A stretch of DNA of 64,000 nt from Bacillus sp. CH30_1T (lineage in GTDB: Bacteria; Bacillota; Bacilli; Bacillales; Bacillaceae_B). How positions within the stretch are numbered: position 1 is the first letter of the stretch; each line of letters starts with the position of its first letter. A program made the translations under genes and the position numbers. Below the pieces are notes generated by a model, which saw only the letters and a list, made by a program, of their open reading frames with translations, searched no databases and was not told the DNA's origin. This document shows, piece by piece, positions 1-64,000 of this stretch. The stretch is taken from positions 1 through 64,000 of the forward strand of contig NZ_VTUY01000007.1 of assembly GCF_008364765.1 (NCBI RefSeq), in the 5' to 3' direction.

Positions 1-278
1 CAAAAAAAAGAGGCATTATCACAAGCATGTCCCGACGAGGAAACTGCTTTGATAATGCCGTCATCGAATCCTTCCACTCCTCTTTAAAGTCAGAAGAATT
101 CAGCCCTCTGGATCGAGGGAAACTAACCAACCATACAGTACGAAAGAAAATAGAATCGTACATGTATTATTATAATTATTGTCGTCCTTTTACAAAATTA
201 AACTGCCAGACTCCGGTAGAATTTAGAGTCAAGGCAGCTTAGGTGTTTTATTTAGTCTTATTTGACTGTGTCACTCCA
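1..278 (+). mobile_element. Right end of an IS3-family insertion sequence (truncated by window edge)
   Basis: The first 242 bases encode the C-terminus of an IS3-family transposase. After its stop codon the sequence runs to ...GTGTCACTCCA. Read inward from the outside this gives TGGAGTGACACAGTC, a plausible right inverted repeat with the 5'-TG of IS3-type ends. I therefore place the end near position 278. The left end is outside the window, so the repeat match and any target duplication cannot be checked. Confidence 0.5.
3..242 (+). CDS. IS3-family transposase OrfB, C-terminal part
   Basis: DDE-type integrase/transposase that cuts and joins the ends of its insertion sequence. Only the last 79 codons are visible, and the frame is open to the left edge, so the gene starts outside. 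The segment MSRRGNCFDNAVIESFHSSL is the hallmark of the IS150/IS3 OrfB C-terminus. The glutamate in NAVIESF is the third residue of the catalytic DDE triad. The tail (YYNYCRPFTKLNCQTPVEFR) is also typical. Whether the element is complete or active cannot be judged here. It points toward proA, whose stop codon lies 64 bases away in convergent orientation. Confidence 0.9.
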   Translation, partial: KKRGIITSMSRRGNCFDNAVIESFHSSLKSEEFSPLDRGKLTNHTVRKKIESYMYYYNYCRPFTKLNCQTPVEFRVKAA

Positions 279-306
279 AATTTCCTCAAGCGTTTTTTCA
301 TGTTTA

Positions 307-1569
307 TTATCGGGTTTGTCCAGTTCCATGCATCATATACTTAACAGTTGTTAATGCTTTGAGCCCCATTGGTCCTCTGGCATGAAGTTTCTGTGTAGAG
401 ATTCCAATTTCAGCACCAAATCCCAACGCTCCTCCATCAGTGAAACGAGTAGAAGCATTATGATAGAGAGCGGCAGCATCAACAAGCATCATGAATTTCT
501 TCGCTGTTTCTGTGTTTTCCGTGACAATGGCTTCGGAATGCTTTGTACCATATTGTTCGATGTGATCGACTGCTTCATCCAAAGAAGGTACAATCTTCAC
601 GGCAATATCCAGACTTAGATATTCATTTGCCCAATCTTCTTCTCCAGCAGGCTTCGCATCTTCAATCGCTTCGACAACTTTTTCATCTCCGTGAATGGAT
701 ACATTGTGCTCCTTAAGCTTTTCTACAAATGCACTCTTATTTTCTTTAAACCAGTCTTCATGCAGGATAACGGTTTCAGCTGCATTACATACTGCTGGAC
801 GGTCTGTTTTTGCATTGATGATGATGTTTAATGCTTTTTCCACTTGAGCTTCATTATCAACATAGATATGACAGTTTCCTACTCCAGTTTCAAGGACAGG
901 AACAGTTGCATTATTAACGACAGCATTGATTAATGCCCCTCCACCGCGCGGAATCAACACGTCAATATGCTCTTTCATCGTGAATAACTCACTTGTTGCT
1001 TCTCGATCGGTTGTATTAACGAATTGTACTGCATCTTTAGGAATATCCGTTTTCTCAAGTGCTTCATGCATGACGTCCACAATTGCTTTGTTCGAGGTAA
1101 TGGCATTTGAACCACCTTTTAGGACAATGGCATTACCGGATTTTAGTGCTAATCCGGTTGCATCAACCGTTACATTAGGACGTGCCTCATAAATCATTCC
1201 GATGACACCAAGTGGGACCGTTACCTTTTGAACTTGTAGTTGATTTTCAAGAGTCCAATCGGATACTACTTTTCCTGTGGGATCTTCCAGGTCAGCTACT
1301 TGACGGAGACCACTTGCGAAATCTTCAACACGTTCTTTAGAAAGTGATAAACGATCCATAAATGCAGCTTCGAAGCCCTTTTCTTTCCCTCTTTCAAGGT
1401 CTTTTTCATTTTGCTTTAGTATAGATTCGTAATTCGTCTCTAAATGATCGGCAAGGATGTGAAGGGCTCTATTTTTTTGATCGGTAGTCAGCATACTTAG
1501 TGTTTTAGAAGCTTTCTTTGCAAGCACCGCTTGTTTTTTTACACTAGTTTTTTCTATAGTTAAAGTCAT
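307..1569 (-). CDS. proA: Gamma-glutamyl phosphate reductase (proline biosynthesis)
   Basis: NADPH-dependent reduction of gamma-glutamyl phosphate to glutamate semialdehyde, step two of proline synthesis, in the cytoplasm. The 420-residue protein has the usual family length. It carries the aldehyde-dehydrogenase-fold cysteine in PAVCNAAE, and the family stretches VPLGVIGMIYEARPNVT and LIPRGGG. I chose the ATG at 1569 over a TTG three bases upstream because AGGAGG at 1576-1581 is six bases from the ATG. It is last in the proC-proB-proA order. I see no terminator after it, and an IS end lies about 30 bases past its stop, so the normal operon end may have been displaced. Identification is firm. 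Confidence 0.97.
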   Translation of the reverse strand: MTLTIEKTSVKKQAVLAKKASKTLSMLTTDQKNRALHILADHLETNYESILKQNEKDLERGKEKGFEAAFMDRLSLSKERVEDFASGLRQVADLEDPTGKVVSDWTLENQLQVQKVTVPLGVIGMIYEARPNVTVDATGLALKSGNAIVLKGGSNAITSNKAIVDVMHEALEKTDIPKDAVQFVNTTDREATSELFTMKEHIDVLIPRGGGALINAVVNNATVPVLETGVGNCHIYVDNEAQVEKALNIIINAKTDRPAVCNAAETVILHEDWFKENKSAFVEKLKEHNVSIHGDEKVVEAIEDAKPAGEEDWANEYLSLDIAVKIVPSLDEAVDHIEQYGTKHSEAIVTENTETAKKFMMLVDAAALYHNASTRFTDGGALGFGAEIGISTQKLHARGPMGLKALTTVKYMMHGTGQTR

Positions 1570-1641
1570 CAAATACCTCCTGGTTTTTTGAAAAGAATTC
1601 GAACGGATTTTGCAGGGGAAGAAGGAGACAAACTCCTTCTT

Positions 1642-2757
1642 TTATACTCCTACTGGAATGGGTAAATCTACATGACATACTAGTTGGTCAATCTCGACTG
1701 CGATTTGATCTGCTTTGATGTCTGTAGGTTTTTTTAGTTGTCCTGAACGGAAATTGACCATCCCCAAACCAATTTCTTCATTTCGATTATCAAGGATTCG
1801 CACGACTGCACCTTTATTAAATCGGCCTTTTACAGTATAAATATCATCAATTGTTAAACTTTCTTTTTGTTCCAGAATACGTTCTTTCGCATCTGAATCA
1901 ATGGTGATTTCACCTTCGGGACCTGAGTTGAACGCAATCCATTGCTTTTTGGAATCAAGGTTTACGGAATCTTCTGCAGATTCAAAGTACGTACCTTTTG
2001 CTGTATGTTGGACAGCATCGTAAATAACATTTGAGTTTCCTGATTTACCAAGAAACGCAGGAATTCCAGAAGCCATTGTGATTTTAAATGCATCTATTTT
2101 GGATCTCATTCCACCAGTTCCTACAGAACTTCCAGGCTCTCCTGCCATGTCTTCGATATCTTCAGTGATTTCCGTTACGCTTTCTAACAGCTCAGCATCT
2201 GGATTTTTACGTGGATCAGAATCATATAGTCCGTCAATGTCAGATAGAATGATGAGTTGATCAGCATCTACTAATGCCGCAACTTTGGCAGAAAGGGTAT
2301 CATTGTCTCCGAATTTCAATCGGTCAATCGTCACTGTATCATTTTCATTGACAATTGGGATGATCCCTCTTTCAAGCAGGACATTGATTGTATTTCTTGC
2401 ATTGTTGTATCGGTCTTCATCAGAAAAATCACTACGAGTGATCAGAATTTGAGAAGCCACATATCCGTTAGAAATTAACAGGTCAGAATACGCTTCAATC
2501 AATAGACCTTGACCAATAGCTGCTGCTGCCTGCTTCTCTGGAAGAGAGCTTGGACGTGTTAAGCATCCTAATTTACGATAACCGGCAGCAACTGCACCTG
2601 ATGAAACAAGCAATACTTCATGGCCATCATCCTTTAAACGGACGACTTCATCAACAAGACGTTCCAGTTTTCTACGACTCATTTCTCCATGCAGGCTTGT
2701 TAATGAACTACTTCCAATCTTGATTACGATACGTTTCTTCTGATTATTTTGGGACAT
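1642..2757 (-). CDS. proB: Glutamate 5-kinase with C-terminal PUA domain
   Basis: ATP-dependent phosphorylation of glutamate to gamma-glutamyl phosphate, the committed and usually proline-inhibited step of proline synthesis. The 371-residue protein has an amino-acid-kinase domain (about 1-260). It begins RIVIKIGSSSLT and contains LVSSGAVAAG and IVNENDTV. A PUA domain follows (about 280-365). The start is supported by AGGAG upstream in actaggagtgattgaATG. It lies 72 bases before proA in the same direction and is separated from proC by an intrinsic terminator. That hairpin could set a lower proBA level than proC. No T-box specifier or antiterminator could be recognised. Confidence 0.97.
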   Translation of the reverse strand: MSQNNQKKRIVIKIGSSSLTSLHGEMSRRKLERLVDEVVRLKDDGHEVLLVSSGAVAAGYRKLGCLTRPSSLPEKQAAAAIGQGLLIEAYSDLLISNGYVASQILITRSDFSDEDRYNNARNTINVLLERGIIPIVNENDTVTIDRLKFGDNDTLSAKVAALVDADQLIILSDIDGLYDSDPRKNPDAELLESVTEITEDIEDMAGEPGSSVGTGGMRSKIDAFKITMASGIPAFLGKSGNSNVIYDAVQHTAKGTYFESAEDSVNLDSKKQWIAFNSGPEGEITIDSDAKERILEQKESLTIDDIYTVKGRFNKGAVVRILDNRNEEIGLGMVNFRSGQLKKPTDIKADQIAVEIDQLVCHVDLPIPVGV

Positions 2758-2772
2758 TCAATCACTCCTAGT

Positions 2773-2817
2773 AAAAAGGTCCGTCCCTCGCCCCTCTTTA
2801 TGTGTGTAGGGACAGAC
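2773..2817 (-). terminator. Intrinsic terminator/attenuator between proC and proB
   Basis: On the minus strand GTCTGTCCCT pairs with AGGGACGGAC over 10 bp (one G-T wobble), followed by CTTTTT. It lies inside the proline cluster, so transcription from proC into proBA would be reduced or controlled. No competing antiterminator helix was found in the short spacer. Confidence 0.75.
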
Positions 2818-2875
2818 TTGTATTTCTTGTTTGGTTGGTATTAGTTATTTGGGGTGTTTACGTTTCGATGTTTGT

Positions 2876-3721
2876 TTAGCTAGTTACTAAATGTTTGGAC
2901 TGTAAGGATGAGCTTATTTCTTTCGATCGTTTTTCTGCTCCCTTGACAGCTTCTGAGATAGCCTTACCTCCGCCGAACTCTGCTAGTTTATCAAGTCCTG
3001 CAGCTGTAGTACCATTTGGGGATGTTACATTCTCTCTTAGTTGAGTTGGTGATTCTTCACGTTCAAGCATCATTTTGGCTGCACCGAAAATGGTTTGAGC
3101 TCCAATTTTACGAGCTAGTTCTGGTTCTAATCCGGCTTCGGCACCTGCCTTTTCAATGTGTTCCATTAAATAGTAAAAGTATGCCGGGCCACTGCCTGCA
3201 ATTCCGGTGAAAATGTCCATCTTACTTTCATCAATCACGAACACTTCACCAATGCTTGATAATAACTCTTCTGCAATTTCCATGTCTTCCCTTGAAGTAA
3301 AGCGACCTGCACTTATGGCTGTAGCAGATTCTTTCAACATACTTGACGTATTTGGCATGACTCGGATAACAGGCTGACCTGCAGGTAATTGCTCTTCCAT
3401 ATGAGAAGTAGTGATTCCTGCAAGCACCGACATAATCACTGTATCGTTTCTTACCAAGTGATTAATTGAATCTAATGCTTTATCAATATCTTTCGGCTTC
3501 ATAGCGAGAATAAGAATATCTATCTCATTATAGGGTAAATCATCTTTTGTGATAGCCGTTATATCGTATTTCGCTTTCATTCCCTGAAGTCTTCCTTGAT
3601 TGCTTCGATTAGAAACAATAATTTGTTCTGGTGGGATCTTTCCGCTTTGTACAGTACCTGAAATCATAGCTTCCGCCATGTTTCCTGCACCTAGAAAAGC
3701 TATCGTTTTATGTTTTAACAA
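2876..3721 (-). CDS. proC: Pyrroline-5-carboxylate reductase
   Basis: Reduces 1-pyrroline-5-carboxylate to proline with NAD(P)H, the last step of the pathway. The N-terminal Rossmann motif FLGAGNMAEAM and the C-terminal family signature (ENVTSPNGTTAAGL) are both present. I start it at a TTG at 3721, giving LKHKTIAFLGAGN and 281 residues. An AGGAG lies nine bases upstream, and homologues begin at this point. An upstream ATG at 3775 has no ribosome site and would add 18 unmatched residues. It is the first gene of proC-proB-proA. Confidence 0.95.
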   Translation of the reverse strand: MLKHKTIAFLGAGNMAEAMISGTVQSGKIPPEQIIVSNRSNQGRLQGMKAKYDITAITKDDLPYNEIDILILAMKPKDIDKALDSINHLVRNDTVIMSVLAGITTSHMEEQLPAGQPVIRVMPNTSSMLKESATAISAGRFTSREDMEIAEELLSSIGEVFVIDESKMDIFTGIAGSGPAYFYYLMEHIEKAGAEAGLEPELARKIGAQTIFGAAKMMLEREESPTQLRENVTSPNGTTAAGLDKLAEFGGGKAISEAVKGAEKRSKEISSSLQSKHLVTS

Positions 3722-4132
3722 TCGTATCCACTCCTGTTCTAATATTGTTTGTTGGGTTTTTAATCGTACATTCATTGTTTAAGTTTAGTATTAATTATGA
3801 AAGAATTGTTTGTTGTTAAATTTCCTGGTTAATGTGTATAAAAACCTTTGTTGTCGTGTGTTTGTTTACAACGTTTATAATCGTAACATGCTGGTATATG
3901 ATATCAAGGGCAATAAAGGAAGTAGTTAGGAATTAGCCGAAATACGAAGTGGAAGCGCTATCATTACCATTTATGTTAGTCAGATTCCTTCTAAAGGCTA
4001 TATATTGGCTCAGAGAGCGTATAATCAGAATTTTTACTTTTGCTTTACTGCTTGAATGAGCGTCGATTTTTCTAACACATACTGTCAGAGCAGTTCTTAT
4101 AGCTGTATTCATTCCTACTTCCCAATCGACAC
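3722..4132. other. Gene-free spacer upstream of proC
   Basis: About 410 A+T-rich bases. The proC promoter must lie here, but no hexamer pair was convincing. A 73-codon open frame at 3933-4154 starts inside the neighbouring terminator and has no ribosome site, so it is not annotated. No T-box or other riboswitch could be recognised. Confidence 0.5.
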
Positions 4133-4172
4133 AAAAAATAAGCCCGTTAAGCATTTTCCAGCTTCACGGGCT
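4133..4172 (-). terminator. Intrinsic terminator of the LCP gene
   Basis: On the minus strand AGCCCGT and ACGGGCT form the outer stem, with further pairing of GAAGC and GCTT inside. The run TATTTTTTG follows. It starts nine bases past the stop of the LytR-CpsA-Psr gene. Confidence 0.85.
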
Positions 4173-4180
4173 AAATAAAT

Positions 4181-5134
4181 TCATTCAGTTGTAGCTTCGT
4201 CTGAGCTCTTTCCATTCAGGAAATCTTTCAGAGCTTGTATATTTTCTTCAAAATTAATATCAAGTACAGATCCTACACCGCTATAGCTGCCAAAACCATA
4301 CGATCCTTCAACTGGAATGGTGAGCTTTTCCATATCACTGCTGTTACTCAACAGGATATCTTTAGCGATGGAAATTTGATCAAGCTTACTCATATTTGTC
4401 TGGATATAGGGTTGAATGGATCCCGCCATTTTAGGAAGCTTTGTAACTCCACCTATTGAGAGGACCTCATCTTTAAGAGCGTTTATGACTTTTTGTTGTC
4501 TTTCAACCCTTCCAAAGTCTCCCTCTGCATCAGCACGGAACCTTGCATACCCCAATAATTCTTTCCCATTTAAGTTTTGAACACCAGGCTGAAGGGAAAC
4601 ACCAATGTTTTCCGACATCGCCTTTTCCACTTCCATTTCAATTCCATCCGGTGCCAGTATATCAACGGATTGTTCAAATCCTTTGAAGTCGACTACCATG
4701 AAATATTGAATATCAAGATCAAAGTTGTGTTTGATGGTCTTTCTGAGCAATTCTGGTCCACCTAAATAAAATGCTGTATTCAGCTTGTAGTTTTTGTATC
4801 CAGGTATTTCTACATATATATCCCTCATAAAGGAAACGAGTCTGGTTTCATTTGTTTTGGGATTGATCTGTGCGAGCATCATCGTATCGGTTCTGGATTT
4901 CTCCTCGCCTCTGCTGTCGACTCCCAATAGAAGTACGTTGACCATACCGTTTTTATCTTTCACACCATTGAAACTATAATCTTCTTGAAGCTTATCGTCG
5001 CCAGCCATTTTGTATCCACTATAAAATTGAAAAGCTGCATAACCGAGTAAACTAAATATAATTAATAATAATACCAATATCACTTTTCTTCCGCGTTTTT
5101 TCTTTTTAGACTTGCGGTCTAATCGTGAATCCAT
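4181..5134 (-). CDS. LytR-CpsA-Psr (LCP) family cell-wall glycopolymer transferase
   Basis: LCP proteins sit in the cytoplasmic membrane and transfer lipid-linked teichoic acid or other anionic polymers to peptidoglycan. The 317-residue protein has a lysine/arginine-rich cytoplasmic N-terminus, one membrane segment (about residues 19-40, VILVLLLIIFSLLGYAAF) and the extracellular LCP domain. It carries LLLGVDSR, TDTMMLAQINP, SFMRDIYV and YARFRADAEGDFGRVERQQ, with the conserved arginines and aspartates. ATG at 5134 was chosen for the preceding AGGTGA. The ATG nine codons upstream has no ribosome site. It is a single gene with its own promoter and terminator. Which LCP paralogue it is cannot be decided. 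Confidence 0.92.
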   Translation of the reverse strand: MDSRLDRKSKKKKRGRKVILVLLLIIFSLLGYAAFQFYSGYKMAGDDKLQEDYSFNGVKDKNGMVNVLLLGVDSRGEEKSRTDTMMLAQINPKTNETRLVSFMRDIYVEIPGYKNYKLNTAFYLGGPELLRKTIKHNFDLDIQYFMVVDFKGFEQSVDILAPDGIEMEVEKAMSENIGVSLQPGVQNLNGKELLGYARFRADAEGDFGRVERQQKVINALKDEVLSIGGVTKLPKMAGSIQPYIQTNMSKLDQISIAKDILLSNSSDMEKLTIPVEGSYGFGSYSGVGSVLDINFEENIQALKDFLNGKSSDEATTE

Positions 5135-5183
5135 TTCTTCACCTACTTTTATGACATTCATGAATTACTGATGATAGTAAGAA

Positions 5184-5212
5184 ATAGTACTCTATTCGAA
5201 TGAAATTGACAA
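5184..5212 (-). promoter_or_regulatory. Sigma-A promoter of the LCP gene
   Basis: Minus strand: TTGTCA (5212-5207), a 17-bp spacer, TACTAT (5189-5184). It is 50 bases upstream of the LCP start and correctly oriented. Confidence 0.6.
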
Positions 5213-5304
5213 TCGAAGAATCTTGGATAAACTAACACATTTCTCCATACTATTTGAAAGTTTATTTTATCACAAATATCCATAAAAGTATTTATTTGTT
5301 CCTA

Positions 5305-6021
5305 TCACTGTAAATGAAGTGAATGGAAGAAACCGTTCGTAAGGTCTTTTACATCAAGCTCCTCTGCTTTTCTGTAAGAAATGATGAATGAAGTAGAAGG
5401 CCCGCTGGATTTGTCCAAGTCTTGGATTGAAGTGACATCCTCTCTTCTTAAAGGCTTCCCTAATAAGAGAGAAAGTTCATAAAAAACGCCTTTAGAGCCG
5501 ACTGGCATTATATCGATGATAGATGAGTGATGAACACAATTCATAAAAAGAGATAGTGGAGCAATGAATGTGTGTTGTTCTATCACCTCATTCCCTACCA
5601 GTGGGGTTCCGATAAGCGCATAAGCAAGATTCGAACAAGAGGTTATGGGTCTTTTCTTGTTTCTCATGCCAATACACGTAACTCCAAGGGCCGATTGATT
5701 AAGACCGATATTCGATTCAGTACTCCCCGTAATTGGAATGCCTTCCTGATTCATTTCACTTAAACCTTTCTTCACACCACTGCAATACTGATCCCATACA
5801 GCTTCACTTGTAAAGTTCAGTAATTGAATAGCTTTGAGCCTTGCTCCCACTGCCAAACATTCCATCGCTGCTACACGGAAACAGTAATACCCCACTGTCT
5901 CTGGATCGGCCAGGACTACATCTCCTTCTTTATTTCCAATCCCTCCGCTGCAATCAGTAGCCAGAATCAACTCTTCTTCATCTGAAATTGAAATGGATAT
6001 AACATCTCGAGGCTTGATCAT
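5305..6021 (-). CDS. cblS: Alpha-ribazole kinase, CblS-like (AIR-synthase-related fold)
   Basis: Last gene of the cobalamin operon. Its 238 residues resemble the PurM/ThiL (AIR synthase) superfamily, seen in LATDCSGGIGNKEGD near the N-terminus and in STESNIG. In Listeria and Geobacillus, CblS phosphorylates alpha-ribazole to its 5'-phosphate. CblT imports the nucleoside, which bypasses CobT. The assignment rests on fold signature, a 4-bp overlap with a CblT-like membrane protein, and the surrounding cob genes. ATG at 6021 is directly preceded by the end of cblT. No strong terminator was found after it. Kinase activity is inferred, not shown. Confidence 0.8.
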   Translation of the reverse strand: MIKPRDVISISISDEEELILATDCSGGIGNKEGDVVLADPETVGYYCFRVAAMECLAVGARLKAIQLLNFTSEAVWDQYCSGVKKGLSEMNQEGIPITGSTESNIGLNQSALGVTCIGMRNKKRPITSCSNLAYALIGTPLVGNEVIEQHTFIAPLSLFMNCVHHSSIIDIMPVGSKGVFYELSLLLGKPLRREDVTSIQDLDKSSGPSTSFIISYRKAEELDVKDLTNGFFHSLHLQ

Positions 6022-6503
6022 GCGTTTTCCCCCCTTTTCACTCTTGACTTAAGAGGAGGATACAAGAAGTGGGCAATCGTTAAATTGATGAAACTCGCTA
6101 TTAGTAAGGAAGGTAGAATGGCATAGTAAAATGAAGAACTAAGGATAAATATAAATGGAATTCCCGCGAGTAGACCGTTTCCTATAAAAAAAAGGATGGC
6201 TGCAAGTACCCTTTTCCCATTCGAAAACACATATCCAAATAACCATACAAAGAAGGCCATTTCAGCAGCAATGAGCAAGTGAAAAGGGCCAAGAGGGAAG
6301 CCTGAGTACATGCTTGAAAGCAAGTGACCCCCACCTGCAACGATCGCCCCCCATCTCCCATTGTAAAGGGATGCAATTAATAGTGCAGGCATACTATCCA
6401 ATGCAACCGTACCTATTACGGCAGGTATCTTCACCATTCCACCGATCGCAGAAAAACCCATAAACAATGAAAGTAGCAAAAGAGTCCTAAGATTACTTTT
6501 CAT
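6018..6503 (-). CDS. cblT: Alpha-ribazole transporter, CblT-like (ECF S-component type)
   Basis: Small integral membrane protein of 161 residues with about five hydrophobic segments. It looks like an energy-coupling-factor substrate-binding component, seen in LFMGFSAIGGMVKIPAV and GRWGAIVAGGGHLLSS. In Listeria, CblT takes up alpha-ribazole for CblS, and here the two genes overlap by 4 bp in the same order. I chose ATG at 6503 (MKSNLRTLLLL), overlapping the end of the adenosyltransferase gene by 11 bp. Upstream in-frame starts lie deep inside that gene. The ribosome site is weak, so translational coupling is likely. No ECF A/T subunits are encoded nearby. Confidence 0.78.
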   Translation of the reverse strand: MKSNLRTLLLLSLFMGFSAIGGMVKIPAVIGTVALDSMPALLIASLYNGRWGAIVAGGGHLLSSMYSGFPLGPFHLLIAAEMAFFVWLFGYVFSNGKRVLAAILFFIGNGLLAGIPFIFILSSSFYYAILPSLLIASFINLTIAHFLYPPLKSRVKRGENA

Positions 6504-7080
6504 TTTTCTGAACTTTACTGTTTGAAAATACGTTTGCGCTGCGAATATATTCGACATCTTTAACATTACAACGATAATTGATCACACGGGCCAATGCGAA
6601 AAAGTAATCGGATAATCGATTGATATACTGCAATGTCACAACTGGAAAGTCCTCTTCCGCTTTTGAAAGCGAAACCATGATTCTCTCTGCTCTTCTTGTA
6701 ACCGTTCTAGCTAAGTGGATACTTGATGAGGCTTTCACGCCACCTGGTAAAATGAACTTCTCAAGTGGAGGCGCTTCCTTCGTAAACCTATCAATCTTAA
6801 CCTCCAACGCCTGGACGGATTGGGGCTGAAGCTTGATTTTTCTAAGCTTAGAAACGTTGGATAGGTCACCGCCACAATCAAATAGTTCATGCTGAATCGT
6901 CTCAAGATCCTGTAATATATCCTGAAAACGCTCGACATCCAGTTCTGAAATGGCTTGTCCAACAAAAGAATTCACTTCATCCAATGTTCCATACGCTTCG
7001 ACACGAATATCATCTTTATCTACTCTTCCACCGATTAAGCTCGTTTGACCTTTATCACCAGTTCTTGTGTAAAGCTGCAT
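6493..7080 (-). CDS. pduO: ATP:cob(I)alamin adenosyltransferase, PduO type
   Basis: Transfers the adenosyl group of ATP to reduced corrinoid, making adenosylcobalamin or adenosylcobinamide, in the cytoplasm. The 195-residue protein has the PduO-family N-terminal ATP-binding stretch YTRTGDKGQTSLIGG. The family signature near residue 125, LARTVTRRAER, is also present, as is LNRLSDYFF-like INRLSDYFFALAR. ATG at 7080 follows GGAGAGGGTAAGT. An upstream in-frame start has no ribosome site. It sits between the second cobU-like gene and cblT. The Bacillus homologue is called YvqK. Confidence 0.93.
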   Translation of the reverse strand: MQLYTRTGDKGQTSLIGGRVDKDDIRVEAYGTLDEVNSFVGQAISELDVERFQDILQDLETIQHELFDCGGDLSNVSKLRKIKLQPQSVQALEVKIDRFTKEAPPLEKFILPGGVKASSSIHLARTVTRRAERIMVSLSKAEEDFPVVTLQYINRLSDYFFALARVINYRCNVKDVEYIRSANVFSNSKVQKNEK

Positions 7081-7094
7081 ACTTACCCTCTCCT

Positions 7095-7532
7095 TTATCC
7101 TTTTAACGATGTAGCAAGGCCGTACCAAACCAGCCATACTTCCTTAGACATTTTCGCCAGATCTTGATAAACCCATCCTGTCAAATCCCGCCATTCCCTG
7201 GACAGCTTTTCCATTGGGACAATTCCTTTCCCGACCTCTGAACCTATCCAGATCACTCTGCGATCAGGGTCTTCTTCTTCCCACTGTTTTAAGGTTTGCA
7301 TCAAAATTGTAAAAGACTTTCGGACTTCGGAATCATTATTTAAAATGGTTGATCGAATGCCATACTCAAGTCCCTCTATTACGATGACAGGGTTTGAAAA
7401 GTTGATATCATCCAAATGAATCCTTTTTCCACTAAATAATGGAATCCAGGTTGTATCAGTTTCTTTAAGATTAAAATGGGTTTTCACCCATATGCTTTTC
7501 CCATTAAAGGAACCTCCCGTAACGAAGTACAT
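7095..7532 (-). CDS. CobU-like protein lacking the guanylyl-acceptor histidine
   Basis: A 145-residue P-loop protein similar to adenosylcobinamide kinase/guanylyltransferase but shorter than the CobU at 8849. It has a variant Walker A, GGSFNGKS (residues 6-13), instead of GGxRSGKS. The CobU-like C-terminal pattern GSEVGKGIVP ... LTGWVYQDLAK is present. The RxxxHxxxR stretch that carries the GMP-accepting histidine in CobU is absent. ATG at 7532 follows GGAGG with an 8-base spacer and overlaps cobC by 49 bp. It may be a kinase-only or regulatory paralogue. Its role is unknown. Confidence 0.72.
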   Translation of the reverse strand: MYFVTGGSFNGKSIWVKTHFNLKETDTTWIPLFSGKRIHLDDINFSNPVIVIEGLEYGIRSTILNNDSEVRKSFTILMQTLKQWEEEDPDRRVIWIGSEVGKGIVPMEKLSREWRDLTGWVYQDLAKMSKEVWLVWYGLATSLKG

Positions 7533-8113
7533 GTTTGATTCCTCCAATCATTTTCTGTCTTCCATACCATTTCATACCCTTCTCCATGGTTGACCTTCCA
7601 TTCCCAAAACGTTCTGTGAACATTTCTAGGAGATAAAGAAGTTAATAGATGTCGAATGACTCCACCATGAGTAACAACGGCGTACCGCTTCCCATTGTGC
7701 TCTTCTATCTGAGCTACGATCTGTGCCCAGGCTAAATCGACTCGTTTTCCAAATTCATCTATCCCTTCCCCATTTGGTGGAGAAATGGATGGGTCCAATA
7801 ACCATTCTTGATAAACATCGTCATACTTTAAGCTTTCGTAGGTTAAACCTTCCCAGCCTCCAAAGTGTATCTCTCTTAAAAGGGATGAAGAGATTAATGG
7901 AGCATGAGGAAACAGTAAGTGAGCTGTTTCTAAACAGCGATTAAGATCACTCGAAAAGCATCGTTCATACTCTTCAAAAAAAGTATTTCGCCTCTTTAGT
8001 AATTCGATTCCATTTCGAGATAAACTGGAATTGGTCCAGCCGAGGTATTTCCCCTTCTCATTTTCCTCTGTTAAACCATGGCGAATGCATGCAATAACCA
8101 TATAGTCATCCAT
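7484..8113 (-). CDS. cobC: Alpha-ribazole-phosphate phosphatase, CobC-like (histidine phosphatase)
   Basis: Histidine-phosphatase-superfamily protein of 209 residues. The phosphohistidine motif CIRHG is near residue 12, followed by FSSDLNRCLETA and VTHGGVIRHLL with the second catalytic histidine. In cobalamin assembly this enzyme dephosphorylates alpha-ribazole-5'-phosphate or adenosylcobalamin phosphate. The operon position next to cobS supports that over a general phosphoglycerate mutase role. I use ATG at 8113 because GGAG is eight bases upstream. A GTG two codons earlier is possible. It overlaps cobS by 43 bp and the CobU-like gene by 49 bp. Confidence 0.85.
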   Translation of the reverse strand: MDDYMVIACIRHGLTEENEKGKYLGWTNSSLSRNGIELLKRRNTFFEEYERCFSSDLNRCLETAHLLFPHAPLISSSLLREIHFGGWEGLTYESLKYDDVYQEWLLDPSISPPNGEGIDEFGKRVDLAWAQIVAQIEEHNGKRYAVVTHGGVIRHLLTSLSPRNVHRTFWEWKVNHGEGYEMVWKTENDWRNQTCTSLREVPLMGKAYG

Positions 8114-8862
8114 AAACACAACTCCACTCCCTCTACACTGCCCCCGATTGTATCACCGGACATACCGCCAAACCATTTGATGGATCTAGAATAAACAAGC
8201 CAGAATAAAGCTAACGTCACCATGGTGAATAAAGCATAAAAATAAAAGCAATTTAAAAAGAAGCTGCCGACTCCACCCAGTAATAAACCAGAAACAATCC
8301 AAATAAGATCATAACCCGTCACATTCTTACTGAAACCATATCCCATTCCTGACGTCTGGGCTGCAGGGATAAGAATTAAACTCGCCCCCATCATCATTCG
8401 ACTTAAAAAGGGAATCGACACAAGGACCATACCAATCAAAATAGTGGAATGGGTTTGAATGATGGTTTCATAAATAAATAAAAACCGTGATGAAAGCAAT
8501 ACCACCAGGGACAAAACGCCAAAGGCACCTACCCTCGGGTCTTTCATGATGTCTAATCGCTTCTCCCTATCTCTATAGGAAAAAAAGGCATCACTTGCAT
8601 CCATATAACCATCTAAATGGATACCACCCGTTAATACGATTGGCATTACCCAGATATAGAATGATATTCCTAAAGGGCTTATGTGGGTAAAAGAATTCAG
8701 AAAAACATATCCTCCTAGAAGAAACACACCTACAAAAAAACCTAGCAGTGGAAATGTTCTGACCATCCACTTCATTTCCCTTTTGCCTACTGAAAATTCT
8801 TTACGGATCGGCAGAATCGTAAAAAACTGCAGGTTAAGGAGAAAGCTTTTAAATAGGATCAT
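8071..8862 (-). CDS. cobS: Adenosylcobinamide-GDP ribazoletransferase (cobalamin synthase)
   Basis: Joins adenosylcobinamide-GDP to alpha-ribazole (or its phosphate), completing the nucleotide loop. It is a polytopic membrane enzyme. The 263-residue protein shows the family motifs LTGGIHLDGYMDASDAFFS and MKDPRVGAFG, followed by several membrane segments and WFGGMSGDTIG near the C-terminus. ATG at 8862 follows GGAAGGACGG. It overlaps cobU by 14 bp and cobC by 43 bp, indicating tight translational coupling. Confidence 0.95.
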   Translation of the reverse strand: MILFKSFLLNLQFFTILPIRKEFSVGKREMKWMVRTFPLLGFFVGVFLLGGYVFLNSFTHISPLGISFYIWVMPIVLTGGIHLDGYMDASDAFFSYRDREKRLDIMKDPRVGAFGVLSLVVLLSSRFLFIYETIIQTHSTILIGMVLVSIPFLSRMMMGASLILIPAAQTSGMGYGFSKNVTGYDLIWIVSGLLLGGVGSFFLNCFYFYALFTMVTLALFWLVYSRSIKWFGGMSGDTIGGSVEGVELCLWMTIWLLHAFAMV

Positions 8863-9430
8863 GAGGCAACCGTCCTTCCTCATTCGGACCCCTCTTTTTC
8901 ACAACCGGGATTCCCGCCGTCATTTCGATTGCCACACATGCTTTTTTCACCATTCTTATATGTAATGCACCAAGTCGTTTCTGGAAAGTAAGAAGATCGT
9001 TTGAATCAATTGGAAGGTCAGAAACCAATTCATTACTAACCAGGATCAGTACATCTACTTTATTTAGCAACTGTACGATAGACTGATAGATTCTCTCTTC
9101 TATATACTGGCCTTTCACCTCTATACTACCATACGTCTCATTTGTTAAAAGAGTCGTGAGGCAATCTAACAGAACTACAGAGTGTTGAGGAATTTGGTTG
9201 ATTATCCTATCAATTGAATTCGGACATTCAATCGTCGTCCATTCCACAGCATACGCTTGCCGGTCCTGCTGGTGTTTCAAGATTCTTTGCTCCATCTCCC
9301 TGTCAGTGTTCACTCCACAAGCAAGATAGACCAATGGAACGTTTGCCTTTTTCTTCTCTATTGCCCATTTTTCAGCAAAAGAGCTTTTGCCGCTTCTAAC
9401 CCCTCCGGTTATAAAATATAGGGTTCCCAA
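8849..9430 (-). CDS. cobU: Adenosylcobinamide kinase / adenosylcobinamide-phosphate guanylyltransferase
   Basis: Bifunctional CobU/CobP enzyme that phosphorylates adenosylcobinamide, then makes adenosylcobinamide-GDP. The 193-residue protein has the P-loop GGVRSGKS (residues 9-16). It also has the RILKHQQDR motif with histidine 53 as probable GMP acceptor, and LLDCLTTLL and SNELVSDLP as in the family. It starts with TTG at 9430, preceded by GGAGAGGGGG with a 7-base spacer. No better start exists. It lies 43 bases after the btuD-cbiZ fusion. Together with cobS and cobC it forms the activation and joining part of the salvage route. Confidence 0.94.
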   Translation of the reverse strand: MGTLYFITGGVRSGKSSFAEKWAIEKKKANVPLVYLACGVNTDREMEQRILKHQQDRQAYAVEWTTIECPNSIDRIINQIPQHSVVLLDCLTTLLTNETYGSIEVKGQYIEERIYQSIVQLLNKVDVLILVSNELVSDLPIDSNDLLTFQKRLGALHIRMVKKACVAIEMTAGIPVVKKRGPNEEGRLPHDPI

Positions 9431-9473
9431 CCCGATTCCCCCTCTCCTCTACCACCCTGTCGTTGATATAATT

Positions 9474-10934
9474 CTACTCTGTTTGATCCAAATAGCGTTG
9501 AATAGCTTTTTTTGTCACCTCATATACCCCGCGCCCAATCAACTTCCCTATTGGTGTAATCGGCCCGGCAAACGGTTCCAGCTCACCCTTTTGACTTGAA
9601 GCAATCAGAATACTGTCGGTCGGTGTCCCGGTTGCAAGCTGACCTGTTCTTCTGTCCCTCACATTCATATCGTAAAGGGCCCTCACTTTCGCTTCTGTTG
9701 AGGTTACAAGGGCTTCTATATATGCTTCATCTGATAGATTCCCATTTATGAACACCCACGTATTAATCGTGCCTGGCCTTAAATCAATATCATATTGATA
9801 ACTTGTTGAGACATCAATCGCATTCCCGACACCTGCTGTCACCACAACGAAAACGGAATGCCCCTGAACTTCGAAACGATCGCATACCATATTATTTAAA
9901 GGAAGAGCCGTCATCATGCCTACAGAAAATGAGGGATCCAGTCCTTTATGAACAAGAAACTCCCTCATATCCTCTTGATAATCTGAGCAGTCATAATCTG
10001 CAGGGACTCTTCGATTGATAAAGTGCCTGTACCACCCGATTCCTGCACCAATAATCCCTGAGGACATGCATTTTAATGGATAAGGGGCAGAGAAATGTAT
10101 GTATTCTTCCCTCACGTTTAGGTAGCTTTCATCTAACACAAAGCTCTCGGTCGCACTCTCCTCAGGAACAATTACCATTTGAGGTTTTGCCACTAAAGGA
10201 TGAGCTTGTTTCTGAACCTTTGTATGATACACCTCTTCAATATGTTTCTCTTTCAGAACCTCTTCCGGGTGGTGGAGAAGTTTGGTTTTTCCTTTGTCTA
10301 AGAGAAGTAAGCGATCACAGTATAAACTTGCTAAATTTAAGTCATGAAAGATCGCGATGACCGTTAAATTTTCGTGTACCGTTTGATTTTTAATTAAATC
10401 CAACAATGATTTCTGATACGAAAGATCAAGATGATTAGTTGGTTCATCAAGCAACAGGACCTGTGGCTCCTGAGCGAGAGCCTGGGCAAGGAATACCCTC
10501 TGCCGTTCTCCCCCGGACAACTCATGAAGGAAGCGGTGCTGAAAGGGCGTAATGCCCGTTTGATCCATTACCTTTTCTACGATTTCGGTATCCCGTTCAG
10601 TCGTTCCTTTAAAGAAACCTTTTTGGTGAGAATATCTCCCTAGCATAACCGTCTCCCTCACTTCATAGGAAAAGGATTCTGTCGATATCTGAGGAAGTAC
10701 CGCTACCTGTCTGGCTAAATCCCTTGAAGAAAAATGATGCAGTTTTTTTCCTTTTAACGTGATGTTTCCACTCATTAATGGAAGCAGACCCGTCATGGCT
10801 TTTAACAGCGTCGTCTTTCCACTTCCGTTAGGTCCAAGAACCCCAAAGAATTCTCCTTTATCTATATGAAAATTCATGTCTTCCACGGTTATTTTATCGT
10901 TATATCCCACGGTCACACCGTTTACATCTATCAT
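9474..10934 (-). CDS. btuD: Cobalamin ABC transporter ATPase fused to adenosylcobinamide amidohydrolase
   Basis: Two-domain protein of 486 residues. Residues 1-260 form an ABC ATPase with Walker A GPNGSGKT (34-41), signature LSGGERQ and Walker [12 protein letters not shown]. It energises BtuCF-mediated corrinoid import. Residues about 280-486 match CbiZ, with TAGVGNAIDV, NTWVFINGNLSDEA and GQLATGTPTDSI. CbiZ removes the aminopropanol side chain from adenosylcobinamide, giving adenosylcobyric acid, so unwanted cobamides can be remodelled. B. subtilis YvrA and its relatives have the same fusion. The gene overlaps btuC by 4 bp. A CbiB enzyme is needed to use the product and is not in the window. 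Confidence 0.93.
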   Translation of the reverse strand: MIDVNGVTVGYNDKITVEDMNFHIDKGEFFGVLGPNGSGKTTLLKAMTGLLPLMSGNITLKGKKLHHFSSRDLARQVAVLPQISTESFSYEVRETVMLGRYSHQKGFFKGTTERDTEIVEKVMDQTGITPFQHRFLHELSGGERQRVFLAQALAQEPQVLLLDEPTNHLDLSYQKSLLDLIKNQTVHENLTVIAIFHDLNLASLYCDRLLLLDKGKTKLLHHPEEVLKEKHIEEVYHTKVQKQAHPLVAKPQMVIVPEESATESFVLDESYLNVREEYIHFSAPYPLKCMSSGIIGAGIGWYRHFINRRVPADYDCSDYQEDMREFLVHKGLDPSFSVGMMTALPLNNMVCDRFEVQGHSVFVVVTAGVGNAIDVSTSYQYDIDLRPGTINTWVFINGNLSDEAYIEALVTSTEAKVRALYDMNVRDRRTGQLATGTPTDSILIASSQKGELEPFAGPITPIGKLIGRGVYEVTKKAIQRYLDQTE

Positions 10935-11962
10935 GATGAAAGCCCTCTTTTCTTCAGGAGAATATAAGCAAACATCGGGGCACCAATAAGAGCTGTTATC
11001 ACTCCAATCGGAAGCTCGGTTGGTGCAATGATGGTTCTTGAGATGAGATCAGCCAACACGAGAAAGCCTCCGCCTACAAGGATGGACAAAGGAAGTAAGT
11101 GTCTATGGTCATGCCCTACTATCCTTCTTAGAAAATGAGGGATTACAAGTCCCACAAATCCAATTGTACCTGAAACGGCGACAGCCGCTCCCGTCAGGAT
11201 ACTTCCTGCAATTAAAATAAGGAGTTTTCTTCTTTGTACGGATATTCCGATATGATGGGCTTGTTCTTCACCAAAGCTCATGCCATTCAGTTCCTTGCCG
11301 TTGAGAAACAAAACTATCACTCCAATTAAGAAAAAGGGGAATATTATCGTAATGTAATCCCACCCTCTCATGGACACGCTTCCAAGAAGCCAACCGATGA
11401 TCTGTCTTAATTCCTCTCCCGTCAGGGCGATCATTAAGGATATGAAGGAACCTAAAAAAGAGCTGAAAATGATTCCTGTTAATATGATGGTTTCTACCTT
11501 CATGGTTCTTTCAACCTTCTGTGCAAACCATAATACGAGAAACACGGTTATAATCGAACAAAGAATACTGAGAAAGGGAAGCGTAAACTTCCCAATGAAA
11601 GGAATGCTCCAATTAAAGAACAACGTAATAACAGCGCCGACCGATGCTCCCGAAGACACACCCAATGTATATGGATCAGCCAGCGGGTTGCGCAATAGTC
11701 CTTGAAAAGAAGCTCCTGCAATTGCTAGGGAGCTTCCAACCAATAATGCCAGTAATACTCTGGGCAATCTTATTGAGTACACTATATTTGCAAACATTGG
11801 ATCAATTTCTTCAGGTATAGGGAATCCAAACCATTTAGCTCCAACGATGAACAGAATATCCATCGGTGGCACAGAGACGGTTCCTATCGAAATACCGGCA
11901 AAGAGAGCGAAAAGTAAAAACATCACAGCCAACCCGTATGTTATCCATATTTTATTCTGCAA
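10931..11962 (-). CDS. btuC: Cobalamin ABC transporter permease (FecCD family)
   Basis: Membrane subunit of the BtuCDF importer. The 343-residue sequence has about ten hydrophobic segments and FecCD-family motifs such as RLPRVLLALLVGSSLAIAGA, LADPYTLGVSSGASVGA and GTIGFVGLVIPHFLRRIVGHD. Start codon is uncertain. I use TTG at 11962, which has GGAG four bases upstream. Another TTG at 11989 lacks a ribosome site. Either way the gene overlaps the end of btuF and its stop overlaps the next ATPase gene by 4 bp, so the three transporter genes are translationally coupled. Confidence 0.93.
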   Translation of the reverse strand: MQNKIWITYGLAVMFLLFALFAGISIGTVSVPPMDILFIVGAKWFGFPIPEEIDPMFANIVYSIRLPRVLLALLVGSSLAIAGASFQGLLRNPLADPYTLGVSSGASVGAVITLFFNWSIPFIGKFTLPFLSILCSIITVFLVLWFAQKVERTMKVETIILTGIIFSSFLGSFISLMIALTGEELRQIIGWLLGSVSMRGWDYITIIFPFFLIGVIVLFLNGKELNGMSFGEEQAHHIGISVQRRKLLILIAGSILTGAAVAVSGTIGFVGLVIPHFLRRIVGHDHRHLLPLSILVGGGFLVLADLISRTIIAPTELPIGVITALIGAPMFAYILLKKRGLSS

Positions 11963-12917
11963 ATAACTCCGGATAGATCGACTTTGCAATTTCCTCTACT
12001 CCTTCAACTAATCTCGGACCCGTACGTGTGACCAGATCTGAATGTACGTCATGGACATCTTCATTTTTTATAGCGGTTACATCTTTCCAACCTTCTCGGC
12101 CCATCACTTGTTCTTTAGGATTTTCACTATAAAAACCATAGGTAGTAATGATGACGTCCGGATTGGAAGAGATGACTGCTTCTTGGTTAACTTGGATCCA
12201 TCCCTCCTGATCACTCATCACATTTTCGGCATTTACAAGTGAAAGCATTTGATCAATAAAAGTATTTTTCCCTGTCGAATATATGTCAGGAGAAGGTGAA
12301 ACCTCTACATACACTTTTTTATTTTCAGATACACCACTGACTTTTTCCTTAATGGATTCTAGATCCGCTTTCATCTCAGAAATGACGGATTCAGCTTCGT
12401 CTTTTTTCCCGACCAATGTGCCGATGTTTTTCATCGTGGTGTACACTTCCTCAAAGCTGTTGGCATCACGTACGATATATATCTTTACCCCTGCATTGCG
12501 AAGCTGTTCTAATCCTTCTTCTGCCGACACAGCAGTGGACTCATGAGCAAGAACCAAATCCGGATTCAGACTGATGATCTTCTCAACGTTAAATTCCATT
12601 CCACCTATTTTTTCTTTGTCCGCCGCTTCTTTTGGGTAATTATCAAAATCTGAAACCCCTACAATTTCATTATTCAACCCTAACTCGAATAAGATTTCTG
12701 TGTTACTTGGAATCAATGAAACAATATGCTTAGGTTGCTCATCCAGCGTGACTTTATTATTCAGGGCGTCGTTTACTGACAAAGGAAAAGCAGATTGTCC
12801 CTGACTGACTTCCCCGCTATTTTCATTTTTTTCTACACTTTCTCCGTCAGTACCGCAAGCTGAAAGGAGTCCTAGAGATAATATTAATACAATAGTGATT
12901 TTGAATATGTGTTTCAT
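11952..12917 (-). CDS. btuF: Cobalamin ABC transporter substrate-binding lipoprotein
   Basis: Extracytoplasmic corrinoid receptor anchored by lipid. The 321-residue protein has a signal peptide ending in the lipobox LLSACG. A BtuF/FepB-type periplasmic-binding fold follows (SLIPSNTEILFELG, INPDLVLAH-like LNPDLVLAHES). It is the first gene of the cobalamin operon. ATG at 12917 follows AGGAGG with a 7-base spacer. In-frame codons upstream lie in the terminator and are not used. The gene is directly downstream of a B12 riboswitch, so import and assembly are shut off together when adenosylcobalamin is plentiful. Confidence 0.95.
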   Translation of the reverse strand: MKHIFKITIVLILSLGLLSACGTDGESVEKNENSGEVSQGQSAFPLSVNDALNNKVTLDEQPKHIVSLIPSNTEILFELGLNNEIVGVSDFDNYPKEAADKEKIGGMEFNVEKIISLNPDLVLAHESTAVSAEEGLEQLRNAGVKIYIVRDANSFEEVYTTMKNIGTLVGKKDEAESVISEMKADLESIKEKVSGVSENKKVYVEVSPSPDIYSTGKNTFIDQMLSLVNAENVMSDQEGWIQVNQEAVISSNPDVIITTYGFYSENPKEQVMGREGWKDVTAIKNEDVHDVHSDLVTRTGPRLVEGVEEIAKSIYPELFAE

Positions 12918-12952
12918 ACGTTTTCCTCCTGTAAATAAACTTATTCCCAGAC

Positions 12953-12982
12953 AAAAAAACATCTCCAGTGGGACTAGAGATG
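12953..12982 (-). terminator. Riboswitch expression-platform terminator
   Basis: Minus strand CATCTCTAG and CTGGAGATG form a 9-bp stem (one G-T pair) with a TCCCA loop, followed by seven T residues. It lies between the B12 aptamer and the btuF ribosome site and is the likely off-state terminator. Confidence 0.88.
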
Positions 12983-13049
12983 CTATGTAAGATGCATAAA
13001 AGGCTTTAAACCGTTAAACATGCACATTACACCTTTCTATCCGCGTAGT

Positions 13050-13262
13050 TTGGGTGCGATAGAAATCAGGCAGGTCTCCTGGCTCATGGTCATTGCTTGC
13101 TGCACCTTCCCATGCACATTAGCACAGTGGTTTTTATACAGTTCACTTCCATTTACAGTGGCGGGACCGCGTTGGAATTACACCAACTTCCCTATTATGA
13201 AGCGAAGAAGTATCGTCACTTCCGCTTCACCTGATCTCATGTCGTATGTAATTATTCCGTTC
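13050..13262 (-). ncRNA. Adenosylcobalamin (B12) riboswitch
   Basis: On the minus strand I read GGGAAGTTGGTG (13192-13181) and ACGCGGTCCCGCCACTG ending at 13156. The B12 box, AGCCAGGAGACCTGCC, is at 13084-13069. These are the conserved core elements of the cobalamin riboswitch in the right order and spacing. The aptamer sits about 80 bases before a terminator and about 150 before the btuF start, so binding of adenosylcobalamin should stop transcription of the ten-gene operon. Outer limits are approximate. Confidence 0.95.
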
Positions 13263-13268
13263 AACAGA

Positions 13269-13297
13269 ATTATACACAAGATTCTATGGATAGTGAA
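13269..13297 (-). promoter_or_regulatory. Sigma-A promoter of the cobalamin operon
   Basis: Minus strand: TTCACT (13297-13292), 17-bp spacer, perfect TATAAT (13274-13269). It is just upstream of the riboswitch, fixing the leader at about 340 nt. Confidence 0.75.
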
Positions 13298-13379
13298 TGG
13301 AATTTGATAAACTTTGCTGAAAATAGCAGGAATACTTCTTTTCGAAACATTTACCGGTGCAACCTTGCGAGCTAATAGA

Positions 13380-13408
13380 TTGTCCCCTCCATTCTTTCGT
13401 GTTAAAAT
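13380..13408 (+). promoter_or_regulatory. Probable sigma-A promoter of msrA
   Basis: TTGTCC (13380-13385), 17-bp spacer, TAAAAT (13403-13408). It lies 61 bases before the msrA start. It is divergent from the cobalamin operon promoter. Confidence 0.5.
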
Positions 13409-13468
13409 CTGTTTCAAGTAATCGCTTTACTGCTTTAGAGGAGCACATATGGTACAGGAGGTTCAGCA

Positions 13469-13999
13469 ATGAATGAAAAAAAAGAAATCGCTACCTTTGC
13501 TGGTGGTTGTTTTTGGTGTATGGTAAAGCCATTTGATGAATTACCGGGCATTATTGATGTTGTGTCAGGTTATTCAGGGGGACACCTTGAAAACCCAACA
13601 TATCAAGATATAAAAGCAGGAAAAAGTGGACATTATGAAGCTGTTCAAATCACGTATAATCCTGATTTGTTCCCTTATGAAAGATTATTAGAGCTATACT
13701 GGCCTCAGATTGATCCAACGGATGATGGCGGACAATTCCATGACCGCGGGGATCAGTACCGCACAGCTATTTTCTATCATAATGAACACCAAAAACAATT
13801 AGCTGAAAAGACGAAGAACGAAATAGTAGACAGTGGACGATTCAAGAAGCCAATCGTCACAAACATTCTTCCTGCCTCCACTTTCTATCCGGCAGAAGAA
13901 TACCATCAAAAATTCTACAAGAAAAATCCAGATGAATATAAACAAGACCGTACAAAATCAGGTCGCGATGAATTTATAGATAATCATTGGAAGAATTAA
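13469..13999 (+). CDS. msrA: Peptide methionine-S-sulfoxide reductase
   Basis: Repairs oxidised methionine (S-form) in proteins. The 176-residue sequence has the GCFWC active-site motif with the catalytic cysteine at residue 14, the family stretch DVVSGYSGG, and HYEAVQITYNP. ATG at 13469 has AGGAGG upstream. No msrB domain or msrB gene adjoins it. It is followed by a terminator and a small gene. Identification is firm. Confidence 0.96.
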   Translation: MNEKKEIATFAGGCFWCMVKPFDELPGIIDVVSGYSGGHLENPTYQDIKAGKSGHYEAVQITYNPDLFPYERLLELYWPQIDPTDDGGQFHDRGDQYRTAIFYHNEHQKQLAEKTKNEIVDSGRFKKPIVTNILPASTFYPAEEYHQKFYKKNPDEYKQDRTKSGRDEFIDNHWKN

Positions 14000-14010
14000 A
14001 TAGTGGGATG

Positions 14011-14053
14011 AAAAAAACTCCTTTCGCCAAACTAATGGCAGGAAGGAGTTTTT
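14011..14053 (+). terminator. Terminator of msrA overlapping the next ribosome site
   Basis: AAACTCCTT (14015-14023) pairs with AAGGAGTTT (14043-14051), with further pairing of GCC and GGC inside, and ends in TTTTTG. The AAGGAG of the 3' arm is also the ribosome site for the small gene at 14056. Confidence 0.7.
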
Positions 14054-14055
14054 GT

Positions 14056-14214
14056 ATGAAGAAATATGAGAAAAATACAGAAGACAAAGAGCAGGTTATC
14101 GGGTTTGAAGGACCAGGGAAAGTCGTCAATTTCTTTGACCCCTATCCGGATGAAGATGAAGAGAATGTAAATAACTTGGATACGGTAGATAATCATTCTT
14201 CAGAAAAACAGTAA
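14056..14214 (+). CDS. Small acidic protein of unknown function
   Basis: A 52-residue, hydrophilic, strongly acidic protein, with a C-terminal half rich in Asp/Glu/Asn and a central GFEGPGKVVNFFDPYP segment. I do not recognise the family. ATG at 14056 is preceded by AAGGAG with a 7-base spacer, and a hairpin with TTTT follows its stop. A longer frame beginning at 13987 would start inside msrA without a ribosome site. The ribosome site is buried in the msrA terminator hairpin, so expression may depend on read-through or on a separate start. Confidence 0.55.
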   Translation: MKKYEKNTEDKEQVIGFEGPGKVVNFFDPYPDEDEENVNNLDTVDNHSSEKQ

Positions 14215-14220
14215 AAACAT

Positions 14221-14258
14221 AAAAGGTGAAGATTATATAAATTTAACCTTCACCTTTT
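14221..14258 (+). terminator. Terminator after the small gene
   Basis: AAAAGGTGAAG pairs perfectly with CTTCACCTTTT over 11 bp. The downstream T tract is short, so the U run is mostly in the stem. It could act in both directions. Confidence 0.6.
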
Positions 14259-14416
14259 CATATTAACCAATGCCATTGTGCCCATTTTGTATGACTTCAA
14301 ACAAATTTGACATGATTTCATACGCACCAAACATCCAATCCTGATGAAAAAGGTATCACCTTTAACGAAAATGGTTAAAATGTCGGTAAAAAGCCAAAAG
14401 ATCAGAAGGTGAAAAA

Positions 14417-15532
14417 ATGTATATTTGGTTAGGGTCTGTTATTCTTACGGTTTTCCTGTTTACTAGAATCCCTACAGTCAAAAAGTCCATTCATGTAAGG
14501 AATAGTTTTCTCGTAAAAAAATGCTCCATCATCATTCCAGCCAGAAATGAAGAACAGTCGATTGGAAATCTATTATCGAGTATTCAGAAGCAATTTATTC
14601 AGCCGTTTGAAGTGATCGTTGTAAATGATGGATCTAAGGATCGAACGAAGGCAATAGCTGAAGGGTTCGGTGCAACTGTCGTGGATACTCCCCCTCTTCC
14701 ACATGGATGGAATGGGAAATCTTGGGCTTGTTGGAACGGGGCGGAAGCATCAAAAGGTGAATTCTTACTGTTTGTTGACTCAGATACATGGTTCGAGCAA
14801 GCAGGACTTCTTAGAATATGTGAGACTTATCAAGAACAGCAATGTCAGGGAATTCTGAGCATTCATCCCTATCATAGGATGAATAGTGGATATGAAACTT
14901 TATCCATGATGTTTCATTTAATGGTATTCGCCGCAACAAGTGTAACCCATCTCCTTTCCGGGTTGGTCAGACCTTCGGGTGGGTTTGGTCAGTGTTTCCT
15001 GTGTACAAGAGATGTATATCAGCGAATCGGTGGGCACCAAGCAATCAAAGGAGATATGGTGGAGCATTTTGCTTTAAGTCGACGTGCAAAAAAATGTGGA
15101 GAATTAGTAGAAGCAGTCAGCGGACGCAATGCCATATCCATGAGAATGTACGGGAAAGGGTTGAGTGAGTTATTCCACGGGTGGTCGAAGAGTTTCGCTT
15201 CCGGGGCAAAATCGACAAACATCATCCTTTTGGGACTATCTTCTTTGTGGATTACCTCTCTCACTTCTTTTGTCATACATTCGCCGGTAATGGTATGGAC
15301 AGACCCATATATTTATATGATTCAGTACTTGTTTTTAAGTGTTTATTTTTATTTCATTCTTAGCAGGATTGGAAATTTCACCATTTTTGAGACGCTCTTA
15401 TTTCCAGTCCATATTCTATTTTTCGTTATGACCTTTTCCCACTCGGTGTTTACAACATTTTCGAGGAAAAACACAAAGTGGAAGGATCGATACATTTATT
15501 TAGAGAAAGGGAAGGATGAAAAGATGAAATGA
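14417..15532 (+). CDS. crtQ: Family 2 glycosyltransferase, CrtQ-like (C30 carotenoid glycosylation)
   Basis: Membrane-associated GT2 enzyme of 371 residues. After an N-terminal membrane segment come SIIIPARNEEQSIGNLL, VIVVNDGSKDRT and LLFVDSDTW (the DxD metal site). It ends with three or four hydrophobic segments. PPLPHGWNGKSWACWNGA is typical of CrtQ-type enzymes that glycosylate 4,4'-diaponeurosporenoate in staphyloxanthin-like pathways. ATG at 14417 follows AAGGTG. Its stop overlaps the start of a degraded CrtO-type acyltransferase (ATGA). No crtM, crtN or crtP is nearby, so the substrate is uncertain. Confidence 0.8.
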   Translation: MYIWLGSVILTVFLFTRIPTVKKSIHVRNSFLVKKCSIIIPARNEEQSIGNLLSSIQKQFIQPFEVIVVNDGSKDRTKAIAEGFGATVVDTPPLPHGWNGKSWACWNGAEASKGEFLLFVDSDTWFEQAGLLRICETYQEQQCQGILSIHPYHRMNSGYETLSMMFHLMVFAATSVTHLLSGLVRPSGGFGQCFLCTRDVYQRIGGHQAIKGDMVEHFALSRRAKKCGELVEAVSGRNAISMRMYGKGLSELFHGWSKSFASGAKSTNIILLGLSSLWITSLTSFVIHSPVMVWTDPYIYMIQYLFLSVYFYFILSRIGNFTIFETLLFPVHILFFVMTFSHSVFTTFSRKNTKWKDRYIYLEKGKDEKMK

Positions 15533-15948
15533 TCATCCTTATAAATATTTTCGCATGGGTAAGTATTCATTTCGTTATTCCCTTTTTGACATCCAGATTG
15601 ACCACCAAACAACTCCAAAGGATGTCCCCCCTCTTTCAGCCTCTTTAAATGGAAGCCAGGGGTGGTATGTTTCTGTTTTTGAAGATTAAGAAATATATAC
15701 CTGATGCAGGGGGAGGGTTTCGTGGTGGCTTATATAAGAATGAAATCGGCCTCTCTTCTCAACAGGGGCGGATTACGTTCCTTCACGAATTGAATCGTGC
15801 CGAAGTATCCCACTGGCTACAAATGATACTGGCACCTTTCTTTTACATTCTAAATAGTGGAGTCGAGTCCTGAGTAATGTTTCTATACGGAATATTATTT
15901 AACCTGCCCCATATTCTCTTGCAGCGCTACAATCGAATGAGGGTCTAA
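15529..15948 (+). pseudogene. crtO: Frameshifted glycosyl-diaponeurosporenoate acyltransferase relic (CrtO type)
   Basis: Three pieces in different frames together match a CrtO-type acyltransferase of about 140 residues. Piece one starts at 15529 and reads MIILINIFAWVSIHFVIPF. Piece two spans about 15649-15873 and reads KKYIPDAGGGFRGG and LNRAEVSHWLQMI. Piece three, about 15876-15948, reads FLYGILFNLPHILLQRYNR. Single-base gaps near 15650-15690 and 15855-15880 break the frame. The start overlaps the crtQ stop as ATGA, so this was an intact crtQ-crtO pair. The terminal acylation step is therefore probably lost, unless the errors are in the assembly. Confidence 0.78.
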
Positions 15949-16245
15949 AGATAATAGTTCAATATTCCCCGTTAAAATCTCGGAATCTAAGTCCCCAAAT
16001 TTCTAACCATTTTACAAATAGTGAATAAATTAATAAAAGTTGGACCATTTTAATGATAAGAACCGAGGAAGTCCTCCACTTCAATAGCCATACATCACCC
16101 GATTTGCTCGGTTCCCTCTTCTAGCCCCTCCTTCTTCCGGGACAAATAGTACAACTCTATGGACTCCTTCACAAGGGAGAATCCTTTTTCTCAAATTAAA
16201 AGTGGTCTGCGCGTGATTCGTCAAGCACCGGAGCTTTTGCTGATG
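15949..16245. other. Gene-free spacer
   Basis: About 300 bases between the crtO relic and the cvfB terminator. I see no ribosome site with an open frame, no RNA motif and no repeat. It could be further decayed remnant of the carotenoid locus, but nothing supports that directly. Confidence 0.4.
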
Positions 16246-16288
16246 TATATAAAAGAGTGCTGACAGTTAGTCAGCACTCTTTTATATA
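16246..16288 (-). terminator. Terminator of cvfB (symmetrical)
   Basis: A perfect 19-bp inverted repeat (TATATAAAAGAGTGCTGAC) with a 5-base loop. T-rich arms on both strands make it able to work in either direction. It is 57 bases after the cvfB stop. Confidence 0.88.
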
Positions 16289-16344
16289 TGTTCAAGAAAA
16301 TCAGGATAGGCCACACTCTCTGGGTGAGCCTCCCATTATTGTTT

Positions 16345-17202
16345 TTACTTTTTTAAGTAGGTCCAGCCTTCTTCTTGATAAACCCGGTCTTCCTTCATGA
16401 GTTTTCCAAGGGCTCGTTTGAAGGAAGCTTTGCTCATATTAAAGCGATCTTTGATATCATCCGGCTGGCTCTTATCCCAAAAAGGAATAGCTCCATTTCT
16501 TTCTTCCAGATACTCGAGAATGACTTCTGCATCATCCAGCATTTTGTCCTGCTTTAACGGTAAAAATGAAACATTTAAGTTCCCGTCATCCTTAACGTCG
16601 ATGACTCTCCCTTCAACCAGCTCTCCCAGTCTTGGCTCCGCCTTGCGTTCATTCTCGTGAACAAAGCATCGATATCCTTGTTCGGATAGGAAGAAGGTTC
16701 CGACTCTAAGCAGTCGATACACTCGTCCCTGGACTTTTGCGTTCATCATTTCTGTAGATGCTCTTCTAGATACCTGTTCAATGATATTTTCAGTGGCTAA
16801 TCGTCCGTATAAGCGGTCCTGCTTATCACGATTCAATGTTAAAAACAACTGATCGCCCGGGTTTGGCCAAAGTTCCAGGAATTTAGGAAGATCGTCTGCT
16901 GACACTAAAATATCCTTAGGAAGGCCAATGTTAACGAAAACACCTAAATCCTCACGTTTATCCACTACCTCAGCCCATCCGTAAGCACCGACTTGTACTT
17001 TAGGGATACGCATTGTGGCCGTAAGGCGAACATCCTTATCATGATAAAGAAATACTTTCACAGTATCTCCTTCTTGAATTTCTTCTGTTATTTCAGAATG
17101 GTGCAATAGCACACGATCTATTTCATTCGTTAAAAAGAAACCATAGGGTACTTCATGATCAACGAATAAATCCACTACCGTACCTGGTTTTAAAGAAGAC
17201 AT
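16345..17202 (-). CDS. cvfB: S1 RNA-binding protein CvfB (YitL-type)
   Basis: RNA-binding regulator of 285 residues with tandem S1-like OB domains and a C-terminal winged-helix segment (FNMSKASFKRALGKLMKE). In staphylococci it affects virulence gene expression; in bacilli it is called YitL. Family features seen are KVFLYHDKDVRLTAT, GAYGWAEVVDKREDLGVFVNIGL and the ending EEGWTYLKK. ATG at 17202 follows AGGAGG. It is a single gene with its own terminator. Confidence 0.93.
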   Translation of the reverse strand: MSSLKPGTVVDLFVDHEVPYGFFLTNEIDRVLLHHSEITEEIQEGDTVKVFLYHDKDVRLTATMRIPKVQVGAYGWAEVVDKREDLGVFVNIGLPKDILVSADDLPKFLELWPNPGDQLFLTLNRDKQDRLYGRLATENIIEQVSRRASTEMMNAKVQGRVYRLLRVGTFFLSEQGYRCFVHENERKAEPRLGELVEGRVIDVKDDGNLNVSFLPLKQDKMLDDAEVILEYLEERNGAIPFWDKSQPDDIKDRFNMSKASFKRALGKLMKEDRVYQEEGWTYLKK

Positions 17203-17354
17203 TATTCTATTTCCTCCTATTTCAATTAAGTATTAACTTAGTCATCTCTCTACTCAAGTTTTGTATTCACTAAATATAGCTTTTTTCAATGATTATGTAT
17301 AGTACATGAGGCGATTTTTATAATAAACCATCAATTTAGAAAATAAAGAATTCG

Positions 17355-18572
17355 TTAACATTTATGGAAACCTCTTACCGTTTCATCTGATGGTAGCAAG
17401 AATGTCAACATACCTAACAAAGGGAGAAAGCTGCAAAGGATCATGACGAAACGAATGGTGAATAGATCGGCGAGTCCCCCGAAGATGACTGCACCTACAG
17501 CTCCCATTCCAAAGGCAAGTCCAACGGTTAGTCCTGATACCATTCCAATTTTGTGTGGCAATAGCTCTTGTGCATACACAACGATTACACTAAAGCTTGA
17601 CGACAAAATAAACCCGATGCAAAAGATAAATGGATAGACGATACTTAAAGATAAGTAAGGTAAAGCAAGGGTTAACGGGGCAGCACCTAACATTGAAAAG
17701 AAAATGATATTCCTTTTTCCAAAACGGTCTGCCAGAGGCCCTCCCAAGAAGGTTCCCAGTACTCCCGCAAACATAAATACAAAAATGTATGCTTGCGCTT
17801 CTTTAATTGAAAGACCATAATCCTCAATTAAATAAAACTGGTAGTAATTGGATAACCCAGCTCCATACCACGAACGGGCAAACACTAAAAACACCACCAA
17901 CACCATTGCCCATTTAATTCTTCTATGAATCGGGTTTTTCTTCACGTTTGTCTTGTTATGTCGGTTCATCTTTTCATTAGAACGTAATTGTTCAGAGTAC
18001 CAATTGGATACATGAAATAAAACAATGACCCCTAAGATTGCTACAAAGGAAAACCACAAAGCCCCTTTTTGGCCAAATGGAACAAATATAAATGCCGTAA
18101 TCAATGGTGCAAGTGACTGCCCGGTATTCCCACCTACCTGGTAAATAGATTGAGCAAGGCCTCTGCGGTTTCCTGCTGCCATATATGCTACCCTGGAACC
18201 TTCGGGGTGAAAGATGGCAGAGCCGAAGCCGATGAATAACACAGACAAAATGATCCATAAAAAATGGCCGGATAATGCAAATCCTACCAAACCAATTAAG
18301 CTTGATAGCATTCCTAAAGGAAGTAAATAAGGTTTCGAACGTATATCCGCATAATAACCGAATACTGGCTGCAGCAAAGAAGATGTCATATTGAGGGCAA
18401 ATGCGATCCAGCCAATTTGGGTATAACTCAGCTGCAAAGATTTCTCAATGATTGGAAACATGGCTGGAACAACTGCCTGTAAAGTATCATTTATAAAATG
18501 ACCAGAGCTAATGGCTAATAGAATACCGTAAATAGTAGGATTCTGCAGGGGTTTCACAGCTGTTTGAGCCAA
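17355..18572 (-). CDS. Major facilitator exporter, fosmidomycin-resistance (Fsr) type
   Basis: Twelve-segment MFS transporter of about 405 residues. The GHFINDTLQAVVPAMFPI segment and GFGSAIFHPEGSRVAYMAAG are typical of the Fsr/YfnC-like group, which exports fosmidomycin or related compounds. I place the start at TTG 18572, ten bases after GGAGG. A GTG at 18581 is too close to that site. The gene stands alone and faces the YhcN-like gene's terminator upstream. The real substrate is unknown. Confidence 0.82.
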   Translation of the reverse strand: MAQTAVKPLQNPTIYGILLAISSGHFINDTLQAVVPAMFPIIEKSLQLSYTQIGWIAFALNMTSSLLQPVFGYYADIRSKPYLLPLGMLSSLIGLVGFALSGHFLWIILSVLFIGFGSAIFHPEGSRVAYMAAGNRRGLAQSIYQVGGNTGQSLAPLITAFIFVPFGQKGALWFSFVAILGVIVLFHVSNWYSEQLRSNEKMNRHNKTNVKKNPIHRRIKWAMVLVVFLVFARSWYGAGLSNYYQFYLIEDYGLSIKEAQAYIFVFMFAGVLGTFLGGPLADRFGKRNIIFFSMLGAAPLTLALPYLSLSIVYPFIFCIGFILSSSFSVIVVYAQELLPHKIGMVSGLTVGLAFGMGAVGAVIFGGLADLFTIRFVMILCSFLPLLGMLTFLLPSDETVRGFHKC

Positions 18573-18647
18573 AAATGTCACTCCTCCCTTTTATTTCGTT
18601 ATTCTAAATAGTATACTGAATTCCCTGTCCATTTCCTACAGATAAAT

Positions 18648-18677
18648 AAAAAAAGCCGAAGCAATGTTCGACTTTTT
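18648..18677 (-). terminator. Terminator of the YhcN/YlaJ-like gene
   Basis: Minus strand AAAAAGTCGAA pairs with TTCGGCTTTTT over 11 bp (one G-T), and T residues continue after the stem. It starts 10 bases after the lipoprotein stop. Confidence 0.82.
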
Positions 18678-18686
18678 CCCATATTA

Positions 18687-19220
18687 TTATTCTCTGTCGG
18701 GGAATACTCTTCTTAGCATATCAGCCATCTCTTCGCCAAGTCCTTCTATCGGTTTTCCGTTCTCTGCTTTATCTGCATAATCTCTCATACTATCTGTGAA
18801 ATCAGGGTTTGTTGAAATATATACATTATTTAAATTCCCGTTTACACTCTTCACTTGATCCGAGATTTTCTTCTCCAAGTCTTTTGAGACATTATCATTC
18901 ATATTATCTTCAAGTTTTACCGCTACATAAGCATTTTGATTTGTTGTTAATACATAAGCACTTTCAACCTCATTTAGACTAGCCACTTTATTTGCTTCTT
19001 TATCGGCAAGAGAATAATTTTCTCTCATCATGCCGTCATTTACGTACTCACGATTATTCACATAATCACGATTTGCCTGGTTATTTTTATAGTTCACTTT
19101 TTCCAAATTCCTATTATTCATTTCTTGTCCTTCTTCGTTCATGTTATTCCCCATACCACATCCCGCTGATATGCTCATGAACATTATTCCCAAAAGGGAA
19201 ATCAATAAATATTTTTTCAT
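18687..19220 (-). CDS. YhcN/YlaJ-family spore lipoprotein
   Basis: Lipoprotein of 177 residues. The signal peptide ends at SAGCG, followed by an Asn/Glu-rich linker and a YhcN/YlaJ domain (ANKVASLNEVESAYVLTTNQNAYVAVKL). This family is found in spore inner membrane and is linked to germination. ATG at 19220 follows AGGAGG. The gene is monocistronic with a terminator. Precise function is unknown. The family assignment rests on domain pattern and length. Confidence 0.88.
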   Translation of the reverse strand: MKKYLLISLLGIMFMSISAGCGMGNNMNEEGQEMNNRNLEKVNYKNNQANRDYVNNREYVNDGMMRENYSLADKEANKVASLNEVESAYVLTTNQNAYVAVKLEDNMNDNVSKDLEKKISDQVKSVNGNLNNVYISTNPDFTDSMRDYADKAENGKPIEGLGEEMADMLRRVFPDRE

Positions 19221-19356
19221 TTTGACTACCTCCTAAATATTATTCAAACTTACTATCCCCACAGTTCATTAAAACTATTCAACGACTGATATAGTGTTTA
19301 ATTCATCACACAATAAGGGAAAACTTGATATGAAGAATGTTTATGGGGGTGAAAAA

Positions 19357-20085
19357 ATGTTCCAGGCTGCTTTTTGGGGAGGAATTACAAGTTTATCCCT
19401 ACTAATCGGTGCTGTTATGGGGATTTATTTGCACATATCAAAACGAATTGTCGCTTATATCATGGCATTGGGAACGGGGTTGATCATAGGTTCTGCAACC
19501 TTTGATTTACTAAGTGAGGCAGAAGGGAAAGCGAACCTGCTCTATCTCACATCTATGTTCTTACTAGGGGCGCTCATATTCACTCTTTTCGAAATCTTCA
19601 TTTCAAAAAAAGGTGGAAGTGAAAGAAAGAGGTCAAAGAAGAATCCCCATGGACACTCAGGATTAGCTATATATGTAGGAACCATAATGGATGCAATACC
19701 TGAATCCATCATTATTGGAGTCAGCTTTATAGGAGACCAACCAATACAATGGGTGTTTATCATCGCCATTTTCATCAGTAACTTACCTGAATCATTATCA
19801 AGCAGTATTGGCTTCAAGCTTGATCAATATAGTACAAGTAAAATTCTTACCCTTTGGGGAAGCGTAGTCGTCCTCTCATCCCTTAGCTCATTGCTCGGGT
19901 ATACACTCTTACAGGATGCCTCGGAAAGCATATCTTACATAATTGGAGCGTTCGGGGCAGGGGGATTATTAGCTATGGTATCCTCTACGATGCTGCCAGA
20001 GGCGTTTGAAGAAGGCGGACCCATTGTCGGATTTTTATCTTCTTTAGGAATCATACTTTCTTATATACTGACAAACCTGTCGTAA
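19357..20085 (+). CDS. ZIP-like metal transporter
   Basis: Eight-segment membrane protein of 242 residues. Motifs DAIPESIIIG, NLPESLSSS and MLPEAFEEGGP resemble the metal-site helices of ZIP-family transporters. The usual histidines of those helices are largely absent. A histidine-containing loop (KKNPHGHSG) lies between segments three and four. ATG at 19357 follows GGGGGTG. Earlier in-frame codons lack a ribosome site. It converges on the MutS2-like gene through a shared terminator. Zinc or iron transport is only a family-based guess. Confidence 0.7.
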   Translation: MFQAAFWGGITSLSLLIGAVMGIYLHISKRIVAYIMALGTGLIIGSATFDLLSEAEGKANLLYLTSMFLLGALIFTLFEIFISKKGGSERKRSKKNPHGHSGLAIYVGTIMDAIPESIIIGVSFIGDQPIQWVFIIAIFISNLPESLSSSIGFKLDQYSTSKILTLWGSVVVLSSLSSLLGYTLLQDASESISYIIGAFGAGGLLAMVSSTMLPEAFEEGGPIVGFLSSLGIILSYILTNLS

Positions 20086-20114
20086 ACCATTTCCTTTTAA
20101 TCCCTTTTGGCATC

Positions 20115-20156
20115 GTAAAAAACGCCCTGAAGCATTCGCTTAAGGACGTTTTTTAC
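20115..20156. terminator. Bidirectional terminator
   Basis: GTAAAAAACG and CGTTTTTTAC form the base of a long hairpin between the convergent ZIP-like and MutS2-like genes. It has T runs on both strands and ends 3 bases from the mutS2-like stop. Confidence 0.85.
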
Positions 20157-20158
20157 GT

Positions 20159-22093
20159 TTATTCGTCATGATTTATGGTTAAACCCTCAACAAATCGTTT
20201 TCCCATCAGCTTAGCTTTTTTCCTGTTTTCTTTACTGTTAAAGATAATATCAAAATCATAATCATCGGGGTATAGCTCTTTCGCCGAAACATAAAGATCC
20301 AGACGTTTATGATTAATAATTCTTTTTTCACCCTTAATTTGCACCGTGTAATCTCCTCTATCATCTGGTCCTTCATATACAATCCCGAATTCTCCACTCG
20401 TTGAAATCTTAACATTATCACCTATACTAAATAATTGAACTCCATTCTCCCCCTTTGATGAAGATTTACTATGGTTCCTTTTTTTATATTTGTTTACGAT
20501 AACCTGCTTTTCCATTTCCTTCTTCGCATGATAATCGATTTCTCCCAGGTCATAGCATTTCTTTTCTCTATACGTAATTTCATGGGCTTTTTCAATGATC
20601 TCAGGGTGCATTCCCAGCTTTAATGCAATGGCAAATGCTTGACTCTCGCCTCCTTTACCCACTACGAGCTTATACGTAGGTTGTAATGTATCAATATTAA
20701 ATTCCATACTCCCGTTCACGAAGCCTTCATGCTCTTCTGCGAAATGCTTTATTTCACTGTAATGGGTAGTTGCGAGTATCGTGGCTCCCTTTTCATATAA
20801 TTGATCCAGAATGGCTGTGGCCAGCCCCATTCCTTCAAGTGGATCCGTACCGGAACCAAGCTCATCTAACAGAACCAAGGTATGATCATTTGTATCCTTT
20901 AATATATCGATAATATTTTTTATATGGGAGCTGAATGTGCTTAAATTTTGCTGAAGGCTTTGACCATCCCCTATATCTAAAAGAATATCTTGATAAATAC
21001 TGATTTCACTGCCCTTTTCTGCCGGAATATGAAGGCCGCATTGGGTCATGAGGGTGAGAAGGCCCACCGTTTTAATGGCGACTGTCTTACCTCCAGTATT
21101 AGGACCGGTTATGACTAATGCATGAAAATCCTCACCCATCTGAATGGATAGTGGTACTGCCTGTTTTCCAAGCAGTGGATGAACCGCATTTATTAAATGT
21201 ATTTGATGATTTTCATTTACTATGGCGCTTACTCCATCAATGGAACGGCTATACTTTGCTTTTGCAAATAGGACATCGTAATGCACCATGGTCTCAATCG
21301 CCAGCTTTAATTGTGCTTCATACGTTTGAACCAGCCCTGTTAGCGCCCAGAGGATGTTCTCAACTTCACGGTCTTCCTCAAGTTTATAATATAAAAGCTG
21401 ATCTTGTTGAATGCTTAATTCCTCAGGCTCAATATAGAGAGTCGATCCTGAAGCAGATGAATCCAATACGGCTCCTTTCATTTTTCCTTTATATTCTTTC
21501 TTGATGGGGAGAACATACCTGCCATTTCTCTGACTGACAATCGATTCTTGTAGGTATGATTTATATTTAGCTGACTTTACAATCGCTTGGATTTTATCCT
21601 TTAACCGATCCTCTTGAATCCCCATTTGTTTTCTAATCCTTAACAACTCTTTACTGGCGTGATCATCTACTCTTCCATTACGGATGCATCGATTGATTTC
21701 TTCTCCAATCTCAGGGATCTCTTCAATTGAATAAACATATGAAGATACCCTTGGAGCCACCCATTTTTTATCCTCCATGAATTTTTTAATTTTTTTACAC
21801 GCATCTAGAAAATAATAGAGGCTTGTAAATTGATCTGGTTTCAAAGGCACCCCTTTATTCAGGTTTGCTACAATGTTTTCAACGCCATCCAAAGCGTGAA
21901 TCGGTATACTTGCACTTTTTTCCAGGATACTTACAGCTTCCGTTACTTCACCTAGACGCATTTCAATTTGGCGTTTGTTGATGGATGGCATTATATTCAT
22001 TAATTCCTTTTTCCCCTCTTCTGTAAGGGCATACCGTGTCAATTCTTCCTTCACTTTGTTAAATTCTAATGTTTGAAAAGTCTTTTTGTTCAA
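20159..22093 (-). CDS. MutS2 paralogue without Smr domain
   Basis: MutS-family ATPase of 644 residues with MutS2-type core and clamp. Walker A GPNTGGKT is at about 330, and Walker B with LLDELGSGTDPLEG at about 405. The C-terminus ends in a basic linker and a short domain (GEKRIINHKRLDLYVSAKEL), with no Smr nuclease domain. Full-length MutS2 (about 780 residues) splits collided ribosomes or acts on recombination, so this is a separate paralogue. I chose TTG at 22093 (NKKTFQTLEFNKVKEEL) because GGAGGA lies 7 bases upstream. The ATG at 22108 overlaps that site. A long leader with two terminators precedes it. Confidence 0.88.
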   Translation of the reverse strand: MNKKTFQTLEFNKVKEELTRYALTEEGKKELMNIMPSINKRQIEMRLGEVTEAVSILEKSASIPIHALDGVENIVANLNKGVPLKPDQFTSLYYFLDACKKIKKFMEDKKWVAPRVSSYVYSIEEIPEIGEEINRCIRNGRVDDHASKELLRIRKQMGIQEDRLKDKIQAIVKSAKYKSYLQESIVSQRNGRYVLPIKKEYKGKMKGAVLDSSASGSTLYIEPEELSIQQDQLLYYKLEEDREVENILWALTGLVQTYEAQLKLAIETMVHYDVLFAKAKYSRSIDGVSAIVNENHQIHLINAVHPLLGKQAVPLSIQMGEDFHALVITGPNTGGKTVAIKTVGLLTLMTQCGLHIPAEKGSEISIYQDILLDIGDGQSLQQNLSTFSSHIKNIIDILKDTNDHTLVLLDELGSGTDPLEGMGLATAILDQLYEKGATILATTHYSEIKHFAEEHEGFVNGSMEFNIDTLQPTYKLVVGKGGESQAFAIALKLGMHPEIIEKAHEITYREKKCYDLGEIDYHAKKEMEKQVIVNKYKKRNHSKSSSKGENGVQLFSIGDNVKISTSGEFGIVYEGPDDRGDYTVQIKGEKRIINHKRLDLYVSAKELYPDDYDFDIIFNSKENRKKAKLMGKRFVEGLTINHDE

Positions 22094-22110
22094 TGTTTTC
22101 TCCTCCATAT

Positions 22111-22149
22111 AAAAAAATAGACCACAACGAACAATGTCCATTGTGGTCT
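22111..22149 (-). terminator. Second leader terminator, just before the MutS2-like gene
   Basis: Minus strand AGACCACAA and TTGTGGTCT form a 9-bp stem with a 13-base loop, followed by ATTTTTTT. It ends 3 bases from the ATGGAGGAG ribosome-site region. Inside it ACAATG and CATTGT could form a rival small hairpin. Confidence 0.78.
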
Positions 22150-22270
22150 TACTCACTTGTATACTGACTTACCAATAATAATCGCATGTGTCTACGTATC
22201 TACGTAAAACGTGAATCGTTCATAACTTGAAGTTAGAAACGACAACACAGATTTCCCGATTCATGTACAC

Positions 22271-22300
22271 AAAAAGAGCTGTGCACAAAGACACAGCTCT
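22271..22300 (-). terminator. First leader terminator of the MutS2-like gene
   Basis: Minus strand AGAGCTGTG and CACAGCTCT form a perfect 9-bp stem with an 8-base loop, followed by TTTTTG. It lies about 180 bases upstream of the coding start and 190 after the promoter, a position fit for premature termination. Confidence 0.82.
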
Positions 22301-22332
22301 CCTATTAAAGGGTTGAGTATGCTATGACCATT

Positions 22333-22440
22333 GTTCTTAACTACACTTTGAAGGCAAAGCTAAATAAGCTTCTTTAATAACCTGTTTTTAAGGTTATTGC
22401 CTGCAAAATGTCCGTATTCATTTCACGGTTAGTTAAGAAC
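22333..22440 (-). ncRNA. Structured leader element (three-way junction) of the MutS2-like gene
   Basis: A perfect 11-bp closing helix joins GTTCTTAACTA (22440-22430, minus strand) with TAGTTAAGAAC (22343-22333). Inside, AGGCA/TGCCT (22402-22398 with 22356-22352) encloses two hairpins: AATAACCT/AGGTTATT and AAGCT/AGCTT. A small CCGT/ACGG hairpin is also possible. The 5' arm overlaps the end of a 7-codon leader frame. I recognise no known riboswitch consensus. It sits between a promoter and a terminator. Confidence 0.7.
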
Positions 22441-22452
22441 GACACCTAACAT
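22429..22452 (-). CDS. Putative 7-residue leader peptide
   Basis: ATG at 22452 starts MLGVVLN followed by TAA. AAAGGGAG lies 8 bases upstream. The last three codons and the stop make the 5' arm of the 11-bp closing helix, so a ribosome stalled here would block that helix. This arrangement resembles leader peptides of antibiotic-inducible genes. Translation is not proven, and the frame is short enough to arise by chance. Confidence 0.45.
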   Translation of the reverse strand: MLGVVLN

Positions 22453-22493
22453 AAAACATACTCCCTTTGTATACAGTAATTTAATTCATGAAT

Positions 22494-22522
22494 AGTTTAC
22501 AATGTAGTGGATTCATTGTCAA
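22494..22522 (-). promoter_or_regulatory. Sigma-A promoter of the MutS2-like leader
   Basis: Minus strand: TTGACA (22522-22517), 17-bp spacer, TAAACT (22499-22494). This would start transcription about 35 bases before the leader peptide and roughly 400 before the gene. Confidence 0.7.
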
Positions 22523-22526
22523 TAGG

Positions 22527-22652
22527 CTATTTTTTCCATTGAAAACGGATAAAGCAACCGACACAGAATCCCCCAAGCGCGATGGAGGCTGCAAATAATA
22601 CTATTCCTGAGAAAAGGTAGAATCCTGTGCTCCATCCAGCCAGAGCACTCAT
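22527..22652 (-). CDS. Small single-pass membrane protein (41 residues)
   Basis: MSALAGWSTGFYLFSGIVLF begins a mostly hydrophobic 41-residue protein with a small, Gly/Ala-rich membrane segment and a positively charged end (FIRFQWKK). AGGAGGAGCAATC precedes the ATG, an excellent ribosome site. The stop lies five bases before the promoter of the downstream leader. I do not recognise the family. It may be co-transcribed with the ykvA-like gene upstream. Confidence 0.6.
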   Translation of the reverse strand: MSALAGWSTGFYLFSGIVLFAASIALGGFCVGCFIRFQWKK

Positions 22653-22775
22653 GATTGCTCCTCCTAAGAAATCACGGCAATCATGTTGTTAAACCTCTGC
22701 TGATTCCGGTTTTTATTATGATTGCTAGTTTGCCTTTATTATTTAGCAAGTTCTGCCAGTAGTGTAGTAATTCGA

Positions 22776-23054
22776 TCATTTCTTGTATTCATAGCGATTC
22801 TTTAATTCCTCAGGAGCCATCTTAACGATAAGCTGAAGCACAAACGTAAATACAGCAATATCATCTACAATTCCAAATAAAACAAAAACATCGGGAATCA
22901 AATCAAAAGGCAGCCAGAAATAAACGGCTACAATTCCTAACGACAATACCTTCTTAAAAACCGAAACCTCTTTCGATCGAAAGAAGTCAACCAAAAACGG
23001 AACCGATTTCCGAATATTAAAAAGAAACCTTACCCGCTTCATAAACCTCATCAT
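22776..23054 (-). CDS. YkvA-family (DUF1232) membrane protein
   Basis: The 92-residue protein carries the DUF1232 core FWLPFDLIPDVFVLFGIVDDIAV, a membrane-inserting segment with conserved acidic residues, followed by a short helical tail. Function is unknown in the family. The start at 23054 has only a weak site (GGTGATGAG). A second ATG follows directly. It is transcribed away from the ABC-F gene, with about 270 bases between the two starts. Confidence 0.85.
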   Translation of the reverse strand: MMRFMKRVRFLFNIRKSVPFLVDFFRSKEVSVFKKVLSLGIVAVYFWLPFDLIPDVFVLFGIVDDIAVFTFVLQLIVKMAPEELKNRYEYKK

Positions 23055-23282
23055 TCGTCTCTCATCACCAATCTTTTTTTATAACGTTAGCATAGCAAAC
23101 TAAATTAGGAAAGAATTTATCGTATCTATCAGCATCTGCAAGATTTTCGGCTCATTTCCTTCAAGCGGTAGAGAACCCACATCCCCCCACCCTTTCATTC
23201 GAAATCCTTTATCCGCTTATGTAAATAGCCGGTAAATTTCTCCCTGTTCCGGCTAACACTCTATCTTTTTAGCATACTCGCG

Positions 23283-23291
23283 TGTTATAAT
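23283..23291 (+). promoter_or_regulatory. Extended -10 promoter of the ABC-F gene
   Basis: TGTTATAAT (TG at 23283-23284, TATAAT at 23286-23291) gives an extended -10. No good -35 lies 17 bp upstream. It is about 34 bases before the start codon. A hairpin AGCCGG/CCGGCT lies upstream at about 23226-23255. Confidence 0.5.
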
Positions 23292-23303
23292 CTTTTAGAT
23301 TGA

Positions 23304-24926
<1,623 letters not shown>

Positions 24927-24940
24927 TGTGAACCAGAAAA

Positions 24941-24971
24941 AGCAGGCAGCCGGATGGCACCTGCTTTTTTT
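24941..24971 (+). terminator. Terminator of the ABC-F gene
   Basis: AGCAGG pairs with CCTGCT across a 13-base loop with partial inner pairing, followed by seven T residues. It starts 14 bases after the stop. Confidence 0.82.
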
Positions 24972-24990
24972 CATTCCTCGCTACAAACGG

Positions 24991-27120
24991 TCAATCATAT
25001 TGACCATGTTTAACCAAGTAGCCTTTTATCTGAAAATAGCCTATTTTTTTCGGTAATTCTTCTTTAATGGGCTTTAAGAGGTCCGTCCCTACTTTCTGGA
25101 CTGCGTCTTCGATAAGTGTTTCTTCTTCTTCTGTAAAGAGGATGGTCCAGTCATTTGTGATGCCTTCCTGATAGGCACGGATAATGTGATTTTCAATCGT
25201 TGCTGTACTCATACCCCGTTCTTTCGCAATTTTTTTTATATCCAAGTTATCTTTGAATAACTCATAGCTGATTAAATGGGACGCTGTGTCAGAGTGACTT
25301 GTCTTCCGTGATTGCGAAGGCTTGACGACCTCAACTTGATGTTCAGGATTCTCACGTAAAAAAACGGAAATTTCGTTTATGAATATTTCACCATACCGAT
25401 TCAGCTTGTTTTCACCGACTCCGCTAACCTGCAGGAATTCCTCTGATGTTTTCGGCATCTTAACACACATGTCCTGAAGCGACTTATCGGAGAAAATAAC
25501 GAAAGGTGGAACTCCTTCTGAATCTGCAATCGATTTACGGAGTGTTCGCAAGGTCTGGAACAAGCCATCTTCTTTAGGGATGATCGCCGAAACAGTAGGC
25601 TGGACCTTCCTCGTTACGCTTCTTTCCCCCATTAACACCTCTTTGCCTTTTGATGAAACTTTCAGGATAGGAAAGCTCCCCCCCTCGACTTGTATCACCC
25701 CCTCTGAAATCAAGTAATCGATGAATAGACCGACATCCTTCTGAGATTGCTCCTTCATTAATCCATATGTGGAAAGCCGATCGAATCCCCATTCCAGGAT
25801 CTTTTTGTTCTTTGACCCCGTTAGTACACCGCTGATGAGTGAGGTTCCAAATCTTTCATTCATTCGCATCATACAGGATAATACCATTTGTGCCTCTCTC
25901 GTTACATCCTCAGATTCCCTATCATCCAAGCAATTGCTGCAATGACCGCATGCTTCCTCTACATGTTCACCAAAATACGCCAAAATGTAGTTCTGCAGGC
26001 ATGCTTCTGTATGGACAAAGTCGACCATTTCGCGTAATTTCTGCATCTCATTATCATGTAATTCCTGATTAACGATATTCTGGTCAATGATATACCGCTG
26101 TGTCTGGATATCCTGAGGTGAAAATAATAAGACACATTCGCTGTCCACTCCATCACGACCCGCCCTGCCAGCCTCTTGATAGTATCCCTCCATATTCTTC
26201 GGAATTTGATAATGAATCACAAAGCGTACATTTGATTTATTTATCCCCATCCCAAATGCATTGGTCGCAATCATGATTGTAATGGAATCATTCAGGAAGG
26301 CTTCCTGCTGTTCCTGCCTTACTGTGTCAGACAGCCCGCCATGATATTTCCCGACGGATAATCCCTTTTTCTCAAGATACATATAAAGGTTTTCAACTTC
26401 CTTCCGTGTAGCACAGTAAATGATACCGGAATGCTGATGATTCTTTTGTACATACCTTTCTACCCAACGCTTACGATCTTCACCTTTTACAACCTGGAAG
26501 AACAAATTCGTCCGTTGAAAACCAGTTAATACTTTATATTGATCTGGAATGTGTAAATGATGAAGGATATCAGCTTGTACTTGTGGAGTTGCAGTTGCGG
26601 TCAATGCAAGAATGGTGGGCTTTGATTGTAGTTGATTAACAGCGTTATAAATCCCTAAATAGCTTGGCCTGAAATCATGACCCCATTGGGATAAACAATG
26701 CGCTTCGTCAACAGCTACTAGGGGGATGGGTAAAGAATTGAGGAATCGAATAAACCCAAATGATTCCAATCTCTCAGGAGCAATATAAACGAGTTTGTAT
26801 TCACCTAAGGAAATATCTTCCATCCTGGTCTCTACTTCACTATTCGATAGCGTACTATTAATGTAGGTTGCTGGAATCCCTTGATGAAGTAACGAATCCA
26901 CCTGGTCTTTCATTAAAGATATGAGTGGAGAAATAACAAGTGTAACTCCATCAAGCATTAGAGCAGGAATTTGGTAACAGAGCGATTTCCCTCCTCCTGT
27001 CGGCATGATCCCTACTGTGTTTTTCCCATCAAGTATGTATTCAATAATACTCGCTTGTCCATCTCTGAATTCGTCGTATCCAAAGTACTGCTTTAATACT
27101 TGTTTTGCTTCTTCAATCAC
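24991..27120 (-). CDS. recQ: ATP-dependent DNA helicase RecQ
   Basis: 3'-5' DNA helicase of 709 residues used in recombination and repair. Order: helicase core with FRDGQ, PTGGGKSLCYQ and VDEAHCLSQWGHDFRP, then motif VI (QEAGRAGRDG). A zinc region with four cysteines follows (CLQNYILAYFGEHVEEACGHC...C), then winged helix, HRDC domain (about 525-600) and a C-terminal HTH segment (ERGMSTATIENHII). The start is GTG at 27120 because GGGAGGGG is 5 bases upstream. A TTG five codons earlier overlaps that site. It converges with the ABC-F gene. Confidence 0.95.
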   Translation of the reverse strand: MIEEAKQVLKQYFGYDEFRDGQASIIEYILDGKNTVGIMPTGGGKSLCYQIPALMLDGVTLVISPLISLMKDQVDSLLHQGIPATYINSTLSNSEVETRMEDISLGEYKLVYIAPERLESFGFIRFLNSLPIPLVAVDEAHCLSQWGHDFRPSYLGIYNAVNQLQSKPTILALTATATPQVQADILHHLHIPDQYKVLTGFQRTNLFFQVVKGEDRKRWVERYVQKNHQHSGIIYCATRKEVENLYMYLEKKGLSVGKYHGGLSDTVRQEQQEAFLNDSITIMIATNAFGMGINKSNVRFVIHYQIPKNMEGYYQEAGRAGRDGVDSECVLLFSPQDIQTQRYIIDQNIVNQELHDNEMQKLREMVDFVHTEACLQNYILAYFGEHVEEACGHCSNCLDDRESEDVTREAQMVLSCMMRMNERFGTSLISGVLTGSKNKKILEWGFDRLSTYGLMKEQSQKDVGLFIDYLISEGVIQVEGGSFPILKVSSKGKEVLMGERSVTRKVQPTVSAIIPKEDGLFQTLRTLRKSIADSEGVPPFVIFSDKSLQDMCVKMPKTSEEFLQVSGVGENKLNRYGEIFINEISVFLRENPEHQVEVVKPSQSRKTSHSDTASHLISYELFKDNLDIKKIAKERGMSTATIENHIIRAYQEGITNDWTILFTEEEETLIEDAVQKVGTDLLKPIKEELPKKIGYFQIKGYLVKHGQYD

Positions 27121-27207
27121 ATTTTCCCCTCCCAATAAATCTAACTATTCCTTTATTGTATTCCAGAACGGGGAACGTGCCAATAGGTGGATCCCTTTTT
27201 TTCAAAC

Positions 27208-27248
27208 AAAAGGCTGTACATTCGTATTCATACACGTAATGTACAACC
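27208..27248 (-). terminator. Terminator of the 43-residue small gene
   Basis: Minus strand GGTTGTACATT pairs with AATGTACAGCC over 11 bp (one G-T), followed by TTTTG. It lies 12 bases past the small gene's stop. Confidence 0.75.
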
Positions 27249-27259
27249 TTATCATTACA

Positions 27260-27391
27260 TTAAAACCACTTGACTGTTTTTTCTTCTTTATTTACTTCAA
27301 CAGGCTTCGACAGCTTCCAAAAGCTATCCCATACAGTATCTTTACTCTCAGTTGAAGAACTTTTAACTTCTTTCTCTTTCTTGTTAGACAT
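27260..27391 (-). CDS. Small charged protein (43 residues)
   Basis: MSNKKEKEVKSSSTESKDT begins a hydrophilic, Lys/Glu/Ser-rich protein that ends VKWF, with a WDSFWKLSKP core. AAAGGAGG lies 7 bases before the ATG, and a strong terminator follows. I do not recognise it. It was read directly from the DNA and is a convincing small gene by its signals. Confidence 0.62.
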   Translation of the reverse strand: MSNKKEKEVKSSSTESKDTVWDSFWKLSKPVEVNKEEKTVKWF

Positions 27392-27504
27392 GGTGCTACC
27401 TCCTTTAATACATAAATACATTACATCCTATTCAAATGTAAAAAAAGAGTTTAATAATTTTTTTAAAAACACCTAAGAATATGAGGCTCGTTCGGCATCG
27501 ACAC

Positions 27505-27536
27505 GAAAAAAGAACCAATCAGAATTGATTGGTTCT
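27505..27536 (-). terminator. Terminator of ydjO
   Basis: Minus strand AGAACCAATC and GATTGGTTCT form a perfect 10-bp stem followed by TTTTTT. It begins 10 bases past the ydjO stop. Confidence 0.9.
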
Positions 27537-27546
27537 CTACAATCCA

Positions 27547-27762
27547 TTAGGATGATTTCATTGTAGGATGTGGATTGTCTACAACTTGTAATACCTTTGT
27601 AGATGTCACCATATCTTCTTTACAAAGCGGACACTTAGGAGTATCTTCACTTTTGAAGTTATCTCTCATCCAGCCTTTACAATCTTCAGCGGAACAAGCC
27701 CAAATCTTTGTTTCCTCTGTTTTAATTTCTTCCTCAACTTGATTTCTACGACCAAAAGCCAT
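27547..27762 (-). CDS. ydjO: Cold-inducible YdjO-like protein
   Basis: The 71-residue protein has two Cys pairs, ACSAEDC and CPLC, fitting a small zinc-binding domain. The pattern W.C....C.GW.R.NF...D.P.CPLC matches B. subtilis YdjO, a cold-induced protein of unknown role. ATG at 27762 follows AAGGAGG. It is monocistronic with its own terminator. Confidence 0.88.
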   Translation of the reverse strand: MAFGRRNQVEEEIKTEETKIWACSAEDCKGWMRDNFKSEDTPKCPLCKEDMVTSTKVLQVVDNPHPTMKSS

Positions 27763-28000
27763 TGAACGTCCTCCTTTAAGGTAAGTAGGATTTCCTTGCT
27801 ATGCTTTCTAACAGGAAAATAATGATTGTGGTAATTTATGCTGCAGATAGTATGTGGTCAGTTATGTGTAGCTAGTGTAATCGAACAATTTCTGCGATTG
27901 TTTCCATTATACCATACTTGACTCCAATTTAATATATGAACTCCTAAGTAAAGGTAACAAACGCACCATATGTAATGAAGGATGAAAAAAAGATCCTTCA

Positions 28001-28132
28001 TCATTTTTTCTTTCTGTTTCTGGAAGAAGGAGCCTTTACTCCACCTGATAATTCCTGGTCGGTCGTACCTTGTCCTTCCACTTGAGAAGAACCCAGCACA
28101 GCTTTTGATGGATCTTTTTTCTTGTTGCTCAT
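28001..28132 (-). CDS. Small basic protein upstream of the ger operon (43 residues)
   Basis: A hydrophilic protein starting MSNKKKDPSKAVLGSSQVEG and ending SSRNRKKK. Composition (Lys, Ser, Gly, Gln) resembles minor acid-soluble spore proteins, but I cannot match it to a named one. The ATG at 28132 follows GGAGGTG with a 6-base spacer. It is divergent from the ger operon. Spore function is only suggested by composition and neighbours. Confidence 0.55.
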   Translation of the reverse strand: MSNKKKDPSKAVLGSSQVEGQGTTDQELSGGVKAPSSRNRKKK

Positions 28133-28241
28133 CTGCATCACCTCCACTCCTACCTTGCCCAAAACCTATACAGAATATGTATGATCTAACCACCTTTCTC
28201 TTTAATGAAAAAATGCAACCTTGTGTTTAAGAAAAGGAATC

Positions 28242-29801
28242 ATGGGAAGTCTAATCTATAAATTAAGGTTTAGGGTGTTGAATTCTATGTTTAGACGTAG
28301 AGAAGTGAAGAAAGATATTGAAAACGGGTCCCCCCATAGCTTTGATATAGATACATTTCATAAAGAAATACTTTCATTGGTAAGTAATAGTGAAGATTTG
28401 GTATTCAGAATCATTACAATAGGCGAACAAAAGCTTGCAGTAGTATATTTTGATGACTTAATCAATATTACATCGATGCAGGACAGCATCATCAGGCCTC
28501 TTGAGGAATCCGCAGGTGAGCTGAATTATCAAATCATCCAGGATAAGATTAATATTGGGAAACTTACACAAACGAATCAGATTAATGACGTTGTAGATAA
28601 CATCCTCAATGGAACGGCTTATATTTTCAAGCAGGGTGATACCCATGGGATATTAGCGGAAGTTTCTGATAAAGGCACAAGGGGTTTGGAGAAAGCTGAA
28701 ACAGAATCCCTTGTGTTTGGGCCTAAAATTTCATTCACAGAATCCATCACGAAAAATTTAAACCTAATACGGTCTAATTTAACCGATCCTAAACTATGCG
28801 TTGAAACGTTTGTGATTGGATCAAGAGCGAAGAAAAAAGTTCAATTGGTTTACATAAAAGACATTGCTGAAGAAGAGAATGTTAATACGTTTAGGCAGCG
28901 CATAACGGAGATTGAAGTTGATAGTATAGTTGATTCCACAGTACTCGCTCAGATGATCGAAGATAATTCATTTACATTCTTCCCGCAATTTATTACGACT
29001 GAACTGCCTGACCGATGTACCATCTCACTCCTGCATGGAAAGATCTGTTTACTTGTCGATCGCAGTCCTACAGCGATCATCGGACCATCTACGTTTATGA
29101 ATTTCTTTGAATCGACAGAAGACATTTATATGAGATGGAATATGGGGACATTCCTGAGACTAATCCGTTTCGTCGCAATCTTTTTCTCCATCCTTTTGAC
29201 ACCTGCTTATGTGGCGGTCTTGACCTTTCATTATGAGGTCATTCCCTCTGCTCTCCTTGTCTCTCTGGGACAATCAAGATCTAACGTACCATTCCCTCCC
29301 GTGTTCGAGGCGATTCTTTTGGAGTTCATCATCGAGCTCCTAAGAGAGGCGGGAGCAAGATTACCAACAAAGGTTGGGCAAACGATGGGGATCGTAGGTG
29401 GTATCGTCATCGGGCAAGCGTCGGTTCAAGCCGGGTTCACTAGCAACATATTAATTATTATAATCGCGATATCTGCCTTAGGCTCCTTCACTGCTCCAAG
29501 CTATGCAATCGGAACAGCCGTGAGAATCATCCGTTTCCCCATCATCATCATGGCCGGGTTATACGGGGGTGTGGGAATCATGTTTTGCCTATGTTTCATT
29601 CTCATTCATTTACTGAAAGTAACAACATTGGGCAGACCTTATCTATCACCAATCTACCCATTTAGGTTTGCAGACTTCAAGTACAGTCTATTCCGCTTAC
29701 CCTATCAATATTTAGTCCAACGTCCAATTTCCAATCATCCCATAGATCAGGGACGAATCCCAGAGAAGAAAGCAAAAGAGAAGAAAGACGTTGATGAGTA
29801 A
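28242..29801 (+). CDS. Spore germinant receptor A subunit (GerA/GerKA family)
   Basis: Inner-membrane spore receptor subunit that senses germinants with its B and C partners. The 519-residue protein has a large N-terminal soluble domain (about 1-290) with PDRCTISLLHGKICLLVDRSPTAIIGPSTF near its end. About five membrane segments follow, including the family stretch IIELLREAGARLPTKVGQ. The proline-rich VPFPPVFEAILLEF is also typical. I use ATG at 28242 with AAGGA upstream. An ATG at 28287 is also possible. It is first in an A-B-C operon. The germinant is unknown. Confidence 0.92.
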   Translation: MGSLIYKLRFRVLNSMFRRREVKKDIENGSPHSFDIDTFHKEILSLVSNSEDLVFRIITIGEQKLAVVYFDDLINITSMQDSIIRPLEESAGELNYQIIQDKINIGKLTQTNQINDVVDNILNGTAYIFKQGDTHGILAEVSDKGTRGLEKAETESLVFGPKISFTESITKNLNLIRSNLTDPKLCVETFVIGSRAKKKVQLVYIKDIAEEENVNTFRQRITEIEVDSIVDSTVLAQMIEDNSFTFFPQFITTELPDRCTISLLHGKICLLVDRSPTAIIGPSTFMNFFESTEDIYMRWNMGTFLRLIRFVAIFFSILLTPAYVAVLTFHYEVIPSALLVSLGQSRSNVPFPPVFEAILLEFIIELLREAGARLPTKVGQTMGIVGGIVIGQASVQAGFTSNILIIIIAISALGSFTAPSYAIGTAVRIIRFPIIIMAGLYGGVGIMFCLCFILIHLLKVTTLGRPYLSPIYPFRFADFKYSLFRLPYQYLVQRPISNHPIDQGRIPEKKAKEKKDVDE

Positions 29802-29813
29802 AGGATGAAATGT

Positions 29814-30926
29814 ATGAATGTTAATGTGAATCCAAAGGAAGGGTTAATGTTTAATGCCTTTTTGATAATGTTTATCTTACACACAGCCCAAACCGGCGTC
29901 GGGATTGCAGGGCTGCCGAGAATCATTTACATGGAGGCGAACAGGGACGCATGGATTTCAGTCATATTAGCTGGAATTCTTGTATCTATTGTTCTATTTA
30001 TCATGGTAAAAACGCTTGAAACATACGATAGTACCGATCTGTACGGTATTCACTTGGACATTTATGGGAAATGGTTTAGCAAAGGTTTTAACGTCCTTTA
30101 TATTGGCTATTATCTCAGTGTCACCTACGTGATCTTAATGAATTATATTGAGATGGTCCAGGCGTGGATTTTCCCTAAAATGCCCACATGGCTCTTGATG
30201 GGGTTATTGATTTTTTTAATGGTTTATTGTGTGTTGGGGGGAGTCCGGGTTGTGGTTGGTATTGCTTTTTTAGGACTCATCCTTGCCTTCTGGTTAGTAT
30301 TTATGATCTATACCCCACTCAAATATATGGACTTCAATCACCTACAACCTGTCTTAACATCTTCCCCGAAGGAGATTATGATGGGGATTTACAAATCAAG
30401 CTTTACTCTCATTGGCTTTGAATTAATGTTATTTGTGTACCCTTACATCAAGGATAAGAAAAAAGCACTTAAATTTGGGCTGATCGGTGTAGGATATTCA
30501 TGCTTTCTCTTTACGGTTGTGACCGTTGTCAGTATCGGTTTTTTCTCAGAAGATGCCCTTTTAAAGACCATCTGGCCCGTCCTGTCCATGTTCAAGATAT
30601 TGAGGATTCCAAACTTGGAGCGATTTGAATTCATTGCCGTTTCTTTTTGGATGCTGGTCATTCTTCCAAATATCTGTCTCTATTTCTGGGCAGCTTCAAG
30701 AGGAATGAAAAGAGTGTTTAATGTTTCTCAAAAAAAATCCATTTACCTCTTCGCCATCCTGCTTTGGATATTATCCCTATGTGTGCAGGATCGTATCACG
30801 ATGAATACCATTACAGACAAAGTTGGGACGTCCAGTTTTGTTCTTTCGTTCGTGTACCCCTGCTTCCTATTCATACTGGTTAAATTGAAACACATCTCTA
30901 AGAAGGATAAGGGTGTGGATGTATGA
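29814..30926 (+). CDS. Spore germinant receptor B subunit (GerB family permease)
   Basis: Ten-segment membrane protein of 370 residues related to amino-acid permeases (APC fold). It is thought to bind germinant and is located in the spore inner membrane. Family features include the N-terminal NPKEGLMFNAFLIMFILHTAQTG-type segment and a charged loop PYIKDKKKALKFG. ATG at 29814 is used because AAAGGATG is upstream at suitable spacing. An ATG three codons earlier overlaps that site. It is 12 bases after the A gene and overlaps the C gene by 4 bp. Confidence 0.92.
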   Translation: MNVNVNPKEGLMFNAFLIMFILHTAQTGVGIAGLPRIIYMEANRDAWISVILAGILVSIVLFIMVKTLETYDSTDLYGIHLDIYGKWFSKGFNVLYIGYYLSVTYVILMNYIEMVQAWIFPKMPTWLLMGLLIFLMVYCVLGGVRVVVGIAFLGLILAFWLVFMIYTPLKYMDFNHLQPVLTSSPKEIMMGIYKSSFTLIGFELMLFVYPYIKDKKKALKFGLIGVGYSCFLFTVVTVVSIGFFSEDALLKTIWPVLSMFKILRIPNLERFEFIAVSFWMLVILPNICLYFWAASRGMKRVFNVSQKKSIYLFAILLWILSLCVQDRITMNTITDKVGTSSFVLSFVYPCFLFILVKLKHISKKDKGVDV

Positions 30927-32062
30927 TTAGGACCATCATGCTCCTTCTGCTTTGTCTTTGTACATGTTTCTTAAGCAGCTGTGTGGAGACAAAATATTTA
31001 GAAAAGCTCGGTTTGATTACAGCGGTTGGATATGATCAGGCTGAAGACGAGAAAATAACCGGTACAATAGTGCTCTATCAGTTTAACCCAGCCATGGAGG
31101 ATGTGGAAAAGATACTTATAAGTAAATCAAAGACCAGTAAAGGCATTCGTCTGTCACAGAATTTAGAAACCGACCATAGGCTTGTTTCCGGTCAGTTAAG
31201 GATTACTGTTTACGGAAGGGAGCTTGCAGAAAAAGGTATTTCTCACTTGGTTGATACACTGGAGCGGGACTCTTCCATTGGGAATATGGTGTACTTAACA
31301 ATTGCTGATACGACTGCCGAACAAATCCTGAATTATCAAATGACGGAAAGAACATCGAATATGGGGACTTACTTATATAATTTGGTCAAGCAAAATGTTG
31401 AATCAGAGCTGCTTGTTTCTCCAACACTACAAGAATTCATCACCGATTACGGCAGTGTCGGCAAAGACCCACTACTGCCATTGCTAAAGGCATCAGACGG
31501 GAAGGTTGGAGTGGCTGGGTTCGCATTGTTTACAAGGGATAAATTCATTAAAGAGATAAAAAAAGACAAGATTTTTTATATTCGATCTCTTATGGAAGAT
31601 TACAATGCCGGCAGCGTCGAAGTGGAACTACCATTAGAAAAGGTCAAACCTTACTTATCAAATCCTCATCTTGGTCAAGAAAACGATAAGGTTTATATTA
31701 TGATCGATAGTATCAAATCATCTCATATGATAAAAACAGAGAAAAAATCAACACCATCCTTTAATGTGAAATTGAAAATCGAATCACGTATACTTGAAAT
31801 GTCTGAAGAAATGAAGTTGTCAGATCCAAAAGCGTTAAGCTTACTCGAAGATGAGATCAGCGATTATATCGAAAAGAACATTAAAGAAATGATTTTGATG
31901 CTTCAAGACGAGGGCACGGATCCAATTGGATTTGGCATGGAATATAAGAGTATAAGGGGAAACGAAGATTTATCGAGGGAAAAATGGGATAAACTGTACA
32001 AAGATGCTTCTTTTCATGTGAAAGTAGAGAATAAGATCATTCGGACAGGAGTGATTGATTAA
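30923..32062 (+). CDS. Spore germinant receptor C lipoprotein (GerC family)
   Basis: Lipoprotein of 379 residues needed for germinant receptor function. The signal peptide ends with the lipobox LSSC, with the lipid-modified Cys at residue 20. It continues LGLITAVGYDQ, LVSGQLRITVYG and a C-terminal Ger(x)C domain ending WDKLYKDASFHVKVENKI. It overlaps the B gene by 4 bp (ATGA) and is followed by a terminator. This completes a standard three-gene receptor operon. Confidence 0.93.
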   Translation: MIRTIMLLLLCLCTCFLSSCVETKYLEKLGLITAVGYDQAEDEKITGTIVLYQFNPAMEDVEKILISKSKTSKGIRLSQNLETDHRLVSGQLRITVYGRELAEKGISHLVDTLERDSSIGNMVYLTIADTTAEQILNYQMTERTSNMGTYLYNLVKQNVESELLVSPTLQEFITDYGSVGKDPLLPLLKASDGKVGVAGFALFTRDKFIKEIKKDKIFYIRSLMEDYNAGSVEVELPLEKVKPYLSNPHLGQENDKVYIMIDSIKSSHMIKTEKKSTPSFNVKLKIESRILEMSEEMKLSDPKALSLLEDEISDYIEKNIKEMILMLQDEGTDPIGFGMEYKSIRGNEDLSREKWDKLYKDASFHVKVENKIIRTGVID

Positions 32063-32069
32063 ATCTAAG

Positions 32070-32105
32070 GGTCCATCCAGTAAAGATGGACCTATTTTTA
32101 TTTTT
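32070..32105 (+). terminator. Terminator of the ger operon
   Basis: GGTCCATC and GATGGACC form a perfect 8-bp stem with a 7-base loop, followed by TATTTTTATTTTT. It overlaps the last bases of the convergent DUF1033 gene. Confidence 0.88.
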
Positions 32106-32448
32106 GTTGAATTCGATCTGTGATTTCATTGATGACGGACTCATCCTTGATTTCCATCGGTCGGTCATTTTCAAAAATGATCAATCCGTAATAGACCTGC
32201 AGATCATCGTCACACGCTTCGCAAAAAAACACTTCACCTGGGTCCCAAAACGCAATAGAGTGCAACTTTTTACTTTTTGACTTACTATAGCTTTCACTCA
32301 GTCTTCTCATTTCTTCAAGAAACCTTCCGAATGCATCATCCCTGTTATTAAACGTCCACTCTTGAACAATATCCTTTTCCCAGCCTTCAAAAAACCACCA
32401 AGGCTCTGCATCACTTTTTGTTGTCATGACTCTCCATGTATTATTCAA
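32098..32448 (-). CDS. DUF1033 family protein
   Basis: The 116-residue soluble protein has the DUF1033 N-terminal pattern WRVMTTKSDAEPWWFFEGWE and a conserved FCEACDDDLQVYYGL segment near the C-terminus. Function is unknown. The start is TTG at 32448, with GGAGG eight bases upstream. The gene converges on the ger operon. Confidence 0.85.
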   Translation of the reverse strand: MNNTWRVMTTKSDAEPWWFFEGWEKDIVQEWTFNNRDDAFGRFLEEMRRLSESYSKSKSKKLHSIAFWDPGEVFFCEACDDDLQVYYGLIIFENDRPMEIKDESVINEITDRIQQK

Positions 32449-32533
32449 TGCTTCACCCTCCTTTTTTCCATGTCCAAATTGTACATAAAATACGAACGAA
32501 AGAAAAATATTTAAATTATACTACTCTAAATTA

Positions 32534-32583
32534 TTGACAAGTTCCCTCCAGTACAAGCATAGGTTTATTAGAAAAGACCTATG
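32534..32583 (+). promoter_or_regulatory. Promoter region with inverted repeat before the cupredoxin gene
   Basis: A perfect -35 TTGACA at 32534-32539 is followed 18 bases later by an inverted repeat CATAGGT (32558-32564) / ACCTATG (32577-32583) with a 12-base gap. The repeat covers the expected -10 region, as an operator for a metal- or redox-sensing regulator might. No clear -10 hexamer was seen. Confidence 0.45.
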
Positions 32584-32618
32584 TTGTTCAAAGTTAGAAT
32601 AAAAGGGAGGAAAAACAT

Positions 32619-33074
32619 TTGAATTTTATTGTTTTGAAGAAAGGTTCTATCATCGCCATATTAGTTACCATTATGATCATTACTGTCGGCACGATATGGG
32701 CATTATCTTCTAAAAACTCCTATCCTACCGTTTCATTATCAGATAAATCGGGAGAGAAACAAGTCATTCAGCTTGTCACAGGGGAATTCAAATCAGAAAC
32801 ACCTGCGGGAAAAGAAATAGAAGCCTATCGATGGGATCCGGGTACGATTGTAGTTGAAAAAGATAACCCTGTGGAATTGCGCATTTATGGTGTTAACGGC
32901 ATGGAACATCCGTTCTATATCGAGGGGACCGATATTAAAGGTACAGTGAAAAAAGGGGAAGAAACCGTTGTAAATGTGTCGTTTTCAAAAGAGGGTACGT
33001 ATAGACTGATTTGCGAAACACATGAAACCATTGATCGTAACGGTCCTATGATTGCGTATATAGTAGTTGATTAA
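32619..33074 (+). CDS. Membrane-anchored cupredoxin-domain protein
   Basis: The 151-residue protein has an N-terminal membrane anchor (about residues 8-30) and one cupredoxin domain outside the cell. Likely type-1 copper ligands are His97 (GMEHPF), Cys132 and His135 (ICETH) and Met144. Such proteins carry electrons or bind copper. The start is TTG at 32619, preceded by GGGAGG. The gene is monocistronic behind a TTGACA and an inverted repeat. The partner is unknown. Confidence 0.82.
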   Translation: MNFIVLKKGSIIAILVTIMIITVGTIWALSSKNSYPTVSLSDKSGEKQVIQLVTGEFKSETPAGKEIEAYRWDPGTIVVEKDNPVELRIYGVNGMEHPFYIEGTDIKGTVKKGEETVVNVSFSKEGTYRLICETHETIDRNGPMIAYIVVD

Positions 33075-33143
33075 TGATTGAATTGTGGGATCTAACGGGT
33101 AACTAGCCACTTGAGGATCTTTATAAATGGGTATGACATCATA

Positions 33144-33503
33144 TTAAAATGCCATGCCCACTGCATACCCTGCCGCTCCAAATACGATTCCAGCGAAATA
33201 ACTTCCGAAGAAATAAAATAGACCCATCTTTATATTTTCCTGGAGAAGCCTCAATACCTCCCAGTTTAAGGTTGAAAAGGTAGTAAATGCTCCACACACT
33301 CCGATCCCGAAAAAAAACATAACAGTCTCCTCAGCACCAACTCCAATCAGAATCCCCAATAGTAATGAGCCAAAACCATTAACCAACAGGGTCGCTTTCG
33401 GAAAACGCGAACTACTGAATCGCTTAACGACGTTCGCAACTAAAAACCGTCCGATTGCCCCAACACTCCCCCCTAATGCAATTAACAATATGCTAACTCC
33501 CAT
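33144..33503 (-). CDS. crcB: Fluoride channel subunit CrcB/FluC (second of pair)
   Basis: Four-segment fluoride export channel subunit of 119 residues. It carries GGSVGAIGRFL, VNGFGSLLLG and GAFTTFSTLNWE (the Phe-box and Thr-Ser track). ATG at 33503 follows GGGAGGGAG. The longer in-frame start lies inside the neighbour. It overlaps the partner gene by 11 bp. Paired crcB genes in Gram-positive bacteria form a heterodimeric channel in which each protein gives half of the pores. Confidence 0.93.
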   Translation of the reverse strand: MGVSILLIALGGSVGAIGRFLVANVVKRFSSSRFPKATLLVNGFGSLLLGILIGVGAEETVMFFFGIGVCGAFTTFSTLNWEVLRLLQENIKMGLFYFFGSYFAGIVFGAAGYAVGMAF

Positions 33504-33870
33504 GACCGATCTCCCTCCCTTTCCTTCCAGAGACAAAGCCCAACCATGCAAAAAGCATCCCACCAAAAGAAGTTATGGTAATATACAAGAAAAGCATGCC
33601 CCATTGTTTCTGCAATAAAAAGGTAACCAACTCGATACTAACTGTCGAAAAAGTTGTAAAAGAGCCCAGGAACCCTGTTGCAATAAGTAAATACGACTTT
33701 TCATATTTAGAAGACCATCGACTATAGAAATAGGCTAATAAAAAACTTCCTAGGAGATTTGCCGTTAGTGTCGCGAACGGCAACCCATTTTGAATTGTCC
33801 AGAGATAACTGATTCCCCACCTGCAAAAACTACCCAACGCTCCACCGATCCCGACTAATAGATATTTCAT
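33493..33870 (-). CDS. crcB: Fluoride channel subunit CrcB/FluC (first of pair)
   Basis: Partner subunit of 125 residues with GGALGSFCRWGISY, TANLLGSFLLAYF and GFLGSFTTFSTVSIE. ATG at 33870 is used. An ATG four codons upstream lies too close to the GGGATG site. No fluoride riboswitch (crcB motif) could be seen upstream. TATAAT lies at 33902-33897 on the minus strand as a possible -10. It is divergent from the mifM-yidC2 pair. Confidence 0.92.
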   Translation of the reverse strand: MKYLLVGIGGALGSFCRWGISYLWTIQNGLPFATLTANLLGSFLLAYFYSRWSSKYEKSYLLIATGFLGSFTTFSTVSIELVTFLLQKQWGMLFLYITITSFGGMLFAWLGFVSGRKGREIGHGS

Positions 33871-34041
33871 TCTGTATAACATCCCTATTTAATAAGATTA
33901 TATTTTTGTGAAACCATTGGTTCACATATTCGTATGTACAATTACCATAGTTTCTTTTTCCATTTAGCAGTATACTTTAACTGGAATAGAGTTTATGCTT
34001 TATCAATTAATTTGATCAGTAAATTGAAGGAGTCTTCTCCA

Positions 34042-34323
34042 TTGACATATATCATTATACAAGACTTATTAGATTTTTACTTAAGTCCATTACATTTTAG
34101 TATAGTATTTCTATTTATAATAGCTTTGATTTTGAATCACTTCCCTGGCACATTTCATCTTTTCGTACGACCCTATGATAAGAGGATTGAAGGAACTAAT
34201 ATCATTGTAAAGTGCGTTGCAGTTAATGAGATTTTACCTATAGGGTTCAGGTTCATTGAATGCATGAAATTTCAATTCTATCATACCGATAATGATGAAG
34301 AATCCTCTTCTGTTTGCTTTTAA
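34042..34323 (+). CDS. mifM: MifM-like translation-arrest regulatory peptide
   Basis: Directly before yidC2 lies a 93-codon frame (B. subtilis MifM is about 95). TTG at 34042 is nine bases after AAGGAG. Residues 17-33 form one membrane segment (LHFSIVFLFIIALILNHF). The C-terminus reads GFRFIECMKF and then HTDNDEESSS, like the arginine-rich arrest region and acidic NDEED stall site of MifM. The codons for EESSSV form one arm of a 10-bp stem that covers the yidC2 ribosome site. A ribosome halted at the acidic run, when membrane insertion by YidC1 fails, would open that stem. Family link is by architecture and position. A longer frame back to 33934 has no ribosome site. Confidence 0.8.
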   Translation: MTYIIIQDLLDFYLSPLHFSIVFLFIIALILNHFPGTFHLFVRPYDKRIEGTNIIVKCVAVNEILPIGFRFIECMKFQFYHTDNDEESSSVCF

Positions 34324-34350
34324 CCAACAAGCATTTATACAGAGGAGGAA
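34301..34350 (+). promoter_or_regulatory. Stem hiding the yidC2 ribosome site
   Basis: TCCTCTTCTG (34303-34312, inside mifM) pairs with CAGAGGAGGA (34340-34349), ten contiguous pairs with one G-U. The GAGGAGG ribosome site of yidC2 (34342-34348) is fully paired. The mifM stop codon is in the 27-base loop. Confidence 0.8.
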
Positions 34351-34357
34351 TTATACA

Positions 34358-35119
34358 TTGAGAAAAATTTCATTCATCATTCTACTGGCACTATTCACTC
34401 TATCAGGGTGTCAAAGTGCAACAACTGAAGGAGCGTTCTTTCACGACTATCTTGTTAACCCATTTTCGTTTCTCATCCATGAAATAGGTACCTTTCTAGA
34501 TGGAAACTTTGGTCTTGCGATCATTGTCATTACTATTCTTATTCGTCTCGTTCTTTTTCCTTTTATGCTTAAAACGTATAAGAATCAACAGGATATGAAA
34601 GGGAAAATGGCGTTAATAAAGCCGGAGATGACGGAAATGCAAAAAAAGATAAAAGAAGCGAAAGACAAAGATGAACAGAAGAAACTGCAGCAAGAAATGA
34701 TGATGCTTTACCAAAAACATGGGGTGAATCCTCTTAATATGGGATGTTTACCTTTGTTAATTCAAACACCCATATTGATTGGGTTATACTATGCGATTCG
34801 GTCATCATCTGAAATCGCAAGCCACTCCTTTCTATGGTTTAATTTGGGACAGCCCGACTATATAATGGCCATTATCGCTGGATTGGTCTATTTAGCCCAA
34901 GCTCGGGTATCTTTGATGAATATTCCTGCAGAACAGCAGGTCCAAATGAAAATAATGAGCTTTCTTTCGCCCATTATGATCTTTATTTTTTCATTTAATG
35001 CGCCGGCCGCCTTACCCCTATATTGGACAGTAGGAGGGGCATTTCTCATCTTACAAACGCTGATTGGTAAGACTCTTTATCATCATCAACCATCTTTAGA
35101 AAAACAAGAAAGTCATTGA
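34358..35119 (+). CDS. yidC2: Membrane protein insertase YidC2 (YqjG/OxaA2 type)
   Basis: Inserts proteins into the cytoplasmic membrane with or without Sec. The 253-residue lipoprotein form has a signal peptide with lipobox LSGC. The conserved membrane arginine lies in ITILIRLVLFPF, then a coiled cytoplasmic hairpin (KIKEAKDKDEQKKLQQE), and later segments include MGCLPLLIQTPILIGLYYAI. The start is TTG at 34358, nine bases after GAGGAGG. The ATG-initiated longer frame at 34292 lies in mifM and has no site. Its ribosome site is sequestered by mifM RNA. The homologue in B. subtilis is the inducible YidC2, a backup for SpoIIIJ. Confidence 0.94.
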   Translation: MRKISFIILLALFTLSGCQSATTEGAFFHDYLVNPFSFLIHEIGTFLDGNFGLAIIVITILIRLVLFPFMLKTYKNQQDMKGKMALIKPEMTEMQKKIKEAKDKDEQKKLQQEMMMLYQKHGVNPLNMGCLPLLIQTPILIGLYYAIRSSSEIASHSFLWFNLGQPDYIMAIIAGLVYLAQARVSLMNIPAEQQVQMKIMSFLSPIMIFIFSFNAPAALPLYWTVGGAFLILQTLIGKTLYHHQPSLEKQESH

Positions 35120-35148
35120 AAAAAGGGAGCCCGCAAGCTCCCTTTTTT
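35119..35148. terminator. Terminator between yidC2 and the carboxypeptidase gene
   Basis: AAAAAAGGGAGC and GCTCCCTTTTTT form a perfect 12-bp stem with a 6-base loop. A/T runs on both sides serve both convergent genes. Confidence 0.92.
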
Positions 35149-35152
35149 ACAT

Positions 35153-36349
35153 TTAAATTTTATTTTTAGGATTTTTTTTGACAGAACCTATTCGAAAAAT
35201 GGAAATTCCCATAATGAAAAGCAGGATCATGTAAATAAAAAACGGATAAAAAAGGATTTGTTGTCTTAATTCCTCTCCGAAAAATAATCCTGTGCTTTCA
35301 CTCGAAGCAACTGCGTTTTTATGTTTTACGGGAGATTTCATCACAGGACTGAGCTTTGTTGTAGTCATTTCTTCCTGATCTTCATTATATAGTGTTAATA
35401 CTCCATTTCGATCCAGGCTCTCGGTGAACTTTCCATTCATAGGTTGAGTATATTGGAAATCCTGATTAAGCTCAAAAGAAGTATCCTCATATTGAAAGAC
35501 CGTATCCTTTGGAATGTGGCTTCTAGTGAAACCGTTCAAGCCGTAATCCAGTAGTTTTCTGGTATCTGAATAAGTAGCTCTCTTCGACTGAGCCTTCATG
35601 GTAACAATGACCAGAGAAAGATTTTTATTTTCAGCGGAAGTCACAAGCGTATGTTTGGATTCATCTATGAACCCATTCTTCCCTCCGGTCACTTCCGGAT
35701 AAGGAAGTTCTCCTTTCACCATTTTATGATGATTATAAAGAGTAGTCTTCCATCCCTCAGTCGACCAATCAATTGATTTCAAACTAAAAAGCTCTTGAAA
35801 TTGTTTGTTCTCTAAAGCATAGCTAGTAATCAATGCCATATCATAAGCCGTTGTATAGTGATTTTTACCGAACAGTCCATGAGGGTTTTCAAAATTAGTT
35901 TTCTCTACGCCAATTTCGTTTTTTAGAAAGACGTTTAATTTTTCAACGAATTGCTGAACGGAACCCTCGGTGTGTTCAGCAATGGCAACTGCTGCATCAT
36001 TACCGGAGTTGACCATCAGCCCTTGAAGTAACTGCTCCAAAGAAATCCTTTCTCCGGCTTCCAAATAAACGGTGGAGCCTTCTGTATTACTTGCTTTCTC
36101 ACTAATTACCACCTTGTCATCCAGGTTGGCATGCTCGATCGCATAAATAGCTGTAGCAATTTTTGTAATGCTTGCAGGGTTCATCCGTTTAGTCGAATTT
36201 TTTGAATACAATATACTCTTTGTTTTAGAATCTATAATGATAGCCGAATCACTTATAATATTTTTAGGTTTTTTTACATTATTTTCTTGAGCTGTTACGA
36301 TAGTGGCAGTAAAGCAGAATAAGATCAGAACAATGAACCATTTTTTCAT
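35153..36349 (-). CDS. D-alanyl-D-alanine carboxypeptidase (DacF-like, peptidase S11)
   Basis: Penicillin-binding enzyme that trims the stem pentapeptide of peptidoglycan. It has an N-terminal signal segment, a C-terminal membrane anchor and 398 residues. Motifs: SxxK in PASITKIAT, SGN in VNSGNDAAVA, and KNG in VTGGKNGFID where KTG is usual. The KNG change replaces the threonine that normally contacts substrate. ATG at 36349 follows AGGTGTG. It resembles DacF, a sporulation PBP, but could be DacA-like. Assignment to a specific paralogue is uncertain. Confidence 0.88.
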   Translation of the reverse strand: MKKWFIVLILFCFTATIVTAQENNVKKPKNIISDSAIIIDSKTKSILYSKNSTKRMNPASITKIATAIYAIEHANLDDKVVISEKASNTEGSTVYLEAGERISLEQLLQGLMVNSGNDAAVAIAEHTEGSVQQFVEKLNVFLKNEIGVEKTNFENPHGLFGKNHYTTAYDMALITSYALENKQFQELFSLKSIDWSTEGWKTTLYNHHKMVKGELPYPEVTGGKNGFIDESKHTLVTSAENKNLSLVIVTMKAQSKRATYSDTRKLLDYGLNGFTRSHIPKDTVFQYEDTSFELNQDFQYTQPMNGKFTESLDRNGVLTLYNEDQEEMTTTKLSPVMKSPVKHKNAVASSESTGLFFGEELRQQILFYPFFIYMILLFIMGISIFRIGSVKKNPKNKI

Positions 36350-36603
36350 ATATCCACACACCTGTCTTGTCAATGTACTATCCCATTCTATCAAAAATGT
36401 AATTTCTTTAATCATGAATCTGAGAAATGTTAAGAAATTGAAAGAATGGTGTCAAATCCTGACAACGATTTCAGTCTGTATAATAAATGGTGTCTATATT
36501 TCCATTTCACCTTCATTTACAATAAAATAAGAGTATGAATATGAAACCTTTTTGCACATTAAATCGTATTTAACGTAAGCATCTTTAATAAGGGGTAGAT
36601 GAA

Positions 36604-37233
36604 ATGAATACATTTCTTCAATTTTTAGTAAGAACAGTCATCTCATTCAGCATAGGGACCAGTAGTTTTATCGCATACTTACTCCTGTTTGACTTAGGAT
36701 TTCCTCTTACATTTTTGTCGAGTCTCGGTACGGGTATTCTCCTTTTCTTCGTCGTAAAGGGACTGCAAAAGAGATGGTGGCTGAAAAAAAATGGACTTTC
36801 CTCACAGGAATTTCGATATATCAACAAGAATTTAAAAGAAGCGAAAGAAAAAGTAAAACGCCTTCAAAAACAACAATTGAGAGTAAGGTCACTTGGTGCC
36901 TTCAAGCAAATCCTTGAATTGAACAGACTAAGCAGAAGGATTTATCAACTTGTAAGGAAAGAGCCTAAAAGATTTTTTTCTGCAGAGTCATTTTTCTTCT
37001 ACCATCTGGATTCAGTTGTTGAAATTACTGAAAAATATACGTTTCTTGCTGCCCAACCCGGTAAAAACAAAGAAGCATTCTTATCACTTCAACAAACCCG
37101 TACAACACTTGATGACCTGACAGGTTCATTGGAAAAAGATCTGCAAAGAGTATTGGCAAATGATATGGATACACTACAGTTTGAACTGAATTTCGCCAAT
37201 CAACATTTATCTAATAAAAAAGACTTAAAATAG
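36604..37233 (+). CDS. xpaC: XpaC-like membrane-anchored protein
   Basis: The 209-residue protein has two N-terminal membrane segments (about 10-50), then a basic coiled-coil-rich cytoplasmic part ([20 protein letters not shown]). Length, layout and the yaaN-like gene 14 bases downstream match the B. subtilis xpaC-yaaN pair. XpaC is annotated as a 5-bromo-4-chloroindolyl phosphate hydrolysis protein, though its true function is unclear. ATG at 36604 has AGGGGTAG upstream. Confidence 0.82.
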
Positions 37234-37250
37234 TTATCGGAGGTTTTATG

Positions 37251-38390
37251 ATGGAGCAACGAAATGAACAATCTGAACTGGACCTGCTGCTTTCCAACCC
37301 GTTTGGAGATGAAATGCCTGCTGTAAGTGAACAGGCAAAATCTCCTTTGCTACTCGACCGCTTACCAAAAGAACAGCAGGAAAAGGCAATACAATTGGCC
37401 GCGCAGATCGACTATAAGGACTATGAAGCGATTTTAAAATATGGAACTGCCGCTCAGACCCAGCTTTCTACTTTCTCCCACTCCATGCTCGATCATGTAC
37501 AAAAAAGGGACATCGGTCCAATTGGCGATGTGTTAGGAGATTTAATGAAAAAGCTCGAGCAAATGAATCCGGATGAACTTAACACCAAGCAAAAAGGTGT
37601 TTTCAAAAAGCTATTCCGTAAAGTCTCTTCCTCCCTGCAGGAAGTCCTTTCCAAATACCAAAAGATTGGTTCACAAATCGATCGCATTTCAGTCAGACTC
37701 GAACATTCAAAAAAGACCCTGCTTGATGATAATCGACTATTGGAAACTTTGTATGAAAAAAATAAAGACTATTTTCAAGCTCTGAATATGTACATTGCAG
37801 CAGCTGAAATTAAACGTGAAGAGATTCAACATACACTGCTTCCTTCATTACGAAAGAAGGCGGAAGAAACGGATGACGAGCTAATTTACCAGGAAATCAA
37901 TGATACGATGCAGTTTCTAGATCGATTGGATAAACGTATTCATGATTTAAAGCTAAGTAGACAAATGACCATTCAGTCTGCCCCTCAAATACGCCTAATT
38001 CAAAATACGAACCAGGCACTGGCAGAAAAAATACAGGCATCAGTACTCACAGCCATTCCTCTTTGGAAGAATCAAATTGCCATTGCGCTGACTCTTCTGA
38101 ATCAGCAAAAGGCTGTAGCCGCTCAGAAACAGGTTTCGCGCACCACCAATGAGCTCCTTCTGAAAAATTCAGAGATGCTTAAAACAAATAGTATTGAAAC
38201 TGCGAAAGAAAATGAACGTGGAATCATTGATATTGAAACTTTGAAGAAAACTCAAGAAAATCTTATTTCCACCATTGAAGAAACATTGGCCATACAAGCA
38301 GAAGGACGCCAGAAACGTCAGCAGGCAGAACAGGAAATGGTCACGATGGAAAACGACTTAAAACAAAAACTCATTGAAATCAGAAAGTAA
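37251..38390 (+). CDS. yaaN: YaaN/TelA-family toxic anion resistance protein
   Basis: Soluble, helical protein of 379 residues (TelA/KlaA/YaaN family). The family is linked to tellurite and other toxic-anion or envelope stress resistance, but has no known biochemical activity. I choose the ATG at 37251 because GGAGG is 7 bases upstream. The ATG one codon earlier is only 4 away. Long helices dominate. It follows xpaC in the same operon and ends in a terminator. Confidence 0.88.
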
Positions 38391-38417
38391 AGAGGAGCCG
38401 ATTCGGCCCCTCTTTTG
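38389..38417. terminator. Terminator between yaaN and the antiporter gene
   Basis: AAAGAGGAGCCGA and TCGGCCCCTCTTT form an imperfect stem with a 2-base centre and T run, between convergent genes. The stem includes the end of yaaN. Confidence 0.78.
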
Positions 38418-39998
38418 CTATTTTTCTTCATTGTGAACAAGGCTATCTGTTATAGCATCATATTCCTTTTCAGCGATAGAGCTTGTGATGATTTCTTCCT
38501 TTTCCAGTTTTGCAACGGCCTCATATTCTGCGTATAATGCGTGTTTTCTCAGTGTCGTAAGCTGGTCTGATTTGATAACTGGATTTCTTTTGAATAAATC
38601 ATCCAATTGAGCTTTTAACATATCAATTCTTTTTGTATACGTATCGATAAGCTCATTTGATACAGGGTCTGTAATATAGAGCTTTTGTTTTACCCGATGG
38701 ATTTCACTAATGGCTCTTTCATATCTGTGGAGTTGACTGAGCAATTTTTCAAATTCTGCATGTCCTTCCTCCTTTGGTTTAATCCCTAATAAATTGATCA
38801 GTGGTTTGATCGTTAATCCTTGAATGACAAGGCTGAATAATACCACACTAAATCCAAGAATCAGGACGTCTTCTCTACCTGGAAAGTCTCTTGGCAAGCT
38901 AAGTACCAAGGCAATGGATAACGACCCTTTCAAACCTCCCCAATTCAAAATATGCTTCCATTTATGAGGAAAGTTCCCAATGAGAGATAAACTTGTATAG
39001 ACGGCAATACTTCGTGCCAAGAGTACCAAGACAATGGCTGCGAAAATATACGGCCATTTTTCAACTAGGTCAATCCTTGTTATTTCAAGGCCGACCATTA
39101 AGAAAACGAGGGAATTGGCCAGTAATGCAGCTACGTCCCAAAAGCTATTAATGTTCAATTTTGTCGTAGGACTCATACCAATTTTCCCGCCATAGTTTCC
39201 GAATATAAGAGCCGCAATGACGACTGCGATTACACCTGAAGCATGGACACTCTCGGCTAGAAGGAATGAACCATAGAACAAAATCACGCTAAAAATAATT
39301 TCCAACGGATAGTCATCGAAGTACTTCGTTAAAACGGAAAATGCATAACCGAGGGAACTTCCAATAATGACTCCAAGGGATACTACCCGGATGAACTCCC
39401 AAATCCCACTTCCAAGTCCGGCCCAGCCTGCATCGATATAGGATAGTAAATAGTAAGCGGAAATATTGAACAATACCACGGCTAAACCGTCATTAAATAA
39501 GCTTTCTCCTTCAATGACAACAGCCAATCTCTTCTTTACGCCTACACTTTTAAATATGGATAATACACTTACAGGGTCAGTCGCACTCATCAATGCCCCA
39601 AAAACAAATGCTGCTGGAATGGGAAAGTCAAAGAAGTAATACGATGAAAATCCTATTATCAAGAAAGAAATGAATGTTCCACCAAAAGCCAAGGCTATAA
39701 TCGGCTCCTTGTTAGCACGCAAATGGGTAAAAGGAAGCTTCAAAGCTGCTTCTCCCAAAAGCGCTGGTAAAAATAATGTGATAATGACAAAATTAAATAC
39801 TTCCCCTTCTGTTATAAAATCCTTGAGAGGCTCAAGGACTGGTATATTGAATAACCCGATAAGGGCACCTACAATGACAAGGGCAATTGGATATGGCTGT
39901 TTGAATTTCTTGGCAATCGCCGTTATGCCTGCTGCGATCATCACTAAAATAAGTCCCAGTTCAAAAATATGGTGCATATCTAACTCATGCATAATCAC
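38418..39998 (-). CDS. Na+/H+ antiporter, CPA1/NhaP type
   Basis: Monovalent cation/proton antiporter of 526 residues with about twelve membrane segments and a C-terminal cytoplasmic tail (about 390-526, charged and helical). The ion-site motif SATDPVSVLSIFKSVGV and IEGESLFNDGLAVVLF are as in NhaP/NhaK members. I keep GTG at 39998 because GGGAGG is 5 bases upstream. An ATG two codons later is also possible. The gene is single. The substrate (Na+, K+ or Li+) is not shown. Confidence 0.92.
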   Translation of the reverse strand: MIMHELDMHHIFELGLILVMIAAGITAIAKKFKQPYPIALVIVGALIGLFNIPVLEPLKDFITEGEVFNFVIITLFLPALLGEAALKLPFTHLRANKEPIIALAFGGTFISFLIIGFSSYYFFDFPIPAAFVFGALMSATDPVSVLSIFKSVGVKKRLAVVIEGESLFNDGLAVVLFNISAYYLLSYIDAGWAGLGSGIWEFIRVVSLGVIIGSSLGYAFSVLTKYFDDYPLEIIFSVILFYGSFLLAESVHASGVIAVVIAALIFGNYGGKIGMSPTTKLNINSFWDVAALLANSLVFLMVGLEITRIDLVEKWPYIFAAIVLVLLARSIAVYTSLSLIGNFPHKWKHILNWGGLKGSLSIALVLSLPRDFPGREDVLILGFSVVLFSLVIQGLTIKPLINLLGIKPKEEGHAEFEKLLSQLHRYERAISEIHRVKQKLYITDPVSNELIDTYTKRIDMLKAQLDDLFKRNPVIKSDQLTTLRKHALYAEYEAVAKLEKEEIITSSIAEKEYDAITDSLVHNEEK

Positions 39999-40101
39999 CG
40001 TGACCTCCCTTTCTTAATAAATTTTTCCTCATCTTATTATTTATTAACCTTCCCTTCGTCATGGATACGACTCGCATTTATATGATTGATTTTTCACCAT
40101 A

Positions 40102-40146
40102 CAAAAAAGAATGACCTCCTACGATAAATTGAGAATAGTCATTCTT
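40102..40146 (-). terminator. Terminator of the 45-residue small gene
   Basis: Minus strand AAGAATGAC and GTCATTCTT form a 9-bp stem followed by TTTTTTG. It lies about 50 bases after the small gene's stop. Confidence 0.78.
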
Positions 40147-40194
40147 TTATTATACATTTTTTTCCTCTTGTTTTGAACTTAACGAATTCTCCAC

Positions 40195-40332
40195 TTACAG
40201 ATTTTTACCAAACCATGGAGAGAAATATTGTTTCTTAATGGTTCTCTCTTGCCTCCACCCTTTTAGATTCAAGATGTGATTAATTCTGTGATATTCATGA
40301 ATCGCGGCATTCATATCAGAAATATTGTTCAT
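40195..40332 (-). CDS. Small protein of unknown function (45 residues)
   Basis: Starts MNNISDMNAAIHEYHRINHI, with an aromatic and basic C-terminal half (KKQYFSPWFGKNL). AAAGGGGATGG precedes the ATG and a terminator follows. I do not recognise it. The frame is not overlapped by any other gene, and signals at both ends support a real gene. Confidence 0.58.
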   Translation of the reverse strand: MNNISDMNAAIHEYHRINHILNLKGWRQERTIKKQYFSPWFGKNL

Positions 40333-40447
40333 CCTATCCATCCCCTTTAATTTTATTACTTTCAGTATATTGCAGGTAAAGGGGATCCGAATGAGATGGA
40401 TGATTGATTTTGTTTCAGCCTAAGGACTGATATGAATTCCTCCCCCT

Positions 40448-40484
40448 AAAAAAGACGACTACATGTTTCCCATGTAATCGTCTT
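40448..40484 (-). terminator. Terminator of yojO-like gene
   Basis: Minus strand AAGACGATTACATG pairs with CATGTAGTCGTCTT over 14 bp (one G-T), followed by TTTT. It starts 11 bases after the stop. Confidence 0.88.
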
Positions 40485-40494
40485 GGTTCTTCAT

Positions 40495-42414
40495 CTATAT
40501 GCTTTTGTACAGAAGCTTCCGTAATAAAGGGAACAAAACCTCAGGGAGTTCTTCTACATCTGAAACAAGAATGCTGTAATTCCCATATATATTCTGAATG
40601 GTTTTTCTTTGCCCCTCATCTATTTCGCCGTTCGCTAAAAAGACGTTGATGACTTCTATCCCTTGTTTTCTTGCGTCTAATACAGCCTCATGAGTATCAA
40701 CAATCCCGTTTTGCTCATAATCCATGGCTGCTGGCTCACCATCTGAAAAGACAAGAAGAAATTTCTGTTTTTCGTTCCGTCTAAGAATCCGTTCTGTCAT
40801 TAACCGAATGGCAAAGCCGTCCCGATTATCTTCTTCAGGCTGGAGCTGCATGATTTCTGAACCACTGTTAGGTTTTAAGGAAGAATAGAAGTCCAGTACA
40901 GGATTCATGTAATTTGGTTGACTGGTCTTTGTCGCCCGGTTCGTATCTTCCCAGAAGCCGACAACCTCATGTGGCACCCGAACGGACTTTAACGATTCAT
41001 GAAATAACGTAATTCCCAGCTTGGTTTGATCCATTTTATCATACATCGAACCTGAACAGTCTACCAATAATGAGAAAACAGCATCTATTTCAGATGAAGG
41101 GTTTTGCTTTTTATAGAAAAGTCTTGGGTTATCGTCTGTGATAAAGCGCAATAACTTTTTGTTCAACCTGCCGAAGTGCAAATCACTTCTAGGCTGGATT
41201 CGCTTATGCTCCAATGTTTTCTCGATCATTTTCTGAAGTTTCTTTTGATAAGGAGCAATTAACGCTTTGTTAAGGTTATACAAGTGCTTGTCTTCTGAAG
41301 TAGGGATGGTTGGCGAAATAAAGTGAGGTACAGCAAAGCGATTGTCCTTTCCATACTCACCTTCCCCTCCACCAAGTTCAACCCTTTCTTGCTCTTGCGC
41401 CCTTACATTTTGGTACTGCTCCTGCTCAGTTTCTTTAGCTGAGCCCTGTACCATAGCCATTGCCTGATCCCCATCATCTCCTTCACGGACACCTTCGCCC
41501 ATAAGATCGGATTGAGACCCTTGATCTAAGTCAAACTGAAGGAATGACTCCCCTTTGTCACTCGTTTCCCGGTGCCAAGTACGGAATTCTTCATCTAAGA
41601 CTTCTTCCTCCCCTGTGCTCTCTTCTTCCAACACATCCTGATTTGCAAGGGGATCTTTTCTCTTTAAATCGTCAAATGTTTCTGTAACCATTTCCTCCGT
41701 GTTATACACATCTTCAGGTAAATGGAAGTATTCATTTAACATATCTTTTCTAACAATCTCATCTATTACTTCTACCATTTCCAAGCATATTCTTACCACA
41801 TCTTTTGTGTTTCGGGTTTCAAAGAAGCGGGTGATTTGCCGATGCAAAAAGGGCATTGCTAAATCAATCTCCTCATTTACCCGAACGGGTTCTTCTAATG
41901 GAGATTGTGCATGGAGCAGAAGGAATATTGAATTAAATAATGCATCTGTAAAAACACTTTTCGTTATGTTTACTTTAAGTTGTGCTTCGAAGTGCTGGCG
42001 ATATAATTTTCTTCTCGTTTCAAATGACTTCTTTGTTCCGGGACGCTTGGATTTACAAATTTCCTCTAAGCGAGCTTCTTCACCAATGACAAATAGCTGC
42101 TTGGCAAATCGGGGAACAGACGTTGCTTTCACCTTCTCAATATAATTGAGAACATCATCGTTCTTGGTTTCATGAAGATTACCGATCGTCCTTAAATAAA
42201 TATCACTTTTTAATCCATGTATTTCTTCTTCTTTTTTTCGGTGATCCCAAAAGTGACTGACATAAACCGTTCCTTCTTTATAATCGAGATAAGAAAACGG
42301 TCCGTATTTCAAGTTAATATCGGCATTTTTGGAAAGTGTTTTCGTCAAATCAGCCATTTCCATCACTAAAAAAGAGTCTATGGTTTCATCATTAAATTGT
42401 ATAAATCGATGCAT
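40495..42414 (-). CDS. yojO: von Willebrand factor A domain protein (YojO/CbbO-like)
   Basis: Large soluble protein of 639 residues. The C-terminal VWA domain carries the MIDAS motif DCSGSMYD and later FSDGEPAA. A long acidic linker (about 260-370) precedes it, and the N-terminal half matches B. subtilis YojO in length (638). Such proteins act with a MoxR AAA+ partner as chaperones or cofactor-inserting activators. I use ATG at 42414 after GAGGG. A TTG six codons upstream is possible. It lies 10 bases after the ATPase gene. The client is unknown. Confidence 0.88.
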   Translation of the reverse strand: MHRFIQFNDETIDSFLVMEMADLTKTLSKNADINLKYGPFSYLDYKEGTVYVSHFWDHRKKEEEIHGLKSDIYLRTIGNLHETKNDDVLNYIEKVKATSVPRFAKQLFVIGEEARLEEICKSKRPGTKKSFETRRKLYRQHFEAQLKVNITKSVFTDALFNSIFLLLHAQSPLEEPVRVNEEIDLAMPFLHRQITRFFETRNTKDVVRICLEMVEVIDEIVRKDMLNEYFHLPEDVYNTEEMVTETFDDLKRKDPLANQDVLEEESTGEEEVLDEEFRTWHRETSDKGESFLQFDLDQGSQSDLMGEGVREGDDGDQAMAMVQGSAKETEQEQYQNVRAQEQERVELGGGEGEYGKDNRFAVPHFISPTIPTSEDKHLYNLNKALIAPYQKKLQKMIEKTLEHKRIQPRSDLHFGRLNKKLLRFITDDNPRLFYKKQNPSSEIDAVFSLLVDCSGSMYDKMDQTKLGITLFHESLKSVRVPHEVVGFWEDTNRATKTSQPNYMNPVLDFYSSLKPNSGSEIMQLQPEEDNRDGFAIRLMTERILRRNEKQKFLLVFSDGEPAAMDYEQNGIVDTHEAVLDARKQGIEVINVFLANGEIDEGQRKTIQNIYGNYSILVSDVEELPEVLFPLLRKLLYKSI

Positions 42415-42424
42415 TACATGTCCC

Positions 42425-43306
42425 TCATTCAAATAAGGTTTCAGCTATATTTTGAATAGCCGCTTTTTCTCGTTCGTCTTCCAGTTTATCAACGATTCCT
42501 CGTTGTATAGCCCTTTTTGCCGGCAAGTACACGGCTAAATCACAGGCATCCAATAGGGCGCGTATGGAAGCCGCTTCCTCTGAAATTTGGCCATTTTTCA
42601 CTTGAACCAATAAATCCGAAGACAGGGCTACAAATTGAGTAATAAGTTTAGAATCGGACAGCTTGCTTTGACTTTCAATCACACTTTTTAACGTTTCCCC
42701 TTCGATATACGGTACATCGATTACAACAAAACGATTTTTTAACGCTTCATTTAACGGAACTGTGCCAACATATCCTTCATTAATTGCCGCTATTACACCG
42801 AATGTAGGGGCGGCTTTGACTATTTCACCTGTAAATGGATTAGTTATACTTCTGCGGTAGTCCAACACACCATTTAAGATCGGCAGCGTTTCAGGCTTAG
42901 CCATATTGATTTCATCAATATAAAGGAGATGCCCATTTTTCATCGCTTGAATAACAGGTCCCTCGATGAATTCAATGGTGTTTTTACCTTCTCTTTCGCT
43001 GATTGTTTTATAACCCAGTAAGGCTTCTGCATCTAGGTCAACCGAGCAATTTATACTGTGCATCGGTTGAGAGAAGATGGATGACAAGGTATCAGATAGC
43101 TTCGTTTTCCCGGAACCAGTTGGCCCCTTAAGAAGAAGATTTTTGCCTAATGACAGAGAGATGATACTATCTTCAATAATATAGTCTTCACTTGCGGTAT
43201 ACCCCCCTTCTCCAATTAATGAAGAATGCTCAGGAGTAGAGAATAATTGTTTTCTCTCGTTTATTATATAAGTAACCGATTCTGGTAATAACCGTTCAAC
43301 ATTCAT
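42425..43306 (-). CDS. yojN: MoxR-type AAA+ ATPase (YojN/CbbQ-like)
   Basis: AAA+ ATPase of 293 residues with Walker [12 protein letters not shown], Walker [12 protein letters not shown] and sensor motif [22 protein letters not shown]. Similar to B. subtilis YojN and the CbbQ/NorQ group, which remodels a target enzyme with a VWA partner. ATG at 43306 follows AAAGGATG. It is co-transcribed with yojO, which starts 10 bases later. Confidence 0.9.
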
Positions 43307-43442
43307 TTAATGACATCCTTTCCATTTCACATACTAGACATTCTACATGTAATAACGCTTTCACTGCAAAGGCTCTGCCTAATTTTGTTTCAAAGCATTT
43401 ATTTTAGTTCTGGATTAGCAACCAATTAATATACCAAAATGT

Positions 43443-43472
43443 AAAAAAACACCCTTGATTGGATGTTTTTTT
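43443..43472 (-). terminator. Terminator after the acetyltransferase remnant
   Basis: Minus strand AAAAAACATCC pairs with GGGTGTTTTTT over 11 bp (one G-T). The T run is at the 3' side. Confidence 0.8.
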
Positions 43473-43477
43473 AGCTT

Positions 43478-43675
43478 CTAAAATTCTAAATCATATCGAG
43501 TGAACCCTCGATGTACGTACATTCCAGCTTTTTGATAAACAATGGTTGCGTCTGTATAGCTATCACTGTCGACTGAAAGAACTGCTGCAGTCATTCCTTT
43601 CTCTTTCAATTTTGAAAAAGAATGAGAGAGCAAATAATGGGCAAGCCCATTGCGACGCCACTTTTTAGTAGCCAT
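43478..43675 (-). pseudogene. C-terminal remnant of a GNAT acetyltransferase
   Basis: Codes for 65 residues starting MATKKWRRNGLAHYLL and running through VLSVDSDSYTDATIVYQKAG, ending YDLEF. This is the acetyl-CoA-binding loop and C-terminal half of a GNAT enzyme. A full protein would need another 80 or more residues upstream, but that space holds the terminator of the next gene. The ATG comes six bases after that terminator's T run and has no ribosome site. It is most likely a deletion relic. Confidence 0.72.
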
Positions 43676-43676
43676 C

Positions 43677-43710
43677 AAAAAAAGCCGGATTCTCCACAAT
43701 AGGAGAATCC
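43677..43710 (-). terminator. Terminator of the DUF6501-like gene
   Basis: Minus strand GGATTCTCC and GGAGAATCC form a 9-bp stem with a 6-base loop, then GGCTTTTTTT. It joins directly to the acetyltransferase remnant. Confidence 0.82.
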
Positions 43711-43727
43711 AGCCAGAAAGGGGTGGC

Positions 43728-43931
43728 TTACACCTCTTCAAAATACTCTTTGTAGAAGCCTCCCATTTTCCCGCTTTCATCTATGACGAAGTAATACTCT
43801 TCAGATTCGTTTTTTACTTCGTATTCTTTTCCAATGGTTAAAACATTTTCTACTGTATATTTCTTCGCATCCGTATGTACGCATTTCACCTTTTTTCCGG
43901 TATTGTTTTCCGTCCAAGTTTTGTGAATCAA
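43728..43931 (-). CDS. Small protein, DUF6501-like
   Basis: The 67-residue soluble protein (MIHKTWTENNTGKKVKCVHT at the start, GGFYKEYFEEV at the end) fits my memory of a small Bacillaceae family labelled DUF6501. Its function is unknown. The start is TTG at 43931 with GGAGG eight bases upstream. It has its own terminator. Confidence 0.68.
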   Translation of the reverse strand: MIHKTWTENNTGKKVKCVHTDAKKYTVENVLTIGKEYEVKNESEEYYFVIDESGKMGGFYKEYFEEV

Positions 43932-44091
43932 TTCAATAACCTCCTATATGAATGTACTCTGCTAATAGTATATTCTTACAGAGCTATAAGTTCAACTACT
44001 ATCTCATTTGTCAGTTTTTTGTGAAACTATCACTTTCAAAAAGAATATATGGTATATTATAGGAGGAATTTGCAGGAGAGGTTCGATTATC

Positions 44092-44421
44092 GTGAGAAAC
44101 GGATTAAAAAGAATAGGTATGTTCACTTTGGTTTTGATAGTTTTTTACATGAGCACCCACAGACCTAATGAAGAACAATTTTATTTATGGCTTTTAGATG
44201 AATACAATATTGAATGCCATGAATCCATAACATGTACGAAGAAACTTGAAGGAAATTCTTATTCAACCCTGATTGAAACAGGCTCAAATGTTAAAAACGG
44301 CTACTTGTTATTTAACACTATCGGTAAAATATATGAGGATGAAAATGGCTCAAGAACCACAATTAAAGCATTGGGTGTATTCGGGAAGTATTTTACTATT
44401 ATTAAGGATGAACAAGATTGA
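44092..44421 (+). CDS. Hypothetical protein with N-terminal membrane segment
   Basis: A 109-residue protein with one membrane segment near the N-terminus (FTLVLIVFYMS) and an extracellular part holding two cysteines (CHESITC), possibly disulfide-linked. I do not recognise the family. I use GTG at 44092 because GGAGAGG is ten bases upstream. The ATG-started frame at 44008 would begin in the promoter region. A terminator follows. Confidence 0.6.
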   Translation: MRNGLKRIGMFTLVLIVFYMSTHRPNEEQFYLWLLDEYNIECHESITCTKKLEGNSYSTLIETGSNVKNGYLLFNTIGKIYEDENGSRTTIKALGVFGKYFTIIKDEQD

Positions 44422-44458
44422 CTGATTAAATGAGAAGGCATCTTTGATCAGTCTTTTC
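44420..44458. terminator. Terminator between a hypothetical gene and DedA-like gene
   Basis: GACTGAT and ATCAGTC form the stem base with AAA/TTT inner pairs, then TTTTC. It lies between convergent genes. Confidence 0.72.
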
Positions 44459-45085
44459 TTATTTTCGATAACGTACCTTTTTCCATTTCGAGGTATTAGG
44501 TTTTTTTTTCAAGGTAAAGACAATACTGTACACGATAACCCCGATGAATAAAATGTAGAAAATGATTCCTGCCTTCACGCTCACTTCTTTCAGTAATCCC
44601 TGAAAACTCTTTGGAAAATACCTCCCAATCTGAAAATACACAAATCCCCAAACGAAAGCAGACGGAAGAGCAAATAAGAGAAATTTCATGAAAGAAATCC
44701 CTTTTGACGTACCTGCAATATAAGGCATGAATAATCGGATGCCTGGTATAAAATAGCTAAACGAAATGGCAAATGGACCATACTTGTTTATCCATTTTTC
44801 ACCATTATCAATGAGTTTCCTTGATTTATTTCCCTTCATAAATAGGGAAATTAATTTTGTCCCGAAATATCGGCCATTTAAAAAGGCGAAGATTCCATAA
44901 GAGATTAATCCACTATACATAAAGAAAAAGGAGGTATACGGGTTGAAATTTCTCCATTCAGATAAATATCCCGATAGTGCAGCAGCGAGTTCGTTAGGTA
45001 CCGGTAATCCTAAAAAAACAATCCAGCTAAAAAGAAACATGGCGATATATCCAAATTGATCGACCAATTGTAGTAAAACATCCAT
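44459..45085 (-). CDS. DedA-family membrane protein
   Basis: Membrane protein of 208 residues with the VTT/DedA domain. It contains FLGLPVPNELAAALSGYL, GPFAISFSYFIPGIRLFMPYIAG (with conserved arginine) and a basic C-terminal tail. Family members move undecaprenyl phosphate or phospholipids across the membrane. The substrate is not known here. ATG at 45085 follows GGGGTGA. An ATG six codons earlier has no site. It may be co-transcribed with the acetyltransferase gene 27 bases upstream. Confidence 0.9.
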   Translation of the reverse strand: MDVLLQLVDQFGYIAMFLFSWIVFLGLPVPNELAAALSGYLSEWRNFNPYTSFFFMYSGLISYGIFAFLNGRYFGTKLISLFMKGNKSRKLIDNGEKWINKYGPFAISFSYFIPGIRLFMPYIAGTSKGISFMKFLLFALPSAFVWGFVYFQIGRYFPKSFQGLLKEVSVKAGIIFYILFIGVIVYSIVFTLKKKPNTSKWKKVRYRK

Positions 45086-45112
45086 CGCATCACCCCATTT
45101 CACACAAAGCGA

Positions 45113-45943
45113 CTATTTTTTCGTGCTTTTCAAACCTGCCTGCGCTTTTCTATTCACTACCCAATATTGATAGGTTGAAAACGCTCGGAAGCCCAATCTC
45201 TTGAGAATCGGTGCAGAGTGCCCGACTCTGGCCTGACAGGTTACAAACCGACATTGCGCTCCTTGTGCCATTTCCAATCGATGGGCCACTATTGAAGAAT
45301 ATACTCCTCCATGCCTTGCTTCTTGGAGCACCCCTCCTCCATTGAGGTAAAGGACTTCATGATCACGGCTAAACCGATAATTTCCGTATCCAACGGGATC
45401 ACCCTCTTTATTGTAAGCTAGTGTGAACCCACCATCCGGTCCCCATTTCCTCATAAACTCTCTTCTTTGATTAAAGATGACCGGCTTATCTTCCTCCCGA
45501 TATCCCCATATGGAAGAACTGATTTCTACAAGATCATGGATGTGAAGGTCACTTTCAACTGTAATGACTCTATGAACGGGTGAAGGGATGAAATGAATCT
45601 GGTTTAGATCAAAAACCAGCCCCTCATAACGCTCTTCCAGAATACCATCATGTGATTGGAGGAATTCCTCTCCCTGATCGATAAGTGGCTCCCTGATCCA
45701 CATACTAAAGGATTCCTTTCCATAGAATCCTTCAACCACCTTCCATTTTTCATGCAGTTCATTCATATTGTTCACAATGAATTTAGGTACCTTATTAGCA
45801 AATACGTTTTTCAACTGTTTATTTTTAATTGCAACGATTCCATCACTGTGTAAACTATCCACTTCACTCGGAATCAATCGACCTGGATAGTCCCAGTGAT
45901 GTGATTCTATTGCAGTAAATAATTGATCATCACTTATCTTCAT
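45113..45943 (-). CDS. GNAT-like acetyltransferase, tandem-fold
   Basis: The 276-residue protein has a C-terminal GNAT-type region (VGYGNYRFSRDHEVLYLNGG, then GGVYSSIVAHRLEMAQGAQC) with an acetyl-CoA loop. The N-terminal half is less typical and may be a second GNAT-like domain. ATG at 45943 follows GGGAGGTG. It is followed by the dedA-like gene. The substrate is unknown. Confidence 0.72.
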   Translation of the reverse strand: MKISDDQLFTAIESHHWDYPGRLIPSEVDSLHSDGIVAIKNKQLKNVFANKVPKFIVNNMNELHEKWKVVEGFYGKESFSMWIREPLIDQGEEFLQSHDGILEERYEGLVFDLNQIHFIPSPVHRVITVESDLHIHDLVEISSSIWGYREEDKPVIFNQRREFMRKWGPDGGFTLAYNKEGDPVGYGNYRFSRDHEVLYLNGGGVLQEARHGGVYSSIVAHRLEMAQGAQCRFVTCQARVGHSAPILKRLGFRAFSTYQYWVVNRKAQAGLKSTKK

Positions 45944-45973
45944 GACTTCACCTCCCGGATCTCATTCGTACAT

Positions 45974-46852
45974 CTATTCTTCTTCGTTAAGAAGATCCTG
46001 CACCTGATCTTCTGTCATCCCTATTCCAACTAATTGTCGCTGTAGCTTTTCATGATAGGACTTGCTTACATGTGGCCGACTACCACGTAGAATCTCTTTT
46101 GCATAATGATCTGGGGGACAGGTTTCCTGACACTTCCCTTTCACAATAAAGGTTAATACGTCCTTGTAAAGCTTGCCGCCAATCTGTATGTCGATGAAAG
46201 CTGCTCTATACCATCCGGGGGCTACCCCTTCTCTTGTGAACAAGTATTCTACTGCTTGTTGAGGGAGATCATATACTACTCCTTCCATTGTCCCTCCATC
46301 CTCAATGATGTCTCCCCTGCCACCATCATGTACTTTAAAGAGATACTTCATAGAATATCCTTCTAGAACTCCTGCACCAAGACAGTTTTTGAAATGGTGA
46401 TCTACTTGCGCTAATTTAAAACGCTCATCATCCATGCACGAACCATACGCAAAATAAAGTATTCTATCAGGCTTATCATGTAGAAACTGATGTACTTTCC
46501 AATCTCCTGAAAGAATTTCTTCTTGGAACAATTCTTCGTTTTCAGAATAATACACAAAAGCTTCCTGCGGTCCATTATCTGTGTTGACCAGTTTAAGCTT
46601 TCGTATATAAAGGTTGTCTTCACGTTCTTCGATGAAATCCTCCAACTCATCTAACGGTGATAATATACCGGAGTTGATTTTATATAATTCGCCATAAGTG
46701 GTCCCATTGCCTTCTTTTAGTGCGGGATATCCTCTTTTTGTATCGTAAAGAACACCTTCCACCCAAGCTTGTTCCCTCATCAATATGGCTTCCTTTAATA
46801 AAAAATGATTGCTTTCGTGTTTTCTTAACGTCCCATAAACAAAAACGTACAC
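45974..46852 (-). CDS. ykqA: Gamma-glutamylcyclotransferase-fold protein, YkqA-like
   Basis: Two GGCT/AIG2 domains in 292 residues. The first has FVYGTLRKHESNHFLL and the second LYFAYGSCMDDERF. B. subtilis YkqA has the same layout. Family enzymes cyclise gamma-glutamyl amines or peptides, but the exact reaction for YkqA is not shown. Start GTG at 46852 follows AAAGGGG. It lies 30 bases before the acetyltransferase gene in the same direction. Confidence 0.87.
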   Translation of the reverse strand: MYVFVYGTLRKHESNHFLLKEAILMREQAWVEGVLYDTKRGYPALKEGNGTTYGELYKINSGILSPLDELEDFIEEREDNLYIRKLKLVNTDNGPQEAFVYYSENEELFQEEILSGDWKVHQFLHDKPDRILYFAYGSCMDDERFKLAQVDHHFKNCLGAGVLEGYSMKYLFKVHDGGRGDIIEDGGTMEGVVYDLPQQAVEYLFTREGVAPGWYRAAFIDIQIGGKLYKDVLTFIVKGKCQETCPPDHYAKEILRGSRPHVSKSYHEKLQRQLVGIGMTEDQVQDLLNEEE

Positions 46853-46983
46853 AGATAATCCCCTTTCTGTTGTTTACATAATTAAATTATAGTTAATAAT
46901 TTAATAAGGCTTTCCTTTATTTTAGCAAATAGTCTCTGAAATTTCAGTTATCTAATATTCTATTATACTCTTATATCCTTATG

Positions 46984-47019
46984 AAAAGGACATTCCCGAT
47001 GAATTGGGAATGTCCTTTT
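46984..47019. terminator. Terminator of the acyl-CoA synthetase gene
   Basis: AAAAGGACATTCCC and GGGAATGTCCTTTT form a perfect 14-bp stem with an 8-base loop. It is downstream of the acyl-CoA synthetase (minus strand). Confidence 0.88.
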
Positions 47020-47040
47020 CAAGGAAGCGTTTTCAATTTG

Positions 47041-48687
47041 TTAATTACTTTTAGGCAGGGCTGCTTCTTTCGCCTGCTCTCTTAAACGAAACTTTTGAAT
47101 TTTCCCTGAGGCTGTCATTGGGTAAGAATCAGTAAACTCGATATACCTTGGAATCTTATGACGAGATATCTTCCCTGTGCAATATTCTCTAATCTCTTCT
47201 GGTGTTGCGGTTAGACCTTCCTTCAAAATAATCCAGGCCATAACTTCTTCACCATAAACTTCATCAGGAATTCCAATGACTTGAACATCTAATACCTTTG
47301 GATGGGAATAAAGAAATTCTTCGATTTCTCTCGGATAAATATTCTCACCGCCTCGAATGATCATGTCTTTTAATCTTCCTGTAATCCTACAATAGCCATG
47401 TTCATCCATGACCGCTAAGTCACCAGTAAGCAGCCAACCTTCATGATCTATGGCTAACCTGGTAGCCTCTTCATTCTTGTAGTACCCTTTCATGACGTGA
47501 TACCCACGAGTACACAACTCTCCCTGTACCCCATGGGGAACTTCCCGGTTCGATCCAGGCTCCACAATCTTTACCTCTACATTTGGCAAGGCTTTTCCAA
47601 CCGTTTCCACCTTTAATTCTATCGGGTCATGGGTACGTGTCTGCGTAATGACAGGGGAAGATTCTGTCTGACCATAGGCAATGGTTATCTCATCTGCTCC
47701 CATTTTGTCCATGACGCCCTTCATTACTTCAATCGGACAGTTACTTCCGGCCATAATTCCAGTACGCAAATGGGAAAGATTGTATTGATCAAAGTCTGGA
47801 AGGTTTAACTCGGAAATAAACATGGTCGGCACCCCATGAAGTCCGGTACATTTTTCATCCTGCACCGTTTGGAGAACCTGTTTAGGATCGAATTCCTGTA
47901 ATGGAACCATAGTAGCCCCAACAGATACACATGCAAGTGTTCCCAATACACATCCGAAGCAATGGAAGAATGGAACAGGAATACATAAACGGTCTTCGTT
48001 CGTCAATCTCATGCACCCGGCAATATTATAACCATTGTTTACGATATTCGAGTGGGTAAGCATGACTCCTTTAGGAAATCCTGTCGTTCCTGACGTGTAT
48101 TGCATATTGATGGCATCATGGGGGGAAAGGCTCGAAAGTCTTTCATCCAGCTCACCTTCCTCAACATCATCCCCTCTATCCATAATATCCTGCCAGCTAT
48201 ATGTACCTGGATATGCCTTCTCCCCTAAGACAATTACATTTTTTAAATAAGGAAGTTTTGAACTATCCAATTCTCCTGGCTTAGACGTTATCAATTCAGG
48301 ACAAATTTCATACAACATGTCTATATAGGAAGCTCCTCTGAACTCTTCCATCAAAATAATCGTTTTACTGTCAGATTGCTTTAATAAATATTCTAATTCA
48401 GCAGTACGATAATTAGTATTTACGGTTACCAGTACAGCTCCCATTTTGCCCGTCGAAAACTGACTAACTAACCACTCAGGAGTGTTAGAAGCCCATATGG
48501 CGATATGGTCCCCTTTATTGATCCCGAGATTCATAAACCCCTTTGCAGCTTGCCTGCACTGTTGATTAAATTCTTGATAAGACCACCTTAAACCTCTGTC
48601 TGCGTAAACGACCGCTTCAACCTCAGGCTGTATACGAGCTTTTTCTTCGAGTAATTCACCTACAGTTGCATGTAAAATCTCCGACAA
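47041..48687 (-). CDS. yngI: AMP-dependent acyl-CoA synthetase (YngI-like)
   Basis: Activates a fatty or short-chain acid to its CoA ester through an acyl-adenylate. Length is 548 residues (B. subtilis YngI is about 549). Motifs are P-loop YTSGTTGFPKGVMLTH, LTGDLAVMDEHGYCRITGRLKDM and the C-terminal lysine in MTASGKIQKF. The start is TTG at 48687 with GGGGG eight bases before. No FadR-type operator could be seen upstream. Chain-length specificity cannot be read from sequence. Confidence 0.92.
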   Translation of the reverse strand: MSEILHATVGELLEEKARIQPEVEAVVYADRGLRWSYQEFNQQCRQAAKGFMNLGINKGDHIAIWASNTPEWLVSQFSTGKMGAVLVTVNTNYRTAELEYLLKQSDSKTIILMEEFRGASYIDMLYEICPELITSKPGELDSSKLPYLKNVIVLGEKAYPGTYSWQDIMDRGDDVEEGELDERLSSLSPHDAINMQYTSGTTGFPKGVMLTHSNIVNNGYNIAGCMRLTNEDRLCIPVPFFHCFGCVLGTLACVSVGATMVPLQEFDPKQVLQTVQDEKCTGLHGVPTMFISELNLPDFDQYNLSHLRTGIMAGSNCPIEVMKGVMDKMGADEITIAYGQTESSPVITQTRTHDPIELKVETVGKALPNVEVKIVEPGSNREVPHGVQGELCTRGYHVMKGYYKNEEATRLAIDHEGWLLTGDLAVMDEHGYCRITGRLKDMIIRGGENIYPREIEEFLYSHPKVLDVQVIGIPDEVYGEEVMAWIILKEGLTATPEEIREYCTGKISRHKIPRYIEFTDSYPMTASGKIQKFRLREQAKEAALPKSN

Positions 48688-49035
48688 ATGAACATCCCCC
48701 TTTACCTGTATTTATGTTAAGCCTGGAACCTTTCAGTTTATGTAGTCCAAGAGGTTAAAATTTCAGTTCCTTATGCGTGTAATATTATCACAAAAATTTA
48801 AATTTTCAAACTAATTAATAAGAACTTTCTCTTGTCTTTTATTTCTCTATGGTTAAGAGCTATTGACAGGAGTTAGATGGCAAGTTTCTACATGAACCCG
48901 ATGATTCTAACTTTTTTATATAGACAAAAAACGTCTTCTCTAAACCTTTTTCTACATAATAACTAAAAATACTACTTTAGACGTAATTTATAAAAAAACC
49001 TTTTCAAATGAGTAATTTCTATGTAGAATATATAG
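48688..49035. other. A+T-rich spacer upstream of the Sda-like gene
   Basis: About 350 bases with no supported gene. It holds the promoter regions of the divergent acyl-CoA synthetase and Sda-like genes and several A+T-rich palindromes such as AAATTTAAATTT at about 48796. No clear hexamer pair was chosen. Confidence 0.4.
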
Positions 49036-49059
49036 AAAATATAGAAAATTCTATATTTT
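49036..49059 (+). promoter_or_regulatory. A+T-rich dyad (possible operator) before the Sda-like gene
   Basis: AAAATATAGAA and TTCTATATTTT are perfect complements separated by AA, about 10 bases before the GGGAGG ribosome site. The left half lies in a tandem ATAGAAAAT repeat. It could bind a repressor or shape the 5' end of the mRNA. Confidence 0.5.
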
Positions 49060-49081
49060 ATACATTCCTGGGAGGTTGGTC

Positions 49082-49216
49082 ATGAAAATCTTAAGTAATG
49101 AACAGTTGGTGGCAGCTTATCGTGATGCTGAGAAACAAGGGAATGATCAAGACTGGATTTTGCTTCTTAAGAAAGAAATTCGTAACCGAGGATTAAAGCC
49201 TTTTAGGAAATCTTGA
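49082..49216 (+). CDS. sda: Sda-like sporulation checkpoint protein
   Basis: Sda blocks sporulation kinases (KinA/KinB) when DNA replication is disturbed. This 44-residue protein aligns without gaps over 35 residues to Sda, from LSNEQLVAAYRDA to ILLLKKEIRNRGL. It keeps LS.E.L...Y..A, the D and the L..EI..R.L. B. subtilis Sda is 46-52 residues. ATG at 49082 follows GGGAGG. A terminator follows at 49270. The family call rests on pattern matching from memory. Kinase target and DnaA control are not shown. Confidence 0.75.
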   Translation: MKILSNEQLVAAYRDAEKQGNDQDWILLLKKEIRNRGLKPFRKS

Positions 49217-49269
49217 CAATTAAAAAAGAATACTAGCTTTTATCTCACCCCCTGAGATGAAATTTTCAC

Positions 49270-49303
49270 GACAGACTCATTTTCACTTGAGTCTGTCTTT
49301 TTT
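49270..49303 (+). terminator. Terminator of the Sda-like gene
   Basis: GACAGACTCA and TGAGTCTGTC form a perfect 10-bp stem with an 8-base loop, followed by a T run. Confidence 0.9.
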
Positions 49304-49415
49304 CATTCTCACTCATTTAAACTGTGCGATTGATTTCAGCCCCATGCTCTCCAATCAAATGACCGTGAAAAATCGACAACACATGTTGAAAGCCCATTCA
49401 TTTTAGACCCATGCC

Positions 49416-49547
49416 TTAACTGTGTTTCTTAATTTTGGATCCATGGTATTCCTCAATTTGTTTGAATTGCTCATTATCCAATATTCCCATTTTATGAAAT
49501 AGATACGAATACTTAATTACTTTTTTTGAATTGAAATTCTTCATCAT
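49416..49547 (-). CDS. Small basic protein (43 residues)
   Basis: Starts MMKNFNSKKVIKYSYLFHKM and ends EEYHGSKIKKHS. The gene has AAAGGGGGG eight bases before the ATG at 49547 (a second ATG follows). It converges with the Sda-like gene. I do not recognise it. The strong ribosome site supports it, although no terminator was seen right behind it. Confidence 0.55.
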   Translation of the reverse strand: MMKNFNSKKVIKYSYLFHKMGILDNEQFKQIEEYHGSKIKKHS

Positions 49548-49637
49548 TAAACCTTCCCCCCTTTATCTGTCCGAGAGTTTCCTTTGGTAAACTTTATTTT
49601 AGTTATCCATATTTTATTCTCTTAGTAAAAAAACGTG

Positions 49638-49683
49638 AAAAAAAGGCTGATCCACAATCCACTAATGGATGTATGAATCAGCC
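49638..49683 (-). terminator. Terminator of odhAB
   Basis: Minus strand GGCTGAT and ATCAGCC close a long hairpin with further inner pairing, followed by seven T residues. It starts 35 bases past the odhB stop. Confidence 0.85.
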
Positions 49684-49717
49684 AAACATTCATCTATTCT
49701 TATTCAATCAGGACTAC

Positions 49718-50953
49718 TTAGCCTTCAAGTAGTAAATCTTCTGGATTCTCAAGTAAATCTTTTACCATTGCCAGGAATCCAACAGCTTCTTTCCCATCAA
49801 TAATTCTATGATCATACGATAAAGCAATGTACATCATAGGGCGATTTTCCATTGTATCTTTATCAATGGCCACTGGACGAAGCTGAATTTTATGCATTCC
49901 TAAAATCCCAACTTGCGGTCCGTTTAAGATTGGAGTTGATAGTAATGAACCGAATACTCCACCATTTGTTATCGTGAATGAACCACCTTGCAGATCCCCA
50001 AGAGATAATTTGTTGTTTCTAGCCTTTGTAGCCAGTTCCATAATTTCCCCTTCGATTTCTGCAAAGTTCTTGCGTTCACAATCACGTACAACAGGTACTA
50101 CCAGTCCATCATCCGTAGATACAGCTACCCCAACGTCATAGAATTTCTTAAGAACGATTTCATCCCCATCGATTTCTGCGTTCACGTACGGGAACTTCTT
50201 AAGAGCTGCTACAACTGCTTTTGTAAAGAAACTCATGAAACCAAGTCTTACATCGTGGTCATCAAAGAATTTATCCTTTTTACGTTTACGTAGCTCCATT
50301 ACTTTACTCATATCAATCTCATTAAACGTTGTAAGCATGGCAGCTGTTTGCTGAACCTCTACTAAGCGTTTCGCAATCGTTTGACGACGGCGTGACATCT
50401 TCTCACGAACAACCGGCTTTCCATCATCTTTTTTGGCAGGTGCCTTCTTCTCTTGAACAGAAGGTTTAGATGGAGCTTCAGCCGGCTTATTGCTATAGGC
50501 TTCAATGTCCTGCTTACGAACACGGCCTAGAGGATCCGTTGGCACATCGGAAAGATCGATACCTTTCTCGCGTGCCAACTTACGAGCAGCAGGAGAAGCG
50601 ATTGGACGATTCTTTTTGTCCTCTTTCGCTGGTGCTACTTCAGTTGCCTCTTCTTTCTTCTCTTCCTGTTTAGGGGCAGGTGCTTCTTCTTTTGTTTCAG
50701 AAGTTGCTGGAGCTTCTCCACCTGCACCGACTATGGCAATAACTTGACCGACTTCGACCGTATCGCCTTCATCAGCTTTAAGTTCTTGAATCGTACCTGC
50801 TTCTTCTGAAATCACTTCAACATTCACTTTATCTGTTTCCAGTTCAACGATGTATTCGCCCTTTTCCACATAATCCCCTGGTTGTTTCAACCATTGGGCG
50901 ATTGTACCTTCTGTAATTGATTCTGCTAATTCTGGAACTTTAATTTCTGCCAC
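49718..50953 (-). CDS. odhB: Dihydrolipoyllysine succinyltransferase, E2 of 2-oxoglutarate dehydrogenase
   Basis: E2 core of the TCA-cycle 2-oxoglutarate dehydrogenase complex. The 411-residue protein has a lipoyl domain (about 1-76, [11 protein letters not shown] with the lipoylated Lys), an Ala/Glu/Pro-rich linker and an E1/E3-binding domain ([19 protein letters not shown]). The catalytic domain ends in [16 protein letters not shown]. It is 19 bases after odhA. The start at 50953 is supported by AGGAGG in the upstream gap. Confidence 0.97.
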
Positions 50954-50972
50954 TGTGATGTCCTCCTCTTTC

Positions 50973-53819
50973 TTATCGAGTTAACGCTTCGTTAATAATT
51001 CGTGATTGTTCCTTTTTGTGTACTGTTGGTTCACCTTCTGATGGACTGGAACGTCTGCGACGACCGACATAATGCACTTCAACACCCTCAGGTGCAATGG
51101 CACGGAGTCGTGATTCTGCAAATGTCCATGCGCCCATATTCTTAGGTTCTTCTTGAATCCATACAATTTCTTTAAGGTTTGAATATCTTTTCAGTATTCC
51201 CGATATATCACCTTTAGGGAATGGATAAATTTCTTCTACCCTAAGAATGTGTAACCAATCTTTATCATCGATATTTTGAAGGTGCTCTTCTAAATCAATC
51301 GCAATTTTCCCGCTGCACAATACAACCCGTTCAACAGCAGCCTGGTTCTCACCAAGACCCTTTTGCTCCAGAACTGAATGGAATTCTCCATGAGCTAATT
51401 CCTCAGCAGTGACAGCTGCAAATTGATTTCGCAGCAAGCTTTTCGGCGTCATGATTACAAGTGGTCTTACTTCTTCTTTTTGTAAAATGGCAGCCTGACG
51501 TCTAAGAATATGGAAGTATTGACCAGCTGTAGAACAGTTGGCAACCGTCCAGTTATATTCTCCACCCAGTTGCAGGAATCGTTCTAAGCGGGCACTTGAG
51601 TGTTCCGGCCCTTGACCTTCGTATCCATGCGGTAACAGCATAACCAGACCGGTTTTTTGACCCCATTTTGCACGGCCAGCTGAAATAAATTGATCGAACA
51701 TTACCTGTGCCATATTGGAGAAATCACCAAATTGAGCTTCCCAAAGAACCAATGTCTCGGGTGCAAATACATTGTACCCATACTCATATCCAACAACAGC
51801 TGTTTCAGTAAGAGGACTATTAAGAACAACAAACGAAGCATGACTGTCCTTTAGATTGTGTAAAGGAATGTATTCTTCACCGGATTTTTCATCATGAAGA
51901 ACCAGGTGGCGTTGAGCAAATGTACCACGCTCTGAATCCTGTCCTGTTAATCGAATCGGCGTACCATCCTTCAAGATAGAAGCAAACGCCAAAGTCTCAG
52001 CATGGGCCCAGTCAATTTTCCCTTTACCTTCAAACACCTGGCTGCGTCGCTTTAAAATGCGATCCAATTTCTTGAACACATTAAAGCCCTCCGGCCATTG
52101 AAGCAGTTCATTGTTTAAACCTTCAAGCTTATTAAAATCAACACTCGTATTAATTTCCGGTAAGCCATTTGCTACGTACTCAGGTGGAGCAAGCACGGTA
52201 TCGGGATCATCGTCTTTAGCCGGTACTTTATCGTAAGCCGCTTTTAATTCTTCTTCGATGTCGGTATCCATTTTCTCTACATCTGATTCTGTGACGATTC
52301 CTTCTGAAATTAATTTTTCAGCATATAGTTTCTTAACATTTGGATGGTTTTGAATGACTGAGTACATTAATGGATTCGTCACCATCGGTTCATCCATTTC
52401 GTTATGACCAAAACGACGGTAGCCAATCAAATCAATGACAAAGTCTTTTCCAAAGGTTTTACGATATTCATAGGCGAGCACCGCTGCAGCAAGACAAGCT
52501 TCAGGATCATCTGCATTGACATGGACAATCGGAACTTCAAAGCCTTTGGCAGTATCAGATGCATATTTCGTAGAGCGGGAATCGCGGCTTTCAGTCGTGA
52601 AGCCGATCATATTGTTCGCAATCAGGTGAATGGATCCACCAGTGTTATATCCACGTAATTGACTCATATTTAATGTTTCAGCTACAACACCTTGTCCAGG
52701 GAAGGCAGCATCTCCGTGAATCATGATGGCATAGGAAGATTCCGGTGATTGCCCTGGATAACCCTTATCTTCCCGAACTTCTTGTGCAGCACGTGTGTAA
52801 CCAGCCACAATCGGGCTCACAACCTCTAAGTGACTTGGGTTATTCGCCAGAGTGACACGCGCTCTCGCTGTTGACGACTGCAGAGGAGAGATTTCGCGAT
52901 CAGCACCTAAATGATACTTAACATCACCTGTCCATCCATATGTAATCCCAATTGATCCTTCTGAAGGAATCAGATCCTTGCTTGGGGCATGTTGGAATTC
53001 AGCAAAAATCATTTCATACGGTTTACCAATGACATGGGCCAACACGTTTAAGCGCCCTCGGTGTGCCATCCCGATATTGACTGTTTTAGCACCTGATTCA
53101 ACTGAATAACGAACCATTTCGTCCAGTAAAGGTACCATAGTGTCCAGTCCTTCAATGGAAAAACGCTTCTGACCAACAAATGTACGGTGAATATATTTTT
53201 CAAATCCATCCACTTCGGCAAGGCGTTTTAATAACGCCAGTTTCTTTTCCTTAGAAAGAGGAGTGAAATAGGATTCTGATTCAATCTTTTCTCTTAACCA
53301 ATTCTTTTCTTCAAGCTCATGAACATGAGCATATTCAAATGCCAGTTTTTTAGTGTAGACCTGTCTTAAATGATTGATTGCCTGCAAGCCATCCTTTATG
53401 TGAGAAGGTGCATTCGGGCATAAGAAATCAACAGGAATCTGCTTTAAATCTTCTTCAGATAAATTAAACTCCGATAGTTCAATTCTTCTTGTGTCTTTAT
53501 TTCGGTCATTAAGGGGATTAATATCCGCAGCCAAATGACCATATGTACGAATATTATCTGCTAATTTGACTGCAGCTACCATTTTACTTAACGCAGTCGG
53601 TTGTGCCGGCAACGTGAATGATGTATCCCCATGCTGAGCACTTGCGATTACTTGTACGTCTTCAGCTGTAGGAGGGCCCCATTGTTCGAATAATTCTTTC
53701 AATTCAGGATCTACGTCTGTTGGATCCTCCAAGAATTGCTCATAAACCTCCATTACATAGCCTAGGTTAGGTCCGTAAAACGATTGCCACGGTTCCCCTT
53801 TTGCCGATTGCTTTTTCAT
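50973..53819 (-). CDS. odhA: 2-oxoglutarate dehydrogenase E1 component
   Basis: Thiamine-diphosphate-dependent decarboxylase of 948 residues that starts the TCA-cycle conversion of 2-oxoglutarate to succinyl-CoA. Conserved stretches include the N-terminal [52 protein letters not shown] and [23 protein letters not shown] at 53819 has GGAGG upstream. It forms an operon with odhB. A cre-like site lies about 110 bases before the start, so glucose repression is likely. Confidence 0.97.
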
Positions 53820-53926
53820 TGTGAAAAACCTCCAACTATTTTGCCAGTTAGTATAATTTGGGTATCATGTATTCTTACAATTCAAAAGCCTTATTTCATT
53901 ATGCAAGAATAGTAATTTTAAACACA

Positions 53927-53940
53927 TTAAAACGCTTACA
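53927..53940 (-). promoter_or_regulatory. cre-like CcpA site upstream of odhA
   Basis: Minus strand TGTAAGCGTTTTAA matches 13 of 14 positions of TGWAANCGNTNWCA. It lies in the odhA upstream region just after a TAAAAT that could be a -10, so CcpA binding would hinder transcription. Confidence 0.6.
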
Positions 53941-54360
53941 AGGACATTTTATCACTGTGCTGTAGTAAGATAAAGACTTTATGACAAATTTCTCAAAATT
54001 TTGTTTTCCGTATTATGCATATGGATATTACTTATATTCCCATAATAAATTACAAGAAAACCTTTTAGTATATTCGACTATTCTGAAATAATATTTTATT
54101 AAGCGCTTTCTCTTTCACCTTCTTGTATCCCTGATATGAGGGTGCTTTTTTCATAAACCATCTTACTACTGTTACTAAAAAAAACCAAATAGTTTTTGTT
54201 ATTTTTCACAAATTTTTATAGATTATAAGATTTTCAGAATGATAAATAAACCTTATGAGTTTAATTTCTTCCCTATTGCAAATGAACTCATCGCCCATGC
54301 TTTGCATACAATATAACAATCATGGCGGTTGGCCTATATAGATAAAGTGAGGTGGTTCAC
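53941..54360. other. Spacer between odhA and the GerT-like gene
   Basis: About 420 A+T-rich bases carrying divergent control regions. A partial hairpin with a T run (CACC...GGTG, about 54118-54153) may be an old terminator. TATAAC near 54312 may be a -10 for the next gene. A second cre-like core (AAGCGCTT) near 54102 has three mismatches and is not annotated. Confidence 0.35.
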
Positions 54361-54873
54361 ATGTTCCCATGGAGTTTATTCCCTTTCAGTAAAGACATGA
54401 AAGATCAAATGAATCAGATGAATCCGAATGAAATGGATTCCTATATACAAGGTATGATGAAAAAAATGTTCCCGGGCGGATGGGACGGTATGATGAATCC
54501 GAATGACATGATGAGCGGGGCGCAATCCTTTATGAATCCGATGGGCAAACAGGAGCAGAAATCTCAGCGGGGTCAGTCTTCTCCTTCATCTAATTCAATA
54601 TCTGCAAATGTCTTTGAATCTTTTGAGGATATTTACATCCGGTTTCAGGTTCCTAGTGAAGAGTGGATGAAGCAATTGAAAATTTTCCATACTTCGAATC
54701 AGGCAATTATCGAGAACATCCCTGAGCAGGGGGAAAGACAGGTCATCACACTCCCATGTCTAGTGAAAAAAAAAGGTGCGGTGGCCCAATACAAAGACGG
54801 CATATTAGAGCTGAAAATACCTAAAAGTATCGACATGCAATATACAGAAATAGACGTCTCAGATAAATACTGA
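54361..54873 (+). CDS. GerT/Hsp20-like spore protein
   Basis: The 170-residue protein has a Met/Asn/Pro-rich N-terminal region (MFPWSLFPFSKDMKDQMNQM, repeated MNPN and MNPM) followed by an alpha-crystallin-like beta domain (about 85-165, IYIRFQVPSEEWMKQLKIF ... LELKIPKSID). The layout resembles GerT-type spore germination proteins in the Hsp20 superfamily, recalled from memory. ATG at 54361 follows GAGGTG. A GTG three codons earlier overlaps it. A terminator overlaps the stop. Confidence 0.68.
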   Translation: MFPWSLFPFSKDMKDQMNQMNPNEMDSYIQGMMKKMFPGGWDGMMNPNDMMSGAQSFMNPMGKQEQKSQRGQSSPSSNSISANVFESFEDIYIRFQVPSEEWMKQLKIFHTSNQAIIENIPEQGERQVITLPCLVKKKGAVAQYKDGILELKIPKSIDMQYTEIDVSDKY

Positions 54874-54884
54874 GACGTCTTTTC
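54852..54884 (+). terminator. Terminator of the GerT-like gene
   Basis: AGACGTCTCAG and CTGAGACGTCT form a perfect 11-bp stem with a 7-base loop, then TTTT. The 5' arm contains the last codons of the gene. Confidence 0.88.
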
Positions 54885-54897
54885 TCGTAGAATACAT

Positions 54898-56307
54898 TTA
54901 ATGAGCATACTTAAGAGAGATGCGTAAAATGGTACCTGAGGGTTCGTTTCTTAAAGCTAAGATATCACCATTGTAGTTTTGGATGAGCTTTGATGCAATG
55001 GCTAATCCCAAACCATAACCGCCTTTTTCACGACTTCTTGCCTTATCCACACGGTAGAACCGGTCAAATACCTTTGGAAGATCATCTTCTGGAATTCCGA
55101 TTCCTTCGTCTTTCACCTCAATCATCACATCTTCTTCACGATTCACTAGCTTTATTACAATGTTTGAATGCTTATCAGAGTATTTAACGGCATTATCTAA
55201 CAGGATGATCATAATTTGTTCTAGATGCCTTGGCATAATAATCACCATCGCTTCATAATCCAACTCATCCAAGCACAGAAACGTGTGTTCTTGATGTAGA
55301 AATTTAAAGTCTCTAATAACCTTATCAATCACTTTTTGTGGATTGGCACGAGCGGTTTGAAGATCAAATTTCTCACGATCCGCCCTGGAAAGTTCTAACA
55401 ATTCACCTATAAGCCTTTTCACTCTTTCAAGTTCTTCCAATGATACCTGTAAAGATTCTTCCAGTATCGTCGGATCTTTTTTTCCCCACCTGTTCAAAAG
55501 AGCCAGGTGTCCTTCTAATACCTGTATGGGCGTTCTTAATTCATGTGATGCATCTTCAACAAATTGTTGCTGTTGCTGAAACGATTTCTCGATTTCGCTC
55601 ATCATCTTATTGAAAATTTGTGATAGGTCACTGATTTCATCATGGGCCTTCACAATCTCCACTCTTTCGTGGAACCCTTTTCTTTCGATGGATCTCATTG
55701 TTTCAGAAAGCTTATTTAATGGACGCACAAAGCTTCTGGCCATGAAATAGCCGATAATTGCACTGATCAAGAGCGCGAGTACCCCGGTGATGGTCATCAT
55801 CCAGAACAGGTTTTTCATGATCTTTTCATATCGGCTTAAAGGCTGGATAATTTCAAAATATCCGTTGAATTGACTCGATCTTATCGGAGATCTCCCAATA
55901 AGCATTTGTTTTCCCTCAGATTCAATGAGTGTAACTGTCTTCTCTCTAACGGGTTGAAAAGGAACGTAAAAAGCTGATTCATTTTCACCTCGTATTTCCA
56001 ATACTTGATCACCCTGACGATCTAAAATACGAATAGTCTGGTCCTTTTCAGCTATTTGTTTCATCAAATCCCGGCTTTCATAAATGTCCTGGAGCTGTAT
56101 ATTTGGCCCTTTTTGTTTAAAAAACACCGTAATTTCATCCAGAACACGACCAAAGTTATTTTCTTCTTCATCCACCATCCACTTACTGATTGCATGATAT
56201 TGAAAAAAACTAAATAAGAAAAAGGCAAGGAAAATGGCTGAACCAGCCGCTAATGCCCACTTCACTTTAAGAGAAGAGGGCTTAAAACGATTCATGAATG
56301 TATTCAT
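54898..56307 (-). CDS. arlS: Sensor histidine kinase, ArlS-like
   Basis: Membrane kinase of 469 residues. Two membrane segments (about 17-37 and 172-192) flank an extracellular sensor region. Then come HAMP, the H-box QFVEDASHELRTP (phosphoacceptor His), and the ATP domain with DNAVKYS, DEGIGIPEDD and GGYGLGLAI. HLALLNRWGKKDPTILEESL closely matches staphylococcal ArlS. Staphylococcus also has arlRS near odhA, so gene order supports the call. Its ATG overlaps the regulator's stop (ATGA). B. subtilis YkoH is the likely local relative. The signal is unknown. Confidence 0.88.
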   Translation of the reverse strand: MNTFMNRFKPSSLKVKWALAAGSAIFLAFFLFSFFQYHAISKWMVDEEENNFGRVLDEITVFFKQKGPNIQLQDIYESRDLMKQIAEKDQTIRILDRQGDQVLEIRGENESAFYVPFQPVREKTVTLIESEGKQMLIGRSPIRSSQFNGYFEIIQPLSRYEKIMKNLFWMMTITGVLALLISAIIGYFMARSFVRPLNKLSETMRSIERKGFHERVEIVKAHDEISDLSQIFNKMMSEIEKSFQQQQQFVEDASHELRTPIQVLEGHLALLNRWGKKDPTILEESLQVSLEELERVKRLIGELLELSRADREKFDLQTARANPQKVIDKVIRDFKFLHQEHTFLCLDELDYEAMVIIMPRHLEQIMIILLDNAVKYSDKHSNIVIKLVNREEDVMIEVKDEGIGIPEDDLPKVFDRFYRVDKARSREKGGYGLGLAIASKLIQNYNGDILALRNEPSGTILRISLKYAH

Positions 56308-56984
56308 GTCCTCATCACATACCCGGTACCACGTACGGTTTGGATGTAGCTATCTTCGTCAGGCGAATCAATTTTATTTCGCAAATATCTTACATAAACA
56401 TCCACTACGTTCGTTTCAACCTCGGTATCATACCCCCACACTTTATTGAGAAGAACTTCACGTGTCAAAACAATATTTTTATTTTCCAATAAGGCGAGTA
56501 AAAGGTCATACTCCCTTTTCGTAACCTCGATTTCATGTTCAAGCTTAAACACTTGCCTTGACTCCTTTTGAACGGTGATATCACGGTAATGATAAGTTGT
56601 TTGAGTCGAAGCTGCTTCTTCATTTCCGGCTCGTCTAAATACGGCTCTCAATCTCGCTAACAGTTCTTCAATAGCAAAAGGCTTTACGATATAATCATCT
56701 GCTCCACTGTCCAATCCTGATACACGATCCATTACACTATCCCTTGCCGTGATCATGAGGATCGGAATAGCTTTCACTTGCCGGATTCTTCTGCAAACCT
56801 CAAGTCCGTTTAAATTCGGCAGCATAAGATCCAATAAGATTATGTCCCAATCCTCGTTTAAACTTTTCTCTAACCCCCCTCTTCCATCATAGGCAAGACC
56901 CACTTCATATCCTTCATATTTAAGTTCCAGTTCAATGAACCGGGAGAGATTTTTTTCATCTTCTATGACTAAAATTCTTTTCAC
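56304..56984 (-). CDS. arlR: OmpR-family response regulator, ArlR-like
   Basis: DNA-binding response regulator of 226 residues. The receiver domain has an acidic pair (ILVIEDEKN), phosphoacceptor Asp in IILLDLMLPN, Thr and Lys (MITARD, DYIVKPFAIEEL). The winged-helix output domain ends VRGTGYVMRT. GTG at 56984 was chosen because AGGTGA is 5 bases upstream. A GTG three codons earlier overlaps it. The cognate kinase follows with a 4-bp overlap. Staphylococcal ArlR controls efflux and surface genes, and an MFS exporter lies divergently nearby. Confidence 0.9.
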   Translation of the reverse strand: MKRILVIEDEKNLSRFIELELKYEGYEVGLAYDGRGGLEKSLNEDWDIILLDLMLPNLNGLEVCRRIRQVKAIPILMITARDSVMDRVSGLDSGADDYIVKPFAIEELLARLRAVFRRAGNEEAASTQTTYHYRDITVQKESRQVFKLEHEIEVTKREYDLLLALLENKNIVLTREVLLNKVWGYDTEVETNVVDVYVRYLRNKIDSPDEDSYIQTVRGTGYVMRT

Positions 56985-57016
56985 ATAAATCACCTGCTCT
57001 AAATGCTTAATATGTC

Positions 57017-57142
57017 TTATTTTATTTTACTTTTACTGAAAATAAAATCATTAAGCGCTTGAAAGATTTCAATACCTTGATACGTCATTAATGTAATGGC
57101 AGTAAAACTGAAAAATAAAATAGGAATTATTCGAATCCACAT
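57017..57142 (-). CDS. Small membrane protein upstream of arlR (41 residues)
   Basis: Begins MWIRIIPILFFSFTAITLMT, one hydrophobic segment, with a charged cytoplasmic-type tail (KSKIK). AAAGGGAGG lies seven to eight bases before the ATG. It is in the same direction as arlR and 33 bases before it, so it is probably the first gene of the operon. I do not recognise it. It could be a membrane adaptor of the kinase, a role known for other small proteins, but this is a guess. Confidence 0.6.
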   Translation of the reverse strand: MWIRIIPILFFSFTAITLMTYQGIEIFQALNDFIFSKSKIK

Positions 57143-57341
57143 GGTTCTTACCTCCCTTTTATCATTACCGTCATTTTCCTCCACTTTCATTAAAATTGAA
57201 TGAGAGAAGGGTAAGTTTTCACTTAGAGAAGAAAGAAATCTTAAGTTTACATAATGATATTATAATCAAATAATTAAATAGTATGAAATTGCTCCTGTTG
57301 AAGAAAATAATAGTTGTATAAATAAGAATGAGGTGCACGAA

Positions 57342-58562
57342 ATGGAAAGTAAGAAAAAATTAGATTTACTTGCGTTATCCTCTATTCCTTTAGTTATGAC
57401 ACTCGGAAATTCGATGTTGATCCCTGTTCTTCCTCAATTAGAAAAGGAGCTTAACATTACGGGATTTCAATCAAGCTTAATCATCACCGTATACTCCATC
57501 ATAGCCATACTCTGCATTCCGATTGCCGGTTACTTATCCGATCGTTTCGGGAGGAAAAAAATTTTAATACCCAGTTTAGTCATTGCAGGAATCGGAGGCC
57601 TCATTTGTGGACTTGCTTCCATATACGGGTCGAACGCCTATATTTTTGTAATTGCAGGAAGGGTTGTTCAAGGAATTGGAGCTGCCGGTGCTTTCCCGGT
57701 TGTCATCCCTACCGTCGGTGATCTCTATGAAGATGATGATCAAATCACCATAGGATTGGGCATAATCGAGACATCTAATACTTTCGGCAAAGTTCTAAGT
57801 CCGATACTTGGTGCATTATTTGCCGCATGGATTTGGTTTATTCCCTTCTTTTCCATTCCGGTATTTTCCCTTTTATCCATTCTATTGATCGTCGTTTTTG
57901 TAAAAGTCCCGGCTAAAAAAGGAGAAGTAGCGAAACAAAGTATTAAGGAATTTGTTCATGAGGTGGGAATCGTCCTTAGGAAGGAAAAGAAATGGATTTT
58001 CGGAATCTTTATTATCGGAATTATTTCCATGTTTACTTTATTTGGATTTTTATATTATTTATCAACCCGCTTAGAGCAGTCTTACGGAATTAACGGAGTA
58101 ATGAAGGGACTATATTTAGCAGTCCCACTCCTTTTTTTATGCCTAACCTCCTATATAACCGGAAAAGTGATCGGAAAGAGCAAAGACAAGATGAAGTGGG
58201 TCATCGTTTTTGGATCCCTAATGAGTTCGGTGGCTTTCATTCCAATAATCTTTACTGAAGGAAAATGGATCATCTTGAGCATTTTTTCCATTGCTGGTAT
58301 CGGAATGGGTGCAGCCCTTCCCTGTTTGGATGCATTGATAACAGAAGGAATTGAGAAAGAACACCGTGGAACCATTACCTCCATTTACAGTTCAATGAGG
58401 TTTACAGGTGTCGCTTTAGGTCCTCCTATAGTAGCGTTGATTGAACCTTTGAGTACCTTTATTATTTTCATAGTTCTAAGCCTATTTGCCAGCCTGGTCG
58501 GAATGCTTTTCATTAAGGTTCCGGAAACTCCCCCGCAAGCTGTCTCAACTAAAAAGGCGTAA
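57342..58562 (+). CDS. MFS drug/metabolite exporter
   Basis: Twelve-segment MFS protein of 406 residues. The motif-A loop GYLSDRFGRKKILIPSL and motif C-like RVVQGIGAAGAFPVV mark the drug:H+ antiporter DHA1 group. ATG at 57342 follows GAGGTG. A GTG three codons upstream overlaps the site. It is divergent from arlRS. By analogy ArlRS may control it, as with norA in Staphylococcus. Substrate and control are unproven. Confidence 0.82.
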   Translation: MESKKKLDLLALSSIPLVMTLGNSMLIPVLPQLEKELNITGFQSSLIITVYSIIAILCIPIAGYLSDRFGRKKILIPSLVIAGIGGLICGLASIYGSNAYIFVIAGRVVQGIGAAGAFPVVIPTVGDLYEDDDQITIGLGIIETSNTFGKVLSPILGALFAAWIWFIPFFSIPVFSLLSILLIVVFVKVPAKKGEVAKQSIKEFVHEVGIVLRKEKKWIFGIFIIGIISMFTLFGFLYYLSTRLEQSYGINGVMKGLYLAVPLLFLCLTSYITGKVIGKSKDKMKWVIVFGSLMSSVAFIPIIFTEGKWIILSIFSIAGIGMGAALPCLDALITEGIEKEHRGTITSIYSSMRFTGVALGPPIVALIEPLSTFIIFIVLSLFASLVGMLFIKVPETPPQAVSTKKA

Positions 58563-58580
58563 GGATTCATTCCATGATGA

Positions 58581-58613
58581 AAAAACGGAGCTGAATGCAG
58601 GCTCCGTTTTTTC
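58581..58613 (+). terminator. Terminator of the MFS gene
   Basis: AAAAAACGGAGC and GCTCCGTTTTTT form a perfect 12-bp stem with a 9-base loop. It begins 19 bases after the stop. Confidence 0.92.
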
Positions 58614-58736
58614 AATTGCATCTCTACATCTGCTGAATAAAGAAATCTTGTTCTTTACGATCCCAATGTTTATTTCGATTCATAATGTGGTAGATATATC
58701 CATAAACATGATAGGGATCGTAAGGGAGGAATATAT

Positions 58737-58913
58737 ATGAGTTGGATCATCGTGATTGTTTCTTTTTTTGTACTTCTCATTCTGGCTGAAGAAGTCATTA
58801 ACTATTTTCTACGTACAAAAGTAATTGATCATCACCCCAAGGCGAAAAGAAGCGAAGGAAAGATGAAATCATTGTTTCAAAAAGTAAAGCTGAAACTGAC
58901 TCATTCACAGTAA
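58737..58913 (+). CDS. Small membrane protein (58 residues)
   Basis: Starts MSWIIVIVSFFVLLILAEEV, one membrane helix, followed by a strongly basic tail (RTKVIDHHPKAKRSEGKMKS...). AAGGGAGG is seven bases before the ATG at 58737. I do not recognise the family. An opposing 84-codon frame at 58798-59052 overlaps it and lacks support. Confidence 0.62.
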   Translation: MSWIIVIVSFFVLLILAEEVINYFLRTKVIDHHPKAKRSEGKMKSLFQKVKLKLTHSQ

Positions 58914-59397
58914 GTAGTACTTCATAGTCAAAAGGTGGAGAAGTTGATCTCTGCCTTCCACTTAAATCACTTTTTTGACACAATATGCATTGTTTCAATT
59001 GGTTGATGAGATAACATACCTTTAACCTCTTCTTCCCCTTCATTTTAACCATAATCTAAAAATACACAAAAAGAAGAAGACAAAAGCTTCAGCAAAACTT
59101 TTGTCTCCAAAGGAAAGAAATTAGAATGGGTCTTACATAATAAAGATTTAAACAAAAAGAAAGCTACCCCACTTTCTTTTTGTTTAGGGAGTGATAAATC
59201 CTTATTCATAAGCAAGATTCATTGTACCGGGTGAAAAAGTGAACTCTATTAGAACAAGATTAAAATTTGATGAGAAAATCATTTTCTCCCTTAATTCTCC
59301 ACTACTCTATCAGAAAAGCATCCAGTTTAAATATATGATATGATAAATAAGAATTCAGAATGTTACAATTCATTCTAGTGGATGAAAGGATGGAAAA
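58914..59397. other. Gene-free stretch with two hairpins
   Basis: Nearly 480 bases without a supported gene. A 9-bp hairpin AGACAAAAG/CTTTTGTCT lies at 59078-59106. A long A+T-rich hairpin AAACAAAAAGAAAG/CTTTCTTTTTGTTT lies at about 59150-59186 and may be a bidirectional terminator. The pxpA promoter should be near 59330, but no clear hexamers were chosen. Confidence 0.45.
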
Positions 59398-60123
59398 ATG
59401 AAAATCGATTTAAACTGTGATTTAGGAGAAAGTTTTGGTACATATACAATTGGACAAGATGAAGAAATGATGAAATTCGTTTCCTCCGTCAATGTCGCTT
59501 GCGGATTCCATGCAGGAGATCCTCTCGTAATGAAACAAACAGTCACAAATGCATTAAGTCATAACCTAAAAATAGGTGCTCATCCCGGGTTGCCTGATCT
59601 TCAAGGCTTCGGAAGAAGAATGATACAAGTAACCCCTGAAGAAGCGTATGCCCTTGTACAATATCAAATTGGCGCACTACTCGCCTTCATTAAGGCACAA
59701 GGAGGTAAGTTGTCACATGTTAAACCTCATGGTGCCCTCTATAATATGGCTGCGAAGGATTCCAATTTGGCTGCATCGATTGCTAAAGCGGTATACGACG
59801 TTGACCCTGGATTAACATTGTTCGGCCTTTCTCAAAGTGAGCTGACAAAAGCAGGAGAGGAAATCGGATTACATGTTGCTCATGAAGTATTTGCCGATCG
59901 AACTTATCAATCTGATGGTTCACTAACTCCCCGTTCCCTTCCCAATGCCGTACTTCATGATGAAAACGAAGTCGAAAAGCAAGTCTTACGAATGGTTGAG
60001 AAACAAGAAGTAGTTTCAACAGATGGTGAGGTATTATCAATTAAAGCGGATACCATTTGTCTTCATGGAGATAACACGGCTGCTTTAAACCTTGCTAAAA
60101 GATTATATGAAAAGTTAAGCTAA
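59398..60123 (+). CDS. pxpA: 5-oxoprolinase subunit A
   Basis: LamB/YcsF-family subunit of ATP-dependent 5-oxoprolinase (PxpABC), which turns pyroglutamate into glutamate. The 241-residue sequence begins [14 protein letters not shown] and contains [23 protein letters not shown] and [13 protein letters not shown] follows AAAGGATGG. The normal partners pxpB and pxpC are not next to it, which is unusual. They may be elsewhere. Family identity is firm. Confidence 0.94.
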
Positions 60124-60206
60124 TTATATAAGGGCTATACGTAGCCCTTATTCCATGGAGAATGTAAAGGATTTGTCTATTGTATAGAAGATAGGAGCAG
60201 TCTCTA

Positions 60207-60500
60207 ATGAATAAGACTTTACTACTCGAAGGGTTCCGTTGGATGTTCATCTTACTTGTTGCTTGCGTTATTATTCTATATGGCTATCAGCGGTTCCTTT
60301 TGCACTCTAGCATTGAAACATCTCTACAAACCGTATCTCCCGACTCAACCATCATTGGAATCATTCAAACTCATACGACTGATAATAAAGAAAAAGTGTA
60401 TGAAGCTCTATACAAGACAACAGACGGTAAGTGTTACCGAGCTTCATTCGAGCGTAAGGGGCGCACATTCATAGGAAATCAGGAGGCATCCTGTGAATAG
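60207..60500 (+). CDS. Hypothetical protein with N-terminal membrane anchor
   Basis: A 97-residue protein with one membrane helix (about 13-31) and an outside domain holding two cysteines (KCYRASF and EASCE) that could pair. I do not recognise the family. AGGAG lies nine bases before the ATG. A ribosome site for the following relic overlaps its end. Confidence 0.6.
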   Translation: MNKTLLLEGFRWMFILLVACVIILYGYQRFLLHSSIETSLQTVSPDSTIIGIIQTHTTDNKEKVYEALYKTTDGKCYRASFERKGRTFIGNQEASCE

Positions 60501-60513
60501 GAGGAGTAGACCG

Positions 60514-60654
60514 ATGAAACAAGCCATTCATATCTTTCCTCAATTTGAATCAGCAGAAAAAAATAATAATATCAGAAAAATTCATGATCCATTATAGGAT
60601 AAAATCCCTCCCCATATAACACTCGTTTTCCCGTTTAATGCAAATATACCTTAG
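60514..60654 (+). pseudogene. Relic of a 2'-5' RNA ligase-like (2H phosphoesterase) gene
   Basis: ATG at 60514 with GGAGGAG upstream starts MKQAIHIFPQFESAEK and reaches HDPL before an in-frame TAG (60595). The same frame continues DKIPPHITLVFPFNANIP, holding the first HxT motif of the 2H family, to a second TAG at 60652. A complete protein would be about 170 residues with a second HxT. The rest is absent. Nonsense mutation plus deletion is the simplest reading. Confidence 0.72.
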
Positions 60655-60733
60655 ATAAAAAGTATGGCTGGTTTCAAGGAAGCCATATAGTGGAATGTAG
60701 AGGAATATGACATACATAGAAAGGGTCATTGCT

Positions 60734-61141
60734 ATGATAAAAACTCTTACAATCGATACTAATAAACGTGATGAGATGATTGATATCACCACTTATGTCC
60801 AAGACATCATCATCAATGCAAAAATGAAGGAAGGTGTTGTTGTGGTCCAATCCTTACACACAACAGCCGGAATCACGGTGAATGAAAATGCGGATCCCGA
60901 TGTAAAAACAGATTTTCTACGTCGATTAGACGAGGTATATCCTTGGGAACATACTCTCGACCTTCATGGAGAAGGAAACACAGCTGCTCATTTAAAGACA
61001 AGTACGGTTGGACACTCTCAAACAATCATTGTCACTAATGGAGAGCTTCTATTGGGAACTTGGCAAGGCATCTACCTCTGTGAGTTTGATGGTCCACGTT
61101 CTAGAAGAAAGGTTTCGGTTAAAACAATTGACGCTGAATAA
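60734..61141 (+). CDS. yjbQ: YjbQ-family protein (UPF0047)
   Basis: Soluble protein of 135 residues with the UPF0047/YjbQ signature. It contains [33 protein letters not shown] and [18 protein letters not shown], with conserved His and Glu suited to metal binding. Some members have weak thiamine-phosphate synthase activity, but the real role is uncertain. ATG at 60734 follows AAAGGGT. An in-frame ATG nine codons earlier has no site. Confidence 0.92.
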
Positions 61142-61147
61142 GGAATG

Positions 61148-61178
61148 AAAAGACTCGAAGGCATTTTCTCGAGTCTTT
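61148..61178. terminator. Bidirectional terminator
   Basis: AAAGACTCGA and TCGAGTCTTT form a perfect 10-bp stem between convergent yjbQ and yuxK-like genes. Confidence 0.82.
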
Positions 61179-61568
61179 CTATTCTATAAAACGTTCTCTT
61201 ATGTTTTCCGAAGGCAGCATACAAGACTTTTGTTTTCCAAACCATTTATATCTATTCTTCGCAATCCATCTGTATACCCTATCTCTTAGGGGCTTAGGGA
61301 TGATTATGCATGTAGTGATAAGCTTCCATGGCCATGTCAAATGAGAGCACACCTTTAAAGCAGCGGTTGATTCCACATGCGCTTTATTTTCTTCAATTAA
61401 AACAAAGCTATCTGTAGTATGAGGAATGTTGTGCTTCTTCAATAATTGTTGACCAATATCGCTTTGTAAGGAAGCAAACTGGTAGATTCCTTCAGGATCA
61501 CGTTCGATAATAAATCGCACACTACTATTGCAAAAATTACATAGGCCATCAAACAATATTATTGCCAA
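61179..61568 (-). CDS. yuxK: DUF393 (DCC) thiol-disulfide-type protein, YuxK-like
   Basis: The 129-residue protein has the DxLCxxC motif in LFDGLCNFCNSSVRF at the N-terminus and RDRVYRWIAKNRYKWFG near the C-terminus, both typical of the DCC family. A redox role is inferred from the cysteine pair. I place the start at TTG 61568 with GGTGTGAT upstream. GTG at 61577 is the alternative. Confidence 0.87.
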   Translation of the reverse strand: MAIILFDGLCNFCNSSVRFIIERDPEGIYQFASLQSDIGQQLLKKHNIPHTTDSFVLIEENKAHVESTAALKVCSHLTWPWKLITTCIIIPKPLRDRVYRWIAKNRYKWFGKQKSCMLPSENIRERFIE

Positions 61569-61653
61569 TGATATCACACCGTTTCATTTAAATTCCATAT
61601 TAACTTCTAACTATAATAGAATTCACAACTTCTTTCCAGGAAGTTACTTGCTC

Positions 61654-62238
61654 TCAACTTTTTGAATGCTCCGATAGGTGACCTACTTCATTATAGGAAT
61701 GAACTGCCCATCGTTCACTTTTAAAATGGAGATTGGTCAGGCAGCCGTTAAATAGCTTCACATGCTCCAGAACTGCCTTTTCTTGATGAAACTCCCTCAA
61801 TACTGCATTGATGACAGCACCGTGAGCAACCAACAGTACCTTCCGGTCGGGAAACTGAGTATGAATCTCTTCCAGCCCCACCTGCACTCTGTCGACCAAC
61901 TCTTCGTATGATTCCATATTCGGAAAGATAAAATCAGGATACCGCTTTTCCCTTTCTTCACGGGACAATCCCTCTCCCTCACCAAAATGGCGTTCCTTGA
62001 AATGATCCATTTCAACGATTGGCAGTTCAAGTGACTCATTGATAATATCCGCTGTTCTTCTCGCTCTCATTAAAGAAGTGGTTATGAGAACATCCCATTC
62101 TGATTTTTTCAAAAATTCTCTGCATTCTTCTGCTTGACGTTTTCCAGTTTCATTTAATGGTATATCTGTTTGACCTTGTAATTTACCCAAAAGATTCCAT
62201 TCTGTTTGACCATGTCTTACTAAGCATATTTGAGTCAT
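61654..62238 (-). CDS. phoE: Histidine phosphatase, PhoE/YhfR-like
   Basis: Broad-specificity phosphatase of 194 residues. Catalytic LVRHGQTEWN at the N-terminus and LLVAHGAVINAVL with the second His are present. The pattern KLQGQTDIPLNETGKRQA is as in PhoE (YhfR), rather than true phosphoglycerate mutase, which is longer. ATG at 62238 follows AAGGAG. A longer in-frame start lacks a site. This is the second histidine phosphatase in the window. The other (7484) belongs to the cobalamin operon. Confidence 0.88.
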   Translation of the reverse strand: MTQICLVRHGQTEWNLLGKLQGQTDIPLNETGKRQAEECREFLKKSEWDVLITTSLMRARRTADIINESLELPIVEMDHFKERHFGEGEGLSREEREKRYPDFIFPNMESYEELVDRVQVGLEEIHTQFPDRKVLLVAHGAVINAVLREFHQEKAVLEHVKLFNGCLTNLHFKSERWAVHSYNEVGHLSEHSKS

Positions 62239-62403
62239 TTCGTTTACTCCTTTTGCTGAAATTGCTGTTTCTATTGTCCGTACAATATCCATGCCTTAGG
62301 AAAGGTATAATTCTACTAGATTTTATGATATACTATATTACCATTAAAAGAGATTATTTCGAAAGTTTTAAATAAATGAGCAGTATAGGAGTTGGCTGAA
62401 ACA

Positions 62404-63255
62404 ATGAGAGATGAATTATTATATCTGGGTCAAGAAATCGTTTCACATAAATCTGAAATTGCTAAAGGTGTAATTGACTATCAGGAACAACGATACTCTG
62501 AACAACTTAAGTTTTCAGGTGTGAGAATGGAGAAGATCACAGAGTGGAGAATTGAATTAATACAAATACTAGGGGAATCTTTATTTGAAAATCAAAAGGA
62601 TTCTCTCGTTAAAATAAATGAGTGGACTCAGAAAGTTGGGAATATTTCCATTGAAAAAGGTATCTCCCTAAACGAATCTTTAAAAACTCTATCCACATTT
62701 CGTACGGCCATTTGGGATTTTTTCGATGAACAAATCGACAAACAAATTTCAGCCTCCATTATGCTGCAATCAAACAAAAAGATAAATCCCTTGCTCGATG
62801 AAATTGCTTATCTTTTCAATGAGTTATTTATTAAGCAACAGAAAGATCAGTTGGCCCTAGTTCATACTGCTATGGATGAACTCTCTGCACCGATTGTGCC
62901 GATAGCTGACCAAATTGCGATTCTTCCTCTTATCGGGGAAATTGATACTCATAGAGCCAGCTCTGTTATGGAAACGGCACTAAAGAAAAGCTCTGAATTG
63001 CAATTAGACTATTTATTTATTGATATATCCGGTGTAGCAATAATGGATACGATGATTTCTCATAATATCTATCAAATTGTAAATGCTTTAAAAATGATGG
63101 GTGTCCAATCGGTATTAACTGGTATCCGCCCTGAAGTTGCCCATACTTTAGGGAGTCTGGGTATAACCTTCGACGATTTAAAAACAAGCTCAAGCTTAAA
63201 ACAGGCTCTCGAAGACATCGGATTCAATCAATATGAGGTGGTCCTTCCCCTATAA
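62404..63255 (+). CDS. RsbR-type stressosome protein with STAS domain
   Basis: The 283-residue protein has an all-helical, variable N-terminal domain (about 1-155) and a C-terminal STAS domain (IAILPLIGEIDTHRA, LFIDISGVAIMDTM, SVLTGIRPEVAHTLGSLGI), as in RsbR paralogues. The threonine in DTM is the likely phospho-site. I use ATG at 62404. TTG at 62392 is too close to AGGAG. No rsbS or rsbT is nearby, so it would join a stressosome encoded elsewhere. The sensed signal is unknown. Confidence 0.85.
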   Translation: MRDELLYLGQEIVSHKSEIAKGVIDYQEQRYSEQLKFSGVRMEKITEWRIELIQILGESLFENQKDSLVKINEWTQKVGNISIEKGISLNESLKTLSTFRTAIWDFFDEQIDKQISASIMLQSNKKINPLLDEIAYLFNELFIKQQKDQLALVHTAMDELSAPIVPIADQIAILPLIGEIDTHRASSVMETALKKSSELQLDYLFIDISGVAIMDTMISHNIYQIVNALKMMGVQSVLTGIRPEVAHTLGSLGITFDDLKTSSSLKQALEDIGFNQYEVVLPL

Positions 63256-63262
63256 TGTATAA

Positions 63263-63298
63263 CCAGAAGCCATTTGCAGCATGACTTCTGGTTTTTTT
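63263..63298 (+). terminator. Terminator of the RsbR-type gene
   Basis: CCAGAAG and CTTCTGG form a 7-bp stem with a 15-base loop, then seven T residues. Confidence 0.82.
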
Positions 63299-63313
63299 GA
63301 TTATTTCCAAACA

Positions 63314-63802
63314 CTAGTCACTCCTATTTATTTTATGATGAAATAATAGTTGAATGCTTTGAACTGCCATATATATGGGAATCGACCAATACATTTCATA
63401 CCCTTTATCGAAATGGAATATACCAATTCTGACCGTGAACCATTCCATCAAGAGAGAAAAAGCTGTCCAAATCAATAAATAAGCAAGGTTCATAATCCCT
63501 CTTATCTTTAGCTTTTTATATATGTATACGAAGAAATAACTATAAGGGCCATACATGATGTAACTAATAAAGTCAATTGTCTGGTAAGCGGAACTGTCAT
63601 TGACATCATAAAAATCCCATGGAGGAATACTAATCGTATGATCATAAAACATTCCTATTGATATGCCATAAATATAATAACTTAACCCTTCGAGGAATGA
63701 AAATATTTTTGGAGTGATCCAGATTAATAAAAGGAGAGAGATGAGACTAATGATGATAAACCACTCGTTTAAGTCAAATGACCTCTCATAGATTCTGTCC
63801 AC
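63314..63802 (-). CDS. CBO0543-family integral membrane protein
   Basis: The 162-residue membrane protein has four or five hydrophobic segments and a GPYSYFFVYIYKKLKI loop. It fits the poorly characterised CBO0543 family common in Bacillales, recalled from memory. GTG at 63802 follows GGAGAG. It overlaps the end of the upstream membrane gene by 17 bp, suggesting an operon. Function is unknown. Confidence 0.72.
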   Translation of the reverse strand: MDRIYERSFDLNEWFIIISLISLLLLIWITPKIFSFLEGLSYYIYGISIGMFYDHTISIPPWDFYDVNDSSAYQTIDFISYIMYGPYSYFFVYIYKKLKIRGIMNLAYLLIWTAFSLLMEWFTVRIGIFHFDKGYEMYWSIPIYMAVQSIQLLFHHKINRSD

Positions 63803-64000
63803 GATCTCTCTCCTCCTTTTTCTGCAAATAGTAAAGCCCTAGTCCTATCCATATACAAATCAATAAATATGTTCCATTAATGATGATTGTATTTAACAGG
63901 CTCCATTGAGGATACTCAAGCGTTTTAAAGTGTATGTGAAGAATATCCAATACACTGATAAAGAATAACAAGCTTACAAATAATAAGAATCGATGAGTTC
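63786..64000 (-). CDS. Membrane protein, C-terminal part (cut by window edge)
   Basis: The minus-strand frame is open to the right window edge. It reads ...THRFLLFVSLLFFISVLDIL, followed by two hydrophobic segments and the tail QKKEERDRGQNL. A TTG at 63971 could be read as a start but has no ribosome site, and upstream codons remain hydrophobic, so the gene very likely begins outside. It overlaps the CBO0543-like gene by 17 bp. I cannot name the family. Confidence 0.65.
   Translation of the reverse strand, partial: THRFLLFVSLLFFISVLDILHIHFKTLEYPQWSLLNTIIINGTYLLICIWIGLGLYYLQKKEERDRGQNL

Follow-up and report, generated by a model that had tools for sequence, protein, structure and literature searches.

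The locus and its MutS2-type gene

The window analyzed here, a 64 000-nucleotide stretch from a Rossellomorea-like genome, carries on its minus strand a gene for a MutS2 paralogue preceded by a leader with a 7-codon upstream open reading frame (uORF). The original prediction had described a promoter with 17-bp spacing, a 7-codon frame with a ribosome site, a perfect 11-bp helix having the end of that frame as its 5′ arm, two terminators and a MutS2 paralogue as the downstream gene, and all of these elements were found where it had placed them. The features, in order of transcription, are as follows.

22494..22522, minus strand: sigma-A-type promoter TTGACA-17-TAAACT
22461..22468, minus strand: uORF Shine-Dalgarno (SD) AAAGGGAG, doubling as the 5′ strand of the basal helix P0
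22429..22452, minus strand: 7-codon uORF, MLGVVLN*
22430..22440, minus strand: 5′ arm of helix P1, GUUCUUAACUA, uORF codons 5–8, the proposed anti-antiterminator
22412..22428, minus strand: hairpin P2, inside P1
22404..22411, minus strand: 5′ strand of helix P4 (permutation test, see below)
22376..22398, minus strand: variable hairpin P3, the proposed pause hairpin
22362..22367, minus strand: TTATTT, fitting the NusG-dependent pause motif TTNTTT
22343..22350, minus strand: 3′ strand of P4
22333..22343, minus strand: 3′ arm of P1, UAGUUAAGAAC
22321..22335, minus strand: AACAAUGGUCAUAGC, with complementarity to portions of both T1 and T2 and hence proposed as antiterminator
22275..22300, minus strand: intrinsic terminator T1 with a U tract right downstream, −15.1 kcal/mol
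22119..22149, minus strand: intrinsic terminator T2, about 125 nt beyond T1, with a U tract right downstream, −19.2 kcal/mol
22100..22106, minus strand: SD of the gene (GGAGGAG), right behind T2
20159..22093, minus strand: MutS2 paralogue (type A), 644 aa, TTG start at 22093, MutS_V ATPase, without an Smr match

The encoded protein scored 624 bits against TIGR01069 (curated cut-off 400), and the same genome encodes a separate full-length MutS2 with 41% identity to the paralogue over 507 residues. The motifs TGPNTGGKT and DE...GTDP, which we take to be the Walker motifs of the ATPase, were invariant in 23 aligned relatives. No Smr domain was matched in Pfam and TIGR01069 aligned only to position 516 of 790; a KOW-like domain, corresponding to the KOW/SH3 part with which MutS2 binds uS10, gave a weak Pfam match (PF20297 MSSS, E 0.032, below cut-off), and the paralogue carries its own conserved C-terminal tail. 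According to excerpts of PMC10897456, MutS2 splits ribosomes and is aided by its Smr domain in finding those that have collided. The paralogue shares the core and ATPase of Bacillus subtilis MutS2 as described there (PDB 8qpp, 7qv3), whereas it differs in having no Smr match and in its tail. Because of the missing Smr match, the paralogue may not be directed at collided ribosomes.

Conservation of the leader among relatives

A search with the DNA pattern of the uORF, independent of the protein, was performed over 299 genomes of the order and found the pattern upstream of 87 of the 94 type A genes and before none of the 28 sister-group genes. The remaining seven type A genes, read by eye, had MLSVILN* (five), MLSVVLD* (one) or a diverged frame (one). 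Twelve of 99 pattern matches lay away from a type A gene: two preceded truncated gene copies (G045, G151), one read, from its letters, as a 3′ arm in antisense (G216), one had a stop as its second codon (G263), five fell in a single genome (G053), one belonged to a complete leader followed by an apparent decayed bpsA, as read by eye (G042, leader L148), and the regions behind the matches in G177 and G273, when read, held no gene of the MutS2-paralogue kind. A mobile repeat (MITE) was rejected as an explanation, the leader being single-copy in its genome with three other matches of merely 18–28 nt.

All 75 distinct anchored leaders had an ATG exactly 12 nt upstream of GUUCUUAACU, an SD for the uORF and an unchanged frame length, and one further leader (L092) started with GTG. 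The stop codon of these 75 was TAA in 72, TGA in two and TAG in one, codons 2–4 varied among genera (19 versions in 85 leaders) and the codons GTT CTT AAC were nearly invariant. Of 84 relatives, 80 had a promoter within the 80 nt upstream of the uORF, as compared with 15% of shuffles; such promoter-type matches are in themselves not rare, with 11 in 20000–26000 vs 16.1 expected from shuffles.

The sister group was found to have a 7-codon uORF of its own in nine of nine regions read. With this uORF masked, pairing between the arm and its second copy reached 0.97 and 0.83 in two regions, and 0.11 and 0.08 in two. A translation switch was rejected for this group, since the SD of the gene was little freed in the four regions (0.67 to 0.51, 0.98 to 0.91, 0.28 to 0.38 and 0.99 to 0.97).

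Helices, terminators and alternative pairing

The 231 nt reaching through and beyond T1 folded at a minimum free energy of −77.4, against −47.3 (sd 3.6) for shuffles (z −8.3, 0/200), and the whole leader gave z −7.1 (0/100 shuffles). In P1, positions 22440–22430 pair perfectly with 22343–22333, and the probability of this helix exceeded 0.5 in all 82 leaders computed, so that the frame lies within the predicted anti-antiterminator. The partner of the uORF SD in P0 consists of the bases right behind the 3′ arm. Conservation among the leaders fell for the most part on the frame with its SD, on the pairing arms, on TTATTT and, within P2, on an AAU..AUA stretch, with P3 and the loops being variable. 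The motif TTNTTT, a NusG-dependent pause motif according to excerpts of PMC9226507, was found at the corresponding place in 72 of 85 leaders and was absent in 13; shuffles gave a mean of 20.7 and a maximum of 31.

For alignment and modelling, 61 of 83 distinct cores were used, near-identical leaders (at least 93%) and the very long L106 having been removed. RNAalifold on the whole alignment recovered P1 alone, because the MAFFT alignment leaves the variable hairpins unaligned, and the pairing was therefore tested by permutation. P4 strands paired with their own partners at −11.9 vs −7.0 kcal/mol for permuted partners (0/5000, n = 80) and P0 strands at −10.96 vs −9.43 (0/5000); within a mixed group, the corresponding counts were 0/5000 for P4 and 14/5000 for P0. 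The inner helices hence covary, with P1 being nearly invariant and its covariation accordingly thin (one compensatory pair change). Conserved helices together with the leader frame before the same gene in relatives, which had been proposed as a check of the original prediction, were thus indeed found.

The strong and complex fold would also be expected of a ligand-binding riboswitch with a three-way junction, in which the small frame is incidental. That reading is quite improbable, considering the variability of P3 and the loops, the constancy of start codon and frame length across the anchored leaders, and the finding that no Rfam family, whether riboswitch, T-box or other, matched the leader at gathering score. 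Sub-threshold Rfam matches, such as Enterococcus sRNA 1300 (20.6 bits vs 48.8), were taken as chance.

By the rule of our script, applied over 85 leaders, T1 was present in 82, T2 in 84 and both in 81. Duplexes between the arm and its own T1 were more stable than permuted ones (−11.35 vs −10.23, 0/5000), and for T2 the count over all leaders was 212/5000. These permutations were non-discriminating within Rossellomorea (AT1 2149/5000, AT2 3754/5000), as was that of AT2 within Paenibacillus (2241/5000). When the uORF was masked in equilibrium folding, the terminators were hardly weakened (T1 from 0.94 to 0.88, T2 from 0.957 to 0.952), and the switch must therefore be kinetic. Equilibrium folding having failed as proof of a switch, folding of nascent transcripts with shuffled controls was adopted. 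When the nascent RNA was made to end at the T1 loop, pairing between arm and T1 rose from 0.17 with the uORF free to 0.69 with it masked, and the rise was above 0.2 in 69 of 81 leaders; shuffled T1 arms still gave 0.47, and the T1 signal is hence modest. At T2, masking raised the pairing from 0.03 to 0.48, with an increase in 78 of 84 leaders and a shuffled control of 0.17. The arm bases pairing with T1 overlap those pairing with T2, and both terminators may therefore not be held simultaneously.

The leader type before other genes and the proposed mechanism

A covariance model trained only on mutS2-paralogue leaders was applied to 299 genomes of the phylum, whereupon it found one tet(M), two ABC-F and three ABC-transporter genes, in keeping with the earlier suggestion of a likeness to leaders of ribosome-protection genes; the leader type also occurs before APH-like genes and bpsA. 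At the seven tet(M)-type, ABC-F and ABC-transporter loci computed, duplexes between arm and terminator ranged from −11.7 to −15.5, as compared with shuffled means of −3.9 to −7.8. The tet(M) leader (L183) resembles the window leader in having a 7-codon uORF (MRQGILK*) with an SD, in its P1-like arms and in the complementarity between arm and terminator. The tet(M) system is one of transcription attenuation, as is proposed here; its gene encodes a GTPase, and the tet(M) leader peptide of Pfam, the 28-aa TetM_leader (PF08076), is another frame, which in L183 lies downstream of the 7-codon uORF without a recognisable SD. In the open PMC literature, no paper was found for the uORF peptides MRQGILK and six others, and among the papers listed there for MutS2 with regards to leader peptides, uORFs, splitting and term-seq, titles and abstracts showed no such leader.

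Related uORFs end with ILK (tet) or VLK (ABC transporter). An amino-acid attenuator sensing valine, leucine or asparagine codons, as the near-invariant GTT CTT AAC might suggest, is scarcely credible when relatives end in this manner, the same bases are required for P1 and the genes are not amino-acid genes. The L183 leader furthermore matches Enterococcus sRNA 30 (RF02864), and short transcripts are thus known for a relative, as would suit a leader chiefly yielding a free trans-acting small RNA; linkage to the gene in 87 of 94 cases and alternative pairing with two terminators indicate action in cis, making such a function highly improbable.

Taken together, we consider it likely that the leader is a ribosome-stalling transcription attenuator of the vmlR and hflXr kind, representing a new sequence family, and that the gene under its control probably encodes a ribosome-splitting factor of stress or resistance. 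In an unstressed cell, the ribosome would complete the uORF and depart, whereupon the freed codons 5–8 would pair with the 3′ arm to form P1 and P0 would close over the uORF's own SD; with the 3′ arm so occupied, T1 and T2 would halt transcription. RNA polymerase probably pauses at TTATTT behind P3, which would keep ribosome and polymerase in step. A ribosome stalled on the uORF, whether by an antibiotic or by any other cause, would instead cover the 5′ strands of P0 and P1, and the free 3′ strand AGUUAAGAACAAUGGUCAUAGC could then pair with T1 and subsequently T2 as their first halves emerge, giving read-through into the gene. Its product, with MutS2 core and ATPase and without Smr, would most likely split or rescue ribosomes halted by translation inhibitors and would relate to MutS2 as HflXr does to HflX, being its inducible counterpart for stress or resistance.

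A close precedent is the vmlR leader of B. subtilis, in excerpts of PMC9226507 described with a uORF within an anti-antiterminator stem, an antiterminator, an intrinsic terminator and a NusG TTNTTT pause before a gene for a ribosome-directed ATPase. The likeness to the leader proposed here is one of architecture, and vmlR differs in having a 3-codon uORF (MIN), one terminator and an ABC-F product, as opposed to seven codons ending with VLN, two terminators and a MutS2-type product. In the Listeria hflXr leader rli80 (PMC6310831, in part), a second copy of a ribosome-splitting factor is also placed under a uORF attenuator, there with a 14-aa uORF carrying RLR and with HflX in place of MutS2. 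A further precedent is cplR.

The same attenuator could instead respond to slow translation or termination, as under cold or starvation or when a rescue factor is lost, with the gene being a housekeeping stress-rescue factor and not one of resistance. With codons 2–4 variable and the stop being TAA, TGA or TAG, no drug-specific arrest peptide like RLR is visible; the gene is moreover atypical for mobile resistance, with matches at 1e-60 in only 16 of 72,556 plasmid records, of which several cover a partial stretch as would be expected of ordinary MutS2, and a leader before bpsA does not favour drug sensing. Occurrence before tet(M)-type, ABC-F, ABC-transporter and APH-like genes does favour it, however, and Tn916, the carrier of tet(M), is said in excerpts of PMC9154091 to be responsive to translation inhibitors, tetracycline among them. 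We regard a general-slowdown signal as rather unlikely.

More tentatively, one ancient 7-codon-uORF sensor family (M-x-x-x-V/I-L-N/K-stop) may govern a dispersed translation-stress regulon of Bacillota, comprising Smr-less MutS2 (the sister group being preceded by a diverged form), tet(M)-type, ABC-F and ABC-transporter genes and the branched-polyamine synthase BpsA. Smr-less MutS2 could then be an undescribed drug-inducible class of ribosome-splitting resistance, and the sensor of tet(M) could be the 7-codon frame and not the 28-codon peptide of Pfam. If true, MutS2, a ribosome splitter that clears collisions, would have an inducible counterpart, possibly acting on drug-halted ribosomes, as a second such case after HflX and HflXr. 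One sensor design would join the MutS2 paralogue with the tet(M)-type, ABC-F, ABC-transporter and bpsA genes, the question would be reopened as to which of the small frames is the drug sensor of tet(M), and presence of the leader would predict new resistance or stress genes.

Leader and paralogue in the window

The original prediction of a promoter, a small frame, an 11-bp helix, two terminators and a ribosome binding site proved correct, and the elements could be placed as follows.

22522-22494, minus strand: promoter
Between promoter and frame, minus strand: Shine-Dalgarno sequence (SD) of the frame
22452-22429, minus strand: 7-codon leader frame (uORF), MLGVVLN*
22440-22430 with 22343-22333, minus strand: P1, a perfect 11-bp helix closing a branched structure
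22300-22275, minus strand: terminator T1
22149-22119, minus strand: terminator T2, about 125 nt beyond T1 and followed by the SD of the gene
22093-20159, minus strand: MutS2 paralogue gene, TTG start

The 231-nt leader segment reaching past T1 had a folding energy of -77.4 kcal/mol, compared with -47.3 (sd 3.6) for shuffled sequences, and no Rfam family matched the leader at threshold. The host genome is 4.9 Mb, and its nearest named relatives, as judged by the paralogue gene, are Rossellomorea. The window also holds a cobalamin riboswitch (13052-13249, minus strand, 118.9 bits). The ABC-F gene adjoining the leader (23325-24926, plus strand; its best NCBIfam match, to NF011646, falls short of the cut-off) is on the opposite strand, outside the control of this leader.

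The 644-residue gene product scored 624 bits against TIGR01069 (cut-off 400), with the match stopping at model position 516 of 790, and was 41% identical over 507 residues to the full MutS2 of the same genome. Its best PDB matches include the 785-residue B. subtilis MutS2 chains (8qpp, 7qv3). The ATPase motifs were invariant across 23 aligned relatives, in which a C-terminal tail, YPDDYDFD, was also conserved; a search for an Smr domain in the paralogue gave no match, and an SH3/KOW-like stretch matched weakly (E 0.032). B. subtilis MutS2, according to excerpts of PMC10897456, splits ribosomes by its ATPase and is recruited to collisions by its Smr and KOW domains.

Conservation of the frame and its linkage to the gene

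Among 109 loci gathered by protein similarity alone (L009-L117, duplicates between two collections counted), the frame pattern occurred within 700 nt of the gene in 99, with records from Rossellomorea, Neobacillus, Mesobacillus, Peribacillus, Lederbergia and Heyndrickxia as well as Pontibacillus, Thalassobacillus, Evansella, Amphibacillus, Clostridium and Paenibacillus. As for the other loci, the leader match sits slightly further upstream in L035 and L081, the contigs of L076 and L108 offer too little sequence, and the protein matches of L110-L113, L115 and L116 stop near residue 503-530, like ordinary MutS2. Using GTTCTTAACT plus the arm (the 3' strand region of P1) as anchor left 15 of 90 rows unanchored, these being nine of the ten pattern-less loci plus six leaders whose arms have diverged (L057, L078, L084, L086, L088 and L092, the last with GTG as uORF start), which were retained in the terminator-scored set. 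All 75 distinct anchored leaders had an SD and an ATG exactly 12 nt upstream of GTTCTTAACT, with TAA (72), TGA (2) or TAG (1) as stop. Codons 2-4 came in 19 versions among 85 leaders (such as LGV, SVI, SAG, YLV, KVI, IEV and TGF), which together with the constant spacing shows that the length and last codons of the frame are kept, not the whole peptide.

A DNA pattern for the frame independent of the protein, RTGN9GTTCTTAACTRA, was found at 99 places when 299 genomes of the order were searched, spread over 93 of them. Protein searching of the same draw gave 123 genomes, which we grouped into 94 with type A genes, like that of the window (48% identity or more), 28 with a sister type B (38-42%) and one with a truncated copy. 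The pattern lay 229-699 nt upstream of 87 of the 94 type A genes and of 0 of the 28 type B genes, with 12 of its 99 matches away from these genes; the remaining seven type A genes had variant leaders, as judged by eye.

A different 7-codon uORF (MSAVGSK*, MSGVVSK*, MSGVGIN*, MSAVGTK* or MSAVVVS*) was present in all nine type B regions examined (L159-L167), with an arm ending in ACCTAC. Right before the SD of the gene stood a second copy of the arm's complement, in four of nine regions by pattern and, by eye, in variant form in further ones. The arm could pair with either the uORF or this second copy, which suggests a translation switch in type B leaders, a reading that modelled folding backs in part.

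Pairing and predicted switching

P1 was nearly invariant in the 61-leader alignment, where RNAalifold predicted nine pairs with one compensatory change (C-G to U-A in L117); three of the 61 leaders had a break or gap at the outermost pair. For inner helix P4, basal helix P0 and the pairings of the arm with T1 (AT1) and T2 (AT2), energies with the own partner were compared with those of partners permuted between species.

Pairing energies, and number of 5000 permutations as good as the own partner
Pairing: own; permuted; as good; mixed group; Paenibacillus group; Rossellomorea group
P4: -11.9; -7.0; 0; 0; 103; 286
P0: -10.96; -9.43; 0; 14; 99; 3283
AT1: -11.35; -10.23; 0; 13; 265; 2149
AT2: -14.24; -13.83; 212; 107; 2241; 3754

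The Rossellomorea sequences were too similar for permutation to discriminate. Of 85 leaders, 72 carried TTNTTT, given in excerpts of PMC9226507 as the motif for NusG pausing at vmlR, 8-60 nt upstream of the arm; after base shuffling the mean count was 20.7 and the highest 31.

The computed probability of P1 exceeded 0.5 in 82 of 82 leaders. When the uORF was covered, by masking until 12 nt beyond its stop, transcripts containing whole terminators hardly changed (T1 from 0.94 to 0.88, T2 from 0.957 to 0.952), which counts against an equilibrium switch. In nascent transcripts ending in the terminator loop, the state in which the choice is made, covering raised arm:T1 pairing from 0.17 to 0.69, with a rise above 0.2 in 69 of 81 leaders and 0.47 for shuffled T1 arms; arm:T2 pairing rose from 0.03 to 0.48, being raised in 78 of 84, with 0.17 for shuffled controls. 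On these models we take the switch to be kinetic: an arm freed by a stalled ribosome would capture T1, and next T2, before either closes. Since the arm bases pairing with T1 overlap those pairing with T2, the two captures may be successive.

Related leaders before other genes and known attenuators

A covariance model trained on 61 type A leaders only (R1) gave 12 matches at E 0.001 or better in 299 genomes of the phylum, against about 0.3 chance matches on the assumption that the rough E-values are sound. Six preceded type A-like genes (window, L169-L172, L176), three exporter-type ABC transporters (L173-L175, MIKGVLK*), two ABC-F genes (L177, MFIHVLN*; L178, its frame longer than 7 codons by eye) and one tet(M) (L179, MRQGILK*). 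At 380.1 and 422.1 bits, L177 and L178 pass the cut-off for ribosomal-protection-like ABC-F proteins (380). A second pattern, the two P1 arms alone without start codon, matched in 35 of 398 phylum genomes, in part at the same places. A 7-codon frame was present in 16 of the 30 loci examined (6 type A, with the frames of L184-L186 given from an internal GTG, 8 tet-type, 1 ABC-F, 1 ABC transporter), and the other 14 look like chance matches. In seven non-MutS2 loci, arm:terminator complementarity gave duplexes of between -11.7 and -15.5 kcal/mol, and the means for shuffled sequences lay between -3.9 and -7.8.

In 299 genomes of the class, R1 gave 60 matches in 52 genomes. The 37 examined comprised 26 new loci (23 ahead of type A-like genes, 2 of bpsA, 1 with a GNAT gene behind), six second copies (5 ahead of bpsA, PF01861, 1 of an APH-family gene) and 5 examined earlier. 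The leader type thus also stands upstream of branched-chain polyamine synthase genes (PF01861; L233, L234, L236, L237, L238, L240, L241), where polyamines may provide a link to translation stress. A leader-like element precedes the APH-family gene in L239, and at L148:501-1000 the leader is complete but no intact gene follows it, only bpsA-like frame traces seen by eye.

The 7-codon uORF MRQGILK* with an SD was found upstream of the tet(M)/tet(W)-type genes of L183, L188, L189, L190, L197, L198, L199 and L200. Their best NCBIfam match was Tet(M) or TetM/TetW, except for L200, an N-terminal gene piece matching the general tet_protect model best; scores were below whole-protein cut-offs because the loci stop inside the genes. 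In L183, Enterococcus sRNA 30 (RF02864) matched at 1515-1679, starting directly 3' of the MRQGILK frame (1488-1511). The 28-aa TetM_leader (PF08076), further downstream, distinct from this frame and lacking a recognisable SD, was seen in L183 and in none of four further tet loci inspected (L188, L197, L198, L199). According to excerpts of PMC9154091, translation inhibitors, tetracycline among them, reportedly relieve attenuation in Tn916.

Switching by ribosome stalling on a uORF is described, in excerpts of the respective papers, for vmlR (3-codon uORF, anti-antiterminator, antiterminator, NusG pause and lincomycin induction; PMC9226507), cplR (MR[I/M]; PMC10201436) and hflXr, a second copy of a splitting factor (14-aa frame with RLR; PMC6310831). 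On present evidence the window leader probably operates like these. We found no mention of these uORF peptides in the open PMC literature, nor a MutS2 with such a leader or uORF among the matches listed there. The leader family is real and conserved, of a known mechanistic kind and not in Rfam. That it acts as a transcription attenuator governed by uORF stalling is in our judgement quite likely; a drug-specific role is less so. The MutS2 paralogue probably serves as an inducible factor for ribosome rescue or resistance.
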